A stretch of DNA of 64,000 nucleotides from Hoeflea ulvae. Lineage in GTDB: Bacteria > Pseudomonadota > Alphaproteobacteria > Rhizobiales > Rhizobiaceae. The stretch covers positions 689,501-753,500 of the forward strand of contig NZ_JAOVZQ010000001.1 in the NCBI RefSeq assembly GCF_026619435.1, given 5' to 3'. A program made the position numbers and the translations under genes. The notes under the pieces are model-generated. The model was not told the DNA's origin, did not search any database, and saw only the letters and a program-made list of their open reading frames with translations. Below are positions 1 through 64,000 of this stretch, one piece after another. Within the stretch, counting starts at the first letter, position 1. Each line of letters begins with the position of its first letter.

Positions 1-34
1 CATGCTCGACGTGCTTGGCCTGACCGATTACTAA
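1..34 (+). CDS. dapB: 4-hydroxy-tetrahydrodipicolinate reductase, C-terminal end only
   Basis: Only the last ten codons and a TAA stop lie inside the window (frame MLDVLGLTDY). The ending DVLGL resembles the C-terminus of alphaproteobacterial DapB, and dapB commonly precedes gpmA in rhizobia, so the call rests mainly on gene order. DapB reduces dihydrodipicolinate in lysine and diaminopimelate synthesis. The stop is 29 bases before gpmA, so the two could share a transcript. Ten residues cannot prove the identity. Confidence 0.45.
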   Translation, partial: MLDVLGLTDY

Positions 35-63
35 TCCGAACCGCCTGAACAAAGGAATGCACC

Positions 64-699
64 ATGTCCGGAACCCTTGTCCTTGTCCGCCACGGCCAAA
101 GCGAATGGAATTTGAAAAACCTGTTCACAGGCTGGAAGGATCCTGATCTCACCGAACTCGGCATCGAAGAAGCCAAGACCGGCGCGCAGGCCATCAAGGC
201 CACCGGCCTCAAATTCGACGTCGCCTTCACGTCGGTCCTGATCCGCGCCCAGCACACGCTCGACCTGATCATGGACGGCATCGGCCAGGCCGATCTGCCG
301 GTGATCCGCGACGAGGCGCTCAATGAGCGCGATTACGGTGATCTGGCCGGCCTCAACAAGGATGACGCGCGCAAGAAATGGGGTGAGGAGCAGGTCCATA
401 TCTGGCGCCGGTCCTACGACGTGCCGCCTCCGGGTGGCGAAAGCCTGAGGGACACCGGCGCCCGCGTCTGGCCCTATTACATGACCGAGATCCTGCCCCG
501 CGTGCTGCGTGGCGAGACCGTGCTGGTCGCCGCCCACGGCAATTCGCTGCGCTCGCTGGTGATGGTTCTCGACCGGATGTCGCGCGAGGAGATCGTCAAG
601 CTCAATCTCGCCACCGGCGTGCCGATGGTCTACAAGCTCAACGCCGATTCCACCGTCGCTTCCAAGGAAGTGCTGGGCGATATGTCCAAGGCGCACTGA
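64..699 (+). CDS. gpmA: 2,3-bisphosphoglycerate-dependent phosphoglycerate mutase
   Basis: Interconverts 2- and 3-phosphoglycerate in glycolysis and gluconeogenesis in the cytosol. The 211-residue protein opens with the phosphohistidine motif [10 protein letters not shown] (His10), has the substrate-binding stretch [10 protein letters not shown] near residue 90 and the second catalytic His in [10 protein letters not shown] near residue 160, all typical of dPGM. It is shorter than the E. coli enzyme (about 250), as usual in alphaproteobacteria. An AAGGA ribosome site lies 8-9 bases before ATG 64. It follows dapB closely and ends at a hairpin terminator shared with the convergent gene. Confidence 0.96.
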
Positions 700-727
700 C
701 GGCATATTTTGCAGGACTGTGACATCG

Positions 728-761
728 AAAAATCCGCTTGGCATGGCCGGGCGGATTTTTT
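728..761. terminator. Bidirectional rho-independent terminator, gpmA / ada-like gene
   Basis: Arms AAAAATCCGC (728-737) and GCGGATTTTT (751-760) are perfectly complementary. The A-run at the left foot and T-run at the right foot make it usable from both strands, fitting its place between the convergent stops at 699 and 768. Confidence 0.85.
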
Positions 762-767
762 GTCGGT

Positions 768-1664
768 TCAAGCGTGCCTGGTGTCACCCGACTGCACACA
801 TCCGGTCTCCCAGCCGAGCATCGCGCGCTTGCGGGTAATGCCCCAGTGATAGCCGGTGAGCGCGCCGGTTTTCCCCATCGCCCGGTGGCATGGCACCACG
901 AAGGAAATCGGGTTGCGCCCGACCGCCGCGCCGACGGCGCGTGCGGCTGACGGCTTGCCGATGGCACGCGCCACATCCTGGTAGCTTGAAGCTGTGCCGA
1001 GCGGAATCCTCAACAATGCCTCCCAGACCCGCACCTGAAAATCAGTGCCGATCATGACAATGCGCAAGGGCCGGTCGGCGCGCCATTGCTCGGGCGAAAA
1101 CACCCGGCCGACATAGGAAGCGGTGGCCTCCTGGTTCTGCGTCAGCCGTGCGCCGGGCCAGCGCCTGGTCATGTCCTCCAATGCTGCGGCTTCTTCGCCC
1201 GGATCGGCGAAGGCAAGGCCGCACAGGCCCCGGTCTGTCGCCATCACCACGGCAGTTCCGAAGGGCGAGGGGTGAAAGCCGTAACTGATCTCAAGTCCCG
1301 CGCCGCCGGTCTTGAAATCGCCCGGACTCATGGCTTCATGGGTGACGAACAGGTCATGCAGCCGCCCAGGGCCCGAGAGGCCGAGCTCATAGCTGGCATC
1401 AAGCAGCGGCAGGCCTTCATGGCCGAGCAGACGGCGGGCGTGATCCAGCGTGACGGCCTGCAGAAAGGCTTTCGGGGTCAGCCCGGCCCAGCGGCTGAAG
1501 GTCTTTTGCAGGCGTCCCGGGGCCACGCCGATATCCGACGCGATATCCTCCAGCGATGGCTGCGCCCGATAATCCAGCGAGATCCGCTCGATGGTCTTGC
1601 GGACGAGGTCATAATCATCGCCTTCTGGCGTGATGTCGCGGTCAAGCTGTGCGGTTACGGTCAT
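768..1664 (-). CDS. ada: AraC-type HTH / O6-methylguanine-DNA methyltransferase (Ada-like, no N-terminal domain)
   Basis: Suicide repair of O6-alkylguanine combined with a possible transcription regulator. Residues 18-115 look like an AraC-type double helix-turn-helix. The C-terminal half holds the methyltransferase signature with acceptor Cys259 in VVPCHRAMG, preceded by RAVGAAVGRNP. The N-terminal phosphotriester-repair zinc domain of E. coli Ada (about 80 residues with four Cys) is absent, so adaptive activation through Cys38 methylation is not possible. Start 1664 has AAGGAG 8 bases upstream. The 'ada' label is by domain similarity; many genomes annotate this form simply as methylated-DNA-cysteine methyltransferase. 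Confidence 0.9.
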   Translation of the reverse strand: MTVTAQLDRDITPEGDDYDLVRKTIERISLDYRAQPSLEDIASDIGVAPGRLQKTFSRWAGLTPKAFLQAVTLDHARRLLGHEGLPLLDASYELGLSGPGRLHDLFVTHEAMSPGDFKTGGAGLEISYGFHPSPFGTAVVMATDRGLCGLAFADPGEEAAALEDMTRRWPGARLTQNQEATASYVGRVFSPEQWRADRPLRIVMIGTDFQVRVWEALLRIPLGTASSYQDVARAIGKPSAARAVGAAVGRNPISFVVPCHRAMGKTGALTGYHWGITRKRAMLGWETGCVQSGDTRHA

Positions 1665-1742
1665 GGTCTGGCTCCTTGACCCTACTCAACCATGCGCCGA
1701 CATGCGCCGCCACCCGAAACACGCCGCGGGGAAATAATCCGA

Positions 1743-2213
1743 CTAGCGTTTTTTCACCGTCGCCAGTGCCCGTTGGAAAGCGCTGGCGAAACTCTCCTTG
1801 TCGTCGGGATTGAGGAACGAGCCGACATCGGTCTGCCGGCCCTGGCCGCTGATGCGCATGTCGGTGATGCCGATCTCGTCGTGGCGGGCGATGTTGAAGC
1901 GGGTCCAGAACGGGTTGAACTGGTGATCGACAGTCCGGCCTGAGGGCGCCACCTTGCGCACGGTCAGGTCGGTGCGCGACACCCGCACGAATTCGCGCGC
2001 CCGCCCGGAGCGGTAGCTGAGCCAGAAGGCGCCGAACAGCAGCGCCAGGTCGAGCCCGAAAAACCCCAGAACCGGCCAGGCCTTGGCCACGGCGAACACC
2101 GCCATATGGGCGATGGTGATCGCGGTGGTGATGCTCATCAGGATCACGAAGCCGGCGCGGCCCAGCGACCGGTGCGGTTTCAGCACGGCTTCGAACACGG
2201 GTTCGTCATTCAT
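1743..2213 (-). CDS. DUF2244 family membrane protein
   Basis: A 156-residue protein with two adjacent hydrophobic segments (about residues 20-60: AGFVILMSITTAITIAHM and PVLGFFGLDLALLFGAFW), then a cytosolic domain with RAREFVRVS and FNPFWTRFNIARHD, characteristic of DUF2244. The function is unknown. Start 2213 is chosen because GGAGG lies about 10 bases upstream and the family begins near MNDEPVF; the frame stays open to 2480 but would overlap nth. It is divergent from nth across a 63-base gap. Confidence 0.8.
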   Translation of the reverse strand: MNDEPVFEAVLKPHRSLGRAGFVILMSITTAITIAHMAVFAVAKAWPVLGFFGLDLALLFGAFWLSYRSGRAREFVRVSRTDLTVRKVAPSGRTVDHQFNPFWTRFNIARHDEIGITDMRISGQGRQTDVGSFLNPDDKESFASAFQRALATVKKR

Positions 2214-2240
2214 GCGCGCACGGCCTCCAGCCTGCTGTGT

Positions 2241-2269
2241 TTGCCATTGCCCCCTGACAATGATTATAG
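2241..2269 (+). promoter_or_regulatory. Candidate sigma-70 promoter for nth, possibly giving a leaderless mRNA
   Basis: TTGCCA (2241-2246), 17 bases, TTATAG (2264-2269). Transcription from here would start around 2276, at the chosen ATG (2277). Read by eye only. Confidence 0.4.
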
Positions 2270-2276
2270 GGATGGA

Positions 2277-3068
2277 ATGCAAAAGCCCAAGAGCCCAAAA
2301 CCTGCCAAAGTGTCGCTTGCGTCTGCACCGGCGGCAAAGAAGCCGGCCCGTGCCAAGCCGGCGACGCCACGCAAGCCGGCTGTGCGCCGCAAGAAAATTC
2401 CCTACAGCACGGAAGAAATCCACGAAATCTTCCGTCGCTTCTCGATCCAGCGGCCCGAACCCAAGGGCGAACTCGAGCACGTCAATCCCTTCACCCTGGT
2501 GGTCGCGGTGGCGCTGTCAGCGCAGGCCACCGATGTCGGCGTCAACAAGGCGACGCGAGCGCTGTTTGCCATCGCCGACACGCCGCAAAAGATGCTGGCG
2601 CTGGGCGAGGACCGGGTGCGTGATTACATCAAGACCATCGGGCTTTACCGCAACAAGGCCAGGAACGTCATCGCGTTGTCGCAACGGCTGGTTGATGAAT
2701 ATGGCGGCGAGGTGCCGCGCAGCCGCGAAGAACTGGTGACACTGCCCGGCGTTGGCCGCAAGACCGCAAATGTGGTGATGTCGATGGCTTTCGGCATTCC
2801 GACGCTGGCCGTCGACACCCATGTCTTCCGCATCGGCAACCGCCTGAAGATCGCCCCGGGCAAGACCCCGGACGAGGTCGAGGCCGCGTTCCTCAGGATA
2901 ATTCCGGACGAATATCTGTTCCACGCCCACCACTGGCTGATCCTGCACGGCCGCTATTGCTGCAAGGCGCGCAAACCCGAATGCGAACGCTGCGTCATCG
3001 CCGATATCTGCAAATCGCCCGAAAAGACGGTGGATGTGCCGGCGCCGTTGGTGGAGTTGCCGGTATAG
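2277..3068 (+). CDS. nth: Endonuclease III
   Basis: Bifunctional DNA glycosylase/AP lyase that removes oxidised pyrimidines in base-excision repair. The 263-residue protein has a Lys/Pro/Ala-rich N-terminal extension (1-40), then the glycosylase fold. The helix-hairpin-helix LPGVGRKTANVV carries catalytic Lys162; catalytic Asp180 is in AVDTHVFR. The [4Fe-4S] site is C229-x6-C236-x2-C239-x5-C245. Start 2277 was chosen as the first Met compatible with the divergent DUF2244 gene; an AGGGATGGA stretch directly precedes it. The basic extension is common in rhizobial Nth. Confidence 0.95.
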   Translation: MQKPKSPKPAKVSLASAPAAKKPARAKPATPRKPAVRRKKIPYSTEEIHEIFRRFSIQRPEPKGELEHVNPFTLVVAVALSAQATDVGVNKATRALFAIADTPQKMLALGEDRVRDYIKTIGLYRNKARNVIALSQRLVDEYGGEVPRSREELVTLPGVGRKTANVVMSMAFGIPTLAVDTHVFRIGNRLKIAPGKTPDEVEAAFLRIIPDEYLFHAHHWLILHGRYCCKARKPECERCVIADICKSPEKTVDVPAPLVELPV

Positions 3069-3112
3069 AAAAAGATACGGAAGAGCGCGCGCCACCGCCT
3101 TTTCTTGAAATC

Positions 3113-3131
3113 GGTAGGAAAGTTGCCTACC
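3113..3131. promoter_or_regulatory. Palindromic operator upstream of parDE
   Basis: GGTAGG (3113-3118) and CCTACC (3126-3131) form a perfect 6-bp inverted repeat 23 bases before parD. Antitoxins of this class bind such sites to autoregulate; the assignment is by position. Confidence 0.55.
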
Positions 3132-3153
3132 ATCAAGCGAAGGAGCAAATGCG

Positions 3154-3435
3154 ATGGCAAATGTCGAGAAAATCAGTGTCGCGTTGACGCCTGAAATGGC
3201 GATGACCATGCGCCGCGCGGTCGAATCCGGTGAATATGCATCGGCAAGCGAAGTCATGCGCGAGGCCATGCGCGAATGGCAATTGCGCCGCGCCGAACGC
3301 GAACAGGCGCTTGCGCAGCTGGGGAACCTCTGGGACGAGGGCATAGCCAGCGGTGACGCCACAGACGGCGAGGCCGCCTTTGCTCGCATCAAGCACTCGC
3401 TTGACACCAAGATCGGCAATGGCGGGTCCCTGTGA
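3154..3435 (+). CDS. parD: ParD-family antitoxin
   Basis: A 93-residue type II antitoxin. Residues 1-50 (KISVALTPEMAMTMRRAVESGEYASASEVMREAM) form a ribbon-helix-helix DNA-binding domain; the remainder is a flexible toxin-neutralising tail. AGGAG (3141-3145) lies 8 bases before ATG. The stop overlaps the toxin start in GTGA, so the two are translationally coupled. The palindrome at 3113-3131 is the likely autoregulatory operator. Confidence 0.88.
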   Translation: MANVEKISVALTPEMAMTMRRAVESGEYASASEVMREAMREWQLRRAEREQALAQLGNLWDEGIASGDATDGEAAFARIKHSLDTKIGNGGSL

Positions 3436-3719
3436 GCTTCAGGCTCACACCGCGGGCCGAAGCCGACATCACTGCCATCGTGCTCTACATCGCTGAAGAC
3501 AACCCGGCAGCCGCGGTTCGCTGGTACGACGACATGTTGCGCCACTGCCGGAACCTGGGCGCAGTGCCCGAACTGGGCGTGGCGCGGCCGGATGTCCGGC
3601 CCGATCTCAGAACCTTCCCGGCCGGGAACTACATGATCCTCTATCGCAAGAGTGACGAAGGTGCCGAGATCGTCCGCGTCGTGCACGGCGCGCGCCAGTG
3701 GCAGAAGCTGCTCGACTAA
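3432..3719 (+). CDS. parE: ParE-family toxin
   Basis: A 95-residue RelE/ParE-superfamily toxin: FRLTPRAEADITAIVLYIAED at the N-terminus and a C-terminal AGNYMILYRKSDEGAEIVRVVHGARQW, the usual ParE ending with the HGAR motif. ParE toxins inhibit DNA gyrase in studied cases; the target here is inferred. The start is GTG 3432, overlapping the antitoxin stop by 4 bases. The stop is only 9 bases from the convergent EI24-like gene. Confidence 0.87.
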   Translation: MSFRLTPRAEADITAIVLYIAEDNPAAAVRWYDDMLRHCRNLGAVPELGVARPDVRPDLRTFPAGNYMILYRKSDEGAEIVRVVHGARQWQKLLD

Positions 3720-3728
3720 GTCAGCGGA

Positions 3729-4457
3729 TCAAGCCTCACGCCATTGGCGGGACAGCCCGCCTCCCTTCGCCGCAATCATCTTGTTGAGATGCACCATCAT
3801 GCCGGCTGCGAACATCGGAGTCAGCAGGTTCAAGAGCGGCACCGACAGGAAGCCGGCGATGATCAGGCCGGCGAAGAACACCGTGGTGCTGTTGCGGGCT
3901 CTCAGCCGCTTGGCATCCGCCGGGCTCATGAAGCGCATGGCGGCGAATTCGAAGAATTCCCGGCCCAGCAGGTACCCGTTGACCACGAAGAACGCCACCA
4001 GATTGATGCCGGGCACGATCAGCAGCACCAGCGCAAACAGGTTGCCCAGTCCCACCACCAGCAAAAACCCCAGCGATTGCCGGATCGACTGGCCGAGCGG
4101 CATCGGGCGGCCGGGCTGGTCAGCGGGATAATCCCGGGCCTCGATCACTTCGGCGATCTCGTCGAGATAAAGCCCCGCCATTGCCGCCGTCACCGGCGCG
4201 ATGAACAGCGCCAGCACCAGCGCCAGCCCGATGCCGGCGATGATCGCGGCAAGCGTGCCGGCCCATCCGGCCCAGTCGGGCAGGCCGGGCAGCAGCGCTT
4301 CGAGCCAGGGCATCGCCGTCATTGCGAACAATTCGCCAAGCCCGAACCACAGCCCGATCAACAGCAGAATGGTCAGCCCGAGCGACTTGAACAGGACCGA
4401 GCGCGAGGCGGCCGACAACAGGTTGGATCCGCTCAGTCTTGCGGCTTCAATGATCAT
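3729..4457 (-). CDS. EI24 / CysZ-like membrane protein
   Basis: A 242-residue multi-pass protein of the EI24 (PF07264) superfamily, which includes the sulfate transporter CysZ. Hydrophobic segments fall at about residues 25-50, 65-95, 130-165 and 195-225; MAGLYLDEIAEVIEARDY and PGINLVAFFVVNGYLLGREFFEFAAMR fit the family, where the second is the conserved loop. The substrate is unknown; no cys genes are nearby, so CysZ function is not claimed. Start 4457 has AAGGAAAA upstream; the frame could extend to 4526. Confidence 0.75.
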   Translation of the reverse strand: MIIEAARLSGSNLLSAASRSVLFKSLGLTILLLIGLWFGLGELFAMTAMPWLEALLPGLPDWAGWAGTLAAIIAGIGLALVLALFIAPVTAAMAGLYLDEIAEVIEARDYPADQPGRPMPLGQSIRQSLGFLLVVGLGNLFALVLLIVPGINLVAFFVVNGYLLGREFFEFAAMRFMSPADAKRLRARNSTTVFFAGLIIAGFLSVPLLNLLTPMFAAGMMVHLNKMIAAKGGGLSRQWREA

Positions 4458-4667
4458 CGCTGGCTTTTCCTTGTCTGGGCGGGCGGTGGCTTGGCATGTG
4501 GGGATTGCGGCCATCCGCGTCAACACTTGGCCTCATTGCGAGCCGTGCCTCGTACAGCGAAATCTCGCTTGCGCCCCGGTGACAGAGCGACACAAATCAG
4601 CCATGATTCACGCGCCTGAGAGGCAGGCCGTCAAAGGCTGTGATCACTTGTTTTTCCGGGACCTCCC

Positions 4668-5780
4668 ATGTCCGCACCGCGGATACGCCCAGCCACCATT
4701 TCCGACATTGATGCGCTCGATGCCATCGAGACCGCGGTGTTTTCCGCTGACCGGATTTCCCGCCGCTCTTTCCGCACGCTGATTGACCGGCCGACCGCCG
4801 AAACCATTGTCATCGAGGCCGGTGGCGAGGTCTGCGGCTACGCCATGATCCTGTTTCGTGCGGGTGCTGCACTGGCCCGGCTCTATTCGCTGGCGGTTGC
4901 CCCCGGCCACACCGGTAAGGGCTTTGGCCGGGCACTGCTCGCCGCCGCCGAAGCCGCCGCGATGGATCACGACCGGATTCTCTTGCGGCTCGAAGTCCGC
5001 GAGGACAACGAGACCGCCATCGCACTCTACAGAAACGCGTCCTACCGCCGGATCGGCCGCGTGGCCGACTATTATGCCGACGGGATGGCGGCGCTGAAGT
5101 TCGAAAAGCTGCTGCGCGGGCCGGAATCTCCGGCTGTCCGCACCCCGTTTTATGAACAGACCGCGGATTTCACCTGCGGCTCGGCCTGCCTGCTGATGGC
5201 GCTGGCCCGGTTCCGCTCGCCCAATTTTCTCGATCCGGTCTGGGAAATCCGGCTCTGGCGCGAGGCCACCACCGTGTTCATGTTGTCGGGCCCCGGCGGC
5301 TGCGAACCCTTTGGCCTGGCTATGGTGGCGCGCGATCACGGGCTCAATCCGGAAGTCTGGTGCTCCACCGAAGAGATGCTGTTTCTCGAAACCGTGCGCG
5401 ATCCGGAAAAACGCCGGGTCATGGAACTGGCGCAGACCGATTTCCGCGCCCGTGTCGCCGAGGCCGGCACGCCGGTGCATTCGGAGGCGTTCACGCTTGA
5501 CTGGCTGCGCGACCGGCTGGCCGAGGGCCATGTCGCCATCATCCTGGTCAGCGGCTATCTGATGATGGGCAAGAAGGTTCCGCACTGGGTGCTTGCCCAT
5601 GGCGATGACGGCCGCCACATCTTCGTGCATGACCCCTGGGTCGAGGACGAGGTCGGCGAGACCATCGATGACGCCGCCAATATTCCGGTGCCCTATGCCG
5701 TGTTTGACCGGATCGCCCGTTTCGGCCGCTCGGGCCTGCGCGCCGCAGTCCTTATCAAGGGAAATTTGCTCCATGTCTGA
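4668..5780 (+). CDS. GNAT acetyltransferase fused to C39-like peptidase
   Basis: A 370-residue two-domain protein. Residues 1-150 are a GNAT N-acetyltransferase with acetyl-CoA loop GHTGKGFGRALL (80-91) and the DNETAIALYRNASYRRIG strand-helix. Residues 155-370 are a papain-like peptidase of the C39-like family, with likely triad Cys170 (DFTCGSAC), His306 (PHWVLAHG) and Asp322 (VHDPW). C39 peptidases typically cut peptide leaders after double-glycine motifs, but there is no ABC transporter domain here. The stop overlaps the following ATP-grasp gene by 8 bases, implying a shared pathway. The substrate is unknown; conjugation or trimming of a small peptide or amino acid is inference. Confidence 0.82.
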   Translation: MSAPRIRPATISDIDALDAIETAVFSADRISRRSFRTLIDRPTAETIVIEAGGEVCGYAMILFRAGAALARLYSLAVAPGHTGKGFGRALLAAAEAAAMDHDRILLRLEVREDNETAIALYRNASYRRIGRVADYYADGMAALKFEKLLRGPESPAVRTPFYEQTADFTCGSACLLMALARFRSPNFLDPVWEIRLWREATTVFMLSGPGGCEPFGLAMVARDHGLNPEVWCSTEEMLFLETVRDPEKRRVMELAQTDFRARVAEAGTPVHSEAFTLDWLRDRLAEGHVAIILVSGYLMMGKKVPHWVLAHGDDGRHIFVHDPWVEDEVGETIDDAANIPVPYAVFDRIARFGRSGLRAAVLIKGNLLHV

Positions 5781-7230
5781 CTGGATCATTCTGTCCACCG
5801 CGCTGGCGGGCTTTGACCACACCGCCACCAAGCACAAGGTGCTCGCCACCCGCGATTACCTGGCCAAGCCGGAAATGTTTCGCGGCGCGCGGCCCAACAT
5901 CATCAACCTGTCGCGCTCCTATGCCTATCAGAGCCGCGGTTATTACGCCTCGCTGCTGGCGGCGGCACGCGGCCAGCGGGTGATTCCCTCGGTCGAGACC
6001 ATCATCGATCTCTCAGCCCGCAAGCTCTACGAGAACGCGGTTCCTGAACTCGAGGATACGCTCAACAAGAGCCTGCGCGGCCAGGCCGGCGATCCGCTGC
6101 CCTCGCGGCTGCGGGTGTTTTTCGGCACCTGCACCGACCCGCGGCTCGAGCGCTTCGGCCGGCTGCTGTTTGACTGGTTCCGCGCCCCCATTCTCGAACT
6201 CACGCTCAAGCAGGGAGACTGGATCTCGATTTCCAGGATCGGGTTGTTGCCGTTCGGCAAGCTCGATGACGCCGGGCGCGAGACGTTGTTTCAGGCCATG
6301 GCGCGCTACACCGCGCGGCAGTGGAAAGACGCAAAATCCCGGGCGCCGGCGCGCTATTCCTTCGCCACCCTGGTCGATCCCGACGAGGCGCTGCCGCCGT
6401 CTTCGATCTCCAGTCTCAAGCACTGGTCGCGGATTGCGGCGCGGATGGGCGTGTCGGTGGAGCCGATCACCCGCAAGGATCTGCCGCGTCTGGCCAATTT
6501 CGACGCGCTGTTCATCCGCGAAACCACCTCGATCTCCAACCACACCTATCGCTTTGCCCGCCGCGCCCAGCAGGAGGGCATGCCGGTGATTGATGATCCG
6601 GTGTCGATGATCCGCTGCACCAACAAGGTCTATCTTGATGAGCTGATGTCATCCAATGGCATCCCGGTGCCCGTTACGGTGATGCTGATCGGGCCGGAGG
6701 ATTTCCAGCGCGCCGCCGATTTGTTGGGCTTTCCGATGGTACTGAAAGTGCCGGATTCGTCCTTTTCCAGAGGTGTCAAGAAAGTCGCCTCGATGGCGGA
6801 GCTCAAGGCGCTGGCCGGCGCCTGGCTGCACGATTCCGAGGTGTTGATCGCGCAGAAATACATGCCGACCAGTTTTGACTGGCGCATCGGCGTGCTCGGC
6901 GGCAAGCCGCTGTTTGCCGTGCAATATCTGATGGCCAAGCAGCATTGGCAGATCGTCAAGCACGACACCGGCGGCAAGCCGCTGGAAGGCGGCTTCAAGT
7001 CGTTCTCGCTGGCGCAGGTGCCGCCCTTGGTGCTCGACACCGGCCTGCGCGCCGCCTGTTCGGTGGGCGACGGGCTTTACGGTGTCGATCTCAAGGAAAC
7101 CGATGACGGCGTCTTTGTCATCGAGGTCAATGACAATCCCAATCTCGAGCATGGCGTCGAGGATGCGGCGGAAAAGGACGAGGTCTGGATCCGGTTGACC
7201 AACTGGTTCATCGAACGCATTGCCACCTGA
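5773..7230 (+). CDS. RimK-type ATP-grasp ligase with RLAN N-terminal domain
   Basis: A 485-residue predicted amide-bond ligase. Residues about 1-200 match the RLAN (RimK-like ATP-grasp N-terminal) type, with PNIINLSRSYAYQSRGYYAS. Residues about 200-485 are the ATP-grasp fold: LGFPMVLKVPDSSFSRGV (ATP-binding Lys325), DWRIGVLGGKPLFAVQYL and the Mg site VFVIEVNDNPNLEHG (Glu451, Asn453, Asn455). RimK itself adds glutamates to ribosomal protein S6; this divergent group has no established substrate. Start ATG 5773 has AAGGGA upstream and lies inside the end of the peptidase gene, so translation is coupled. Confidence 0.85.
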   Translation: MSDWIILSTALAGFDHTATKHKVLATRDYLAKPEMFRGARPNIINLSRSYAYQSRGYYASLLAAARGQRVIPSVETIIDLSARKLYENAVPELEDTLNKSLRGQAGDPLPSRLRVFFGTCTDPRLERFGRLLFDWFRAPILELTLKQGDWISISRIGLLPFGKLDDAGRETLFQAMARYTARQWKDAKSRAPARYSFATLVDPDEALPPSSISSLKHWSRIAARMGVSVEPITRKDLPRLANFDALFIRETTSISNHTYRFARRAQQEGMPVIDDPVSMIRCTNKVYLDELMSSNGIPVPVTVMLIGPEDFQRAADLLGFPMVLKVPDSSFSRGVKKVASMAELKALAGAWLHDSEVLIAQKYMPTSFDWRIGVLGGKPLFAVQYLMAKQHWQIVKHDTGGKPLEGGFKSFSLAQVPPLVLDTGLRAACSVGDGLYGVDLKETDDGVFVIEVNDNPNLEHGVEDAAEKDEVWIRLTNWFIERIAT

Positions 7231-7268
7231 GGGCTTGGTCCTGGCAAAGCCTCCGGTCGCGGACTGTC

Positions 7269-7293
7269 GTTTCGTTGCGAAACAGGCTATAGC
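7269..7293 (+). promoter_or_regulatory. Palindrome next to a possible glnD -10 element
   Basis: GTTTCG (7269-7274) and CGAAAC (7278-7283) are perfect inverted arms, followed 4 bases later by TATAGC (7288-7293). No convincing -35 is visible, which is compatible with an activated promoter. Confidence 0.35.
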
Positions 7294-7347
7294 AGCCCCG
7301 CTTGGCGCGCCGAGCGTGATCACTGACAGCGACCAGGACCTCGAAGC

Positions 7348-10188
7348 ATGTTGAAAACCGCCGAAGACAGCCTCAATCTCAACCAGATTGTCGATCCGGC
7401 GGTGTTGCGTGAAACCCTCGACGCCATCGCCACTGAGCATGGCGGCGCCAGCCTGGAGGCCCGGCAGGCGGTGCTGGCCGAGGTCAAGCGCGTCAATGCC
7501 GAAGGCCGCGAAACCGCCCGCACCATGCTGTTTGACGATGGCGGCGGCACAGCCTGCGCCACCCGGATCTCGCATTTGCAGGACGTCATCACTTCGGCGC
7601 TCTATGATTACGCCAGCATCCATGTCTACCGCGTCGAAAACCCCTCGACGTCGGAACGCATGACCGTCACCGCTGTCGGCGGCTATGGCCGCGGCACCCT
7701 GGCGCCGGGCTCCGATATCGATCTCTTGTTCGTGCTGCCCTACAAGAACACCGCCTGGACCGAACAGGTGGTCGAATGGATCCTCTATATCTTGTGGGAC
7801 ATGGGGCTGAAGGTCGGCCACGCCACCCGCAATGTCGATGAGTGCATCCGGCTGTCGCGCTCCGACATGACCATCCGCACCGCCATTCTCGAAGCCCGGT
7901 TTTTGTGCGGCGAGCGCACATTGTTTGCCAATCTGGCCGACCGCTACGACAATGAAGTAGTGGAGGGCACCGGGCCGGAGTTCATCGCCGCCAAGCTTGC
8001 CGAGCGTGACGAACGTCACCGCAAATCCGGCGATACCCGCTATCTGGTCGAACCCAATGTCAAGGAAGGCAAGGGCGGGCTTCGCGATCTCAACACCCTG
8101 TTCTGGATCGCCAAATATTTCTACGATATCCGCGACACCAAGGAGCTTGTCGGGTTAGGCGTGCTGTCAAAGCGCGAGTTCAACCTGTTCGTCAAGGCCG
8201 AGGATTTTCTCTGGGCGGTGCGCTGCCACATGCATTTTCTCACCGGAAAATCCGAAGAGCGGCTGTCGTTTGACATCCAGCGCGACATCGCCTCGGGCCT
8301 GGGCTACCAGGATCACCCCGGCCTCTCCGCGGTCGAGCGCTTCATGAAGCACTATTTTCTCGTCGCCAAGGATGTCGGCGACCTGACCCGCATCTTCTGC
8401 GCCGGTCTGGAAGACCAGCAGGCCAAGCAGGCGCCGGGCCTGACCGGCGTCATCACCCGCTTCGCCAGCCGTCCGCGCAAGATCCCCGGCACGCTCGATT
8501 TCATCGAGGACAAGGGCCGGATCAACATTGCCAATGCGGATGTGTTCAAAAACGATCCCGTCAACATCATCCGGCTGTTTCATCTCGCCGATATACGCGG
8601 GCTCGAGTTCCATCCCGACGCACTCAAGCGCGTCACCCGCTCATTCCGGCTTATCAATGCCGAACTGCGCGAAAACGAGGAAGCCAACCGGCTGTTCCTG
8701 TCGATCCTGACATCAAGACGCCAGCCGGCGATCATTCTCAGGCGCATGAACGAGGCCGGCGTGCTGGGCCGTTTCATCCCGGAATTCGGCAAGATCGTCG
8801 CGATGATGCAGTTCAACATGTATCACCACTACACGGTCGATGAGCATCTGATCCGCACCGTCGCGGTGCTGTCGAGCATCGACAAGGGCGAGGAGGAGCG
8901 CGAGCATCCGCTGGCCAACAAGCTTCTGCCCAGCATCGAGGAGCGCGAGGCGCTCTATGTCGCGGTGTTCCTGCACGACATCGCCAAGGGAAGGCCCGAA
9001 GACCACTCCACCGCCGGCGCCAAGGTGGCGCGCAAGCTGTGCCCGCGGCTGGGTCTGACGCCGAACCAGACAGAACTCGTGGTCTGGCTGATTTCCGAAC
9101 ACCTGACCATGTCGATGGTGGCGCAGACGCGCGATCTCAACGACCGCAAGACCATCACCGATTTCGGCGAGAAGGTCCGCACCCTGGAGCGGCTGAAAAT
9201 GCTGCTGGTGCTGTCGGTGTGCGACATCCGCGCCGTCGGCCCCGGGGTCTGGAACGGCTGGAAGGGGCAATTGCTGCGCACGCTCTATTACGAAACCGAG
9301 CTGATGCTGTCGGGCGGATTTTCCGAAGTCTCGCGCAAGCAGCGCACGGCGCATGCCCGCGAAGCGCTGGGCGAAGCGCTGTCGGGCTGGAGCGACAAGG
9401 AGCGCGCAGCCTATCTCAAGCTTCATTACGAGCCCTATCTGCTGGCGGTGCCGCTGGAAGAACAGCTCCGTCATGCCGAGTTCATCCGCGAGACCGACAA
9501 GGCAGGCAAACGGCTTGCCACCATGGTCCGCACCAATGCGTTTCATGCCATCACCGAGATCACGCTGCTGTCGCCGGACCATCCGCGGCTCTTGTCCATC
9601 GTCACCGGCGCCTGCGCCGCTGCCGGCGCCAACATCGCCGATGCGCAGGTCTTCACCACCTCCGACGGTCGCGCCCTCGACACCATCCTGATCAACCGCG
9701 AACTGCCAGATGACGCCGACGAACTCCGGCGCGGCGCCTCGATCGGTCGGATGATCGAGGATGTGCTGGCCGGCAAGACCCACATGCCGGAAGTGATCGC
9801 CCGCAAGACCGGCGCCAGGCGCAAGCCGCGGCCTTTCATCGTCAAGCCCCAGGTCACCATCTCCAACACGTTGTCCAACAAGTTCACGGTCATCGAATTC
9901 GAATGTCTTGACCGCACCGGCCTGCTCTCCGAGGTGACCTCGGTGCTGTCGGACCTGTCGCTCGACATTGCCTCGGCGCATATCACCACCTTTGGCGAAA
10001 AGGTGGTGGACACCTTCTATGTGCGTGATCTCGTCGGCATGAAGATCACCAGCGAGACCCGGCAGCTCAACATCGCGGCAAGGCTCAAGGCGGTGCTCGC
10101 CAAGGAAGAGGACGAAGTCCGCGACAAGATGCCCTCGGGCATGATCGCGCCGCAGGGCTCCTCCCGCCGCGGCCGGACGCCGGCCTGA
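7348..10188 (+). CDS. glnD: [Protein-PII] uridylyltransferase / uridylyl-removing enzyme
   Basis: Senses glutamine and uridylylates or deuridylylates PII proteins, setting nitrogen assimilation. The 946 residues follow the GlnD order: nucleotidyltransferase domain with [18 protein letters not shown] (111-128; Asp123 and Asp125), the linking PII-UTase domain, an HD hydrolase domain with [15 protein letters not shown] near residue 545, and two C-terminal ACT domains ([19 protein letters not shown] and [18 protein letters not shown]) that bind glutamine. Length is near the rhizobial norm. The ATG has a modest AGGAC site. It sits just before murJ, as in other rhizobia. Confidence 0.97.
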
Positions 10189-10237
10189 AGATCTTCCCCG
10201 ACCCATGAAGCGCGCGCGCAACCACGGATAAGCCAGC

Positions 10238-11803
10238 ATGAGCCTGATCAGGAAATTCGCAAGCGTCGGCGGTGCCACCATGGCCAGCCGCGTATTGGGC
10301 TTTGTGCGCGAGGCGATGATCGCCGGTTTTCTGGGCGCCGGGCCGGTCGCCGATGCGTTTTACGCCGCGTTCCGCTTTCCCAACCTGTTCCGGCGCCTGT
10401 TTGCCGAAGGCGCTTTCAACGCAGCCTTCGTGCCGCTGTTTGCCGGGGAGATCGAGGGCGGCGGCCCGGCGGCGGCGCGAAAATTCGCCGAACAGGTGCT
10501 GTCGGTGCTGCTGCTTTCTCTGTTTGCGATCAGCGCTTTGGCAATGATCTTCATGCCGTTCCTCGTCGGCACCGTCATTGCGCCCAAATTCGCTGATGAC
10601 CCGGAAAAATTCGAGCTCACCGTGCTGCTGGCGCGGATCATGTTTCCCTATCTGGCGGCAATGAGCCTGGTGGCGATGCTGGCGGGCATTCTCAATTCGC
10701 TGCGGCGCTATTTCCTCGCGGCCCTGGCTCCGGTGCTGCTCAATGTGGTGCTGGTCGCGAGCCTCGTCGCTGCCGGCTATCTGGACCTGTCGGCGCCAAT
10801 CATCGGCGAGGTTCTGGGCTGGTCGGTCACCGTCTCGGGAGTGCTGCAGCTCGGACTTCTGGTCTGGGCGCTCAGGCGCGAAGGCTTTGGCCTCGGTTTC
10901 GTCCGGCCGAGGCTGACGCCCGCCGTCAAGCGCCTGCTGTGGCTGGCGCTGCCGGCCGCGGTGACCGGCGGCATCACCCAGATCAACCTGCTGGTCGGCC
11001 AGATCATTGCCTCGGCCCAGGACGGGGCCATCGCCATCATCAACTATGCCGACCGGCTCAACCAGTTGCCGCTCGGCGTGATCGGCATTGCCATCGGCGT
11101 CGTGCTGCTGCCCGAACTGTCACGGGCGCTGCAGGCCGGCGACAAGAAGGAAGCGCAATATCTGCAGAACCGCAGTCTCGAATTCGGCCTGGCGATCACC
11201 GTTCCCGCCGCCGTCGGGCTGGCGCTGCTGCCCGAGCCGATCATCGCACTGGTGTTCGAGCGCGGCGCCTTCACCCGTGAGACCACGCTGGTCACGGCTT
11301 CGGTGCTGTCCGCCTTCTCCATCGGCCTGCCGGCCTTCGTGCTGACCAAGATCTTCACCCCGGTGTTCTACGCCCGCGAGGACATGCGCACCCCGCTGAA
11401 GGCCTCGGTGATCTCGGTGGTCATCAACATCGCCGGCAGCCTGCTGCTGTTTCCGCGCATCGGGGTCACCGGTCTGGCGATCGCCACCAGTCTGGCCGGC
11501 TGGATTTCGGCATTCTATCTGGCCCAGCAGCTGATTTCGCGCGACCTGTTCCGTCCGGCTGCGGTCACGCTCCGGCGGATCGGGCTGATCGTGATCGGCG
11601 CGGCACTGATGGGCGCACTGCTGTGGTGGGCCGAGGCCACGTACCCGCATCTGCTGCTGGAGGCAGGCCTGCTCGTCCGTCTGGCCTCCGTGCTGGCAAC
11701 CATTGCCGCCGCGGCCGTGGTCTATTTCGGCTTCGCCTTTGCCACCGGCGCGCTCAACCGGGCCGAATTCGCCCGATTGCTCAGGCGCCGCAAGAAGGCC
11801 TGA
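10238..11803 (+). CDS. murJ: Lipid II flippase
   Basis: Flips lipid-linked peptidoglycan precursor across the inner membrane (MurJ/MviN, MOP superfamily). The 521-residue protein has about 14 hydrophobic segments. The N-terminus LIRKFASVGGATMASRVLGFVREAM and the loop FRFPNLFRRLFAEGAFNAAFVPLF are the family hallmarks, with the conserved Arg and Gly residues of the central cavity. It ends in a basic tail LLRRRKKA. It starts 49 bases after glnD and is likely co-transcribed with it. Confidence 0.96.
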   Translation: MSLIRKFASVGGATMASRVLGFVREAMIAGFLGAGPVADAFYAAFRFPNLFRRLFAEGAFNAAFVPLFAGEIEGGGPAAARKFAEQVLSVLLLSLFAISALAMIFMPFLVGTVIAPKFADDPEKFELTVLLARIMFPYLAAMSLVAMLAGILNSLRRYFLAALAPVLLNVVLVASLVAAGYLDLSAPIIGEVLGWSVTVSGVLQLGLLVWALRREGFGLGFVRPRLTPAVKRLLWLALPAAVTGGITQINLLVGQIIASAQDGAIAIINYADRLNQLPLGVIGIAIGVVLLPELSRALQAGDKKEAQYLQNRSLEFGLAITVPAAVGLALLPEPIIALVFERGAFTRETTLVTASVLSAFSIGLPAFVLTKIFTPVFYAREDMRTPLKASVISVVINIAGSLLLFPRIGVTGLAIATSLAGWISAFYLAQQLISRDLFRPAAVTLRRIGLIVIGAALMGALLWWAEATYPHLLLEAGLLVRLASVLATIAAAAVVYFGFAFATGALNRAEFARLLRRRKKA

Positions 11804-11828
11804 CCTGGCGGTATCGCTGCGTTTGGGA

Positions 11829-11858
11829 CTTGACCTCATCCGGCCGCAGCCGCATAAC
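11829..11858 (+). promoter_or_regulatory. Candidate trpS promoter
   Basis: CTTGAC (11829-11834), the rhizobial -35 form, then 18 bases and CATAAC (11853-11858). It lies in the 111-base murJ-trpS gap, leaving a leader of about 50 bases. Confidence 0.45.
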
Positions 11859-11914
11859 CCCGCCCGATTTCAACGAGGAATGCAGGCCCTCCACAAGCCT
11901 GCCGGGAGCGCATC

Positions 11915-12979
11915 ATGTCCGCCACTTTCAAGCCGCTGGTCTTTTCCGGTGTTCAGCCCACCGGCAATCTTCATCTTGGCAATTATCTCGGCGCGATCCG
12001 CAAGTTCGTGGCACTTCAGGAAGAGCATGACTGCCTGTTCTGCGTGGTCGACATGCACTCGATCACCGCGCAACTGGTGCATGAGGATCTCAAGGGCCAG
12101 ACCCGGTCCATCGCCGCGGCCTTCATCGCCTCGGGCATTGATCCGGCCAAACACATTGTCTTCAACCAGTCTTCCGTTCCCGGCCATGCCGAACTCGCCT
12201 GGGTCTTCAATTGCGTTGCCCGCATCGGCTGGATGAACCGGATGACCCAGTTCAAGGACAAGGCCGGCAAGGATCGCGAAAAGGCCTCGCTCGGCCTGCT
12301 CGCCTATCCGAGCCTGATGGCCGCCGACATCCTGCTCTATCGCGCCACCCATGTGCCGGTCGGCGACGACCAGAAGCAGCATCTCGAACTTGCCCGCGAC
12401 ATCGCCCAGAAATTCAACAATGATTTCTCGTCGCGTATTTCAGATGCCGGGCTGGGCATCGACATGATGGTCGGCGAGGAAAAGGTCTCGGGCTATTTCC
12501 CCTTGATCGAACCGCTGATCGGCGGCCCGGCTCCGCGGGTCATGAGCCTGCGCGACGGCACGAAGAAGATGTCGAAATCAGACCCGTCCGATCTCTCGCG
12601 CATCAACATGACCGATGATTCCGACACCATCGCCAAGAAGATCCGCAAGGCCAAGACCGATCCCGCACCCTTGCCCGACACGCTCGAAGAGCTTGAGGGC
12701 CGGCCCGAGGCGCAGAACCTGCTCGGCATCTATGCCGCGCTCAGCGACCGCACCCGCATGGATGTGCTCGCCGAATATGCGGGCCGGCAATTCTCGGAAT
12801 TCAAGCCGGCGCTGGTCGAGCTTGCCGTCGAGGTTCTCGCCCCCATCACCTCCGAGATGACGCGGCTGATGGACGACCCCGGCCACATCGATGCGATCCT
12901 CAAGGATGGCAGCGCGCGGGCCAATGTTCTGGCCGAAAAGACCATGAGCGACGTGCGCGAGATCATCGGATTCGTCTGA
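11915..12979 (+). CDS. trpS: Tryptophan-tRNA ligase
   Basis: Charges tRNA-Trp. Class I aminoacyl-tRNA synthetase of 354 residues, the normal alphaproteobacterial length. The HIGH-type motif is TGNLHLGN (16-23), the second ATP motif is [10 protein letters not shown], and the tryptophan-binding region [14 protein letters not shown] is intact. ATG 11915 follows GGGAG at a short distance. A strong terminator follows, so the gene ends its unit. Confidence 0.97.
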
Positions 12980-13003
12980 GTCTCTCATAGAATACAAGAG
13001 GTT

Positions 13004-13041
13004 AAAACGCCGTGCAGTCTCCATGATGCACGGCGTTTTGC
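13004..13041 (+). terminator. Rho-independent terminator of trpS
   Basis: Arms AAAACGCCGTGCA (13004-13016) and TGCACGGCGTTTT (13027-13039) are perfectly complementary with a 10-base loop and end in TTTTG. Confidence 0.88.
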
Positions 13042-13107
13042 CGTGCTGGTGGACGGCGCGAAAAACGGTCTTGCGGAAAAGACCGCTCTGATGGCATTGT
13101 CCGCCCC

Positions 13108-13599
13108 ATGGTATCAAGACGACTCTCACGCGAAGCCGGACACCGGCGCAAGTTTCTCGCTGTCATTGACGACACCCCGGAATGTGAGCGCGCCATGCGC
13201 TACGCCGGCATGCGCGCCCACAATTCCGGCGGCGGTCTGGTTCTTGTCTATGTCATCGAACCCGGCGACTTTCAGCACTGGCTGGGGGTCGAGGAAATCA
13301 TGCGCGCCGAGGCGATGGAGGAGGCGGAAGCCACCCTTGCCAAGGCCAGCGAGAAGATGCGCCAGATCATCGGCATCGATCCCGAAGTGGTCATCCGGCA
13401 GGGCAAGACCACCGAGGAAATCCACGCAGTCATCGAGGAAGATCAGGACATTGCCATCCTGGTGCTGGCCGCAGGGTCGGCCAAGGACGGCCCCGGTCCG
13501 CTGGTGACTTCGATTGCCGGACGCGGCGCGGCGTTCCCGATCCCGGTCACCGTGATTCCCGACGCGCTCTCCGATGAAGAAATCGATGCGCTGAGTTGA
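13108..13599 (+). CDS. Universal stress protein family protein
   Basis: A 163-residue single-domain UspA-type protein: KFLAVIDDTPECERAMRYAGMRA at the N-terminal strand and helix, VLAAGSAKDGPGPLVTSIAG as the nucleotide-binding G-rich region, and FPIPVTVIP as the last strand. Usp proteins bind ATP or AMP in some members; the client is unknown. No clear ribosome site precedes ATG 13108, so the exact start is uncertain. It lies after the trpS terminator and before the iron-linked nfuA promoter. Confidence 0.85.
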   Translation: MVSRRLSREAGHRRKFLAVIDDTPECERAMRYAGMRAHNSGGGLVLVYVIEPGDFQHWLGVEEIMRAEAMEEAEATLAKASEKMRQIIGIDPEVVIRQGKTTEEIHAVIEEDQDIAILVLAAGSAKDGPGPLVTSIAGRGAAFPIPVTVIPDALSDEEIDALS

Positions 13600-13610
13600 T
13601 TGCGATAGCC

Positions 13611-13639
13611 CTTGATTGACGAGCCTTCGAGGCTTATCT
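13611..13639 (+). promoter_or_regulatory. nfuA promoter
   Basis: CTTGAT (13611-13616), 17 bases, TTATCT (13634-13639). Good match to the rhizobial housekeeping promoter, 54 bases before nfuA and directly before an Irr-type palindrome. Confidence 0.6.
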
Positions 13640-13641
13640 TG

Positions 13642-13658
13642 TTTTGAAGAGTTCTAAA
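13642..13658. promoter_or_regulatory. Irr-type iron control element (ICE box) at nfuA
   Basis: TTTTGAA-GAG-TTCTAAA is a 7+3+7 palindrome with one mismatch. It resembles the ICE motif bound by Irr in rhizobia as I recall it (TTTAGAA-N3-TTCTAAA). It begins 3 bases after the -10 element, covering the expected transcription start, a position suited to repression. Confidence 0.6.
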
Positions 13659-13693
13659 CTGGCCGGTCCCGAGACCAGGCAGGGAGATAGCAG

Positions 13694-14257
13694 ATGTTCA
13701 TCCAGACCGAATCCACCCCCAATCCGGCCACGCTGAAATTCCTTCCGGGCAAGGTCGTCATGGACCAGGGCACCGCGGATTACCGCAGCGTCGACGAGGC
13801 CGGCACGGCGTCGCCGCTGGCGGCCAAGCTGTTCGGCATCCCCGGCGTCACCGGCGTTTTCTACGGCTATGATTTCATCACCATCACCAAGGATGGTCCG
13901 GACTGGCAGCACCTCAAGCCTGCCGTGCTGGGCACCATCATGGAACATTTCATGTCCGGCGCCCCGATCCTGTCGGGTGCGGAAAGTGACACGCCTGTCT
14001 CCGACGAGGAATTCTTCGAGGACGGTGACGAGGTCATCGTCGCCACCATCAAGGAACTGCTTGAGACCCGGGTTCGCCCGGCGGTGGCTCAGGACGGCGG
14101 CGACATCACATTCCGCGGTTTCCGCGAAGGTACGGTGTTCCTGCACATGAAGGGCGCCTGCGCCGGCTGCCCGTCCTCGACGGCAACGCTCAAGCACGGC
14201 ATCCAGAATCTGCTCAAGCATTTCGTGCCGGAAGTGCGCGAAGTCGAGGCCGTCTGA
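13694..14257 (+). CDS. nfuA: Fe-S cluster carrier protein NfuA/NifU-like
   Basis: Carries and delivers [4Fe-4S] clusters to apoproteins. The 187 residues comprise an N-terminal Nfu_N domain (MFIQTESTPNPATLKFLPGK onward, to about 90) and a C-terminal NifU domain (115-187) with the cluster ligands Cys156 and Cys159 in GACAGCPSS. This is the usual alphaproteobacterial/mitochondrial Nfu layout. The ribosome site AGGGAG precedes ATG. The promoter carries a likely Irr site, tying cluster assembly to iron supply. Confidence 0.95.
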   Translation: MFIQTESTPNPATLKFLPGKVVMDQGTADYRSVDEAGTASPLAAKLFGIPGVTGVFYGYDFITITKDGPDWQHLKPAVLGTIMEHFMSGAPILSGAESDTPVSDEEFFEDGDEVIVATIKELLETRVRPAVAQDGGDITFRGFREGTVFLHMKGACAGCPSSTATLKHGIQNLLKHFVPEVREVEAV

Positions 14258-14354
14258 CCGCCGCCTGCCTTTACCGCGCTGGCCAATGTCCTTATTGACG
14301 TCGGTGACGTAGTGCCGCGCGCTGTCTGCGCGGCCAATTCAACGGATCTGCCCG

Positions 14355-15038
14355 GTGTTGACACTTGCCATCGATTGTTCCGCTCGGTTCTGCTCCGTAG
14401 CGCTTTTCCAGGATGACACGGACCTGATCCTGGCGTCTGCCAGTCCGGATATCGGCCGCGGCCATGCCGAGCATCTGCCGGCTGTCCTGCAATCTGTTCT
14501 CGATGAAGCCGGCGTGGCGCTGCCTGATCTCGGCCGGATCGGTGTTTCGATCGGTCCCGGATCCTTTGCCGGCATCCGCGTCGGCGTCGCATTTGCCCGC
14601 GGGCTGGCGCTGGCGCTTGACGTGCCGGTGGTCGGTGTCGGGTCGCTGGAAGCCATCGCGATCCCAGCTGCGCAGCAGAGCGGCAAGCCCGTGCTGGCAG
14701 TGCTCGATGCCGGGCGCGATTGCGTCTGGGCGCTGCTGGTCGGCGCTGACGGCTGCCCGTCTGCGCCTGCCGCCGAACTCACGCCTGCAGCGGCCGTTGC
14801 GCTGGCGCTTGAAGCCCGATGCGCGCTCAGCGGCAGCGGCGCACCATTGCTGGCCGCTCTTGACGCCGCGCTCGAACCCCACGTGCTGACCGATCTGGTG
14901 GCGCCTCGGATCGAGGATGTGGCGCGTCTGGCGGCAAGGCTCGATCCGCAGGCCAATCCCGCCGAACCACGCTATCTGCGTGAAGCCGACGCCAAGCCGC
15001 AGGCCGGCTTCGCCGTGCCGCACGAGGTTCCGGCCTGA
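14355..15038 (+). CDS. tsaB: tRNA threonylcarbamoyladenosine biosynthesis protein TsaB
   Basis: Partner of TsaD and TsaE in t6A37 modification of ANN-decoding tRNAs. The 227-residue ASKHA-fold protein begins LTLAIDCSARFCSVALF and carries IGVSIGPGSFAGIRVGVAFARGLA near residue 65, the TsaB signature. The start is GTG 14355, since the family begins right at the LAIDTS-like strand. The stop shares one base with the rimI start (TGATG), a conserved tsaB-rimI coupling. Confidence 0.94.
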   Translation: MLTLAIDCSARFCSVALFQDDTDLILASASPDIGRGHAEHLPAVLQSVLDEAGVALPDLGRIGVSIGPGSFAGIRVGVAFARGLALALDVPVVGVGSLEAIAIPAAQQSGKPVLAVLDAGRDCVWALLVGADGCPSAPAAELTPAAAVALALEARCALSGSGAPLLAALDAALEPHVLTDLVAPRIEDVARLAARLDPQANPAEPRYLREADAKPQAGFAVPHEVPA

Positions 15039-15529
15039 TGGTGTTCAATCCGTTTGGCCGCAAGCCGGAATGCCTGATTCTCGAGATCGAGATGAAGGAT
15101 GCGCGCACGGCGTCGCGCATTCACGGCGAGGCCTTCGCCCGCGCCTGGGGTGACGGGGAATTCGAGAGCCTGATTACCCAGCCATCCGTGTTCGGCTTTC
15201 TGGCCTGTCCGGAAGGCCGCGCCCGCGACGGTGCGGCCGGTTTCGTGCTGTGCCGCGAGGCCGCCGGCGAAGCCGAGATCCTGTCGATCGGCATCACCCC
15301 GAAACAGCGCCGCAGCGGGCTCGGCTGGCGGCTGATGCGCAGCGCCATGCAGGAAGCCAAGCGCCGTGGCGCGGAGGAAATGTTCCTCGAGGTCGACGAG
15401 ACCAACCTTGCGGCTGTCACGATGTACCGCAAGCTCAAATTCGTCCAGGTCGGCGAACGGCGGGCCTATTACGTCCAGGAAGGTGCTGCGCGCACGACTG
15501 CGCTTGTCATGCGCTGTGATCTTCGTTAG
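15038..15529 (+). CDS. rimI: Ribosomal protein S18-alanine N-acetyltransferase-like GNAT protein
   Basis: A 163-residue GNAT protein. The acetyl-CoA loop is ITPKQRRSGLGWRLMRSAM (about 87-105), then LEVDETNLAAVTMYRKLKFVQVGERRAYY, the RimI-type substrate end. RimI acetylates the N-terminal Ala of S18, and some homologues act more widely. Gene overlap with tsaB supports the name. The first 25 residues (FGRKPECLILEIEMKDART) are slightly longer than in E. coli RimI (148 residues). Confidence 0.9.
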   Translation: MVFNPFGRKPECLILEIEMKDARTASRIHGEAFARAWGDGEFESLITQPSVFGFLACPEGRARDGAAGFVLCREAAGEAEILSIGITPKQRRSGLGWRLMRSAMQEAKRRGAEEMFLEVDETNLAAVTMYRKLKFVQVGERRAYYVQEGAARTTALVMRCDLR

Positions 15530-15596
15530 TCCCCAAGGGATCGTCGGCTCCATTGGCGTCGGCAAATCCTCTGCACACAAGCGGGCGGGGCAGGTG

Positions 15597-16022
15597 ATGG
15601 ACGAGCAGAAACCCTTGGAAGACAGATGTGCCGAGCGCGGAATGCGCATGACCGAGCAGCGGCGCGTCATTGCCCGGGTGCTCGACGGCGCCGATGATCA
15701 TCCCGATGTCGAGGAACTGCACCGGCGCGCGGTGCTGGTTGATTCGCGCATTTCCATGTCCACCGTCTACCGCACGGTCAAACTGTTCGAGGATATAGGC
15801 ATCATCGAGCGGCATGATTTCCGCGACGGCCGCTCGCGCTACGAGACCGTGCCCGAGGAACATCACGATCACCTCATCGATCTGCGCACCGGCACGGTGA
15901 TCGAGTTCCATTCGCCCGAGATCGAGGCGCTGCAGGAGCGCATCGCGCGCGAACACGGCTTCCGGCTGGTCGATCATCGGCTCGAACTGTACGGAATTCC
16001 GCTCAAGACCGACAAGACCTAG
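15597..16022 (+). CDS. mur: Fur-family regulator, rhizobial Mur/Fur type
   Basis: A 141-residue metal-responsive repressor. The winged helix includes MRMTEQRRVIARVL and ISMSTVYRTVKLFEDIGIIERHDF; metal ligands are in YETVPEEHHDHLIDL and later His residues. The overall sequence closely follows rhizobial Fur/Mur, which senses manganese and represses the sit/mntH transporters; that role is by family. It lacks the C-terminal CxxC of E. coli Fur, as usual in this group. Start 15597 follows GGGGCAGG. It probably belongs to the tsaB-rimI transcript. Confidence 0.92.
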   Translation: MDEQKPLEDRCAERGMRMTEQRRVIARVLDGADDHPDVEELHRRAVLVDSRISMSTVYRTVKLFEDIGIIERHDFRDGRSRYETVPEEHHDHLIDLRTGTVIEFHSPEIEALQERIAREHGFRLVDHRLELYGIPLKTDKT

Positions 16023-16072
16023 CCCGCCGTGAGCACGGGGCCCGCGCGCATTCCTGTATCGTCTGTCCGGCC

Positions 16073-16870
16073 ATGATCGCCGCGCTGCGCCTGGTCCTTG
16101 TCGGGGCGGCCTTTCTCGTGCTGACCTGTGCGCTGTTGCCGGTGCAGATGATCGCGCTGGGCCTGGGCCATTCGGTGATGCGGCGGTTGCCGCGCTGGTG
16201 GCACCGGATCATGTGCCGCACCATCGGGCTCCGGGTGCGGTCCCATGGCAGCCTTTCGCCCGACCGTCCGCTGCTTCTGGTCTCCAATCACGTCTCCTGG
16301 AAGGACATTCTGGTTCTGGGCTCGGTCGCCGAGGTGGTGTTCATCGCCAAGTCGGAAGTCCGTGACTGGCCGGTGCTTGGCTGGCTGGCGCGGCTGCAGC
16401 GCTCGGTGTTCGTCGTCCGCGCGGAGCGGCGCAAGACCGGCACGCAGATTTCCGAGGTCTCCGAGCGGCTGCTGGCAGGAGAGGTGGTGGTGCTGTTTGC
16501 CGAGGGCACCACATCGGACGGCAACCGGGTGATGCCGTTCAATTCGTCGCTGTTCGGCGCCGCCAGCGCGGCGCTTGCCCATGCGCCGGAAGGCAAGGTG
16601 CATATTCAGCCGGTGTCGATCGCCTATACCGGCATTCACGGCATGGCCATGGGCCGCTATCACCGGCCGGTGGCCGGCTGGCCCGGCGACGTGGCGCTGG
16701 CACCGCATCTGCTGCGCGCCATCCGTCATGGCGCGCTCGATGTCGATGTGGTTTTCGGTGACGCCATTGCCTTTGATGCCAGCATGGACCGCAAGAAAAC
16801 CGCCCGGCTTGTCGAGGCGCGGGTGCGCGATGGCCTCAATGCGGCGCTGCGCGGAAAACTCAATGCGTGA
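16073..16870 (+). CDS. plsC: 1-acyl-sn-glycerol-3-phosphate acyltransferase
   Basis: Makes phosphatidic acid from lysophosphatidic acid at the inner membrane. A 265-residue PlsC with an N-terminal membrane helix (1-33), the catalytic NHVSWKD motif (His73, Asp78) and the acceptor-binding FAEGTTSDG (Glu144). In rhizobia several PlsC paralogues exist, some making ornithine lipids (OlsA), so the substrate is not certain from sequence alone. It sits 50 bases after mur and 42 before miaB. Confidence 0.88.
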   Translation: MIAALRLVLVGAAFLVLTCALLPVQMIALGLGHSVMRRLPRWWHRIMCRTIGLRVRSHGSLSPDRPLLLVSNHVSWKDILVLGSVAEVVFIAKSEVRDWPVLGWLARLQRSVFVVRAERRKTGTQISEVSERLLAGEVVVLFAEGTTSDGNRVMPFNSSLFGAASAALAHAPEGKVHIQPVSIAYTGIHGMAMGRYHRPVAGWPGDVALAPHLLRAIRHGALDVDVVFGDAIAFDASMDRKKTARLVEARVRDGLNAALRGKLNA

Positions 16871-16912
16871 ATCGCCATTTTCAAGCCACTGTTTTGCAGC
16901 TAAAAGCCCCCC

Positions 16913-18301
16913 ATGACACAAGCACTCCTTACGCCAGATGCCAAACCGTCCAACGCTGAACCCAAGAAGGTCTTCGTCAAGACCTATGGCTGCCAGATGA
17001 ATGTCTATGACAGCGAGCGCATGGGCGACGCCCTGACCCGCGACGGCTACCAGACCGTCGATTCGGTCGAGGCCGCCGATCTGGTGCTGATCAACACCTG
17101 CCATATTCGCGAGAAAGCCGCCGAGAAGGTCTATTCGCAGCTCGGACGTCTGGCCAAGCTGAAAAAACAGCGCAATGCCGATGGCGGCGATCTGATGGTG
17201 GCCGTTGCCGGCTGCGTCGCCCAGGCCGAGGGAAGCGAGATCATCCGCCGTGCGCCGGTGGTCGATGTGGTCATCGGCCCGCAGACCTATCATCTGCTGC
17301 CCGAAGCGCTGGCAAAGGCACGGCGCGGCGAGCGCGTTGTCGAAACCGATTTTCCCGCCGAAGACAAGTTCGACGGTCTGCCCGTCGCGCCGGAAAAATC
17401 CATCCGCGCCCGCGGTGTTGCTGCCTTTCTCACGGTGCAGGAAGGCTGCGACAAGTTCTGCACCTTCTGTGTGGTGCCCTATACCCGCGGCTCGGAAGTC
17501 TCCCGGCCCGTCGACCGGATCCTGCTCGAGGCCGAGCGTCTGGCCGCAGCCGGCGTGCGCGAGATCACGCTGCTGGGCCAGAACGTCAATGCCTGGCACG
17601 GCAAGGGTGCGGATGGGCGCGAATGGGGGCTGGGCGAGCTGCTCCGCCGCCTGGCGACAATCGACGGCATCGACCGGCTGCGCTACACCACCAGCCATCC
17701 GCGCGACATGGATGACGCGCTGATCGCCGCCCATGGCGACCTGCCCGAGCTGATGCCCTATCTGCATCTGCCGGTTCAGTCGGGTTCGGACCGCATTCTC
17801 AAGGCGATGAACCGCCGCCACACCGGCGCCGATTACCGCCGGCTGGTCGACCGCATCCGCGCCGCCCGGCCCGACATTGCGCTGTCGGGCGATTTCATCG
17901 TCGGCTTTCCCGGCGAGACCGATGCCGATTTCGAAGACACCATGCAATTGATCCGCGACGTCAGATATGCCGCCGCCTTTTCGTTCAAATATTCCATCCG
18001 TCCCGGTACGCCGGGCGCAGGCATGGACAACCAGGTCGATGAGGCGGTCAAGACCGAGCGGCTGTTGCGGCTGCAGGAGCTGCTGAGCCAGCAGACCCGC
18101 GAGTTCGGCCAGCAATGCGTGGGCAAGACCGTCGAATTGCTGCTGGAGAAACCCGGACGCAACACTGACCAGATTGTGGGCCGTTCACCCTGGCTGCAAC
18201 CGGTAATAGTTGATGCAAAGCTCGGGAAAATCGGTGACATTGTCAAAGTGCGAATCACACAACCCGGCACGAGCAGTCTATTCGCGGAACCCGTGGAATG
18301 A
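16913..18301 (+). CDS. miaB: tRNA-2-methylthio-N6-dimethylallyladenosine synthase
   Basis: Radical-SAM methylthiotransferase that completes ms2i6A37 in tRNA. The 462-residue protein has the three-Cys MTTase domain (Cys27, Cys63, Cys101), the radical SAM triad CDKFCTFC (Cys179, Cys183, Cys186) and a C-terminal TRAM domain (about 395-460). Both [4Fe-4S] sites are intact. Its dependence on Fe-S carriers fits with nfuA upstream. It leads into phoH-ybeY-corC-lnt, a conserved order. Confidence 0.97.
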
Positions 18302-18316
18302 TGTGTTCGGGCAATT

Positions 18317-19378
18317 ATGGAGCCAGATCGTTTGACCGCTGAGCACCTGTCTCGGACAGAAGCTGCCACGCCCGCCTCGGGCGCGTCGGATCCGACCCAT
18401 CTTGAACTGACCTTCGAGAACAACCGTCTTGCCAGTGAGCTTTTTGGCCAGTTTGACCAGAATCTGGCGCTGATGGAGAAAAAGCTGAACATCGACGCCC
18501 GCGCCCGTGGCAATACGGTCGCCCTGCGTGGCGAGGAAATCGCCACCAACCAGGCGCGCCGGGCACTGGATTTTCTTTATGACCGCCTGCTCAAGGGCGC
18601 CAGTGTCGAAACCTCCGATGTCGAGGGCGCCATCCGCATGGCGCTGGCGGCGGACGATCAGCTTGTTCTGCCGACCCTGGAACGCAAGGGCAAGATGACC
18701 CTGGCGCAGATCTCCACGCGCAAGCGAACCGTGATCGCCCGGACCCCGACACAGGACCTCTACATGCGCGCCATGGAGCGCTCGGAGCTGGTCTTCGGCG
18801 TCGGTCCGGCCGGCACCGGCAAGACCTTTCTGGCCGTGGCCCACGCGGCGCAACTGCTCGAGCGTGGGTCGATCGAACGCATCATCCTGTCGCGCCCTGC
18901 GGTCGAAGCCGGCGAACGCCTGGGCTTTCTGCCAGGCGACATGAAGGACAAGGTCGATCCCTATCTGCGGCCGCTCTATGACGCGCTTTACGACATGATG
19001 CCCGGCGATAAGGTCGAACGCGCCATTACCGCCGGCGTGATCGAGATCGCGCCGCTGGCCTTCATGCGCGGCCGCACGCTGGCCAATGCCGCCGTGATCC
19101 TCGACGAGGCGCAGAACACCACGCAGATGCAGATGAAGATGTTCCTGACCCGTCTGGGCGAGAACTCGCGCATGATCATCACCGGTGATCCGAGCCAGAT
19201 CGACCTGCCGCGCGGCGTCACCTCCGGTCTGGTCGAGGCGCTGTCGATTCTCGATGGTGTCAACGGTGTTGTCGCCTGCCGCTTCCGCGCCGCCGATGTG
19301 GTGCGCCATCCGCTGGTGCAGCGCATTGTCGAAGCCTATGACCGCCGCGAATATCCCAAGCCCGACGCGACTGAATGA
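18317..19378 (+). CDS. phoH: PhoH-like NTPase (YbeZ type)
   Basis: A 353-residue P-loop ATPase of the PhoH family. Walker A is GPAGTGKTFL (163-172), Walker B is AAVILDEAQNTT. The N-terminal 30-130 region has a KH-like nucleic-acid-binding part. Paired with ybeY (4-base overlap ATGA), it is YbeZ, the ATPase partner of YbeY in RNA processing and ribosome quality control. The first 25 residues are low in conservation, so the exact start is less certain. Confidence 0.93.
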   Translation: MEPDRLTAEHLSRTEAATPASGASDPTHLELTFENNRLASELFGQFDQNLALMEKKLNIDARARGNTVALRGEEIATNQARRALDFLYDRLLKGASVETSDVEGAIRMALAADDQLVLPTLERKGKMTLAQISTRKRTVIARTPTQDLYMRAMERSELVFGVGPAGTGKTFLAVAHAAQLLERGSIERIILSRPAVEAGERLGFLPGDMKDKVDPYLRPLYDALYDMMPGDKVERAITAGVIEIAPLAFMRGRTLANAAVILDEAQNTTQMQMKMFLTRLGENSRMIITGDPSQIDLPRGVTSGLVEALSILDGVNGVVACRFRAADVVRHPLVQRIVEAYDRREYPKPDATE

Positions 19379-19914
19379 GCGCCGGCCCCGAAATCAGCCT
19401 GGAGATCGCGGTCGAGGCCGGCGAATGGGGCGATGTGACCGCGCTCGAGGCGCTGGCCCTGGCCGCGCTCGATGCCGCCGCCGCCGATCTGGCGCAGCGC
19501 GAGGGCCAGCCCTTTCCCGGACATCCGCCGGAAGTCTCGCTCGTGCTGGCCGATGACGCGATGATGGCCGGCATCAACGCCGAGTGGCGCAATCAGCCCA
19601 AGCCGACAAATGTGCTGTCCTTTCCGGCCTTCCCGCTGGTCCCGGGCGGCATGCCCGGGCCGATGTTCGGCGACATCATTCTCGCCCGCGAAACCATCGA
19701 GCGGGAAGCCGCCGAGCTGGGCAAGCCGGTCGATGCGCATATCACCCACCTGATTGTGCATGGATTTCTGCATCTTTTCGGCTATGATCACATTGAAAAC
19801 AACGATGCCGAGAAAATGGAAGCGATCGAGACTCGCATTCTGGCCTCGCTTGGCCTATCTGACCCCTACGGCGACACTGAGCCGGTTTTACACCGAAGAG
19901 ACGATGACCGATAG
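19375..19914 (+). CDS. ybeY: Endoribonuclease YbeY, 16S rRNA maturation factor
   Basis: Zinc-dependent RNase needed for 16S rRNA 3' maturation. The 179-residue protein bears the metal motif HGFLHLFGYDH with His129, His133 and His139. NAEWRNQPKPTNVLSFP near residue 68 is also diagnostic. ATG 19375 overlaps the phoH stop. It overlaps the next gene by 11 bases, so phoH-ybeY-corC are tightly coupled. Confidence 0.96.
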   Translation: MSAGPEISLEIAVEAGEWGDVTALEALALAALDAAAADLAQREGQPFPGHPPEVSLVLADDAMMAGINAEWRNQPKPTNVLSFPAFPLVPGGMPGPMFGDIILARETIEREAAELGKPVDAHITHLIVHGFLHLFGYDHIENNDAEKMEAIETRILASLGLSDPYGDTEPVLHRRDDDR

Positions 19915-21025
19915 CAATGCCCCGGCCACAACCGGAGACGCACAGAGCGCTTCGAGCGCAACATCCACCGAAGAAGCCCCCAGTTATCTTCCCGTGCCCT
20001 ATGTCGGTGCGCCGGACGAGCGCAATGGCATGGGGCTTTGGCAGCGGCTGGTCCGCGCCCTTTTCCCGCCTTCCGATCGCGAGTCCATCCGCGAGGATCT
20101 GACCGACGCGCTGCAGTCGGGCGGGGAATTGCACGAGGCATTTTCCGCCGATGAGCGCGCCATGCTCAACAACATCCTGCGGCTGCGCGAAGTCCGGGTC
20201 GAGGATGTGATGGTGCCGCGCGCCGATGTCGAGGCGGTCGACCAGACCACCACGCTCGGACGCCTGCTCGAGATCTTCGAGGAATCGGGCCGCTCGCGCA
20301 TGCCGGTCTATGCGGAAAACCTCGATGACCCGCGCGGCATGATCCACATCAGGGATCTGCTGGCCTGGATCACCAAGCAGGCCCGCTCCAAGCGCCGCTC
20401 CGTGGCCAAGAGCGCCGTTGCCATCCAGAAGCGCAATGCGCTCAACGCGCTGGAACTCTCCCGCGTCGATCTGGGCAAGACCATTCAGGAATCCGGCATC
20501 ACCCGCAAGGTGCTGTTCGTACCGGCCTCGATGCTGGCATCGGACCTGATGCAGCGGATGCAGGCCAACCGCATCCAGATGGCGCTGGTGATCGACGAGT
20601 ATGGCGGCACCGACGGTCTGGTCTCGCTCGAAGACATCGTCGAGATGGTGGTGGGCGATATCGCCGACGAACATGACGACGAGGACGAAACGCTGATCAG
20701 CCGGGTTGGCGAAGACGTCTGGATTGTCGACGCCAAGGCCGAGCTCGACGATCTGGCCGCCGAAATCGGCCCGGAATTCGACATCCGCGCCCAGAGCGAG
20801 GAAGTCGACACCATCGGCGGGCTGATCTTCTCCGAACTCGGCCGCGTGCCGGTGCGCGGCGAGGTGGTGCAGGCCTTGCTCGGCTTCGAGTTCCACGTCA
20901 CTGATGCCGATCCACGCCGGGTCAAGCGCGTGCGCATCGTCCGCAAGCGCCAGGGCACACGGCGCCGTCCGGCCCGCGGCGAATCCCCGTCTATGAAACA
21001 ACCGGATGACGCCAGCGCCGCCTGA
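19904..21025 (+). CDS. corC: CorC/TlyC-type CBS-domain protein
   Basis: A 373-residue cytosolic protein: acidic/Ser-rich start, two CBS domains (about 100-250, including VEDVMVPRADVEAVD and YAENLDDPRGMIHIRDLL), a region LVIDEYGGTDGLVSLEDIVE, and a C-terminal CorC_HlyC domain (about 270-355). It lacks the DUF21 membrane domain of YfjD-type members, so it is the soluble CorC form, linked to magnesium homeostasis in enterobacteria. The exact role is unproven. ATG 19904 lies inside ybeY. Confidence 0.9.
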   Translation: MTDSNAPATTGDAQSASSATSTEEAPSYLPVPYVGAPDERNGMGLWQRLVRALFPPSDRESIREDLTDALQSGGELHEAFSADERAMLNNILRLREVRVEDVMVPRADVEAVDQTTTLGRLLEIFEESGRSRMPVYAENLDDPRGMIHIRDLLAWITKQARSKRRSVAKSAVAIQKRNALNALELSRVDLGKTIQESGITRKVLFVPASMLASDLMQRMQANRIQMALVIDEYGGTDGLVSLEDIVEMVVGDIADEHDDEDETLISRVGEDVWIVDAKAELDDLAAEIGPEFDIRAQSEEVDTIGGLIFSELGRVPVRGEVVQALLGFEFHVTDADPRRVKRVRIVRKRQGTRRRPARGESPSMKQPDDASAA

Positions 21026-21215
21026 GCCGGCAACAGCGCCCGGCCGGTTGCGGTGCGCCGCGCTCCGGGGCTCAGCTGCTCGTGCAGCTTCGCGCAAAAA
21101 GCGCCGCGCCGCAACGGACACGGCGGCAGTTTTTTGAAAAGATGCGGTCAACTGATTCGCTTGAGAGCAAAGCGGCAGATGAGCCCGACTTGCGTCGGCG
21201 GGGAGTAAGCCGGAT

Positions 21216-22811
21216 TTGGAACGGATAGCTGAAGCCATCATGCTGAGCTGGGGCGGCAAGCGGATCCTGGCAGCCTTTGGCACCGGCGCGCTGTCCGTAC
21301 TGGCCCTGCCGCCCTTCAATTTCTTCGCGGTACTGTTTGTCTCCTTTCCGGTGCTGGTCTGGCTGCTCGATGGCGCCAGCGGTCCGGCGGAGGCCGGTTT
21401 CCTGGGCCGCCTGCGCCCGGCATTTGCCACCGGCTGGTGGTTCGGCTTCGGCTATTTCGTCGCCGGCATCTGGTGGCTGGGCAATGCGCTGCTGGTCGAA
21501 GGCGAGGGATTCGCCTGGGCGCTGCCGCTGGCCGTGCTCGGACTGCCGGCGGGCCTGGCGCTGTTTTACGGTGTGACCACCGCCCTGGCGCGGCTGTTGT
21601 GGTCCGACGGCGTCGGCCGCATCGCGGCACTTTCGGCAGCCTTTGGTCTGGGCGAATGGGCGCGCGGATATCTCTTCACCGGTTTTCCCTGGAACGCCAT
21701 CGGCTATGCCGCCATGCCCGCGCCGCTGATGATGCAGTCTTCCGAACTGGTCGGCATTTTCGGCATGTCGGCCTTGACCGTATTTGTCTTTTCAGCCCCC
21801 GCGCTGGTCGGCACGCGCCGCGGTGCGGCCGCCGGGATCGCCGTGGCGCTGGCGCTGTTTTCCGCCCATGTCGGCTATGGCTGGTATGCGCTTGCCAGGG
21901 TGGACGCAGCCGAACCGCAGCCCGCGCGGGCGGTGATCCGCATCGTCCAGCCGGCAATTGACCAGTCCGCAAAGTGGGACATGTCGGAGCGGGAACGCAT
22001 CTTTGCCCGGCTGCTGGAGCTGAGCGCGGTGCCGCCGCGCGAGGACCAGCCGCGCCCGACCCATATTGTCTGGCCCGAGACCGCCCTGCCGTTCCTGCTC
22101 ACCGAAAATCCCGGAGCGCTGTCGCGCATTGCCGGCATGCTGCAGGTCGGCCAGACCCTGATCACCGGGGCGGTCCGGTTTGAGGACGGTGTGGCGGGCG
22201 CACCGTCGCGCTATTACAACACCATCTATGTCATCGATGATGAGGGCCAGATCATCGGCTCCGCCGACAAGGCGCATCTGGTGCCCTTCGGTGAATATCT
22301 CCCCTTCGAGACGCTGATGCGGCGCTTTGGTCTGGAGCCGGTAGCCGAGACCTTCGGCGGTTTCTCCGCCGCCGACCGGCGCGGACTGCTCGACCTGCCT
22401 GGCGGTCTGGGCGCCATCCCGCTGATCTGCTACGAAGCGATTTTTCCTGACATGGCCACTGTGCCCGATGGTCGCGGCTCCTTGCTGCTCAATGTCACCA
22501 ATGACGCCTGGTACGGCAACACGCCTGGCCCCTACCAGCATCTGCGCCAGGCGCAACTGCGCGCGGTGGAGACGCGGCTGCCGCTGGTCCGCGCCGCAAA
22601 CAGCGGAATATCGGCGGTTGTGGACGCCGGCGGCCGGGTTGTCGCCAGTCTGGGGCTGGGAGAAGCAGGTGTTTTCGATGTCGAGTTGCCACCGAGTGCC
22701 GGTGATTTTTCGTACATCAGAAATAGGCAATTTAACTTTGGATTGATTATTGCAATAATGTTGGGCACGGCCGTCTGGTCGCGCAGGCGCAAAAGGCAAG
22801 GCTTTGATTGA
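21216..22811 (+). CDS. lnt: Apolipoprotein N-acyltransferase
   Basis: Adds the third acyl chain to lipoproteins in the inner membrane. The 531-residue protein has about six N-terminal membrane helices (15-230) and a periplasmic nitrilase domain with triad Glu288 (WPETALPF), Lys352 (SADKAHLVPFGEYLPF) and Cys405 (PLICYEAIFPD). The start is probably TTG 21216, since family members begin MER-like before the first helix and GGGGAG lies upstream; ATG 21240 is the alternative. It completes the phoH-ybeY-corC-lnt cluster after a 190-base gap. Confidence 0.95.
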   Translation: MERIAEAIMLSWGGKRILAAFGTGALSVLALPPFNFFAVLFVSFPVLVWLLDGASGPAEAGFLGRLRPAFATGWWFGFGYFVAGIWWLGNALLVEGEGFAWALPLAVLGLPAGLALFYGVTTALARLLWSDGVGRIAALSAAFGLGEWARGYLFTGFPWNAIGYAAMPAPLMMQSSELVGIFGMSALTVFVFSAPALVGTRRGAAAGIAVALALFSAHVGYGWYALARVDAAEPQPARAVIRIVQPAIDQSAKWDMSERERIFARLLELSAVPPREDQPRPTHIVWPETALPFLLTENPGALSRIAGMLQVGQTLITGAVRFEDGVAGAPSRYYNTIYVIDDEGQIIGSADKAHLVPFGEYLPFETLMRRFGLEPVAETFGGFSAADRRGLLDLPGGLGAIPLICYEAIFPDMATVPDGRGSLLLNVTNDAWYGNTPGPYQHLRQAQLRAVETRLPLVRAANSGISAVVDAGGRVVASLGLGEAGVFDVELPPSAGDFSYIRNRQFNFGLIIAIMLGTAVWSRRRKRQGFD

Positions 22812-22962
22812 CGGAAAACCCCTTAAATAGCATAGTTGTTCCGTCAACCCACTTCCCGTTTCCGGACTGACTGAAACTGATCTGTCGCTCCTGGATTTTG
22901 TGAATGCAATCACTGCGGGATAAATTAACCAGAGAGTCTGAGGCTCTTGTCAGGACGTTTTA

Positions 22963-23382
22963 ATGATTGAAAACAAGAAGAAGCCCAACCCGATCGACAT
23001 TCATGTCGGCAGCAGGGTCCGCTTGCGGCGTACCATGCTCGGCATGAGCCAGGAAAAGCTTGGCGAGGCGTTGGGAATCACATTTCAGCAGATCCAGAAA
23101 TACGAGAAGGGCACCAATCGCGTTGGCGCCAGCCGGCTGCAGAACATCTCGACTGTCCTCAATGTGCCCGTCAGCTTTTTCTTCGAAGACGCACCTGGCG
23201 ATCCGGCCACCGGACAGCAGGGCATGGCCGAAGCCAACAGTTCCAATTACGTGGTCGATTTCCTGTCGTCTTCCGAGGGCCTGCAGCTCAACCGCGCCTT
23301 CATCAAGATCCCCGACCCGAAGGTTCGGCGCAAGCTGGTCGATCTGGTCAAGTCGCTTGCCTCCGAGCCTGAAGTCGACTGA
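22963..23382 (+). CDS. XRE-family regulator, PhrR/PraR-like
   Basis: A 139-residue protein with an N-terminal HTH_3 domain (12-70: RVRLRRTMLGMSQEKLGEALGITFQQIQKYEKG) and a C-terminal helical tail (IPDPKVRRKLVDLVKSLA) probably for dimerisation. It resembles the rhizobial PhrR/PraR regulators (acid response, quorum sensing), and I recall these lying near lnt and metK; the name is not certain. CAGGA precedes ATG 22963. A strong hairpin lies 254 bases downstream. Confidence 0.85.
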   Translation: MIENKKKPNPIDIHVGSRVRLRRTMLGMSQEKLGEALGITFQQIQKYEKGTNRVGASRLQNISTVLNVPVSFFFEDAPGDPATGQQGMAEANSSNYVVDFLSSSEGLQLNRAFIKIPDPKVRRKLVDLVKSLASEPEVD

Positions 23383-23636
23383 TCCCTCCGCGTTTGGATG
23401 ACATCATCCGAGCGCCGGAAGACCTGCATCATTTCATTGTCTCACGGCCTCCTTTCCGCATCTCGTTGATTGGCCGGTTCCGTGGACAGTCTGCGGTCTG
23501 GCGACAATGCCTGATCCGCGCAAGATGCCCCACGACCGCCGCGGCCGACCGGCACGGGACGAGCGATGATCCGCTTGCTGCATTTTAGGCGATTGCAGTT
23601 GCTCCTGTAGGCTCACCGCACCGGTCCTGATTTTGC
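23383..23636 (+). other. Non-coding stretch downstream of the XRE gene
   Basis: Between the XRE stop and the hairpin at 23637 I see no convincing gene; a 64-codon frame at 23394-23588 has no ribosome site or recognisable motif. The length and the strong hairpin end are compatible with a long 3' UTR or a small RNA. No riboswitch motif was recognised. Confidence 0.35.
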
Positions 23637-23677
23637 AGCGCCACGTGTCGATTGCGACGCGTGGCGCTGCGCTTTTG
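23637..23677 (+). terminator. Strong hairpin/terminator between XRE gene and metK
   Basis: Arms 23637-23650 and 23655-23668 pair over 14 positions with one G-T wobble around the loop ATTG. GCGCTTTTG follows, a short T-tract. Confidence 0.65.
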
Positions 23678-23727
23678 CGGGGCCGTGCGGCTGCATTTTC
23701 GCTGCCTTCGGCCCAAGAGACCTAATC

Positions 23728-23747
23728 ACATCAAGATATATTTATGT
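23728..23747. promoter_or_regulatory. Palindromic operator candidate upstream of metK
   Basis: ACATCAAGAT / ATATTTATGT is a 20-bp imperfect palindrome (8 of 10 positions symmetric) in an otherwise GC-rich region, 71 bases before metK. It is of the AT-rich style used by ArsR-family methionine-cycle repressors such as SahR; the regulator is inferred. Confidence 0.5.
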
Positions 23748-23817
23748 CATTCTGACCTTGTCAGGATTGTGTGTTGCCACTAAACAGGCTCAAAGATCTC
23801 AATCCGATGGAGTCACC

Positions 23818-25083
23818 ATGGCCCGCAAGAACTATCTTTTCACCAGTGAATCGGTTTCAGAGGGCCATCCGGACAAGGTATGCGACCGGATTTCGGACGA
23901 GATCGTCGATCTGGTCTACCGGGAAGCCAAGAAGTCCGGCATGAGTCCCTGGGATGTGCGGGTTGCATGCGAGACGATGGCAACCACCAATCGCGTCGTC
24001 ATTGCCGGTGAAGTGCGGGTCCCGCCGTCGCTGCTCAAGCAGGACAAGGAAGGCAACATCCTCACAAACGCCGCCGACTTCCCGATCATCAACCCCTCGA
24101 AGTTCAAGTCCGCCGCCCGCAAGGCGATCCGGGCCATCGGCTATGAGCAGGACGGCTTTCACTGGAAAACCGCCAAGATCGACGTGCTGCTGCACGGCCA
24201 GTCCGCGGACATCGCCCAGGGCGTCGACAATGCCGCCGACCAGCAGGGTTCCGAAGGCGCGGGCGACCAGGGCATCATGTTCGGCTATGCCTGCACCGAA
24301 ACCCCGGACCTGATGCCGGCGCCGATCTATTATTCGCACAAGATCCTCGAGCTTCTCGCTGCCGCCCGCCACAAGGGTGAAAACGATGCCGGCAAGCTTG
24401 GCCCCGACGCCAAGAGCCAGATCACCGTGCGCTACATCGACGGCAAGGCCGCAGAAGTCACCTCCATCGTGCTGTCGACGCAGCATCTCGACCCGAGCTG
24501 GGATTCGGCCAAGGTCCGCAAGGTTGTCGAACCCTACATCCTGGAAGCCTTCGGCGACCTGCCGATTGCCGAGGATTGCGCCTGGCATATCAACCCGACC
24601 GGAAAATTCGTCATTGGCGGACCTGACGGCGATGCCGGACTGACCGGCCGCAAGATCATCGTCGACACCTATGGCGGTGCGGCGCCCCATGGCGGCGGTG
24701 CATTCTCCGGCAAGGACACCACCAAGGTGGACCGGTCCGCAGCCTATGCGTCGCGCTATCTGGCCAAGAACATCGTTGCCGCCGGCTTTGCCGAGCGTTG
24801 CACCATCCAGCTTGCCTATGCCATCGGCGTGGCCCAGCCCGTTTCGGTCCATGTCGACATGCATGGCACCGGCAAGGTCTCCGAGGAGCGGCTGGAAGCG
24901 GTTGTGCGCGAAGTCATGGACCTGACCCCGCGCGGCATCCGCCTGCACCTGGACCTCAACAAGCCGATCTATGGCCGCACCGCAGCCTATGGCCATTTTG
25001 GCCGCAAGGCCGGCCGCGACGGCTCGTTCTCCTGGGAAAAGCTGGATCTGGTGAAGCCGCTCAAGGAAGCCCTCAAGGGCTGA
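23818..25083 (+). CDS. metK: S-adenosylmethionine synthase
   Basis: Makes SAM from methionine and ATP. The 421-residue protein has N-terminal [22 protein letters not shown], the central [13 protein letters not shown], and the P-loop-like motif with [19 protein letters not shown]. It is longer than E. coli MetK (384), as in other rhizobia. ATG 23818 has GGAG 7 bases upstream. The upstream palindrome suggests methionine-cycle control. trmB follows after 46 bases, a SAM-using enzyme. Confidence 0.98.
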
Positions 25084-25129
25084 AGCTTCGGATCCGGTCG
25101 GGTTTGCGAATGATGGTGAGGCAGACCTG

Positions 25130-25855
25130 ATGCCGAAGACAGACATGGCGATGACCAATCCGCCGCGGCGCACGCGTGCAACCGAAGCCTTTTTCGGTCG
25201 CCGCAGCGGCAAGACCCTCAAGACCCAGCAGGTCGCGGTGCTCTCGGACGTGCTGCCGGCGCTGAAGCTCGATCTGTCGGGCCCGGCGCCGCAGCCGCTG
25301 GCCGCACTCTGGCCACAGCCGGTCACCGAAATCCGGCTTGAGATCGGCTTCGGCGGCGGCGAACATTTGCTGCACCAGGCACGGCAGGCGCCCGGCACCG
25401 GCTTCATCGGCGTCGAGCCCTTCATCAATTCCATGGCCAAGATGCTGGCGGTGCTTGATGCCGAGGGCCTTAACAATATCCGCGTTCATGATGACGACGC
25501 CACCCAGGTGCTCGACTGGCTGCCCGACGGCTGTCTTGACCGGATCGACCTGCTCTATCCCGATCCCTGGCACAAGAAGAAACACTGGAAGCGCCGCTTT
25601 GTTTCTCAGGTCAATCTCGACCGTTTCGCCAGGGTGCTCAAGCCCGGTGGTCGGTTCGGCTTTGCCTCCGACATCGAGACCTATGTCAACTGGACGCTCG
25701 CCCATATCGAGGCGCATCCGGATTTCGCCTGGACCGCAAGGACGGCCGCCGACTGGCGCGGGCCCTGGCCGCAATGGCCCGGCACCCGCTACGAGGCCAA
25801 GGCCATCCGCGAAGGCCGCACGCCGTGCTATCTCGAATTCGAACGCCGCGCCTGA
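25130..25855 (+). CDS. trmB: tRNA (guanine-N7-)-methyltransferase
   Basis: Forms m7G46 in tRNA. A 241-residue class I SAM methyltransferase: [17 protein letters not shown] (SAM site, about residue 68), [13 protein letters not shown], and the catalytic/tRNA-binding [18 protein letters not shown] near residue 140. A basic N-terminal extension ([17 protein letters not shown]) is typical of the bacterial enzyme. GAGG precedes ATG by 8 bases. Confidence 0.96.
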
Positions 25856-25964
25856 GGCCATTATCAGAACAGTCAGACCCCGGATGCAGATCGTGGTCGT
25901 GGCCGGATATACATCAAATCCGGCGCGAAAACCCGGGGCCGGCGGCCTGTATTGGGGAATGCCC

Positions 25965-25993
25965 TTGCTCGCAGCTTCAAAACAGACTATATA
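25965..25993 (+). promoter_or_regulatory. Promoter of the rimP-nusA operon
   Basis: TTGCTC (25965-25970), 17 bases, TATATA (25988-25993). Expected start near 26000, giving a leader of about 110 bases that contains a terminator hairpin. Confidence 0.6.
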
Positions 25994-26016
25994 CCGTTCA
26001 AATTCTTGATCGTACT

Positions 26017-26052
26017 GAGCAAGGGTGGGCCCGCAAGGACCCGCTCTTTTTT
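26017..26052 (+). terminator. Leader terminator/attenuator before rimP
   Basis: GAGC (26017-26020) pairs with GCTC (26043-26046), GGGT (26023-26026) with ACCC (26039-26042), enclosing a GC-rich core; six Ts follow (26047-26052). It lies inside the leader, between promoter and first gene. Confidence 0.65.
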
Positions 26053-26111
26053 GTTGCCCCGCTCCCGTTGGGCCAGACGGTCAGACGCACAAACAGCCAG
26101 GACCGGACCCT

Positions 26112-26750
26112 ATGACAGAAGACACCGCAATGCCGAACGATCAAAGACTGGTCACCGAGACCGGCGTTGACGCGCGCATTGCAGAGATCGTCGAACCGGT
26201 GATCGAGTCGCTCGACATGCGGCTCGTGCGGGTGCGTCTGTCGGGCCAGAACGGCCATACCCTGCAGATCATGGCCGAGCGCCTCGACGGCACGATGAAT
26301 GTCGAGGACTGCGAGGCGGTGTCCCGTGCGATTTCGCCTGTGCTGGATGTAGAGGATCCGGTGGAAAAGGCGTATCATCTGGAAATCTCGTCGCCGGGCA
26401 TCGACCGCCCGCTGGTTCGCCGGTCCGATTTCCTGCGCTGGGAAGGCCATCTTGCCCGTTGTGACACCTCGGTGCTGGTCAATGGCCGCAAGCGCTTCCG
26501 CGGTTTCATTCGCGATGTTACCGAAACCGGGTTTTCGATCGAGCGTGACCAGCCGGCCTATGGCGAGGACAATCTCGCGGTCATCCCGTTCTCGGCGCTT
26601 GCCGAAGCCAAGCTGGTGCTGACCGACGACCTGATCCGCGAATCGCTTCGCGCCGACAAGCTCGCAAAGGCCGCGCTCGCGGCTGAAGAGGCTGATGCCG
26701 GGGACACCCCGGACGTCCCTGAAGGCTCGCAGGCAGGGACCCCGGACTGA
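26112..26750 (+). CDS. rimP: Ribosome maturation factor RimP
   Basis: Needed for 30S assembly. The 212-residue protein contains the RimP N-domain with [18 protein letters not shown] [21 protein letters not shown] and the diagnostic [14 protein letters not shown] near residue 95, followed by the SH3-like C-domain with [16 protein letters not shown]-terminal acidic tail ([14 protein letters not shown]) is an alphaproteobacterial extension. AGGA lies 9 bases before ATG 26112; ATG 26130 is possible. It heads the nusA-infB operon. Confidence 0.95.
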
Positions 26751-26800
26751 GCCGGGTTCGAGACGAGTTGAATGGCGCCTGCTTGCGGCGCAGTTGATCC

Positions 26801-26848
26801 GGTCCGCTTGACGGACCCAAACCAGACAAGACCTGCCGATTGCAGGTC
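26801..26848 (+). other. Two intercistronic hairpins between rimP and nusA
   Basis: GGTCCG/CGGACC (26801-26806/26812-26817, 5-base loop) and GACCTGC/GCAGGTC (26830-26836/26842-26848, 5-base loop). Neither is followed by a T-run. The second ends 17 bases before nusA. Confidence 0.5.
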
Positions 26849-26865
26849 GATACATGGAGACAGAC

Positions 26866-28509
26866 ATGGCAGTCAGTGCAAACAGGCTTGAGCTTCTTCA
26901 GATCGCTGACGCGGTCGCACGCGAGAAGTCCATTGACCGCGAGATCGTGATCGAAGCCATGGCCGATGCCATCCAAAAGGCGGCGCGCTCGCGCTACGGC
27001 TCTGAATCCAACATCCGCGCCGACATCAACGCCAAGACCGGCGAGATCCGCCTCCAGCGCCTGCTCGAGGTCGTCGATCACGCTGAAGATTATTCCCTGC
27101 AGATTCCGCTGGCTTTGGCCCGCGACCGCAATCCTGATGCGCAGCTTGGCGATTTCATTGCCGATCCGCTGCCGCCGATGGATTTCGGACGCATCGCCGC
27201 CCAGTCGGCCAAGCAGGTCATCGTGCAGAAGGTGCGCGAAGCCGAGCGTGACCGCCAGTTCGACGAATTCAAGGACCGCATTGGCGAGATCGTCAACGGC
27301 ACCGTCAAGCGCGTCGAATACGGCAATGTCATTGTCGATCTCGGCCGCGGCGAAGGCATCGTCCGGCGCGACGAGACCATTCCGCGCGAGGCTTTCCGCT
27401 ATGGCGACCGGGTTCGCGCCTATGTCTACGATGTCCGCCGCGAACAGCGCGGCCCGCAGATTTTCCTCTCCCGCACCCATCCGCAGTTCATGGTTCGCCT
27501 GTTCCAGATGGAAGTGCCGGAAATCTATGACGGCATCATTGAGATCCGCTCGGTTGCCCGCGATCCCGGCAGCCGCGCCAAGATCGCCGTGATCTCCAAT
27601 GATTCCTCCATCGACCCGGTCGGCGCCTGCGTCGGCATGCGCGGCAGCCGCGTTCAGGCTGTTGTCGGCGAATTGCAGGGCGAGAAGATCGATATCATTC
27701 CATGGTCGCCGTCGCCGGCCACCTTCATTGTCAACGCCTTGCAGCCGGCCGAAGTCTCCAAGGTCGTGCTCGACGAGGATGCCGAGCGCATCGAGGTCGT
27801 CGTGCCCGACGAGCAGCTGTCTCTGGCCATCGGCCGTCGCGGCCAGAACGTGCGTCTCGCCTCGCAGCTGACCGGCTGGGACATCGACATCCTCACCGAG
27901 GAAGAAGAAAGCCAGCGCCGCCAGAAGGAATTCAGCGAGCGCACGCAGCTGTTCATGGAAGCCCTTGATGTCGACGAGATGGTCGGCCAGGTGCTGGCAT
28001 CGGAAGGCTTCAGCCAGGTCGAGGAAGTTGCCTATGTCGATCTCGGCGAAATCACCGCGATCGAGGGCTTTGACGAAGACACCGCCAACGAGCTTCAGAC
28101 CCGCGCCAAGGAATATCTCGACAGGCTTGAAGCCGAGCTCGACAGCAAGCGCAAGGAACTCGGCGTCGAGGACGAGCTGCGCTCGATCCCCGGCATGACC
28201 ACGCAGATGATGGTGGCGCTCGGTGGCGACGGCATCAAGTCCGTTGAGGACTTCGCCGGTTGCGCCGTCGATGACCTGACCGGCTGGTCGGAACGCAAGG
28301 ACGGCGAGACCAAGCGTTTTGACGGCCTGTTCAAGGGCCTCGACGTCACCCGCCCCGAAGCGGAATCGATGATCCTTTCGGCCCGTCTGGCCGTTGGCTG
28401 GATCACCGAGGACGAAGTGGTGATGCAGGAAGTCGACGAAGACGCCGAAGCCGAAGCCGGCGAGGCTGAAGCAGCGACGGAAACAGAAGCAGGCGGCGAA
28501 GAGGCCTGA
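26866..28509 (+). CDS. nusA: Transcription termination/antitermination protein NusA
   Basis: RNA polymerase-associated factor for pausing, termination and rRNA antitermination. The 547-residue protein has the NusA N-domain (1-130), S1 (about 135-205), KH1/KH2 (about 210-345, with [20 protein letters not shown] and [19 protein letters not shown]) and two C-terminal acidic helix-hairpin-helix repeats (about 365-510), then an Ala/Glu-rich tail. Start 26866 ([15 protein letters not shown]) fits rhizobial NusA and has GGAGA 7 bases upstream; ATG 26854 is in frame. Confidence 0.97.
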
Positions 28510-28535
28510 GGCCGAACGTCGCCGGAGGCTTTGCG

Positions 28536-29162
28536 GTGAAGGTCAGGATCGAGCCCGTGAACGACCGAATGTGCATTGTCACCCGGGAACGGGGTCAGCC
28601 TGACGGGCTGATTCGGTTTGTTGCCGGTCCCGACGGATCCGTCGTGCCGGATTTGCGCCTGGGGCTTCCCGGGCGCGGCTGCTGGGTGACGGCGGAACGG
28701 GCCGTGGTGGACCTGGCGGTCAAGCGCAAGCTTTTCGGGCGGGCGCTGAAGACCGAAGTGAACACCGACCCCGATCTGGGTGGTGTCGTGGAGAGGTTGC
28801 TCTGTGGCAGCCTTTTTGGGATGATGAACCTGGCCCGGAAATCAGGTCAGTTCATCACCGGATCGGGCAAGGTCGAAGACGCGATACGATCCGGCGGCGC
28901 GGTGGCGCTGATGCATGCCACGGATGCTGCCGATGACGGCGTGCGCAAATTGCGCCAGGCCAATACGGCCCGGGCGATGGGTGTGAAAGAGGCGGAAATT
29001 CCCGTCTTTCGGCTGTTTTCAGCCGATGAATTGACGCTTGCCTTGGGCGACGGCGCTTTTATCCATGCCGCAGCGCTTGCAGGGCAGGCCGGAGAGGGTG
29101 TAGTGAAGCGCGCAAAGATGCTTGCGCGCTACAGAAACGGTCCCGCGACGGGACTGGACTGA
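28536..29162 (+). CDS. rnpM: RNA-binding protein RnpM/YlxR with L7Ae-like domain
   Basis: A 208-residue fusion: residues 10-85 are the YlxR (DUF448) domain with [18 protein letters not shown] and GRGCWVT; residues about 95-190 are an L7Ae/YlxQ-like domain ([24 protein letters not shown]). In Bacillus these are separate proteins, and YlxR binds RNase P; the fused form is common in alphaproteobacteria. The start is GTG 28536 with GGAGG 8 bases upstream. It is embedded between nusA and infB. Confidence 0.9.
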
Positions 29163-29172
29163 AAACGGGCTA

Positions 29173-29189
29173 CCGGGCGCCATGCCCGG
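29173..29189 (+). other. Intercistronic hairpin between rnpM and infB
   Basis: CCGGGC (29173-29178), loop GCCAT, GCCCGG (29184-29189). No T-run follows. Confidence 0.45.
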
Positions 29190-29254
29190 ATGCAATCGAT
29201 CAAGAAGCCGACGCGCATGTGCGCGATGCGGTTTCCCGCGGAAACGGATACGGA

Positions 29255-31852
29255 ATGAGCGACAGCAACGACGACAAGACGATCAGTGTTACCGGCAAGA
29301 AGACCTTCTCGCTGAAACGCCCCGCTATCGAGCAGGGGATGGTTCGCCAGGAGATGGGCCGTGGCCGCACCAAGTCAGTGGTGGTGGAAACGCGCAAGCG
29401 CCGCGTGACCCGCCCTGAAGACGAGAATCCGGTGCCGCCCGTAACCTTCAAGCCGCGCCCTGCGCCGGTGACGGAAAAGCCGGTGGTCACAGTCGTGCCG
29501 CCGCCACCGCCACGCGCACCTGCGACACCGCCACGCGGCGCCGTTCTCAACCAGCTTTCGGCTGGTGAGGTCGAGGCCCGCCGTCGCGCCTTGCAGGACA
29601 GCCGCGTCCGCGACATCGAGGAGCGCAAGCGCGCCGAGGCCGACGCCATCCGTCGTGCCGAGGAAGAGGCGCGCCAGGCTGCCGCCGATGCCGAGGCCGC
29701 CCGCCTCAAGGCCATCGAGGACGCTGCAGCGGCCAAGGAAGCCGCCGAGCAGGCCAAGATCGAAGCCGCATCGCCAACGCCCAGCGCGCCGCCTGCTGAG
29801 GCAGCCCCCGTTGCCGTGCCGGTTGATGACGCCGCACGCGGACGCCGTCGCGACAACGAAAGCGAAGCACCGGCACGCACCGGCGGTCCGGCACGTCCGG
29901 GCGCCAAGGTCACGCGTCCCGAAACAGCCAAGCCGACCCGGCCCAAGGCCGAGGAAGACCGCCGCCGCGGCAAGCTGACGCTGACAGCCGCGCTCAACGA
30001 CGACGGCAATTCCCGTGGCCGTTCGCTGTCGGCGATGCGTCGCCGCCAGGAAAAGATGCGCCGGTCCTCGATGCAGGAGCCGCGTGAAAAGGTCATGCGC
30101 GAAGTGCAGCTGCCCGAGACCATCACCATTCAGGAACTGTCGCAGCGCATGGCCGAACGGTCGGTCGATGTGATCAAGTTCCTGATGAAGGAAGGCCAGA
30201 TGATGAAGCCGGGCGACATCATCGATGCCGACCTTGCCGAACTGATTGCCAGCGAATTCGGCCACACCGTCAAGCGCGTGTCCGAATCCGACGTCGAACT
30301 CGGCATCTTCAATGTTGCCGACGAGGGCGGCGAACTGGTTTCGCGGCCTCCGGTGGTCACCATCATGGGCCATGTCGACCACGGCAAGACCTCGCTGCTC
30401 GACGCCATCCGCGACGCCAATGTCGTCTCCGGCGAGGCCGGCGGGATCACCCAGCATATCGGTGCCTACCAGGTCGAGAAGAACGGCAAGCTGATCACCT
30501 TCATCGACACCCCGGGCCATGCGGCGTTTACCGCCATGCGTGCCCGCGGCGCCCAGGCAACCGACATCGCCATCCTTGTGGTGGCGGCCGACGATTCGGT
30601 GATGCCGCAGACCGTTGAATCGATCAACCACGCCAAGGCGGCCGGTGTGCCGATCATCGTGGCGATCAACAAGATCGACAAGCCCTCTGCCGATCCGCAG
30701 AAGGTCCGTACCGGTCTTCTGCAGCATGAAGTCTTTGTCGAAAGCATGGGCGGCGAGGTCCTTGACGTCGAGGTCTCGGCCATCAAGCACACCAATCTCG
30801 ACAAGCTGCTCGACGCCATCCTGCTGCAGGCCGAACTGCTCGACCTCAAGGCCAATCCGACGCGCACCGCTGAAGGTGTCGTGGTCGAGGCCAAGCTCGA
30901 TCGCGGCCGCGGTTCGGTGGCCACCGTTCTGGTGCAGACCGGAACGCTGCGTCCGGGCGACATCCTCGTGGCCGGCGACCAGTGGGGCCGTGTGCGCGCC
31001 CTGGTCAATGACCGCGGTGAACAGGTTAAGGAAGCCGGTCCGGCATTCCCGGTCGAAATCCTCGGCATCCAGGGCACGCCGCAGGCCGGCGATCGCTTTG
31101 CGGTGGTCGAGAATGAAGGCCGTGCCCGCGAAATCGCCGAATACCGCCAGCGGCTTGCCCGCGACAAGGCGGCGGCGCGCCAGAGCGGAACACGCGGTTC
31201 CCTCGAGCAGATGATGACCCAGCTGCAGGATACCGGCAGCCAGGAATTCCCGCTGCTCATCAAGGGCGACGTGCAGGGCTCCATCGAGGCGATCGCCGGT
31301 GCGATCGACAAGCTGGGAACCGACGAAGTCCGGGCCCGCATCATCCATTCGGGTGCCGGCGGCATCACCGAATCCGACATCTCGCTGGCCGAGGCCTCGG
31401 GCGCTGCCATCATCGGCTTCAACGTCCGTGCCAACAAGCAGGCCCGTGACGCGGCTGAACGCGATGGCGTCGAGATCCGCTATTACAACATCATCTACGA
31501 TCTGGTTGATGACGTGAAGGCGGCGATGTCGGGCATGCTCTCGCCGGAACGTCGCGAGACCTTCCTCGGCAATGCCGAGATCCTCGAGGTGTTCAACATC
31601 ACCAAGGTCGGCAAGGTTGCCGGTTGCCGCGTCACCGAAGGCAAGGTTGAACGGGGTTCGGGCGTCCGCCTGATCCGCGACAACGTTGTCATTCACGAAG
31701 GCAAGCTCAAGACCCTCAAGCGCTTCAAGGACGAAGTGGCCGAGGTTCACGGCGGCCAGGAATGCGGCATGGCCTTTGAAAATTACGAAGACATTCGTGC
31801 CGGCGACGTTATCGAGTGCTTCCGCGTCGAGCACATCACGCGCACGCTTTGA
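29255..31852 (+). CDS. infB: Translation initiation factor IF-2
   Basis: GTPase that brings initiator tRNA to the 30S subunit. The 865-residue protein has an N-terminal Ala/Pro/Arg-rich region with a long charged helix (about 110-190), IF2_N (about 280-330), the G domain from [19 protein letters not shown] with DTPGHAAF and NKIDKP, then the C1/C2 initiator-tRNA-binding domains. Start 29255 ([16 protein letters not shown]) matches the rhizobial N-terminus; a GTG at 29219 extends the frame. Its ribosome site is weak (GGATACGGA). Confidence 0.97.
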
Positions 31853-31860
31853 TCGGGTCA

Positions 31861-31887
31861 CTGCCCGGCGCCTGAGGCGCCGGGCAG
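31861..31887 (+). other. Perfect 12-bp hairpin between infB and rbfA
   Basis: CTGCCCGGCGCC (31861-31872), loop TGA, GGCGCCGGGCAG (31876-31887). It is followed by GTCTCTGG, not a T-run, so it may limit read-through or stabilise the 3' end rather than terminate. Confidence 0.65.
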
Positions 31888-31938
31888 GTCTCTGGTCTTG
31901 CGCCCGGGCCCATGGCCCGCAAATTCGGTTGGAATCCC

Positions 31939-32376
31939 ATGACCAAGCCATCTTCCTCGGCTCCTTCCCAGCGCATGTTGCGCGTGGGCGAACAGGTCCG
32001 TGTCGCCATTACCCAGGTGCTGCAGCGCGGTGATGTCCGAGATCCGCTGATCGAATCCTCGGTGATCTCGGTCTCCGAAGTGCGCATGTCGCCGGATCTG
32101 AAGGTCGCCACCGCCTATGTCACGCCGCTGGGGCAAAAGGATCACACCGCCATCATCGCGGCGCTCAACAAGCATGCCCGCTATCTGCGCGGCCGTGTGT
32201 CGCCGATGATCCGGCAGCTCAAATACATGCCGGAACTTCGCTTTCGCGATGACACCAGCTTCGACAATTACGCAAAGATCGACGCGCTGCTGCGCTCGCC
32301 CGAGGTCGCCCGCGACCTGGGCCATGACGATGCCGACGAAAATGACAACAACAACAACAAAGACGGTGGAAACTAA
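31939..32376 (+). CDS. rbfA: Ribosome-binding factor A
   Basis: KH-type factor for late 30S maturation. The 145-residue protein has [43 protein letters not shown] and [18 protein letters not shown], the last being the conserved C-terminal RbfA stretch. The tail is Asp/Asn-rich ([12 protein letters not shown]). ATG 31939 has TTGGAA nearby; ATG 31912 is an in-frame alternative. The next gene starts 2 bases after the stop. Confidence 0.95.
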
Positions 32377-32377
32377 G

Positions 32378-32839
32378 ATGGCGACGCTCGTGACACCGGA
32401 AAAGATTGAGGCCATGTCCACCGAAGACCGGACAACGCTTTATGCGAACTGCATGCGCACGGTTAACAACGAAGACGCCATTTCGATTGTCGAAATGATC
32501 GTCGCCAGCGACTTGCCCTACGCCCGCAAGAAGGAAATCTCCCACGCCGATCCGGAAATGCGCATGATCGAGCTGATCGTCAATGCGCCGGCCAATGATG
32601 CGGCCATCGTCGAGGCGGCGCTTGCCGGCAAGCCGCCGCTGGCAGCCATCGAGCACCTGATCGCCAAGAAACTGAAGACCCAGTACAACAACCAGAACGG
32701 CACGGTCACGGCCGCCGGCTTCCTCATCGCCAAGAAGCTCTACGCGCTCGACTTCGAGAAGGGTCCGATGCAGCCGATGCCGGAAGGCACCATCGCCAGA
32801 TCCGGCGCCACCTTCCGCAAGAAGCCGGGATACGCCTGA
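32378..32839 (+). CDS. Conserved-looking protein of unknown function between rbfA and truB
   Basis: I do not recognise this 153-residue protein. It is soluble, mostly alpha-helical by composition, with [20 protein letters not shown] at the start, a middle helix rich in Ala/Ile ([23 protein letters not shown]) and a basic end [13 protein letters not shown]. No membrane segment, Cys cluster or P-loop is visible. It starts 2 bases after rbfA and stops 1 base before truB, so it is translated as part of the operon, suggesting a role in RNA or ribosome work. That is inference from position only. Confidence 0.8.
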
Positions 32840-32840
32840 T

Positions 32841-33776
32841 ATGGGCCGCCGCGGCAAGAAAAAGGGCCGGCCCATCTCGGGCTGGCTGGTTCTCGACAAG
32901 CCGTGGGATTTCGGATCCACCGAGGCTGTCTCCAAGATCAAATGGCTGTTCAAGGCCGAAAAGGCGGGCCACGCCGGCACGCTCGATCCCCTTGCATCGG
33001 GCATGTTGCCGATCGCGCTCGGCGACGCCACCAAGACCGTTCCCTATGTCATGGATGGCCGCAAGGTGTATGAATTCACCGTCGCCTGGGGCGAGGAGCG
33101 CAACACCGACGATCTCGAGGGCATGGTCACGGCCAGTTCCGAGAGCCGGCCTGACCGGGCGGCCATCGAGGCGCTGTTGCCGGCCTATACCGGCGTGATC
33201 GAACAGGTGCCGCCCGCCTTTTCCGCCGTCAAGATTGCCGGTGAACGCGCTTACGACATGGCCCGCGGTGGCGAAGTGGTGGTAATTCCGCCCCGCGAAG
33301 TGGAAATCCACCGGATCACGCTGCTGGGCTGTCCCGACCCCGATCATGCGGTGTTCGAGGTCGAATGCGGCAAGGGCACCTATGTCCGGGCGCTGGCGCG
33401 CGATTTCGGCCGCGAACTGGGCTGCTATGGCCACATCTCGGCGCTGCGCCGGACGCTGGTGGCGCCGTTCGCCGAAGCCGCCATGGTCCCGCTTGCCGAT
33501 CTGATCGCACTCGAAGAGATCGAGGACGAGGCCGATCGGCTGGCCGGGCTCGACGCCTATCTGGTTCCAGCAGGCGAGGCGCTCGGCATGCTGCCGCGCA
33601 TCGATGTCAGTGATGACCAGGCCCACCGCATCCGCATGGGCAATCCGATCATTCTCAGGGGCCGTGACGCGCCCGTGGCCACTGACGATGCCTGCGCCTT
33701 CGTGCGCGGCGCATTGCTTGCCATCGGTGACGTTGCCGAAGGCGAATTCCGGCCCCGGCGGGTGTTCAAGGGCTGA
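32841..33776 (+). CDS. truB: tRNA pseudouridine-55 synthase
   Basis: Makes pseudouridine 55 in the T-loop of tRNAs. A 311-residue TruB with [17 protein letters not shown], the catalytic motif [20 protein letters not shown] (Asp49) and [23 protein letters not shown]. The N-terminus is basic ([10 protein letters not shown]), as in alphaproteobacteria. It begins one base after the preceding stop. rpsO lies 1.5 kb downstream, interrupted by a leftward chaC and a small secreted protein gene. Confidence 0.97.
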
Positions 33777-33825
33777 GCCCAGGTCCGGCGCCGGGCGGCT
33801 GGCTCAGCTGAACACCGGCCCGCAA

Positions 33826-34536
33826 TTACCCTGAAAACCCGTGATTGGCTTCGATCTGCTCCGCCACCAGCGCCTGCAGCCGCCACAATTTGCGGTCGTG
33901 AATGCCGAGGCTTTCGAGCATCGTGACGGTTGAAAACAGATAATCCGCCATTGAGCCGCGAAACCCGCAAGCCGTGGCCAGCACCGCGGCGGTCTCCGTT
34001 TCGGAGAGCCCGGCGGCATAGCGTTGATTGTTGCGGTCCATGGCAAATGTCAGCGCCCTGAGCGGCCCCTGTTCGGTGTCGACCTTGATCCAGCGCCAGG
34101 GAAAGGCCGAGGGCAACTGGCTCAATTCGCGGCGGATCAGCCGGTGCAGCTCCGCCTCCAGCCCCGCGCGCGGCAGACGATAGACCATGCCCTTGCACTG
34201 GCCGCCGCGATCGAGCGCCATCATCAGGCCGGGATGGTCATGGCTGCCGCGATAGCGGTAGTCCGGCCCGAGGCAGAAGCTGCGGCGCCAGCCGATGGCG
34301 GTCGCAAGCCGTTTCTCCTCAAAGGCGGTTTCCGGGTTCCAGATCAGCGAACCATAGCCGAACAGCCAGAAGTCGCCCTGAGGACGACTCGCCATCATGC
34401 CGTCGACGGCCTCGGCGAAATCCGCCTCGGTCGCGGCGCGAAAGCCGGGAAGAAGCTTCGGGCCGGGGTCCTGGATGTCGCGATGGACAAGATCGACATG
34501 ACGCCGGCTCAGCCGCATTTTCCTTGTTTCGGCCAT
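33826..34536 (-). CDS. chaC: Gamma-glutamylcyclotransferase, ChaC type
   Basis: Cleaves gamma-glutamyl peptides, in ChaC proteins specifically glutathione, to 5-oxoproline. The 236-residue protein shows FWLFGYGSLIWNPETAF (about 57-73), RRSFCLGPDYRYRGSHDHPGLMMALDRGG and CKGMVYRL, all ChaC-like. Start 34536 is a choice: an AGAGGA lies about 12 bases upstream, but in-frame Met codons at 34581 and 34674 would lengthen the N-terminus. Convergent with truB across 49 bases. Confidence 0.88.
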   Translation of the reverse strand: MAETRKMRLSRRHVDLVHRDIQDPGPKLLPGFRAATEADFAEAVDGMMASRPQGDFWLFGYGSLIWNPETAFEEKRLATAIGWRRSFCLGPDYRYRGSHDHPGLMMALDRGGQCKGMVYRLPRAGLEAELHRLIRRELSQLPSAFPWRWIKVDTEQGPLRALTFAMDRNNQRYAAGLSETETAAVLATACGFRGSMADYLFSTVTMLESLGIHDRKLWRLQALVAEQIEANHGFSG

Positions 34537-34737
34537 GGGGGCGGGGTCCTCTTCACGTTTTCGGGCATCCGGCAGGTCCATGCCGGGCATGGCCCGTTTC
34601 ATGCCACCCCGGAGAACAAAACGGAAGTGTTCTCTGGATGGCGGCCGCGGATCCACCTGAGGGGCAGGTGCCAAATCCCCGGTGGCTTGTCTGCGACAGC
34701 GCCTTGCGCCAGACTGTCATGAAAAGGGGGAAGGACA

Positions 34738-35085
34738 GTGTCAGATATCAAGATTGCCATCGCTGTTGCTGTTCTGGCCGTGGCCGGCGCGACAGCCATG
34801 CCCGCCCGGGCGCAGACGCCGGGCTATGACGGCAGCGGCTGCGGGTGGTACATCATCCTGGGCTGTTCGAAGAGCCAGTCGGACGCCAGGCGGATCCTCG
34901 GCCGTCTCGGCGGGCCGATGGTCGGCGGCGGCGCCGGTTCGCAGGTGCTCGACACCTCGGATGTCGGCGGCTTCCGCGACGGCTTTTACTGCGTTGCCGA
35001 CGGGCCCTATGTCTCGCGGGACTCGGCTGAATCGGTCGCCTGGAAAGAGGCGGTGCGCGACGCTTACGTCAAGCGCGGCTGCTGA
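34738..35085 (+). CDS. Small secreted Cys-containing protein of unknown function
   Basis: A 115-residue protein with a clear signal peptide (IAIAVAVLAVAGATAMPARA, cleavage expected after Ala25). The mature part has four Cys (35, 43, 85, 115), which could form two disulfides in the periplasm, and ends FYCVADGPYVSRDSAESVAW...VKRGC. The family is not one I can name; the C-terminal half faintly resembles a SPOR-like strand-helix. GTG 34738 start, preceded by GGGGGAAGGA. Confidence 0.7.
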   Translation: MSDIKIAIAVAVLAVAGATAMPARAQTPGYDGSGCGWYIILGCSKSQSDARRILGRLGGPMVGGGAGSQVLDTSDVGGFRDGFYCVADGPYVSRDSAESVAWKEAVRDAYVKRGC

Positions 35086-35143
35086 AGGCGCGCCAAAGCC
35101 GCAGCCACGCTGGCGCGCCGGGGTGGCGTCCGGCACATTTCCC

Positions 35144-35172
35144 TTTCAATTCGGCGGGAATTGGCCTATAGC
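35144..35172 (+). promoter_or_regulatory. rpsO promoter
   Basis: TTTCAA (35144-35149), 17 bases, TATAGC (35167-35172). This leaves a leader of about 95 bases before rpsO, where S15 autoregulation might act. Confidence 0.55.
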
Positions 35173-35273
35173 CCAGCCGTTATCGCCGGTCCTGCCGGCA
35201 TGACGTTCGAGGCCCCTGCTGGACGACATCCCGGCAGCGGGCGCCATATTCATCCAGATTGAAAGGATTTGAG

Positions 35274-35543
35274 ATGTCGATTACTGCTGAGCGCAAGGCT
35301 GCGCTGATTGAAGAATACGCCACGAAGCCAGGCGACACCGGTTCCCCGGAAGTCCAGGTTGCCATTCTGACCGAGCGGATCAACAATCTGACCGGTCACT
35401 TCAAGGAAAACAAGAAGGACAACCACTCACGGCGCGGGCTGTTGACGATGGTGTCCACGCGTCGGTCCCTGCTTGATTATGTCAAGCGCAAGGAAGAAGC
35501 GCGTTACACGTCGCTGATCTCCCGTCTGGGCATCCGCCGCTAA
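35274..35543 (+). CDS. rpsO: 30S ribosomal protein S15
   Basis: Primary-binding protein of the 30S platform. 89 residues, the standard length, with [31 protein letters not shown] and [22 protein letters not shown], the 16S rRNA-binding helices. AAAGGA lies before ATG 35274. pnp follows after 336 bases with two hairpins between. Confidence 0.98.
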
Positions 35544-35879
35544 ACTGCTTTCCGGCGGGCGGCGCCCTGCGCACCGTCCGCCGAAGCCATTCACCGGTTC
35601 CCACCCCAACCAACCCGGGAGCCGTGGCGCAGCGGCGCGCGCCGTCAGGCCGCAAGGCCGGGAAAATCGCGCCGAAACCGTTCTGCTCTCCGGACACTCC
35701 GGATCAGAACACTCAAAATAGCCTGTCATGGGGCAGGATTGCCGGATGCTTTCGCCGTTGACGACAACGGTTCCTCAAAGCCTCCGGCTGTCTTGCCCGA
35801 GATGCGCTCAAACAACGGGACAGTGAAGCGCGCGGCCGAAAGTTGCCACGCCCACATGCCCGCATACGAAGGACAAGAC
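35544..35879 (+). other. rpsO-pnp intergenic region with RNA hairpins
   Basis: 336 bases without a convincing gene. Hairpin A: 35553-35565 with 35571-35583 (13 positions, one G-U, one mismatch). Hairpin B: GTTCTG (35680-35685), TCCGGA (35689-35694), loop CAC, TCCGGA (35698-35703), CAGAAC (35705-35710). Neither is followed by a proper T-run. The pnp frame is open back to 35739 but the conserved protein starts at 35880. Confidence 0.6.
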
Positions 35880-38000
35880 ATGTTCGATACCCACAAGGTC
35901 GAGATTGAATGGGGCGGTCGTCCGCTCACACTGGAAACCGGCAAGGTTGCCCGTCAGGCTGATGGCGCCGTCATCGCCTCCTACGGCGAAACCGTCGTGC
36001 TCGCCACCGTCGTTTCGGCGAAGTCGCCCAAGCCCGGCCAGGATTTCTTTCCGCTGACCGTCAACTACCAGGAAAAGACCTACGCAGCCGGCAAGATCCC
36101 CGGCGGCTATTTCAAGCGCGAAGGCCGCCCGAGCGAAAACGAGACGCTGACATCGCGCCTTATCGACCGTCCGCTGCGCCCGCTGTTCCCCGAGGGCTAC
36201 AAGAACGACACGCAGATCATCATCACCGTTCTGCAGCATGACCTCGAAAACAACCCGGATATCCTGGCGCTCGTCGCAGCTTCCGCTGCACTGACCATTT
36301 CCGGCATCCCGTTCATGGGCCCGATTGCCGGCGCCCGCGTCGGTTACATCGGTGGCGACTATGTGCTCAACCCGCATGTCGACGAAATGCCCGAATCGGA
36401 TCTCGATCTGATCGTTGCCGGCACCTCCGACGCGGTTCTGATGGTCGAATCGGAAGCCAAGGAACTCGGCGAAGACGTCATGCTCGGCGCCGTCATGTTC
36501 GGCCACAAGGCCATGCAGCCGGTCGTCGACGCGATCATCAAGCTGGCTGAAGCCGCTGCCAAGGAGCCGCGCGACTTCTCTGTTCCTGACAATTCGGCGC
36601 TCGAAACCGAAATGCTCGCCATGTGCGAAGCCGATCTGCGCGACGCCTACAAGAACACCGACAAGACCGCCCGCTACAATGCGCTCGACGCGGTCAAGGC
36701 CAAGGTCAAGGAACACTTCGCTCCGGCCGAGGGCGAAGAGCCGCGCTTCAGCAATGAAGTCATCGGCGCCGTCTTCAAGACGCTGCAGGCCAAGGTCGTT
36801 CGCGGCGCCATCATCGAGACCAAGAGCCGCATCGACGGCCGCGATCTCTCGACCGTGCGTCCGATCGTCTCCGAAGTCGGCCTGCTGCCGCGCACCCACG
36901 GTTCGGCGCTGTTCACACGCGGCGAAACCCAGGCGATCGTTGTCGCCACGCTGGGCACCGGCGAAGACGAGCAGTATGTCGACAGCCTGACGGGGACCAA
37001 GAAGGCCACCTTCATGCTGCACTACAACTTCCCGCCTTACTCGGTTGGTGAAACCGGCCGCACCGGTTCGCCCGGCCGCCGCGAAATCGGCCACGGCAAG
37101 CTCGCATGGCGCGCCATCCACCCGATGATGCCGTCGGCTGACCAGTTCCCCTACACGCTGCGCGTTGTCTCGGAAATCACCGAGTCCAACGGCTCATCCT
37201 CGATGGCCACGGTCTGCGGCACATCACTGGCGCTGATGGATGCAGGTGTGCCTCTGGCCAAGCCTGTCGCCGGTATCGCCATGGGCCTGATCAAGGAAGA
37301 CAAGGATTTTGCAGTCCTGTCCGACATCCTGGGTGACGAAGATCACCTCGGCGACATGGACTTCAAGGTTGCCGGCACCACCGATGGCATCACCGCCCTG
37401 CAGATGGACATCAAGATCGATGGCATCACCGAGGAAATCATGCAGATCGCGCTTGGCCAGGCCAAGGACGGCCGTCTGCACATCCTCACCGAGATGGGCA
37501 ACGCCATTGCCGAAAGCCGTGGCCAGCTGGGCGAATTCGCTCCGCGCATCGAAGTGATGAACATCCCGGTCGACAAGATCCGTGACGTCATCGGTACGGG
37601 CGGCAAGATCATCCGCGAAATCGTCGAGAAGACCGGCGCCAAGATCAACATCGACGACGATGGCACCATCAAGATCGCTTCGTCCTCGGGCAAGGAAATC
37701 GAGGCCGCCAAGAAGTGGATCCACTCGATCGTCGCCGAGCCTGAAGTTGGCGTGATCTATGAAGGCACCGTCGTCAAGGTTGCTGATTTCGGCGCCTTCG
37801 TGAACTTCTTCGGTCCCAAGGACGGCCTGGTCCACATCTCGCAGCTCGCTGCCGAGCGTGTCGCCAAGACATCCGACGTGGTCAAGGAAGGCCAGAAGGT
37901 CTGGGTCAAGCTGCTCGGCTTCGACGAGCGCGGCAAGGTCCGCCTGTCGATGAAGGTCGTCGACCAGGAAACCGGCAAGGAAGTCGAAGCCGGCGAATAA
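35880..38000 (+). CDS. pnp: Polyribonucleotide nucleotidyltransferase (PNPase)
   Basis: Phosphorolytic 3'-5' exoribonuclease, trimeric, and degradosome partner. The 706-residue protein has two RNase PH domains (about 10-140 and 320-535, with [21 protein letters not shown] and [20 protein letters not shown]), a KH domain ([15 protein letters not shown], about 565) and an S1 domain (about 620-690, [17 protein letters not shown]). ATG 35880 has AAGGA 8 bases upstream and the N-terminus [16 protein letters not shown] fits rhizobial PNPase. A perfect terminator follows. Confidence 0.98.
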
Positions 38001-38050
38001 GCCGCAGCGACATCCTTCCAGGGCGGCACGCCGCCCCGGTCCAAAAATCG

Positions 38051-38082
38051 AAACCCCCGGATTGCACAATCCGGGGGTTTTT
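38051..38082 (+). terminator. Rho-independent terminator of pnp
   Basis: AAACCCCCGGATT (38051-38063) pairs with AATCCGGGGGTTT (38068-38080) around loop GCAC, ending in TTTTT. Confidence 0.9.
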
Positions 38083-38140
38083 GCGTTGAGGACAGGGAGC
38101 ATGAAAAATCTTGCCGATAATCAGGCCTATCTGTTGAAAC

Positions 38141-39514
38141 ATGAAGACGGTAAAAGACTGCATGAGCAAATGGCACACCCTCACCATCAGCCCGATCCTG
38201 AAGAACATCGGGCACTTCACCGTGTTCGCGGTCCGGCGCTTCTACAACGAGCGGATGAGCAGCGCGGCGGCGTCGCTGACCTATTCGACCCTGCTGGCGC
38301 TGGTGCCGATGCTGGTCATCGCCTTTGCCATCCTGTCGAGCTTTCCGGCCTTCGATGCGGTCAAGGAGCGGATGCAGGCTCTGTTCTTTGCCGCCGTGGT
38401 GCCGGAGGCCGGCGCCGCCATCACCGAATATCTGTCCAATTTCACCCAGAGCGCCAACAATCTCACGGCCGTCGGGGTGGTGGCGCTGGCGGTTACCGCA
38501 CTTTTGCTGCTCTCCACGATCGAGGACACGCTCAACCGCATCTGGCATGTCGAGCGGCCGCGGCCGATTTTCGTCCGTTTCCTGATCTTCTGGGCGATCC
38601 TGACCATGGGGCCGCTGGTCTTCGGCGCCAGCTTCACCCTGACCTCGGATATCGCCGCCATCGCCCGCCGCTCCGGTTTCTTTGATCTGGGCGGTGCGGT
38701 CGACGAGGTGCTGCTCGAGGGATGGTCGACCCTGAGCAACCTGTTGAGCCTGGCGATCAAGATCTGCGGCTTCACCGCCCTGTTCGTGCTGGTTCCCGCC
38801 CGTCGCGTCCGGCTGCGCCATGCCGCCATTGGCGCGACCTTCGCCGCCGTAGCGCTGGAGATCCTGTCCTGGGGCTTCAATTCCTTTCTCACTTCCGGCT
38901 CGAGCTACGAAACCATCTATGGCGCTGTCGCCGCCGTCCCCGTCTTCCTGGTCTGGATCTATGCATCCTGGACGGTGATCATTCTGGGCGCGGTGGTGGC
39001 AGCGGCCATTCCCGACTGGAGACTGGCCCGGGCCGCGGTTCTCAGCGTGCATCTCAAGGCCCCGGGCAAGCTGACCATCGCCATCGCGCTTCTGGCAAAG
39101 CTCTACCAGCAGGCGCAGATCGGCGGAGCCGTCGCCGAGGAGGAACTGGTCGAGACGATTCCGATCGAGGCGCGCGACGAGATCTACAACATCCTTCAGG
39201 CCTCGGGTTATGTGCTGCAGACCGAGGACAGCAGCGTGGTGCTTGCCCGCGACCTGCACACCACGACGGTGTTCGAACTGGCCACCGAAATGGAGCTGGC
39301 CCTGGGCATCGCCACCGATCACAAGGCGGAGACGGGCCTTGAGGCCATCGACGGGCTGGACGAGGAGACCGCCGCGATCCATCGCCTGCTCACCGAACTC
39401 TCCGACGCCGAGTCGCGGATCCTGGGCTGCCCCATCGTCGATGTGATCGCCAACCGGTGCGACGAGACCCGGATGACCGGCAAGGACGCGACCGCGCGGG
39501 TGCGCAGTGCCTGA
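38141..39514 (+). CDS. YihY/BrkB-family inner membrane protein
   Basis: A 457-residue protein. Residues about 25-310 are the YihY (formerly called RNase BN) membrane domain with six helices, e.g. SLTYSTLLALVPMLVIAFAIL, LTAVGVVALAVTALLLLSTIEDTLNRIWHV and SSYETIYGAVAAVPVFLVWIYASW. Residues 310-457 are a cytosolic part with a winged-helix-like stretch (AIALLAKLYQQAQIGGAVAEEELVE). The transport substrate is unknown; the RNase BN name is historic and wrong. The start could be 38162 (MSKWH) instead of 38141; neither has a good ribosome site. Confidence 0.85.
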   Translation: MKTVKDCMSKWHTLTISPILKNIGHFTVFAVRRFYNERMSSAAASLTYSTLLALVPMLVIAFAILSSFPAFDAVKERMQALFFAAVVPEAGAAITEYLSNFTQSANNLTAVGVVALAVTALLLLSTIEDTLNRIWHVERPRPIFVRFLIFWAILTMGPLVFGASFTLTSDIAAIARRSGFFDLGGAVDEVLLEGWSTLSNLLSLAIKICGFTALFVLVPARRVRLRHAAIGATFAAVALEILSWGFNSFLTSGSSYETIYGAVAAVPVFLVWIYASWTVIILGAVVAAAIPDWRLARAAVLSVHLKAPGKLTIAIALLAKLYQQAQIGGAVAEEELVETIPIEARDEIYNILQASGYVLQTEDSSVVLARDLHTTTVFELATEMELALGIATDHKAETGLEAIDGLDEETAAIHRLLTELSDAESRILGCPIVDVIANRCDETRMTGKDATARVRSA

Positions 39515-39638
39515 TCGCTTGCCGCATCAGGGCGCGCATGGCCTGTGCCGGCATTTCTTTGCCTCCGGTCGGGCTTCGCCTCTTTTTCGCTATGATCGTC
39601 GCTACATGGAACAGCCAACCGGGAAAGGACTGGATTGA

Positions 39639-40301
39639 GTGGCAGAGACCGACACAGATGTTTCCCGGACGGCGTTTGCCGGCAGAGCCGATCTTGAAGA
39701 TCTGATCGCCTGCCCGCATTGCGATGCGCTCTATACCGCCCAGGTGCCCGCCAGCGGCGAGCGCGCGGTCTGCGCGCGCTGTCACACCGTGCTGATTGCG
39801 CCGATCCGCAAGGCCGGCCTCAAGATCATCGCGCTGACGGTGGCCATGCTGATCCTGATCGTCTCGGCGGTGTTCTTTCCGTTTCTCGATATCGAGGTGT
39901 CGGGGTTCACCAACCAGGCTTCGATCCTCGACACGGCGCTGTCGTTCCGTTCGGGCCTGATGGCGTTGCTGGCGGTGGCGACGGCCGCCATGGTGGTGCT
40001 GATCCCGGCTCTGCGCCTGCTGCTGGTGCTTTATGTGCTCACGCCGATCGTGCGCGACCGCGTTCCCTACCGCTACGCGAAACCCGCCTTCGGCCTGTCG
40101 CAGCGGCTCAAGCCCTGGGCCATGGCCGAAATCTTCGCAATCGGCTGCGCGGTTGCGCTGGTCAAGGTCGCGGCCCTGGCCTCGATCGGCTTCGGGCCGG
40201 CGTTCTGGATGTTCACCGCTTTCGTCTTCATAGTCCTTGTTAGCGACAACTTTTACTGTACATGGTCGGTATGGAAATCACTGGAACATCAACGGGATTG
40301 A
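39639..40301 (+). CDS. pqiA: PqiA-type membrane protein, first copy
   Basis: A 220-residue half-size PqiA. Zinc-ribbon CPHC...CARC (about residues 25-48), then four hydrophobic helices, ending DNFYCTWSVWKSL. E. coli PqiA is a two-lobed protein of about 417 residues; here the two lobes are separate genes. PqiA is the inner-membrane part of the PqiABC intermembrane lipid transport system. GTG start 39639. It overlaps the next gene by 40 bases. Confidence 0.88.
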   Translation: MAETDTDVSRTAFAGRADLEDLIACPHCDALYTAQVPASGERAVCARCHTVLIAPIRKAGLKIIALTVAMLILIVSAVFFPFLDIEVSGFTNQASILDTALSFRSGLMALLAVATAAMVVLIPALRLLLVLYVLTPIVRDRVPYRYAKPAFGLSQRLKPWAMAEIFAIGCAVALVKVAALASIGFGPAFWMFTAFVFIVLVSDNFYCTWSVWKSLEHQRD

Positions 40302-40912
40302 CCGCACGCGCGGCGGGTCTGGTTGCCTGTCGCCACTGTGCGCGGGTCTGGCCGGCCGGCACCGCGCAGTGCGAGCGCTGCGGCAGTCACCTGCAATCGC
40401 GCGACACCCGCAGCCTGCAGAAGGTCTGGGCGCTGTGGCTTGCCGGGCTGATCTGCTATGTTCCGGCCAATCTCTATCCGATGCTGGTCACCCAGACCCT
40501 GTTGCAGCATTCCGAAAGCACCATTGTCGGAGGCGCGGTCGAACTGCTGCAGCATGGCGCGATCGGTGTCGCCACCATCATCCTTATCGCCAGCGTGCTG
40601 ATCCCGGTCGGAAAATTCATGGCCATTGCCTATCTGGCCATCTCGGTGCGGCGCGGCACCCGGATGTCGTCGGGCCGGCGCCATCATCTTTACGAGGTGG
40701 TCGAGTTCATTGGCCGCTGGTCGATGATCGATGTGTTCGTGGTGGCGATTCTCAGCTCGCTGGTCCAGCTCTCCGTCGTGGCCTCGATCCGGCCCGGACC
40801 GGCGGCGCTGACCTTCGCCCTGTCGGTTGTCTTCACCATGTTGTCGGCGCAGTCCTTCGACACCCGCCTGATCTGGGATGAACCCCATCAAGAAAGCGAC
40901 ACCGCCGGATGA
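40262..40912 (+). CDS. pqiA: PqiA-type membrane protein, second copy
   Basis: A 216-residue second PqiA lobe. Zinc ribbon CRHC...CERC (about 23-43), then LWLAGLICYVPANLYPMLVTQTL, GAIGVATIILIASVLIPVGKFM and FIGRWSMIDVFVVAILSSLVQL, typical PqiA helices. The ATG at 40262 (or 40271) lies inside the first copy, and the stop overlaps the pqiB start by 4 bases (ATGA). The two copies correspond to the N- and C-terminal halves of enterobacterial PqiA. Confidence 0.9.
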   Translation: MVGMEITGTSTGLTARAAGLVACRHCARVWPAGTAQCERCGSHLQSRDTRSLQKVWALWLAGLICYVPANLYPMLVTQTLLQHSESTIVGGAVELLQHGAIGVATIILIASVLIPVGKFMAIAYLAISVRRGTRMSSGRRHHLYEVVEFIGRWSMIDVFVVAILSSLVQLSVVASIRPGPAALTFALSVVFTMLSAQSFDTRLIWDEPHQESDTAG

Positions 40913-43011
40913 GCGATATCGACACTCCCGGATCCGGCCGTCCCGGAAATGTTCCGGTCAGGCCCGGCAGGAAGAGCTTCTGGGACAGCGCCTCGCTGAT
41001 CTGGGCAATCCCGATCATTGCCCTCGCCATCGCGCTTGCCGCGGCCTGGCAGAACTACAATCAGCGCGGCCCGCTGATCGAAATCGCCTTCACCGAGGCC
41101 GGCGGGATCAAGGCCCAGGAAACCCAGCTTCGCTATCGCGATCTCAGCGTCGGCAAGGTCGAAAAGATCCGCTTCAGCGCCGATCTCGAAAAGGTCGTGG
41201 TGTCGATCCGCATCGAGAAGGATCTGGCCCGCTACATCGATTCGGATGCAAAATTCTGGGTGGTGCGTCCGCAGGTCAGCGCCCGCGGCGTGTCCGGCCT
41301 CGATACGGTGCTTTCGGGCGTCTATATCCAGGGCGTCTGGGACAATGTCGCGTCGCTGCCGCAGAGCGAGTTTCAGGGCCTCGACGATGCCCCGCTGATC
41401 GGTCTGGGCCGCGAGGGCATCACCTTCAAGCTGCGCTCGACCAAGGGCCTGCCGGGCGCCGGAACCCCGATCCTCTACAAGGATGTCGAGGTCGGCGCGA
41501 TCGGCGAAACCACGTTCAATGCCGACGGCACCGGGGTCGTCGCCGATGCGGTGATCTACGAACCGATGACCGGTTTCGTCACCACATCGACCCGCTTCTG
41601 GGACATTTCCGGCTTCAGCTTTTCACTCGGCGCCACCGGCGCCAAGGTCAATTTCACCTCTCTCGCCTCGCTGATTTCCGGCGGCGTGACCTTCGAGACC
41701 ATTGGCTCGGGCGGGGAACCGCTGACCGAGGGCACCGTCTATGAACTGTTCAAGACCGAAGATGAGGCCCGCGACGAATTCCTGATCGAGGACGAAGGCA
41801 AGGCCGTCGATGTCGCCATGGTCTTCGACCAGAACCTGCCCGGCCTGTCCACAGGTGCGGCCGTCGAGCTTGGCGGCCTGCGGGTCGGCGATGTCACCGG
41901 CATCAATGGGCTGGTCGACAAGGAGCGGTTCGGCGACAGCTATGTCCGGCTGATTGCCTCGGTGCGGCTCAATCCGGGCCGTCTTGGCCTGGGCGAGGGC
42001 GCTGGCGAAGGCGCGCTGCTGGATTATCTCGAGGACCGCACCGGGGACGGTCTGCGCGCCCGGCTGGTCAACGCATCCCTGTTCACCGGCGGTCTCAAGA
42101 TCGAGCTCACCGATCTCCCCGATGCCGAGCCCGCAACGCTTGACCGCTCGGCCACGCCGCTGCCGACAATTCCCACCGCACCCGCCGATGTCGCCGATGT
42201 CGGGGCCACCGCGCAAGGCGTGCTGCAGCGCGTCAGCGATCTTCCGATCGAGGAACTGATGCAGTCGGTGATCGCCTTTCTCGGCAATGCAACCGCACTG
42301 GTCGGCTCCAAGGAACTGCAGGCAGCCCCTGCCGAACTCACCGGCCTGCTGGCGGCCGTGCGCACCGTGGCTGAAAGCCAGCGTGTCCAAGGCATGCCCG
42401 AGCAGATCGGCGGGCTGCTTGATGAACTCAAGACCACCGGCGAGACCCTCAACCGGCTGATGCGCGAGATCGAGACCCAAAAGACCATCGAGCGCCTGAC
42501 CGAGACGGTTGACGCCGTCGCCACCGCCGCCGACGGCCTGCCGCAACTGGTCGAACAGGCCCGCGGCATCCTCACAAATGCCGGCGAAGTGCCGCTGAAT
42601 GACCTCGCCGACCGCGCCTCGAACCTGCTCGAGGCGGCCAATCTGCTGCTCGATCAGGACTCCACCCGGCAATTGCCGGCCGAACTCAACGGCGCGCTGG
42701 CCGCCATGCGCCAGACGCTGGACGAGCTGCAGAATGGCGGTCTGGTCGACAATGCCAATGCGACGCTGTCCTCGGCCCGCGAGGCCGCTGACGCCATCGC
42801 CGAAGCCTCGGCAACGTTGCCGCAGCTTGCCGGCGAATTGCGCAAGGTCGCAGGCCAGGCCGGAACGGCACTGGCGACCTATTCCGAGGATTCCGAGTTC
42901 AGCCGCGAAGCCCGCGGTGCAATTCGCGAGATCAACGCCGCCGCGCGCGCCATCGAAAGCCTGGCCCGCGCCATCGAACGCAACCCGAATTCGCTCATTC
43001 TGGGACGGTAG
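40909..43011 (+). CDS. pqiB: PqiB-type MCE-domain protein
   Basis: A 700-residue periplasm-spanning protein: one N-terminal helix (about 25-48, ASLIWAIPIIALAIALAAAW), then three MCE/MlaD repeats (about 55-150, 170-260, 300-400; e.g. IEIAFTEAGGIKAQETQLRYRDLSVGKVEKIRF), then a long helical C-terminal part (about 440-700) with repeated ADGLPQL/ASATLPQL-like segments, likely the coiled needle. E. coli PqiB has 546 residues, so the helical part is longer here. It is coupled to pqiA and pqiC. Confidence 0.92.
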   Translation: MSDIDTPGSGRPGNVPVRPGRKSFWDSASLIWAIPIIALAIALAAAWQNYNQRGPLIEIAFTEAGGIKAQETQLRYRDLSVGKVEKIRFSADLEKVVVSIRIEKDLARYIDSDAKFWVVRPQVSARGVSGLDTVLSGVYIQGVWDNVASLPQSEFQGLDDAPLIGLGREGITFKLRSTKGLPGAGTPILYKDVEVGAIGETTFNADGTGVVADAVIYEPMTGFVTTSTRFWDISGFSFSLGATGAKVNFTSLASLISGGVTFETIGSGGEPLTEGTVYELFKTEDEARDEFLIEDEGKAVDVAMVFDQNLPGLSTGAAVELGGLRVGDVTGINGLVDKERFGDSYVRLIASVRLNPGRLGLGEGAGEGALLDYLEDRTGDGLRARLVNASLFTGGLKIELTDLPDAEPATLDRSATPLPTIPTAPADVADVGATAQGVLQRVSDLPIEELMQSVIAFLGNATALVGSKELQAAPAELTGLLAAVRTVAESQRVQGMPEQIGGLLDELKTTGETLNRLMREIETQKTIERLTETVDAVATAADGLPQLVEQARGILTNAGEVPLNDLADRASNLLEAANLLLDQDSTRQLPAELNGALAAMRQTLDELQNGGLVDNANATLSSAREAADAIAEASATLPQLAGELRKVAGQAGTALATYSEDSEFSREARGAIREINAAARAIESLARAIERNPNSLILGR

Positions 43012-43015
43012 ACCA

Positions 43016-43585
43016 ATGCCAAAACGCCAAATCTCCACGCTGATGCTGCTGCTCTCGGCCGTTGCGCTGAGCGCCTGCACCACCAAGGACATCCGCTACG
43101 CCAGCGAGCAGATCGAACCCTCGGTGCGCATCAGCTCGCGCTACGAGACCGTGGAGGTGGTCGAGGTCACCCTGCCGGTCTATGCCGCGTCCGAGCAGAT
43201 ATTCACGCAAGGCGCGGACGGCGCGATCACCGAGCTGGGCCCACTCTGGGCCGACAACCCGGCGCGCGCAATCACCCTGCAGCTGGCGCGCGACATGGCC
43301 GCCATCACCGGCGCCATGGTGGTGCCCGAGCCCTGGCCGTTCCGCGGCCGCGCCGAGGCCCGGGTCGATGTCCGCATCGAGGAAATGCTGGCGACCGCCG
43401 ACGGCGCCTTCCGGATTGCCGGCCAGTTTTTCGTAGCCCCCGAAAATGCCGGGGCCGATCGCTCGGGCCAATTCTCGATTTCGGTGCCGCTGCCGGCCAA
43501 ACCCACCCCCAGCCAGATCGCCGCAGCCCGCAGCGCGGCGACATCGCAGCTGGCCGAGAAGATTGCCACGGCGGGCCTGAAATAG
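43016..43585 (+). CDS. pqiC: PqiC-type outer-membrane lipoprotein
   Basis: A 189-residue lipoprotein with signal peptide and lipobox ALSAC (lipid-carrying Cys21), in the ABC-type transport auxiliary lipoprotein family (DUF330/PqiC). NPARAITLQLARDMAAITGAMVVPEPWPF is characteristic. Proposed to anchor the PqiB needle tip at the outer membrane. It starts 5 bases after the pqiB stop. Confidence 0.88.
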   Translation: MPKRQISTLMLLLSAVALSACTTKDIRYASEQIEPSVRISSRYETVEVVEVTLPVYAASEQIFTQGADGAITELGPLWADNPARAITLQLARDMAAITGAMVVPEPWPFRGRAEARVDVRIEEMLATADGAFRIAGQFFVAPENAGADRSGQFSISVPLPAKPTPSQIAAARSAATSQLAEKIATAGLK

Positions 43586-43753
43586 GCCAAGAGGTGTAAG
43601 GTGGCGAAGCGGGCGCGGGCATGGCTCGGGGAGGATCGTCTCAGTGCTCTACACGAAAGACAGCTTTGCGCATGACACGGATGGAGCGTCTCTGTCCGCG
43701 AGAAAGCCAGGGCCGCTTGACCGGGTTTCCGGCGTAGCGATGCCGGTCCGCTG

Positions 43754-45280
43754 ATGACAAGGCCCTTCCGCCGCAGGCTGATGCCGCTCTGGCTGCTGAT
43801 CTTCCTTCAGGCCGGCATTTCCGCATCCAGCCTTGTCGTCGAGATCCTCGCCGGGCGCATGATCGCACCCTATGTCGGCATGAGCCTCTACACCTGGACA
43901 TCCATCATAGCGGTGGTGCTTGCAGGCTTTTCAGCCGGCCACTGGTGGGGCGGGAGGATCGCCGGGCTCCCCACCGGCCGCGCTCTGCGGATGACGGGCT
44001 GGACCATGATCGCAGCCGCCTGCACAACTGCCGCGGCAACCTTGCTCCTGCGGGCTGTTGCCAGCCCGGTCCTCGAAACCCTCCAGCATCCGCTGGCGGC
44101 GATCACGGCCCTGAGCGGGCTTGCATTCTTCCTGCCGTCGCTTTTCGCAGGTGTGCCGGCACCTGTCCTGACCGTGGCCGCGATGCGCACCAGTGACCAA
44201 TCCGAGCGCGCGCTCGGTGCGATGTTTGCGGCGGGGGCGATCGGCGCAATTGCCGGCACACTGCTGGCGGGCTTTGTCTTTGTTCCTTGGCTGGGCTCGG
44301 TGGCAACCCTGTTTGTGGTCGCCGTGGTCTATCTCATGGCTGCGGGTATCTGTTTCTGGCTCGGCGGCGCGTCGCGCGCCGAATCCATGGGCGCTGTCTC
44401 AGGCGTGGGCATGGTCTTTCTGATCGGCGTTGCTTCTTTCGATCTGCCGCCCGTGTGCGACCGGGAAAGCAGCTATTACTGCATCCGGACGATGGCGGTT
44501 TCCGACAATGCGCAGGATCCGGTCAACCTGATGATCGTCGATCACCTTGCGCATGGGATCAGCGCCCGAAACGCGCCACGGGTCATGTTCACCGAACACG
44601 CGGCAATGCTGGATGCTTTGCCCCGAATGCGCATGGGGCGAACCGATTTCACGTCCTTTCATATTGGTGGAGGATCCTACTCCGTGCCCCGGGCCTGGGC
44701 GGACAGGGGGATTTCAGGCATGACCATTGCCGAGATCGACCCCGACGTGACGGCCATGGCCGTCGACCGCTTCTGGTTTGACCCCGCGACTGCCTCGGTC
44801 CTGCACGCGGATGCGCGGGTGGCGCTGCGCAACAAACCTCAACAGTTCGATGTCATCATTGGCGATGCCTTCACCGACATCGCAGTCCCTGAACATTTGG
44901 TGACGCTGGAATTTTTCACCCTCGTCTCCGACAGGCTGACCTCGGGCGGGGTCTTTGCCATGAACCTCCTGGACAATCTCGACAGGCTCGATGCGCTGGC
45001 GGCAGTGGTGACGACATTGCGCAAGGTGTTTCCAAGCGTCGAGGTCTGGACCGTCGGAAGCCCGCCCCGAAAAGGTGAGCGTCGGGTTTTTGTCCTGTTG
45101 GCCAGCGCACGGGACAGCCCCGTATCGTCAATCGAGACGGAGGCGCCGGATGTCACCCGCTTCCAGGTCTTGGAAACCGGCTTTGTCGACACCATTCTTC
45201 AGCGCAAGAACGCAAAGATCCTGACCGATGATCATGCGCCGCTGAGTTACCTCATGGGTCTGGATCCGGTCATAAACTGA
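43754..45280 (+). CDS. Membrane protein with spermidine-synthase-like domain
   Basis: A 508-residue fusion. Residues 10-235 hold about seven hydrophobic helices of the fused-MFS/spermidine synthase type (LQAGISASSLVVEILAGRMIAPYVG, TWTSIIAVVLAGFSAGHWWGGR). Residues about 265-490 are a Rossmann methyltransferase-like domain with FHIGGGSYSVPRAWA, IAEIDPDVTAMAV and DVIIGDAFTD. True aminopropyltransferase activity is doubtful since these large proteins usually lack proof of it. It lies alone between pqi and the fab genes, 168 bases after pqiC. Confidence 0.8.
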   Translation: MTRPFRRRLMPLWLLIFLQAGISASSLVVEILAGRMIAPYVGMSLYTWTSIIAVVLAGFSAGHWWGGRIAGLPTGRALRMTGWTMIAAACTTAAATLLLRAVASPVLETLQHPLAAITALSGLAFFLPSLFAGVPAPVLTVAAMRTSDQSERALGAMFAAGAIGAIAGTLLAGFVFVPWLGSVATLFVVAVVYLMAAGICFWLGGASRAESMGAVSGVGMVFLIGVASFDLPPVCDRESSYYCIRTMAVSDNAQDPVNLMIVDHLAHGISARNAPRVMFTEHAAMLDALPRMRMGRTDFTSFHIGGGSYSVPRAWADRGISGMTIAEIDPDVTAMAVDRFWFDPATASVLHADARVALRNKPQQFDVIIGDAFTDIAVPEHLVTLEFFTLVSDRLTSGGVFAMNLLDNLDRLDALAAVVTTLRKVFPSVEVWTVGSPPRKGERRVFVLLASARDSPVSSIETEAPDVTRFQVLETGFVDTILQRKNAKILTDDHAPLSYLMGLDPVIN

Positions 45281-45314
45281 CGTTGACTGCATCGCGTGTC
45301 AGGGGATGGTTCAC

Positions 45315-45347
45315 AAAAAAAGCCCCGAACCATCCGGCCCGAGGCTT
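45315..45347 (-). terminator. Rho-independent terminator of fabI
   Basis: On the minus strand AAGCCTCG pairs with CGGGGCTT (one mismatch), followed by TTTTT. It lies 30 bases past the fabI stop and also sits after the rightward gene ending at 45280. Confidence 0.8.
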
Positions 45348-45376
45348 CCCGTTTCCACCAGAGCTTACGCCCGGCG

Positions 45377-46195
45377 CTATTCCGTGTCGGCCTTGGTCAG
45401 TTCCTCGACAATCGGCATCGAGGTGATGTTGAAGCCGGAATCGACGTAGTGGATTTCGCCGGTGACGCCCGATGACAGGTCCGACAGCAGATAGAGCGCC
45501 GATTTGCCGACATCGTCGATGTCGACGGTGCGTCTGAGCGGCGCGTTCTTCTTCTGATAGCTGAACATGGCGCGTGCATCGCCGATGCCGGCACCCGCCA
45601 GCGTCCGCACCGGGCCTGCCGAAATCGCGTTGACGCGGATGCGGTCCTGGCCGTAATCGGCGGCAAGATAGCGCACCATGGCTTCAAGTGCGGCCTTGGC
45701 AATGCCCATCACATTGTAGTTCGGCATCACCCGCATCGAGCCGCCATAGGTCAGCGTCAGGATCGAGCCGCCGTCGCGCATCAGGGGCGCGGCGCGCTGT
45801 GCCACTTCCGTGAACGAATAGGCCGAGATCACCATGGTGCGGGAAAAATTCGCCCGCGTGGTCACATCGGCATAACGGCCCTTGAGCTCGTTCTTGTCGG
45901 AAAACCCGATGGCATGGACGACAAAGTCGATTGTGCCCCATTCTTCCTTCAGGCGGTCGAACACGGCGTCGACAGTGCTGACATCCTCGACATCGCATGG
46001 CAGCAGCAGCGTCGAGCCGAGCGAATCGGCCAGCGGCTTGACCCGCCGTCCGAAAGCCTCGCCCTGATAGGTGAACGCCAGTTCGGCGCCGGCCTCGGAG
46101 AGCTGCTTGGCGATGCCCCAGGCAATCGAGTGGCTGTTGGCGACGCCCATGATCAGGCCCCGCTTGCCCTGCATTATTCCGGTCATGCTGTTCAT
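45377..46195 (-). CDS. fabI: Enoyl-ACP reductase (NADH) I
   Basis: Last step of fatty-acid elongation. A 272-residue short-chain dehydrogenase of FabI type: [20 protein letters not shown] (NAD site), and active-site Tyr150 and Tyr160-x6-Lys167 in [20 protein letters not shown]. Standard length. The start is within 4 bases of the fabB stop (overlap), so it is translated with fabA-fabB. Met4 or Met8 could also initiate. Confidence 0.96.
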
Positions 46196-47415
46196 CCGTT
46201 ATAACGCTGGAACACGAGCGTCGCGTTGGTTCCGCCAAAGCCGAAGGAGTTCGACAGCACGGTGTCAATCTTGGCGTCGTCGATGCGCTCGCGCACGATC
46301 GGCACACCGTCAAATTCGGGGTCCAGTTCGGTGATGTGGGCGCTCTCGCCGATGAAGTTCTCCTTCATCATCAAAAGCGAGTAGATCGCCTCCTGCACCC
46401 CGGTGGCGCCGAGCGAATGGCCGGTCAGCGATTTGGTCGACTGCACATGCGGCATGTCGGTGCCGAACACTTCGCGGATCGCGCCGATTTCCTTGGAGTC
46501 GCCCACCGGCGTCGAGGTGCCGTGGGTGTTGATGTAGTCGACCCGGCCCTTGACCGTGGTCAGCGCCTGCCGCATGCAGCGGATCGCACCTTCGCCCGAC
46601 GGCGCCACCATGTCGTGGCCGTCGGATGTGGCGCCATAGCCGGTCAGCTCGCCATAGATCTTGGCGCCGCGCGCCTTGGCGTGCTCGAGCTCTTCCATCA
46701 CCAGCACACCGGCGCCGCCGGCGATGACAAAGCCGTCGCGGGTAATGTCATAGGCGCGGCTTGCCGTGGTTGGCGAGGTCTCGTTGTATTTCGAGCTCAT
46801 CGCGCCCATGGCATCAAACAGGTTCGACATCGACCAGTCGAGGTCCTCGTGACCGCCGGCAAACACCATGTCCTGCTTGCCCCACTGGATCAGCTCCGCA
46901 GCATTGCCGATGCAATGCGCCGAGGTCGAGCAGGCCGACGAGATCGAGTAGTTCACGCCGTGGATCTTGAACCAGGTCGCCAGCGTGGCAGACGCAGTCG
47001 AGGACATGGCTTTGGGCACCGCGAAGGGGCCGATGCGCTTCGGACTGCCATTCTTGCGGGTAATGTCGGCGGCATCGATCAGCGTCCGTGTCGACGGTCC
47101 GCCCGAGCCCATGACAATGCCGGTGCGCTCATGGCTGATCTCGGCCTCCGTCAGCCCGGCATCCTCGATCGCCTGCTTCATGGCGACATGGTTCCAGGCG
47201 CCGCCGCGCGACAGAAATCGCATGGCGCGGCGGTCGACCATTTCGGTCGGATCCAGCGTCGGCGCCCCCCAGACCTGGCTGCGGAAGCCATGGTCGGCGA
47301 AATCCTGGCTGAAACTGATGCCGGATTTGGCCTGGCGCAGTGAGTCGGTCACTTCGCTGGCTGTGTTGCCGATCGAGGATACGATCCCCATGCCCGTCAC
47401 AACGACTCGTCTCAT
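46192..47415 (-). CDS. fabB: Beta-ketoacyl-ACP synthase I
   Basis: Condensing enzyme, in the FabA/FabB unsaturated fatty-acid pathway. The 407-residue thiolase-fold protein has catalytic Cys162 in [14 protein letters not shown] and His residues in [15 protein letters not shown] and [12 protein letters not shown]. FabB rather than FabF is favoured by its place between fabA and fabI. It follows fabA by 72 bases on the minus strand. Confidence 0.95.
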
Positions 47416-47487
47416 ATGTCTGCCCTTTCGAGTAGAGGGTCCTGGTGTGTCCTGACGCCCGTTGTGGGTGTCCGGCTACCGGATGTG

Positions 47488-48003
47488 TCAGCCGGTCTTG
47501 TCTTTTGCAAGGCCGACCTTCAAATCCGTTGCGTTATAAATGGTTTCGCCATCGGCCTTGAGCCAGCCATTGGCAATGCCCAGCACCAGGCGTCCGCGCA
47601 TGACGCGCTTGAAGTCGATGCCGTATTCGAGCTTCTTGACCTCGGGCGTGACCATGCCCTTGAATTTCACTTCGCCGGTCGACAGCGCCATGCCGCGGCC
47701 CTGCTCGCCAAGCCAGCCGAGATAGAACCCGGTCAACTGCCACATGCCGTCCAGCCCGAGACAGCCGGGCATCACCGGATTGCCCTTGAAATGGCAGGGG
47801 AAGAACCAGAGATCGGGGGTGATGTCGAATTCGGCGCGCAGATAGCCCTTGTCGAATTCGCCACCGGTTTCCGAAATATCGGTAATCCGGTGCACCATCA
47901 GCATCGGCGGCAGCGGCAGTTGCGCATTGCCCGGTCCGAACAGCTCGCCTTCGGCGCAGGTCAGGATTTCGTCGTATGTATAGCTCGATTGCCTGTCGAC
48001 CAT
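47488..48003 (-). CDS. fabA: 3-hydroxydecanoyl-ACP dehydratase/isomerase
   Basis: Introduces the cis double bond in anaerobic unsaturated fatty-acid synthesis. A 171-residue hot-dog protein with active-site His71 and Asp85 in [20 protein letters not shown]. Start 48003 gives the family length and has GAGGAG upstream; the frame stays open to 48045. It heads the leftward fabA-fabB-fabI operon, divergent from irr. Confidence 0.97.
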
Positions 48004-48156
48004 GAAAAATGCATCTCCTCGTTCGCCGCCTCCGCGCGGCTTCAAATTCTGCTGTGCACGCTAGCACAGGCCCGCATTGCGGCGAAACCACCCGTCGCGG
48101 CATTCCCGAATAAAGGATGAGGCCTGCAAGGGAAAGAGGCGACGTAACGGAAAGTG

Positions 48157-48180
48157 GCTTTCAAGCGGTCTATTGAAAGC
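48157..48180. promoter_or_regulatory. Inverted repeat in the fabA-irr divergent region
   Basis: GCTTTCAA (48157-48164) and TTGAAAGC (48173-48180) are perfect 8-bp arms with an 8-base spacer; allowing one bulged base the arms extend to AGTG/CACT. Each arm contains TTGAAA on its own strand, and the right arm is the -35 of the irr promoter. Confidence 0.55.
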
Positions 48181-48201
48181 ACTGCCCACAAAAGATATAT
48201 G
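48173..48201 (+). promoter_or_regulatory. irr promoter
   Basis: TTGAAA (48173-48178), 17 bases, TATATG (48196-48201). Expected start near 48208, giving a leader of about 30 bases. Confidence 0.6.
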
Positions 48202-48237
48202 GAAGCCATGACATCCATCGATTGGACGCCGTAGACC

Positions 48238-48669
48238 ATGCCTGTAGCTCAGAGATCAAAATCCACCGACCGCGACGCGGCCGCACGCCTGCGCGGCGCG
48301 GGGCTCCGTCCGACGCGTCAGCGCGTGGCTCTGGCGGATCTGCTGTTCGCCAAGGGCGACCGGCATCTGACCGCCGAGGAGCTGCACGAGGAAGCCACCT
48401 GCATCGGCTGTTCCTGTTCGCTTGCCACCGTCTACAACACGCTGCACCAGTTCACCGAGGCCGGCCTGCTCAGGGTGCTGTCGCTGGAAACCGCGAAAAC
48501 CTATTTCGACACCAATGTCTCCGACCACCATCATTTCGTGGTCGAGGGCTGCAACCGGGTGCTCGACATTCCGGTCGGCAATATCTCGGTCTCCGATCTG
48601 CCGGAGGCGCCAGACGGTATGGAAATCACCCATGTCGATGTGGTGATCCGCGTCCGTCCCAAGCGCTGA
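48238..48669 (+). CDS. irr: Iron response regulator Irr
   Basis: Fur-family regulator that represses (and sometimes activates) iron and haem genes under iron limitation in rhizobia. The 143-residue protein has LRPTRQRVALADLL and CSLATVYNTLHQFTEAGLLRVL in the winged helix, and the haem-binding HHH motif (His97-His99, SDHHHFVVEG). It lacks the N-terminal haem regulatory motif found in Bradyrhizobium, as in Rhizobiaceae. Divergence from fabA is typical for the order. Confidence 0.95.
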   Translation: MPVAQRSKSTDRDAAARLRGAGLRPTRQRVALADLLFAKGDRHLTAEELHEEATCIGCSCSLATVYNTLHQFTEAGLLRVLSLETAKTYFDTNVSDHHHFVVEGCNRVLDIPVGNISVSDLPEAPDGMEITHVDVVIRVRPKR

Positions 48670-48870
48670 GGCCCTCTCGGGCGGCAGACAGGGCCTCCGG
48701 CGTCCTTCAAACAGCTGAACTGCGCGGCGCGGACAGGCGCTGACACCGCTGTGGGTTGATCCCTCTGGAAATGCAGCTGTTTTCCGATTATGAGCATCAG
48801 CACACTGTCATGCCCCGAACCAAGCGCGCGGGGATGCCGCTTGTTCCGGAAGCCCAAAGAGGAATTGCTC

Positions 48871-50703
48871 ATGCCGCCCTTTCGTTCGAGAACCTCCACC
48901 CATGGCCGCAACATGGCTGGCGCCCGCGGCCTGTGGCGCGCCACCGGCATGAAGGACGGCGATTTCGGCAAGCCGATCATCGCGGTGGTCAATTCCTTCA
49001 CCCAGTTCGTCCCCGGCCATGTGCACCTCAAGGATCTGGGGCAGCTGGTCGCCGGCGAAATCGAACAGGCCGGCGGTGTCGCCAAGGAATTCAACACCAT
49101 CGCCGTCGATGACGGCATCGCCATGGGCCATGACGGCATGCTCTATTCGCTGCCGTCGCGCGAACTGATCGCCGATTCGGTCGAATACATGGTCAATGCC
49201 CATTGCGCCGATGCGATGGTCTGCATTTCCAATTGCGACAAGATCACGCCGGGCATGCTGATGGCGGCGATGCGGCTCAACATTCCCGTCGTTTTCGTCT
49301 CCGGCGGCCCGATGGAGGCCGGCAAGGTGATTCTCGAGGACGGCTCTGAGAAGGCGCTGGACCTGGTCGACGCCATGGTTGCCGCCGCCGATGACAATAT
49401 CAGCGATGCCGACGTGGCCTCGATCGAGCGCGCCGCCTGCCCGACCTGCGGGTCATGCTCCGGAATGTTCACCGCCAATTCGATGAACTGCCTTGCCGAA
49501 GCCATGGGCCTGGCGCTGCCGGGCAATGGTTCGACGCTCGCCACCCATTCCGACCGCGAGCGGCTGTTCCGCGAGGCCGGACGCACCGCCGTCGCGCTGG
49601 CCAAGCAATATTACACCGGTGACGACGCCAGCGTGCTGCCGCGGTCGATTGCCAGTTTCGCCGCCTTCGAGAATGCCATGATCCTCGACATCGCCATGGG
49701 CGGGTCGACCAACACCGTGCTGCATCTCCTGGCGATCGCCCATGAGGGCGAGGTCGATTTCACCATGGCCGATATCGACCGGCTGTCGCGCAAGGTGCCG
49801 GTGCTGTGCAAGGTCGCGCCCGCCAAGGCCGATGTGCATATGGAAGACATCCACCGCGCCGGCGGCATCATGGCTATTCTCGGCGAACTGGACCGGGCCG
49901 GCCTGCTCGACACATCGGTGGGCACCATCCACGAGAAGACCCTCAAGGATGCGCTGAAGAAATGGGATGTGGTGCAGTCGACCGACGAAGCCGTGCATGA
50001 ATTCTATCGCGCGGCACCCGGCGGGGTCCCGACCCAGACGGCTTTCTCGCAATCGCGCCGCTACAAGGACATTGATACCGATCGCGAAGCCGGCGTGATC
50101 CGCAATGCCGAACACGCCTTTTCGCAGGACGGCGGACTGGCGGTGCTGTTCGGCAATCTCGCCGAGGACGGCTGCATCGTCAAAACCGCGGGCGTCGACG
50201 AATCGATCCTGAAATTCTCCGGTCCTGCGAAGATTTTTGAAAGCCAGGATGATGCCGTCTCCGACATCCTGACAGGCAAGGTCAAGCCCGGCCAGGTGGT
50301 GCTGATCCGCTATGAAGGGCCGCGCGGCGGCCCCGGCATGCAGGAAATGCTCTACCCGACCAGCTATCTCAAGTCCAAGGGCCTGGGCAAGGCCTGCGCG
50401 CTGGTCACCGATGGCCGCTTCTCCGGCGGCTCCTCGGGGCTGTCGATCGGCCATGTGTCGCCCGAAGCCGCCGAAGGCGGATTGATCGGTCTGGTCGAGG
50501 ACGGCGATCTCATCGAGATCGACATTCCCAATCGCAGCATTCATCTTGCCGTCGACGAGGTCACGCTCACCGAGCGCCGGGCCCGGCGCGAGGCGGAAGG
50601 CTGGAAGCCGGAAAAACCGCGCAAGCGCGCCGTCTCGACCGCGCTGAAAGCCTATGCCGCCATGACCAGCAGTGCGTCAAAGGGAGCGGTTCGCATTCTG
50701 TGA
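48871..50703 (+). CDS. ilvD: Dihydroxy-acid dehydratase
   Basis: Fe-S enzyme of valine, leucine and isoleucine synthesis. The 610-residue protein has cluster ligands in [11 protein letters not shown] (Cys122) and [17 protein letters not shown] (Cys193/Cys196), with the C-terminal [26 protein letters not shown] 48871 has AGAGGA 8 bases upstream; the frame is open back to 48790. Its cluster makes it iron-dependent, and it lies next to irr, although no ICE box is visible in the 201-base gap. Confidence 0.97.
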
Positions 50704-50782
50704 GGCAGCAGGTTCATCACCGGCCAAAATGCTTTGCGCATCCTTGTTTTGGATGTCTAATGGCTTGATTTGGGACGGAGCG

Positions 50783-51139
50783 ATGAAGGCGTTCGAATTC
50801 GTCAGTGAAGCGGCCAAGCGGGATTTTCCGGATCTGCCACGCGAGATCGTGAGCCAGTTTGGCGTCAGTCTCAACGCCATACAGAATGGGCAGGAGCCAC
50901 TGCTGCCGATCAAGCACCTGACTGGCAGCGTTGGCCCGGGCGCCATTGAACTCATCGAGAATGGCAGCCCGGCTTACAGGGCTGTCTACTGCGCCAAGTT
51001 TGAGGACACGGTGTTCATCCTGCATGCCTTCACCAAAACGACCAATGGTGTGGACCGCAAGGCGATGCGAACCGCACAGCAGCGTTACAAGGAAATGATC
51101 GCGTTGATAGCGGAACGCAAAAAGCAGAAAAACAGCTAA
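50783..51139 (+). CDS. Phage Gp49/HigB-type toxin (RelE superfamily)
   Basis: A 118-residue DUF891-type toxin: MKAFEFVSEAAKRDFPDLPREI, YRAVYCAKFEDTVFILHAFTKTTNG, then a helical basic end RYKEMIALIAERKKQK. RelE-superfamily members of this group cleave mRNA on the ribosome. GGAG precedes ATG 50783. In related loci a HigA-like antitoxin gene directly follows on the same strand; here the only candidate antitoxin is on the opposite strand, ending 13 bases away. Confidence 0.82.
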   Translation: MKAFEFVSEAAKRDFPDLPREIVSQFGVSLNAIQNGQEPLLPIKHLTGSVGPGAIELIENGSPAYRAVYCAKFEDTVFILHAFTKTTNGVDRKAMRTAQQRYKEMIALIAERKKQKNS

Positions 51140-51152
51140 ATCGTCCCGTGCT

Positions 51153-51464
51153 TCAGGCCGCCGTCACCACTTCGCAGACAACTTCGTGATCCGCCGAAAA
51201 GGATGGCCTGAGCCTTACCCCCAGCTTGGCGAGATATCCGATCAACTTGTCTGCCGAGAAAAGGTGAACCTTGCCTCGCAGCAATTCGCTAACCCGTGGC
51301 TGAGGAATCTCCAAGGCACCTGCGATGGCGGCCTGGTTCCATTGATTTGCTTCAAAGATATTCCGCAAGGTCACAATGAGGTCAGCGCGGAAGCTCAAGT
51401 CAGCAGCCTCGCTCTTGTCGTCGGTGATGGCGTCAAAGATGTTGTTGTATCTGAGTTGCGTCAT
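51153..51464 (-). CDS. HTH_37/HigA-like antitoxin
   Basis: A 103-residue XRE-type protein with RADLIVTLRNIFEANQWNQAAIAGALEIPQPRVSELLRGKVHLFS, the helix-turn-helix found in antitoxins that pair with Gp49-type toxins (PF13744). It starts at 51464, 14 bases after a perfect palindrome, its probable operator. It is convergent with the toxin gene instead of following it. It might alternatively act as an independent regulator. Confidence 0.8.
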   Translation of the reverse strand: MTQLRYNNIFDAITDDKSEAADLSFRADLIVTLRNIFEANQWNQAAIAGALEIPQPRVSELLRGKVHLFSADKLIGYLAKLGVRLRPSFSADHEVVCEVVTAA

Positions 51465-51478
51465 GGGTGCGCATCCAA

Positions 51479-51500
51479 TTTATACGGAATTACGTATAAA
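51479..51500. promoter_or_regulatory. Perfect palindromic operator upstream of the HigA-like gene
   Basis: TTTATACG (51479-51486) and CGTATAAA (51493-51500) are perfect 8-bp arms around GAATTA. Position 15-36 bases before the start codon suits autoregulation. Confidence 0.7.
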
Positions 51501-51654
51501 GATATTAGGCGCCTGGTCCAGTGTCAATCCTGGTACGGCTTTCCTCGTCAGCCATCAGTGCAGTTGATGACACGGAGCGTCTGCCGGCATCGCTTGCCAC
51601 GGTTCGGGGCCTACCTTAATTGATGGCAAGCGCATCTGAAGCCCGGGCCCGGCT

Positions 51655-52212
51655 CTAGCGGAAGGCTTCGCCGGGATAGGCGCCCCAGATCTCGTTTTGC
51701 GGCACCCAGCCGCTGGTGCCGTCGGCGCGCGCCTCGCACCATTCGCCGTCGCAGGCCAGAATCTCGACCATCACGCCCGGCTCGAGCCGCGCCACGATAT
51801 TGGCATTGGTGCGGGCTTCGCGGTGCATGTTGATGAAACTGTCTTCGCCTTCGCTCTTCTTCCACGGCGCGGTGACTGCCGTGCGCTCGCCCGAAAGCAA
51901 CGACTGGTAGACCCAGCCCTCGGTGCCTTCAGCGTCGCGCACCCGGCGCCAGTTGTCATATTCCTGGATGACCTCCATCGGCACGCCCGACTTGGTGTAG
52001 AGCCACGACACCGCGTAGTCGCGGCCGGGTCCGATGCGCAGATTGACCCGCTTGGCCTTGAGGCTGACGAAACGCGGCAGCGGCAATCCGCTCGGCCCCT
52101 TGGCCGCGCCTTGGGCGAAGGCGGCGGAGCCTGGTGTGCTGTCCAGCATCGGGCTGGCAACCAGCCCGGTCAGGGCCAGACAGACTGCGGTGATAAACGA
52201 AAGGCGACGCAT
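51655..52212 (-). CDS. Exported SH3-domain protein
   Basis: A 185-residue protein with a signal peptide (1-34; FITAVCLALTGLVASPM, cleavage likely after AFA) and two tandem bacterial SH3-like units: VNLRIGPGRDYAVSWLYTKSGVPMEV...GWVYQSLLSG and INMHREARTNANIVARLEPGVMVEIL...GWVPQNEIWG. Such proteins bind peptidoglycan or act as periplasmic scaffolds; the exact partner is unknown. It runs leftward with no partner gene, 190 bases from the antitoxin. Confidence 0.83.
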   Translation of the reverse strand: MRRLSFITAVCLALTGLVASPMLDSTPGSAAFAQGAAKGPSGLPLPRFVSLKAKRVNLRIGPGRDYAVSWLYTKSGVPMEVIQEYDNWRRVRDAEGTEGWVYQSLLSGERTAVTAPWKKSEGEDSFINMHREARTNANIVARLEPGVMVEILACDGEWCEARADGTSGWVPQNEIWGAYPGEAFR

Positions 52213-52485
52213 GGCTTACACCTTCTGGGTTGGGCGCCGGTCATCCAGCGCTGCTGATCTGTGGTGCCTTGGCCCCGGCGTGGTGGCCCGCGCGCGGTTG
52301 GCGGCCATCTGCGTCAAGGCCAGGCGGCGCGGACAAGGTCCGGCGCGGTGTCTTGTGGTGCTTTAAAAAACAGCAATCCGGGCGCTTTGGATTGTCATCG
52401 CCTGTAGGTCTGTTAGAAAAAGCAGAACGCATCCCCACTGTCGCCGAGTTTGGTTAAAGAGCTCTCAACACCCGGACCTGAAAAA

Positions 52486-53490
52486 ATGCCTACCATAAAA
52501 AAACCCAAGGTCTTCATCACCCGGCGTCTGCCCGACGCGGTTGAAACCCGCATGCGCGAATTGTTCGACGCCGAGCTCAACATCACCGATGAGGCCCGCA
52601 CCCAGCCCGAGCTGGTCGCTGCCATGCGCACGGCCGATGTCCTGGTGCCGACCGTGACCGACAGGATTGACGCCGCGCTGATCGAGCAGGCCGGCCCGCA
52701 GATGAAGCTGATCGCGAATTTCGGCAATGGCGTCGACAATATCGATGTCGAAGCCGCGCAGAAAAAGGGCATCACCGTCACCAATACCCCCAATGTTCTC
52801 TCCGAAGACACCGCCGACATGACCATGGCGCTGATGCTGGCCGTGCCGCGGCGGCTGACCGAGGGTGCCAATGTCATCGTCGGCACCGGCGGCAGCTGGA
52901 AGGGCTGGTCGCCGACCTGGATGCTGGGTCACCGCATCAGTGGCAAGCGGCTCGGCATCATCGGCATGGGCCGCATCGGCACCGCGGTCGCCCGCCGCGC
53001 CAAGGCCTTTGGCCTGGCCATCCATTACCACAACCGCCGCCACGTCGATCCGGCCACCGAGGACCAGCTCGAGGCCACCTATTGGGACAGCCTCGATCAG
53101 ATGCTGGCCCGCGTCGACATCGTCTCGGTGCATTGCCCGTCAACGCCGGCCACCTTTCATCTGCTGTCGGCCCGCAGGCTCGAGCTGATGAAACCCGGCG
53201 CTTACATTGTCAACACCGCCCGCGGCGGCATCATCGACGAGGACGCGCTGATCAAGGCATTGCGCGAGGGCCGTCTCTCAGGCGCCGGCCTCGATGTGTT
53301 CGAGCATGAGCCGGCCGTCGACAAGCGCCTGGTCAAGCTCGCCGCCGAAGGCAAGGTGCTGCTGTTGCCGCATATGGGCTCGGCCACCATCGAGGGCCGT
53401 ATCGACATGGGCGACAAGGTGATCATCAACATCCGCACCTTCTTCGACGGCCACCGCCCGCCCGACCGCGTGCTGCCGCACAGGAACTGA
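52486..53490 (+). CDS. D-2-hydroxyacid dehydrogenase (glyoxylate reductase-like)
   Basis: A 334-residue NAD(P)-dependent dehydrogenase. NAD-binding LGIIGMGRIGTAVARRAKAF, catalytic Arg in NTARGGIIDEDAL, Glu in GAGLDVFEHEP and His in LLLPHMGSAT. GyaR-type enzymes reduce glyoxylate or hydroxypyruvate; the substrate here is unproven. Start ATG 52486 (MPTIKKPKVFITRRL) fits; TTG 52450 would add 12 residues. Its stop is 8 bases before an 82-bp palindrome. Confidence 0.9.
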   Translation: MPTIKKPKVFITRRLPDAVETRMRELFDAELNITDEARTQPELVAAMRTADVLVPTVTDRIDAALIEQAGPQMKLIANFGNGVDNIDVEAAQKKGITVTNTPNVLSEDTADMTMALMLAVPRRLTEGANVIVGTGGSWKGWSPTWMLGHRISGKRLGIIGMGRIGTAVARRAKAFGLAIHYHNRRHVDPATEDQLEATYWDSLDQMLARVDIVSVHCPSTPATFHLLSARRLELMKPGAYIVNTARGGIIDEDALIKALREGRLSGAGLDVFEHEPAVDKRLVKLAAEGKVLLLPHMGSATIEGRIDMGDKVIINIRTFFDGHRPPDRVLPHRN

Positions 53491-53498
53491 GAGCCGGT

Positions 53499-53580
53499 AA
53501 AATCGGTGACAGTTTACTTTTCCACGCGGCCTCGTGCCGGTCGCGAGCGTGTGCCGGAAAAGTAAACTGTCACCGATTTT
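53499..53580. repeat. 82-bp palindrome between convergent genes
   Basis: Left arm 53499-53523 and right arm 53556-53580 are perfect 25-bp inverted repeats (AAAATCGGTG...TTTTCC and its complement) with a 32-base spacer. It fills nearly all of the 96-base gap between the stops at 53490 and 53587. The AAAA/TTTT ends let it act as a bidirectional terminator, and the shape resembles a MITE or transposon-end pair. No target-site duplication was identified. Confidence 0.8.
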
Positions 53581-53586
53581 GTTCGT

Positions 53587-54345
53587 TCAGCCTTTCCTTG
53601 CGTAGCGCACGGTCTGGAAACTGGCATTGAGCCCGTCATAGAGTAGCAGCCGGCCGATCAGCGGTTCACCGGCGCCGGTGATCAGCTTGATCACCTCCAT
53701 CGCTTCCAGCGTGCCGATTACCCCGGTCAGCGCGCCGATGACGCCGGCTTCGGCGCAACTCGGCATCATCCCGGGCGGCGGCGCTTCGGGAAACAGATCC
53801 CGGTAGCGCGGACACGGCGTCCCGTCTGCGCCTGTCTCATAGGGTGTCAGCACCGTGACCGAACCGTCAAAGCGGCCCACGGCCGCCGTCACCAGCGGAA
53901 TCTTCAGCGTCTCGCAGGTGTCGGCCAGCAAATAGCGGGTCTCGATGGTGTCGGATCCGTCCACCACCAGATCATAGCCGGTCAGGATATCGACGGCATT
54001 GGCCGCGGTCAGCCGCAGCTCATGCGTGATCACGCGGCTGTGCGGATTGAGCCGCCTGAGCGCGCGGGCCGCGCTTTCGGTCTTGGCCATGCCTATATGG
54101 GCGGTGTCATGCAGGATCTGGCGCTGCAGATTGGACAGCGACACATGGTCGTCATCAATGATGCCGAGCAGCCCGACGCCTGCGGCAGCCAGGTAGCTCA
54201 GCACCGGTGAGCCAAGCCCGCCGGCGCCCAGCACCAGCACCCGCGCAGCTTTCAGCTTCTGCTGCCCGGCGCCGCCGATCTCCCTGAGCACGATATGCCG
54301 CGCATAGCGCGCCACTTCGTCCGGATTGAGTTGCGCTTCATCCAT
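53587..54345 (-). CDS. moeB: HesA/MoeB/ThiF-family adenylyltransferase
   Basis: Adenylates the C-terminus of a ubiquitin-like sulfur carrier (MoaD or ThiS). The 252-residue E1-like protein has LGAGGLGSPVLSYLAAAGVG (ATP), SNLQRQILH, and DGSDTIETRYLLAD. The catalytic-Cys segment is MPSCAEAGVIGAL. The zinc site is degenerate: only one Cys is seen in PCPRYRDLFPE (CxxY instead of CxxC) and the C-terminal Cys pair is missing. No moa or thi gene is nearby, so the partner is unknown. Confidence 0.86.
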   Translation of the reverse strand: MDEAQLNPDEVARYARHIVLREIGGAGQQKLKAARVLVLGAGGLGSPVLSYLAAAGVGLLGIIDDDHVSLSNLQRQILHDTAHIGMAKTESAARALRRLNPHSRVITHELRLTAANAVDILTGYDLVVDGSDTIETRYLLADTCETLKIPLVTAAVGRFDGSVTVLTPYETGADGTPCPRYRDLFPEAPPPGMMPSCAEAGVIGALTGVIGTLEAMEVIKLITGAGEPLIGRLLLYDGLNASFQTVRYARKG

Positions 54346-54390
54346 GGCCAGTCTCCCTGCGCGCCGCGGCGCCCATCCTGTCGCGCCGGC

Positions 54391-55536
54391 TCAGGCGCTA
54401 TCCTGGTGCGGCGTCACCCGGCCGTCGGCCACGGTCAGGATCTGCCCGCGCGCGCCCAGGCTTGCAAACATATGCGCGTCGGTCCCGGTCATGAAGGCCT
54501 GGCATTCGAGCGCCTCGATGAGATCAAACAACGCTGCGCGGCGGCCTTCGTCAAGATGGGCGGCAATCTCGTCAAGCAGCAGCACCGGTGCATGCCCGGT
54601 CATGCCGCGCACCAGCTGCGCATGGCCGAGCACGATGCCGATCAGCAGCGCCTTCTGTTCGCCGGTCGAGGACAGGGCAGCCGGCATCGCCTTGGCCCGG
54701 TGATGCACGATCAGGTCCGACCGGTGCGGTCCAGACAGGGTGCGCCCCGCAGCCGAGTCGCGGCCGCGGCCGGTTTTCAGCATGCCGGCAAAATCGGCTT
54801 CCATGTCACTGGCCGAGGGGTGGGCCGCGTCTTCGAGAAAACCCTCGAGCCGCAGGGTCGCCGCCGGAAAGGCGCTCTGCGCCGTCTGCGATTCGATCAG
54901 CCCCGACAGCAGATTGACCACTTCATTGCGCGCCATCGCCATGGCGACGCCCAGTTCGGTCATCTGCGCCTCCAGCCCGTCAAGCCAGGCCGGGTCGGCG
55001 CGTCCTTCAGAAAGCAGCCGGTTGCGGCTGCGCATGGCGCGTTCGTAATTCAGCGCGCGGCCGCCATGCGCCGGGTCCACCGACAGCACCAGCCGGTCGA
55101 GAAACCGCCGCCGGTCGCCCGCAGGCCCGGTAAACAGTCCGTCCATTGCCGGTGTCAGCCACAACAGCCTGAGATGTTCGAGAAGCTCGTCGGTGGAGCG
55201 GGCAGGCGCGCCGTTGATCCGCACCCGGCGGGCTCCGCCATCCTCGCCGCCATCGACCCCGGTGCCGATATCCACCGGCCCGGCCATGCCCTCAAGGCTG
55301 GCAAAGACGCTGAAGCCGCTGGCCGGTCCCGATCCGGCCTTGAGCAGGTCGGCATAGGGCGCCCGGCGCAGGCCGCGGCCCGGCGTCAGCAGCGACAGCG
55401 CTTCCATCAGATTGGTCTTGCCTGCGCCATTGTCGCCCGCCAGCACCACATGGCGCTGGTCAAGCTCGAGCGACAGGTTCGCATAATTGCGGAAACCCGC
55501 AAGCTTCAGTCGTTGGATATGCACCCTGGGGGCCAT
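54391..55536 (-). CDS. recF: DNA replication/repair protein RecF
   Basis: SMC-like ATPase that loads RecA at gaps. A 381-residue protein with Walker A GDNGAGKTNL (34-43), IQRLKLAGFRNYANLSLELDQ at the start, signature LSSTGEQKALLIGIVLGHA and Walker B VLLLDEIAAHLD. Start 55536 is chosen by the conserved N-terminus; a repeat element begins only 5 bases upstream and no strong ribosome site is visible. It is separated from dnaN by a dnaN terminator. Confidence 0.95.
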   Translation of the reverse strand: MAPRVHIQRLKLAGFRNYANLSLELDQRHVVLAGDNGAGKTNLMEALSLLTPGRGLRRAPYADLLKAGSGPASGFSVFASLEGMAGPVDIGTGVDGGEDGGARRVRINGAPARSTDELLEHLRLLWLTPAMDGLFTGPAGDRRRFLDRLVLSVDPAHGGRALNYERAMRSRNRLLSEGRADPAWLDGLEAQMTELGVAMAMARNEVVNLLSGLIESQTAQSAFPAATLRLEGFLEDAAHPSASDMEADFAGMLKTGRGRDSAAGRTLSGPHRSDLIVHHRAKAMPAALSSTGEQKALLIGIVLGHAQLVRGMTGHAPVLLLDEIAAHLDEGRRAALFDLIEALECQAFMTGTDAHMFASLGARGQILTVADGRVTPHQDSA

Positions 55537-55540
55537 GTCA

Positions 55541-55588
55541 GAGCAATTCCAGCAAAAGTGTGGAGCGGTTTTGCGACCGGAATTGCGC
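55541..55588. repeat. Rhizobial-type palindromic intergenic repeat
   Basis: GCAATTCC (55543-55550) pairs with GGAATTGC (55579-55586), and GCAAAA (55552-55557) with TTTTGC (55569-55574). The sequence style, GAGCAATTCC...GCAAAAGTG...CGGTTTTGC...GGAATTGC, is that of an abundant short palindromic repeat I recall from Rhizobiales intergenic regions. Only one copy was noticed here. Confidence 0.65.
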
Positions 55589-55593
55589 ACATA

Positions 55594-55641
55594 TAAACAA
55601 GAGCATTTCCGAGCCTCCGTTCAGGTGAGAAATGCTCTTGT
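55594..55641 (-). terminator. Terminator of dnaN
   Basis: ACAAGAGCATTTC (55597-55609) and GAAATGCTCTTGT (55629-55641) are perfect 13-bp arms. On the minus strand the second arm runs into TTATAT, a modest T-rich end. It lies 58 bases past the dnaN stop. Confidence 0.7.
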
Positions 55642-55698
55642 CTCCGCTCAGCCGCCTTGCGACGGGCGGCCGGTCCCGGTGCAGCAGGGCAAGGGCCT

Positions 55699-56817
55699 CT
55701 AGACCCGCATCGGCATCAGCACATAGAGCGCGTCATCGCCGGCGGTGTCGCGCACCAGTGTCGGCGAGCCCGGATCGGCCAGCATGAACACCGCATTGCT
55801 GCCCGAAAGCTGATTGGTGATGTCGAGCAGATATTTGGCGTTGAAGCCGATTTCCAGCGGATCGCGGTCATAGCCCACGGCCAGCTCCTCGGTGGCGCTG
55901 CCCGAATCGGGATTGTTGACGGTAAGTGTCAGCTGACCGTCGGCAATCGCCAGCTTTACCGCGCGGCCCCGCTCCGACGAGATCGTCGACACCCGGTCCA
56001 CAGCCTGCGCGAAAGTCTGGCAATCGACCGTCAGTTCCTTGTCATTGCCGGTCGGGATCACCCTCTGGTAATCGGGGAAGGTGCCGTCGATCAGCTTCGA
56101 GGTCAGTACCACCGAACCGATGGTGAAGCGTATCTTGGCGTCCGAGACTTCCACCGTGACGGTGACGTCGGGATTGTCGACAAGCTTTTGCAATTCGCCC
56201 ACGGTCTTGCGCGGGATGATGATGCCGGGCATGCCTTCAGACCCCGATGGCGCGTCGACATCGGCGCGGGCCAGGCGGTGTCCGTCGGTGGCGACCGCGC
56301 GCAGCTTCAGCGCGCCTTCGCTCTCGATCGTGTGCACGAAAATGCCGTTGAGATAATAGCGGGTCTCTTCGGTCGAGATCGCGAACTGGGTCCGGTCGAT
56401 CAGCATCTTGAGCTGGGTCGCGAGGAGCCGGAAGGTGTGGGTGAAGGCGCCGGCGGTCAGATCCGGAAAGTCCGATTCGGGCAGGCACTGCAGCGAGAAT
56501 TTCGAGCGGCCCGAGGCCACCGTCATCGACGCCCCGTCGGCATTGCTCGACAGCGACACTTCCGAGCCGTCCGAGAGCTTGCGCACGATGTCATAAAGCA
56601 GATGCGCCGGCACGGTGGTGGCGCCTGCCTGTTCGACCATCGCCGGCGTCGCCTCGGTTATTTCCAGATCCAGATCGGTCGCCTTCATGTCAAGCGTCGC
56701 GCCCTCGGCCTTGAGCAGCACATTGGACAGGATCGGGATTGTGTTGCGACGCTCGACCACGCGATGCACATGGTTCAGCGACTTGAGGAGATTGGAACGC
56801 TCGAGGGTGACACGCAT
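55699..56817 (-). CDS. dnaN: DNA polymerase III beta subunit (sliding clamp)
   Basis: Ring-shaped processivity factor. A 372-residue protein, standard length, beginning MRVTLERSNLLKSLNHVHRVVERRNTIP, with three clamp repeats and the C-terminal VLMPMRV that shapes the partner-binding cleft. Start 56817 is set by this conserved N-terminus; the frame continues open to 56943. It follows dnaA by 220 bases, but a dnaA terminator lies in the gap, so it may have its own promoter. Confidence 0.97.
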   Translation of the reverse strand: MRVTLERSNLLKSLNHVHRVVERRNTIPILSNVLLKAEGATLDMKATDLDLEITEATPAMVEQAGATTVPAHLLYDIVRKLSDGSEVSLSSNADGASMTVASGRSKFSLQCLPESDFPDLTAGAFTHTFRLLATQLKMLIDRTQFAISTEETRYYLNGIFVHTIESEGALKLRAVATDGHRLARADVDAPSGSEGMPGIIIPRKTVGELQKLVDNPDVTVTVEVSDAKIRFTIGSVVLTSKLIDGTFPDYQRVIPTGNDKELTVDCQTFAQAVDRVSTISSERGRAVKLAIADGQLTLTVNNPDSGSATEELAVGYDRDPLEIGFNAKYLLDITNQLSGSNAVFMLADPGSPTLVRDTAGDDALYVLMPMRV

Positions 56818-56969
56818 GATCTGGCTACCGCTTGGCTGGGGGCCCGCGCCGGGACGGCGAGAACCTTTCACTTCTGTCTTGTCAGGCTTCTGCCTTGGCC
56901 GGCCCACAGGGTGACGCATGCCGCGCCGGGCCCGGGTCAGCAAAATGGCAGATTATGCCCCTGACATGC

Positions 56970-57010
56970 AAACAAAATCCGGCCCGGGCCTTTCGGGCCG
57001 GGCCGGGATT
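56970..57010 (-). terminator. Terminator of dnaA
   Basis: GC-rich arms 56974-56990 and 56995-57010 pair almost fully around TTTC with small bulges. On the minus strand the hairpin is followed by TTTTGTTTG. It lies 28 bases past the dnaA stop. Confidence 0.7.
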
Positions 57011-57037
57011 CTGGGGATAATCGGTTTTGGCCGTGGC

Positions 57038-58612
57038 CTATTCGATGATCAGGCGCTTGAGCAGTTCGATCTCGTGGCCGAGTTTGGTGTCCGCGGTGAT
57101 CAGGCCTTCAATCTTGCGCACCGCATGCAGCACGGTGGTGTGGTCGCGGCCACCGAACCGGCGGCCGATCTCGGGGAACGAGCGCGGCGTCATGGTCTTG
57201 GCCAGATACATGGCGATCTGCCGTGGCTTGACGATGACCCGGGTGCGCCGGTCCGACACCAGTTCCTGCCGGGAAACATTGTAGTGGCGTGACACCACCC
57301 GCTGGATGTCCTCGATGCGAACCCGCTTCGGCTCGCCGGCATTGACCAGGTGGCCGAGCAACTGGTCGACCCGTTCCAGCGTCAGGTTGGGCTCGAAGCT
57401 GCGGCGGAACAGCAGCTGGTTGAAAGCGCCTTCCAGTTCGCGGCCGCTGGCGGTGATGTTCTGCGCCACATGGCCCAGAATGTCTTCGCCGATATCAAGC
57501 GTGCCGTCCTCGATCTGGGCCACGGCCAGCCGCTGGCGCAGCATGTCCAGCCGCATCTCGTAGTCGGGTGCCTCGATCTCGATGGCAACGCCGCCCTGCA
57601 GGCGCGAGCGTACGCGCGGATCAAGCGATTCCAGCTCCCAAGGCGCGCGGTCGGCGGCGACAACCACCTGGCGGGCCGAATCGAGCAGCATGTTGAGCAA
57701 ATGGCAGAATTCGTGCTGGATCGACTTGCCCTGCAGGAACTGCATGTCGTCGATCACCAGAAGGTCGATATTGCGCAGCGATTCCTTGAACGACAGCGCG
57801 TCATTGTCGCGAATGGCGGTGGCGAAGCGCCACATGAAATATTCGGCGGTCAGATAGACCACCCGCGGGTTGCGGGCATGGCGGCTGGCCGCGGCGGCGA
57901 TTGCCTGCAGCAGATGGGTCTTGCCCAGGCCGACGCTGGAGTGGATGAACAGCGGGTTGAAGCGGACCGAACCGGTGCCGGCTTCGGCAATGGTCTTGGC
58001 GGCGGCGAGCGCTACCCGGTTGGACGAGCCCTCGACATAGCTGTCGAAGGTGTAGCGCGGGTCAAGCGGCGAGCCGATCACCGAATTGGCCGCCTGCTGT
58101 CCCTTGGCAAAGCCGGAGAAGTGGGCGCCTGCGCCATTGACCATCAGTGGCGCTTCGCGGCGCTTGGACACGGCGGCCGGCTGGCCGGGGCTCACGGCTT
58201 CTGAGGGGCTTGCCGTGTCGCTGTCGCCGGAATTGGGGCCTGCAGCCCGGGTCGCCGAGCGGACGACGATCTCGACCTTGAGAATGCCGGCGTCTTCGTC
58301 CTGAAACAGCGCCGTGATCTGGTCGAGATACTTGTTGTTGATCCATGATTTCAGAAAGGTGGTCGGGACCGACAGGCGAACGACGCTCTTGGAGGCGGAC
58401 TGAAGCTTCAGCCGGCCGAACCAGCTTGTGAAAACCTCAGGTCCGACCTGCGCCTTCAGACGCGCCGTCACCCGATCGAAAACCTGATTGCTTCTGTTCA
58501 TGTCTGCCCCTTTGCCGGTCGCCGGGCAAACATCGCCGCTGAGCGGTTGGGCCATGATTTCGGTCGTGTCCCAGTCTACCGCTTTACGTGCTGTTGTCAT
58601 CTGTGTTTGCAT
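57038..58612 (-). CDS. dnaA: Chromosomal replication initiator DnaA
   Basis: AAA+ initiator that opens oriC. From 58612 the protein is 524 residues: an N-terminal extension (1-37), domain I ([27 protein letters not shown]), variable linker (120-180), AAA+ domain with Walker [12 protein letters not shown] (225-235) and Walker [11 protein letters not shown], and domain IV with the signature [16 protein letters not shown]. The start is uncertain: ATG 58501 (487 residues, MNRSNQVFD) has the better ribosome site, AAAGGGG. In rhizobia dnaA is usually away from oriC, which lies near hemE. Confidence 0.96.
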
Positions 58613-58972
58613 CCCGCCGTCACCCCTGTTGCCGCATTACAGGCCAGATTGCCCTGACCTCAGTCTGGCGCGGATAAGTCCGCGCAATTCTTGTCGTCTG
58701 TGACGGTCGCCCCCGTCTTGCCGTGTCTCCCTGCCGGTTCCGTGCTGCGACCTCGTATCGCCGCCTGGAACAAACCTCTAACGCTCCGCCGGAACATGCG
58801 TTCCGGCAGTCATGCTTCACCGCCTGGCGCCTCAGCGTCACCGCGACCGAAGATTATATTTGATATGGTCCGGCGAGAATGCCGCACCCCAAAAAGCAGG
58901 ATGAAAATCGCTCGCCAGATTGGCTGCAAGCCTTCCTTGGAACCGTCCGGCCCCGCGCTTCTTGTTGAAGGC

Positions 58973-59002
58973 ATTTAGGCAGGATGGAGGGGTCAGATCA
59001 AG
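58973..59002 (-). promoter_or_regulatory. Candidate dnaA promoter
   Basis: On the minus strand CTTGAT (59002-58997), 18 bases, CTAAAT (58978-58973). It leaves a leader of 350 bases or more before dnaA, so a nearer promoter may exist. Confidence 0.3.
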
Positions 59003-59320
59003 CAGCATATTTACGTTTTGTTAGCACTTTGGGGCTTGACTCGCATTGGTTGAAAAAAGCTTCCGGAGGGCCTCTGGAACAGTCGGTTGGATTCATTGCC
59101 TTTTCACGGATTTACGATTTTTTAACCGTTCACGGAGGCCTGCCTATTAAATTTCGGGGCTTGACATGATATCCGCAAAATCGCGCCGGCTCGCCGGCCG
59201 CGAAATCGGGTACCTCCCGTAACTGCATGAAAATAAAAGATATAAAATGCGTCTGAAGCCGGCATGTGACATTCCCGTGACGGGGATTTTTGCGCGGATT
59301 TTGCAAACCATTGGAGTCAA

Positions 59321-59350
59321 AAGAAAAAGGCCCGCGCGAGCGGGCCTTTT
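59321..59350 (-). terminator. Rho-independent terminator of rpsT
   Basis: AAAAGGCCCGC (59325-59335) and GCGGGCCTTTT (59340-59350) pair perfectly around GCGA; on the minus strand the run ends in TTTTTC. Confidence 0.88.
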
Positions 59351-59374
59351 GTCGACTAAAGAGTTTTGGGTGGC

Positions 59375-59641
59375 TTAGGCGCTCAGCGCCTTGACCCGGT
59401 TCGACAGCCGCGACATCTTCCGCGATGCCGTATTGGCGTGAACCACGCCCTTGCTGGCGGCGCGCATCAGTTCAGGCTGTGCGGCCTTGAGTGCTGCGGC
59501 TGCAGCGGTCTGGTCGCCGGAGCTGATGGCTTCCTCGACGGTGCGCAGGAAACCGCGGACACGCGACCGGCGTGCCTTGTTGACGTCAGTGCGGCGGGCA
59601 ATCTTGCGAGTTGCTTTTTTCGCCGAAGTTGTATTGGCCAT
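59375..59641 (-). CDS. rpsT: 30S ribosomal protein S20
   Basis: Primary 16S rRNA-binding protein. 88 residues, standard length, beginning [17 protein letters not shown] and ending with the helical [18 protein letters not shown]. Strongly basic. A good promoter lies 126-154 bases upstream and a terminator 25 bases downstream, so it is a single-gene unit. rpsT before dnaA is a common alphaproteobacterial order. Confidence 0.98.
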
Positions 59642-59766
59642 GAATGCCTCTCAAATTGTCACATGCTCTATTCCGACCGGAAAGCGCCCCTTGCGAGGAA
59701 GATCGCTTCAACATGCGGAATGCGAGAAACCACGGCGAGCCTTAGAAGCTGCCATTCGATGGCGGG

Positions 59767-59795
59767 CCTATACCGGGTATCGCGGCTTGCGTCAA
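59767..59795 (-). promoter_or_regulatory. rpsT promoter
   Basis: On the minus strand TTGACG (59795-59790), 17 bases, TATAGG (59772-59767). Leader about 118 bases. The best sigma-70-type match seen in the window. Confidence 0.7.
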
Positions 59796-59835
59796 CGCGA
59801 AAATCGGCTTTGGGCCCGCCAGGCGCCGGATTTGA

Positions 59836-60609
59836 TCAGCGGTGCTTGAACTGTGCCTTGCGCTTTTCAACGAAGGCGCCCATGCCTTCCTTCTGGTCTT
59901 CGGTCGCAAACAGCGAGTGAAACATCCGCCGTTCGAAGCGCAGACCCTCGGCCAGCGTCATTTCATCGGCCCGGTTGACCGACTCCTTGACCATCATCGC
60001 CACCGGCAGCGAGAACCCGGCAATCTTCTCCGCCGCCTTGGTTGCGGTCGCCAGAAGCTCGGCTGCCGGCACCACGCGGGCAACCAGGCCCGAGCGCTCG
60101 GCTTCCTCGGCATCCATCATCCGACCGGTCAGGCAAAGATCCATCGCCTTGGCCTTGCCGATGGCGCGGGTCAGCCGCTGGGTGCCGCCCATGCCCGGAA
60201 GCACCCCGAGGGTGATCTCCGGCTGGCCGAATTTGGCCGTATCGGCGGCAATGATGAAGTCGCACATCATCGCCAGCTCGCAGCCGCCGCCCAGCGCATA
60301 GCCGGCCACCGCCGCAATCACCGGCTTGCGGGTCGCGGCAACCGCGCTCCAGCCCTCGAAGAAATCGTCCATATAGGCGCCGACAAAGTCGAGCGACTGC
60401 ATTTCCTTGATGTCGGCGCCGGCGGCAAATGCCTTTTCCGAACCGGTCAGCACGATCGCGCCGATCTTGTCGTCGGCCGCATATTGCGCCAGCGTGGCGC
60501 GCAGCTCGCCCAGCAGGTCCGAATTCAGCGCATTGAGCGCATCGGGCCGGTTGAGCGTGATGATGGCCACCCGGCCGTGTGTTTCCGTCTTCAGTGTCTT
60601 GAGCGCCAT
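59836..60609 (-). CDS. Enoyl-CoA hydratase
   Basis: Crotonase-fold enzyme hydrating enoyl-CoA in fatty-acid or amino-acid degradation. A 257-residue protein with [16 protein letters not shown], oxyanion-hole motifs [11 protein letters not shown] and [22 protein letters not shown], and catalytic Glu residues near [19 protein letters not shown]. Two ATG codons in a row (60612 and 60609); the second has better spacing from AAGGAG. Exact pathway unclear; it lies alone between rpsT and mutM. Confidence 0.92.
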
Positions 60610-60667
60610 CATATCTCTCCTTGGTCAGCCACGGGTCCGGCCGTGCCGGGCGGGGTCCCTGGCGGGA

Positions 60668-61564
60668 TCACTTGGTCTGGCAGGTCGGGCAATGAAAGGT
60701 CGAGCGCCCGCTCTGCACCATGCGGCGGACCGTATCGCCACAGCCGGGGCCGGGGCAAGCCTTTCCCTCGCGGTCGTAAACGGAAAATCCATGCTGGAAA
60801 TAACCCAGCGTGCCATCGGTGCGGATGTGATCCCTGAGCGACGAGCCGCCCGCGGCAATCGCCTCCTCGATCACCGTGCGGATGCAGCCGGTCAGCCGCT
60901 CCAGCGCCTCGGTCGGCTTGCCGGACTTGCGCACCAGCCGCCCCGCCGGTTTGCCGGGCGACAGCTTCGCCCGCCACATCGCCTCGCAGACATAGATATT
61001 GCCCAGGCCGGCAATGATGCGCTGGTCCAGCAGCGCTGCTTTCAGCGGTGCGGTCTTGCCCGCAAGTCGCTCGGCCAGCACGCCGGCATTAAGACTGTTG
61101 CCCGTCGGCTCGATGCCCAGGTCCCTGAACCAGGGGTGGTCGGCAAGGTCGGCGCGCGCCATCAGGTCCATATAGCCGAACCGGCGCGGGTCATTGTAGA
61201 TCACCCGCGCCCGGCCCGCGGGCCCCTCGACATGGAACACCACGTGATCATGCTTGCCGTCCTTGGAGCGGGCATGGTGAAACACGCCGGGCTGCAGGCT
61301 GCCTTCGCTGTCGGCCTCGATGCGGAACGAGCCCGACATGCCCAGATGGCTGACCATGACCATGCCGTTGTCGAGATCGGCAATCAGATATTTTGCCCGG
61401 CGGCCCAGCGAAACGATCTGACGGCCTTCCAGCCGGCGCGCGAAATCGGCCGGGAAGGGGAAGCGCAGATCGGCGCGGCGTTGTTCGACGCGGATGATCC
61501 GCGCCCCCTCCATCACCGGCTGCAACCCGCGGCGGACCGTTTCGACTTCTGGCAATTCCGGCAA
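60668..61564 (-). CDS. mutM: Formamidopyrimidine-DNA glycosylase
   Basis: Removes 8-oxoguanine and formamidopyrimidines. The protein must begin [12 protein letters not shown] after Met removal, since the N-terminal Pro is the catalytic nucleophile. The codon just before it is TTG (61564), with GGAG 6 bases upstream, so TTG 61564 is the start and the protein has 298 residues. Lys58 is in RRAKYL and the zinc finger is CPGPGC...CPTC at the C-terminus. An upstream ATG at 61588 would bury the Pro and is unlikely. Divergent from ubiE. Confidence 0.95.
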
Positions 61565-61755
61565 CGCGAACTCCTCGGCTGGTTTCAATATCCGTGCGGC
61601 TGACCTATATAGCGATGCGCTATGCCGCAGGCACGATAGCTTGCGCCTAGATAGCGCGCTGATGCGTGATCCGCTATGGTCGCCTCAGCTTTCGCCGGTT
61701 TCCGTTCGGGGTTCCGGTCAATTTGACGCAAGTTGAAGCAATACGGGATGAAACG

Positions 61756-62532
61756 ATGTCACAACAGCGCGTCGCCACGGAAGGCGGAATGCAGACCAGT
61801 TACGGGTTCCGCACCGTCGAGGACGGCCAGAAGCAGGAACTGGTCAATGACGTCTTTCACAAGGTCGCCAAGCGCTACGACATCATGAATGATGTCATGT
61901 CCGCCGGGCTGCACCGGGTCTGGAAGGATGCGATGGTCGCAACCCTCAATCCGCCGCGCCGCCCGGGCTTCCGCTTTCTCGATGTGGCCGGCGGCACAGG
62001 CGACATCGCCTTCCGCATTGTCGCAGCCTCGGACAAGCAGGCGCAGGGCACAGTGCTCGACATCAATGGCTCGATGCTCGGCGTCGGCGCCGAGCGCGCC
62101 GCCAAGAAGGGCTATGCCGACAATCTCGAATTCGTCGAGGCCAATGCCGAACAACTGCCCTTCGAGGACGCGAGTTTCGACGCCTACACCATCGCCTTCG
62201 GCATCCGCAACGTGCCCGACATCGACAAGGCGCTGCGCGAGGCCTACCGGGTGCTGCGCCGCGGCGGCCGCTTCCTCTGCCTGGAATTCTCCGAGGTCGA
62301 GATGCCGATTCTCGATCGTGTTTATGACGCCTGGTCGTTCAACGGCATTCCCGCCATGGGCAAGGCCATTGCCGGCGAGGCCGAGCCCTACCAGTATCTG
62401 GTCGAATCGATCCGCAAGTTTCCGCGCCAGGCCGATTTTGCCGCGATGATCGAGCGCGCCGGCTTTTCCCGCGTCAACTACACCAATTACACCGGCGGCA
62501 TAGCGGCCCTTCATTCGGCCTGGAAGATCTAA
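61756..62532 (+). CDS. ubiE: Ubiquinone/menaquinone biosynthesis C-methyltransferase
   Basis: C-methylates the ubiquinone ring precursor using SAM. A 258-residue Ubi[33 protein letters not shown]-binding [38 protein letters not shown] and the C-terminal [19 protein letters not shown] 61756 is chosen for family length; the frame is open back to 61666. ubiB follows 5 bases after the stop. Confidence 0.96.
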
Positions 62533-62537
62533 GCGGC

Positions 62538-64000
62538 ATGGCAAGTCTCGGCACCTATCTGCGCCTGATGCGCGCGGGCTTCATTCTTGTGCGGGAAGGC
62601 GTCATCGTCTCCTTGCCCGCCGAAGAGCTTCCCGGCCCGCTCAAATTCGGCCACCGCATCGCCGGTCTGCTGGCCAAGCGCCAGGCCAAGAGCGCCGAAC
62701 GCACCGACCGGCTGGCCCGCGCGGTTGAACGGCTCGGCCCCTCCTGGGTCAAGCTCGGCCAGTTTCTCGCCACCCGGCCCGATGTCGTCGGCGCCGGCAT
62801 CGCCGAGGATCTGTCCGGCCTGCAGGACCGGATGGCGACATTTCCGGAGGCTCTCGCCCGCTCCGCCATCGAGGCCTCGCTGGGCCGTCCGATTTCCGAT
62901 CTTTATTCCCGTTTCGACCCGCCGATTGCCGCGGCCTCCATCGCCCAGGTGCATCCGGCCGAGGTCAGCGACGAGAACGGCACCCGCCAGGTTGCGGTCA
63001 AGGTCATCCGGCCCGGCGTGCGGCAGCGCTTCAAGCACGATCTCGAATCCTTCTACCTGGTGTCCGAACTGCAGGAGCGCTACATCCCGTCTTCGCGCCG
63101 GCTGCGGCCGGTCGAGATCACCAAGACGCTGGAACAGACCACCCGCATCGAGATGGACCTGCGGCTTGAGGCCGCGGCCCTGTCGGAAATGGCCGACAAC
63201 ACCCGCGATGATCCGGGATTCCGGGTGCCCTCCATCGACTGGGAGCGCACCGGCCGCGACTGCGTCACCATGGAGTGGATCGACGGCATCAAGATGAGCA
63301 ATGTCGCCGGCCTGCGCGCCGCCGGCCATGATCTCGACCACATCGCCGACCAGCTGATCCAGTCGTTTCTGCGCCACACCCTGCGCGACGGTTTTTTCCA
63401 TGCCGACATGCACCAGGGCAATCTCTTCGTCGACCCGGCGGGCGTGATCGTCGCCGTCGACATGGGCATTGTCGGGCGGCTGGGCAAGAAGGAACGCCGC
63501 TTCCTCGCCGAAATCCTCTACGGCTTCATCACCCGCGACTATCAGCGAGTCGCCGATGTGCATTTCGAGGCCGGCTATGTCCAGGCCCGACACGATCCGG
63601 CCAGTTTTGCCCAGGCCATCCGCGCCATCGGCGAGCCGATCCATGGCCAGCCGGCCGAGACCATCTCGATGGCGCGGTTGCTGACGCTGCTGTTCGAGGT
63701 CACAGAGTTGTTCGACATGCAGACACGGCCGGAACTGGTCATGCTGCAAAAGACCATGGTGGTGGTCGAGGGCGTGGCCCGCACGCTCAACCCCAAATTC
63801 AACATGTGGAAGGCCGCCGAACCGGTGGTCGGCGACTGGATCCGCGACAATCTCGGCCCCCGGCGCATCGCCGTCGACCTCAAGGCCGGCGCCATCGCAG
63901 CCCTCAGGCTGGCCGAACAGATGCCCGACATCGCCAACCGCACCGAGCGGCTTGCAACCGAAGTCGGCATCATGGTCGAGAACGGTTTGCGCTTCGACGC
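62538..64000 (+). CDS. ubiB: UbiB-family protein kinase-like protein, 3' end outside window
   Basis: ATP-dependent factor for ubiquinone synthesis (UbiB/ADCK family). 487 codons are present and the frame is still open at the right edge. Motifs: KLGQFLATRPD (KxGQ), AAASIAQVH (Ala-rich loop replacing the P-loop), VAVKVIRPG (Lys), FFHADMHQGNLFV (catalytic loop, HADMH instead of HADPH) and VDMGIVGRL (DFG equivalent). Expected C-terminal membrane helices are not reached. ATG 62538 begins MASLGTYLRLMRAGF, 5 bases after ubiE, so an operon. Confidence 0.95.
   Translation, partial: MASLGTYLRLMRAGFILVREGVIVSLPAEELPGPLKFGHRIAGLLAKRQAKSAERTDRLARAVERLGPSWVKLGQFLATRPDVVGAGIAEDLSGLQDRMATFPEALARSAIEASLGRPISDLYSRFDPPIAAASIAQVHPAEVSDENGTRQVAVKVIRPGVRQRFKHDLESFYLVSELQERYIPSSRRLRPVEITKTLEQTTRIEMDLRLEAAALSEMADNTRDDPGFRVPSIDWERTGRDCVTMEWIDGIKMSNVAGLRAAGHDLDHIADQLIQSFLRHTLRDGFFHADMHQGNLFVDPAGVIVAVDMGIVGRLGKKERRFLAEILYGFITRDYQRVADVHFEAGYVQARHDPASFAQAIRAIGEPIHGQPAETISMARLLTLLFEVTELFDMQTRPELVMLQKTMVVVEGVARTLNPKFNMWKAAEPVVGDWIRDNLGPRRIAVDLKAGAIAALRLAEQMPDIANRTERLATEVGIMVENGLRFD

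Follow-up and report, generated by a model that had tools for sequence, protein, structure and literature searches.

An acetyltransferase and RLAN ATP-grasp ligase unit with an optional DUF3335 peptidase: a candidate N-acetyl-peptide synthetase in Hoeflea ulvae

The window analysed here, a stretch of 64,000 nucleotides from Hoeflea ulvae (contig NZ_JAOVZQ010000001.1, positions 689,501 to 753,500), contains two overlapping genes for a GNAT acetyltransferase fused to a papain-like peptidase and for an RLAN/ATP-grasp ligase (Table 1). The core of this unit is ACETYLTRANSFERASE + ligase, and the peptidase domain is an optional part of it. By analogy with NAGGN synthetase (Ngg), we propose, with a probability of roughly 0.45, that the pair forms an N-acetyl-peptide synthetase system in which the hydrolytic partner is optional. 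More tentatively, GNAT plus RLAN-ATP-grasp might constitute a second class of N-acetyl-peptide synthetase that was assembled separately from Ngg and parallels it, found in the Alpha- and Gammaproteobacteria and reaching the Bacteroidota, which would make an undescribed acetyl-capped peptide metabolite turned over by the optional cysteine peptidase.

Table 1. Features of the gene pair; positions are those of the window.
Feature	Position	Strand	Remarks
Gene 1: GNAT acetyltransferase fused to DUF3335 papain-like peptidase	4668-5780	+	370 aa
GNAT domain of gene 1	4668-5126	+	Nearest in sequence and fold to the RimI/Ard1/Naa10 N-alpha-acetyltransferases
DUF3335 peptidase domain of gene 1 (residues 160-364)	5145-5759	+	Putative catalytic Cys170, His306 and Asp322; probable oxyanion residue Gln164
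Overlap of gene 1 (end) and gene 2 (start)	5773-5780	+	8 bases
Gene 2: RLAN + RimK/LysX-type ATP-grasp ligase	5773-7230	+	485 aa; ATG at 5773
RLAN N-terminal domain of gene 2 (residues 27-174)	5851-6294	+	Well conserved
Pre-ATP-grasp and ATP-grasp region of gene 2 (about residues 195-485)	6355-7227	+	

The layout described in the sequence-only reading of this DNA, two genes overlapping by 8 bases, is borne out, as is the domain composition that it gave to both products. The product of gene 1 matches Acetyltransf_1 (60.2 bits) and DUF3335 (PF11814; 249.2 bits against a curated threshold of 25), and that of gene 2 matches RLAN (PF14401; 147.2 bits) and RimK (PF08443; 31.7 bits), both over threshold. 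A mechanical list of open reading frames also offers a longer TTG start for gene 2, at 5593. The nearest named relatives of both proteins are from Hoeflea, with 92% identity for gene 1 and 87% for the best named relative of the ligase, and a profile search of the 5.1 Mb host genome returned a single RLAN match and a single DUF3335 match.

The peptidase residues named in the earlier reading are at the positions it gave and are conserved, Cys170 and His306 in all 94 aligned rows and Asp322 in 85, with Glu in the other nine; with this Cys-His-Asp set, gene 1 is a member of the DUF3335 family of GNAT-fused papain-like peptidases. The roles of the residues of this domain, Gln164 included, are presumed from papain-like enzymes. 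A match to the DUF3335 family is also given by Methanosarcina acetivorans. The label C39 that had been attached to the domain is merely the Pfam name for DUF3335: the C39 bacteriocin-leader peptidase (PF03412) is not among the families matched by gene 1 at E ≤ 0.01, and it appears among the precomputed domains of a few relatives. The predicted acetyl-CoA loop is present, though residue 82 is Thr, at a position occupied by Arg in 41 of the 94 rows. In gene 2, residues Lys285, Lys325, Gln361, Asp439, Glu451, and Asn453 are invariant in an alignment of 72, and their roles in binding ATP and Mg were assigned by alignment to LysX/RimK. Having both domains together with these residues, gene 2 encodes an RLAN ligase. 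The earlier reading had named loss of the catalytic residues in most homologues as evidence against its proposal; they are kept in both families.

Both proteins resemble enzymes of known function and fall below the curated cut-offs for them. Gene 2 scores 79.8 of the 143.4 bits (TIGR00768) and 38.4 of the 331 bits (NF007764) set for RimK S6 glutamate ligases, and 79.3 of 275.6 bits for LysX (TIGR02144). Structure matches were obtained from predictions of the full-length proteins, and the PDB lists are filled by ATP-grasp and GNAT domains; LysX and ArgX are on top for gene 2, RimK is also matched, and an HW stretch is shared with LysX in the alignment. The acetyltransferase fold of gene 1 matches enzymes acting on the alpha-amines of peptides. 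It is the N-alpha-acetyltransferase fold of RimI, which acetylates the N-terminal alanine of S18, but gene 1 reaches 67.3 of the 86.4 bits required for RimI (TIGR01575) and a better candidate is encoded elsewhere in the genome. That gene, at 15038-15529, gives the best RimI match of the genome (79 bits, also under the cut-off) and is located directly after a TsaB-like gene and ahead of a gene for a Fur-like regulator, names which are taken from the translations.

The pairing of DUF3335 with RLAN is real and old, and lies far beyond chance. In a phylum sample of 299 genomes DUF3335 was found in 47, RLAN in 56, and both in 46 (Fisher p 4e-43 by genome, a value that ignores kinship); by genus, 25 are common to the 26 with DUF3335 and the 32 with RLAN (p 2e-21, uncorrected for relatedness above the genus). 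The two matches are at most 3 kb apart in 44 of the 46 genomes, the exceptions being G006 and G193, and the ligase is inside the 1.5 kb flanks of 28 of the first 30 DUF3335 loci. The only genome with DUF3335 and no RLAN encodes a 233-aa protein in which DUF3335 is the one Pfam match. A pairing restricted to close relatives, which the earlier reading would have counted against its proposal, is thus not what the 46 genomes show. In two genomes of the window's own family there are additional copies of DUF3335 whose GNAT domains score weakly, and no RLAN ligase was found near these copies in the stretches examined.

Within this pairing, the acetyltransferase is the constant companion of the ligase. 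Of the 129 ligase loci in the set L061-L194, 127 have an adjoining acetyltransferase, as judged with home-made profiles; clusters of these same loci supplied the profiles, so that members match by construction and the counts rest on adjacency; the 129 include a few places entered twice, e.g. L106 and L185. The peptidase domain is present in 88 of the 127 and missing in 39, although 39 of 129 is no estimate of frequency, some loci having been chosen for their lack of DUF3335, and at the named loci absence refers to the locus, the remaining genome being outside the search. The view that acetyltransferase and peptidase form one inseparable enzyme has therefore to be given up. Of the two remaining loci, L080 has the peptidase and, at the edge of its contig, a fragment of a GNAT, and L154 has neither. 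The latter is from G193, in which the GNAT-DUF3335 gene (L155) and the RLAN ligase are on different contigs and no acetyltransferase lies by the ligase. Both genes are on the same strand with the acetyltransferase first in 105 of the 127 loci, divergent in 19, and ligase-first in 3; of the 47 same-strand pairs in a thinned set, 41 have the start of the ligase domain no more than 30 bases from the upstream stop.

Ten of the 56 RLAN genomes of the 299-genome sample have no DUF3335 match in the whole genome at E ≤ 0.001, and in all ten the ligase retains an acetyltransferase as its neighbour. A second sample, of 337 genomes at class level, gave about 35 ligase matches; of the 30 best of these loci, 29 have the acetyltransferase and 18 the peptidase; once G016, G247, and G280, which were already in the 299-genome sample, are removed, the counts for the 27 new genomes are 26 and 16, respectively. 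The class-level exception (L221, genome G484) has its acetyltransferase match on another contig, and a contig break may explain the absence. On a ligase tree of 68 rows the state of the peptidase changes at least 12 times and gene order twice. This is a quick tree, with rows thinned at 80% identity and 20 of 65 inner branches weakly supported; it does not give the direction of the peptidase changes, and among its rows are second copies from genomes that have a peptidase-fused copy as well (G006, G058).

In some genomes the two core enzymes are joined in one chain. In locus L174 (genome G247) a single open frame of 657 residues without a stop (P0241) covers acetyltransferase, RLAN, and ATP-grasp; it is convergent with a separate GNAT-DUF3335 gene, so that two acetyltransferase domains are present (L174:6399-9505). 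GNAT and RLAN are found in one chain in 51 of the best 120 of 5147 matches to this fusion, leaving out P0291, and the named fusion proteins among the matches listed are from Thalassospira, Cohaesibacter, Rhodothermales, Bacteroidetes, and one unplaced member of the Pseudomonadota. In G412, acetyltransferase and ligase matches are located in one open frame of 817 aa. P0291 (885 aa), which carries GNAT, DUF3335, RLAN, and RimK in one chain, was set aside as a possible frameshift at the gene overlap because its DUF3335 match ends at profile position 190 of 206. The natural single-chain fusions provide one-protein test objects.

Acetylation and ligation are the most natural joint chemistry of the pair. 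In the proposed pathway, the N-alpha-type acetyltransferase would use acetyl-CoA to acetylate an amino acid or a short peptide at its amino group. At the expense of ATP, the RLAN/ATP-grasp ligase would then convert the free carboxylate of this acetylated substrate into an acyl phosphate and couple it to the amino group of a further amino acid; the acetyl cap would prevent self-condensation. The DUF3335 cysteine peptidase, where present, might hydrolyse, trim or recycle the product, and is best read, by analogy, as an optional hydrolase in a role comparable to that of RimB beside RimK. LysX, ArgX, and RimK join amino acids to a carboxylate. In favour of the acyl-peptide reading we count the adjacency of acetyltransferase and ligase at nearly all loci, the direct fusions and the tight coupling, the alpha-amine acetyltransferase fold, the likeness of the ligase to these three enzymes, and the precedent of Ngg. 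Against it count that N-alpha-acetyltransferases and RimK mainly modify proteins, that the second, peptidase-fused acetyltransferase in L174 would be superfluous for a simple two-step scheme, and that in G193 the ligase stands without an acetyltransferase. The earlier proposal that one enzyme acetylates and trims while the other ligates is thereby retained in part: the pair is conserved, with its catalytic residues, and acetylation with ligation is a natural combination, but the trimming domain is dispensable. Were an acetyl-capped peptide the product, a common bacterial metabolite or osmolyte would have been overlooked so far, as the ligase is present in about one in five of the sampled phylum genomes, nearly always by its acetyltransferase.

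The precedent, Ngg (TIGR03103), is described as acetylating one glutamine and forming a peptide bond to a second (PMC8070244). The two systems are alike in having a GNAT followed by an ATP-grasp ligase and a separate hydrolase partner, and the GNAT-RLAN-ligase fusions share the domain order of Ngg. They differ in that Ngg is a GNAT + ATP-grasp polypeptide accompanied in its operon by AsnO and an M42 peptidase, whereas the Hoeflea unit has two genes, an additional RLAN domain, and a papain-like peptidase instead of M42. The ligases also differ in type, which we count against the acyl-peptide reading: that of Hoeflea is of the RimK/LysX type (about 80 bits for either family) and scores 22.5 bits with cyanophycin synthetase, while the Ngg ATP-grasp gives 215 bits with cyanophycin synthetase and 69 bits with the RimK family. 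The two ATP-grasps thus score with different subclades, and therefore the Hoeflea unit is outside the Ngg family and the likeness is one of layout; we suggest that the unit may work like Ngg without belonging to its family. NAGGN itself was rejected as the product, since no match over the TIGR03103 cut-off of 569 bits is present anywhere in the Hoeflea genome; gene 1 scores 23.2 bits. RLAN was found in 7 of 27 NAGGN-positive genomes, with about 5 expected from 56 of 299, so neither system replaces the other. They are neighbours in one of these seven genomes and apart in the other six, which is a further point against the acyl-peptide reading. In the one, G006 (L157:2-9809), genes for GNAT-DUF3335, DUF2817, and DUF155 continue, on the same strand, a NAGGN operon consisting of the C-terminal part of an amidotransferase (cut by the edge of the stretch), Ngg (944 bits), and an M42 peptidase (614 bits), an arrangement that we count in favour of this reading; the RLAN ligase of the genome lies at another site and has its own acetyltransferase (L156, L157).

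The surveys for a fixed third partner and for a conserved small open reading frame that had been suggested were carried out, and neither was found. For the first, the open reading frames of 134 loci (L061-L194) were clustered, ten neighbour proteins were annotated by domain and a few others by eye, and no third gene was common to the whole group among these mostly unannotated clusters. Many recurrent neighbours in Mesorhizobium and the Hyphomonadaceae look like genus-level synteny, and in 17 Mesorhizobium-type loci the gene immediately after the ligase encodes a 90-aa DUF3303 protein (e.g. L086:9475-9747). A DUF2817 gene, presumably akin to the M14 zinc carboxypeptidases, lies at or near the unit in 11 loci (cluster 20; families f28/f29 and two named MAGs), and a DUF155 gene in 7 (cluster 36; families f28, f29, f30), all gammaproteobacterial where named. 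Full-length DUF2817 was found in 40 of the 299 genomes, 25 of which also have RLAN, an overlap inflated by one family; the Hoeflea genome has no DUF2817 match, and a literature search covering few subscription journals returned nothing pertinent, an unrelated trypanosomatid subject aside. For the second, 370 small open reading frames from 68 loci (20-90 aa, at most 1.2 kb away, outside larger genes) were compared after a thinning that took out most Mesorhizobium loci. The single matching pair was from two loci of one genus, and none was common to several genera, although very short or divergent precursors would escape. With the same reservation, this comparison lends no support to a RiPP-like precursor-peptide cluster. 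Of the suggested peptide tailoring, the joint chemistry survives, and for the implied precursor no candidate shared across genera was found.

The main rival is modification of a protein tail after the manner of RimK/RimB, in which the ligase would add amino acids to a protein C-terminus, the peptidase remove them, and the acetyltransferase cap the terminus. We consider it unlikely and yet serious, because both halves resemble protein-modifying enzymes, the ligase being near RimK and LysX in fold and sequence and the acetyltransferase near RimI and Naa10. RimB is reported to be a protease that takes off the glutamates attached by RimK and also stimulates this ligase, and a hybrid enzyme of RimB and RimK exists (PMC11957791); another operon of an ATP-grasp enzyme with an aspartic protease, rloABC, is also on record (PMC12239564). 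Like RimK/RimB, the Hoeflea unit pairs a RimK-family ATP-grasp ligase with a peptidase; unlike it, the unit has an RLAN domain, a cysteine rather than an aspartic peptidase, and a regular acetyltransferase partner, and it stays below the RimK-family and S6-ligase thresholds. Moreover, no small carrier or tail frame recurs across genera, and the putative eraser is missing at the 39 loci without a peptidase.

A carrier-protected biosynthetic or cofactor pathway of the LysX/ArgX kind, in which the ligase would load an amino acid onto a carrier or cofactor and the acetyltransferase protect its amine, appears distinctly improbable. These two enzymes are the best structural and profile matches of the Hoeflea ligase, and LysX has the HW stretch in common with it, but the LysX threshold is not reached and the lack of a cross-genus small frame in the 68 loci indicates that there is no neighbouring carrier gene; lysine or arginine genes may still lie among the unannotated clusters. 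Least probable of all is detoxification or self-protection, with the pair acetylating and conjugating a toxin or antibiotic that resembles an amino acid, in the manner of stand-alone GNAT resistance enzymes: the weak similarity of the GNAT domain to arsinothricin, streptothricin, and aminoglycoside acetyltransferases is throughout under the curated thresholds, the ligase is spread over 56 of 299 genomes with neighbours that vary by lineage (ten annotated), and neither protein matches a PADLOC anti-phage family at E ≤ 0.1.

The RLAN group was reportedly, and probably for the first time, described by Iyer et al. in 2009 in a study of amidoligases. The GNAT-DUF3335 fusion has already been noted (PMC10318531, citing Iyer et al. 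2009), in passages that make no mention of the RLAN ligase, and operons that combine GNAT genes with other ATP-grasp ligases have been presented, with acyl capping of a peptide proposed as a possibility (PMC4431377). As a general idea, the combination of GNAT with ATP-grasp has thus been published already. New, relative to the literature searched (which did not include the 2009 paper), are the direct acetyltransferase-ligase fusions, the optional nature of the peptidase, and the test for obligatory components. The same searches, which covered few subscription journals, returned no literature on RLAN/PF14401 and no substrate assigned to an RLAN ligase.

The gene that follows the pair on the same strand (7348-10188) encodes the PII-uridylyltransferase GlnD. 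It follows the pair in all five Hoeflea loci (L061, L062, L099, L125, and L190) and in no other clustered locus, and is a genus-level neighbour only. Just upstream of the pair, at 3154-3719, are overlapping genes for a ParD-like antitoxin (28 bits) and a ParE toxin (66 bits).
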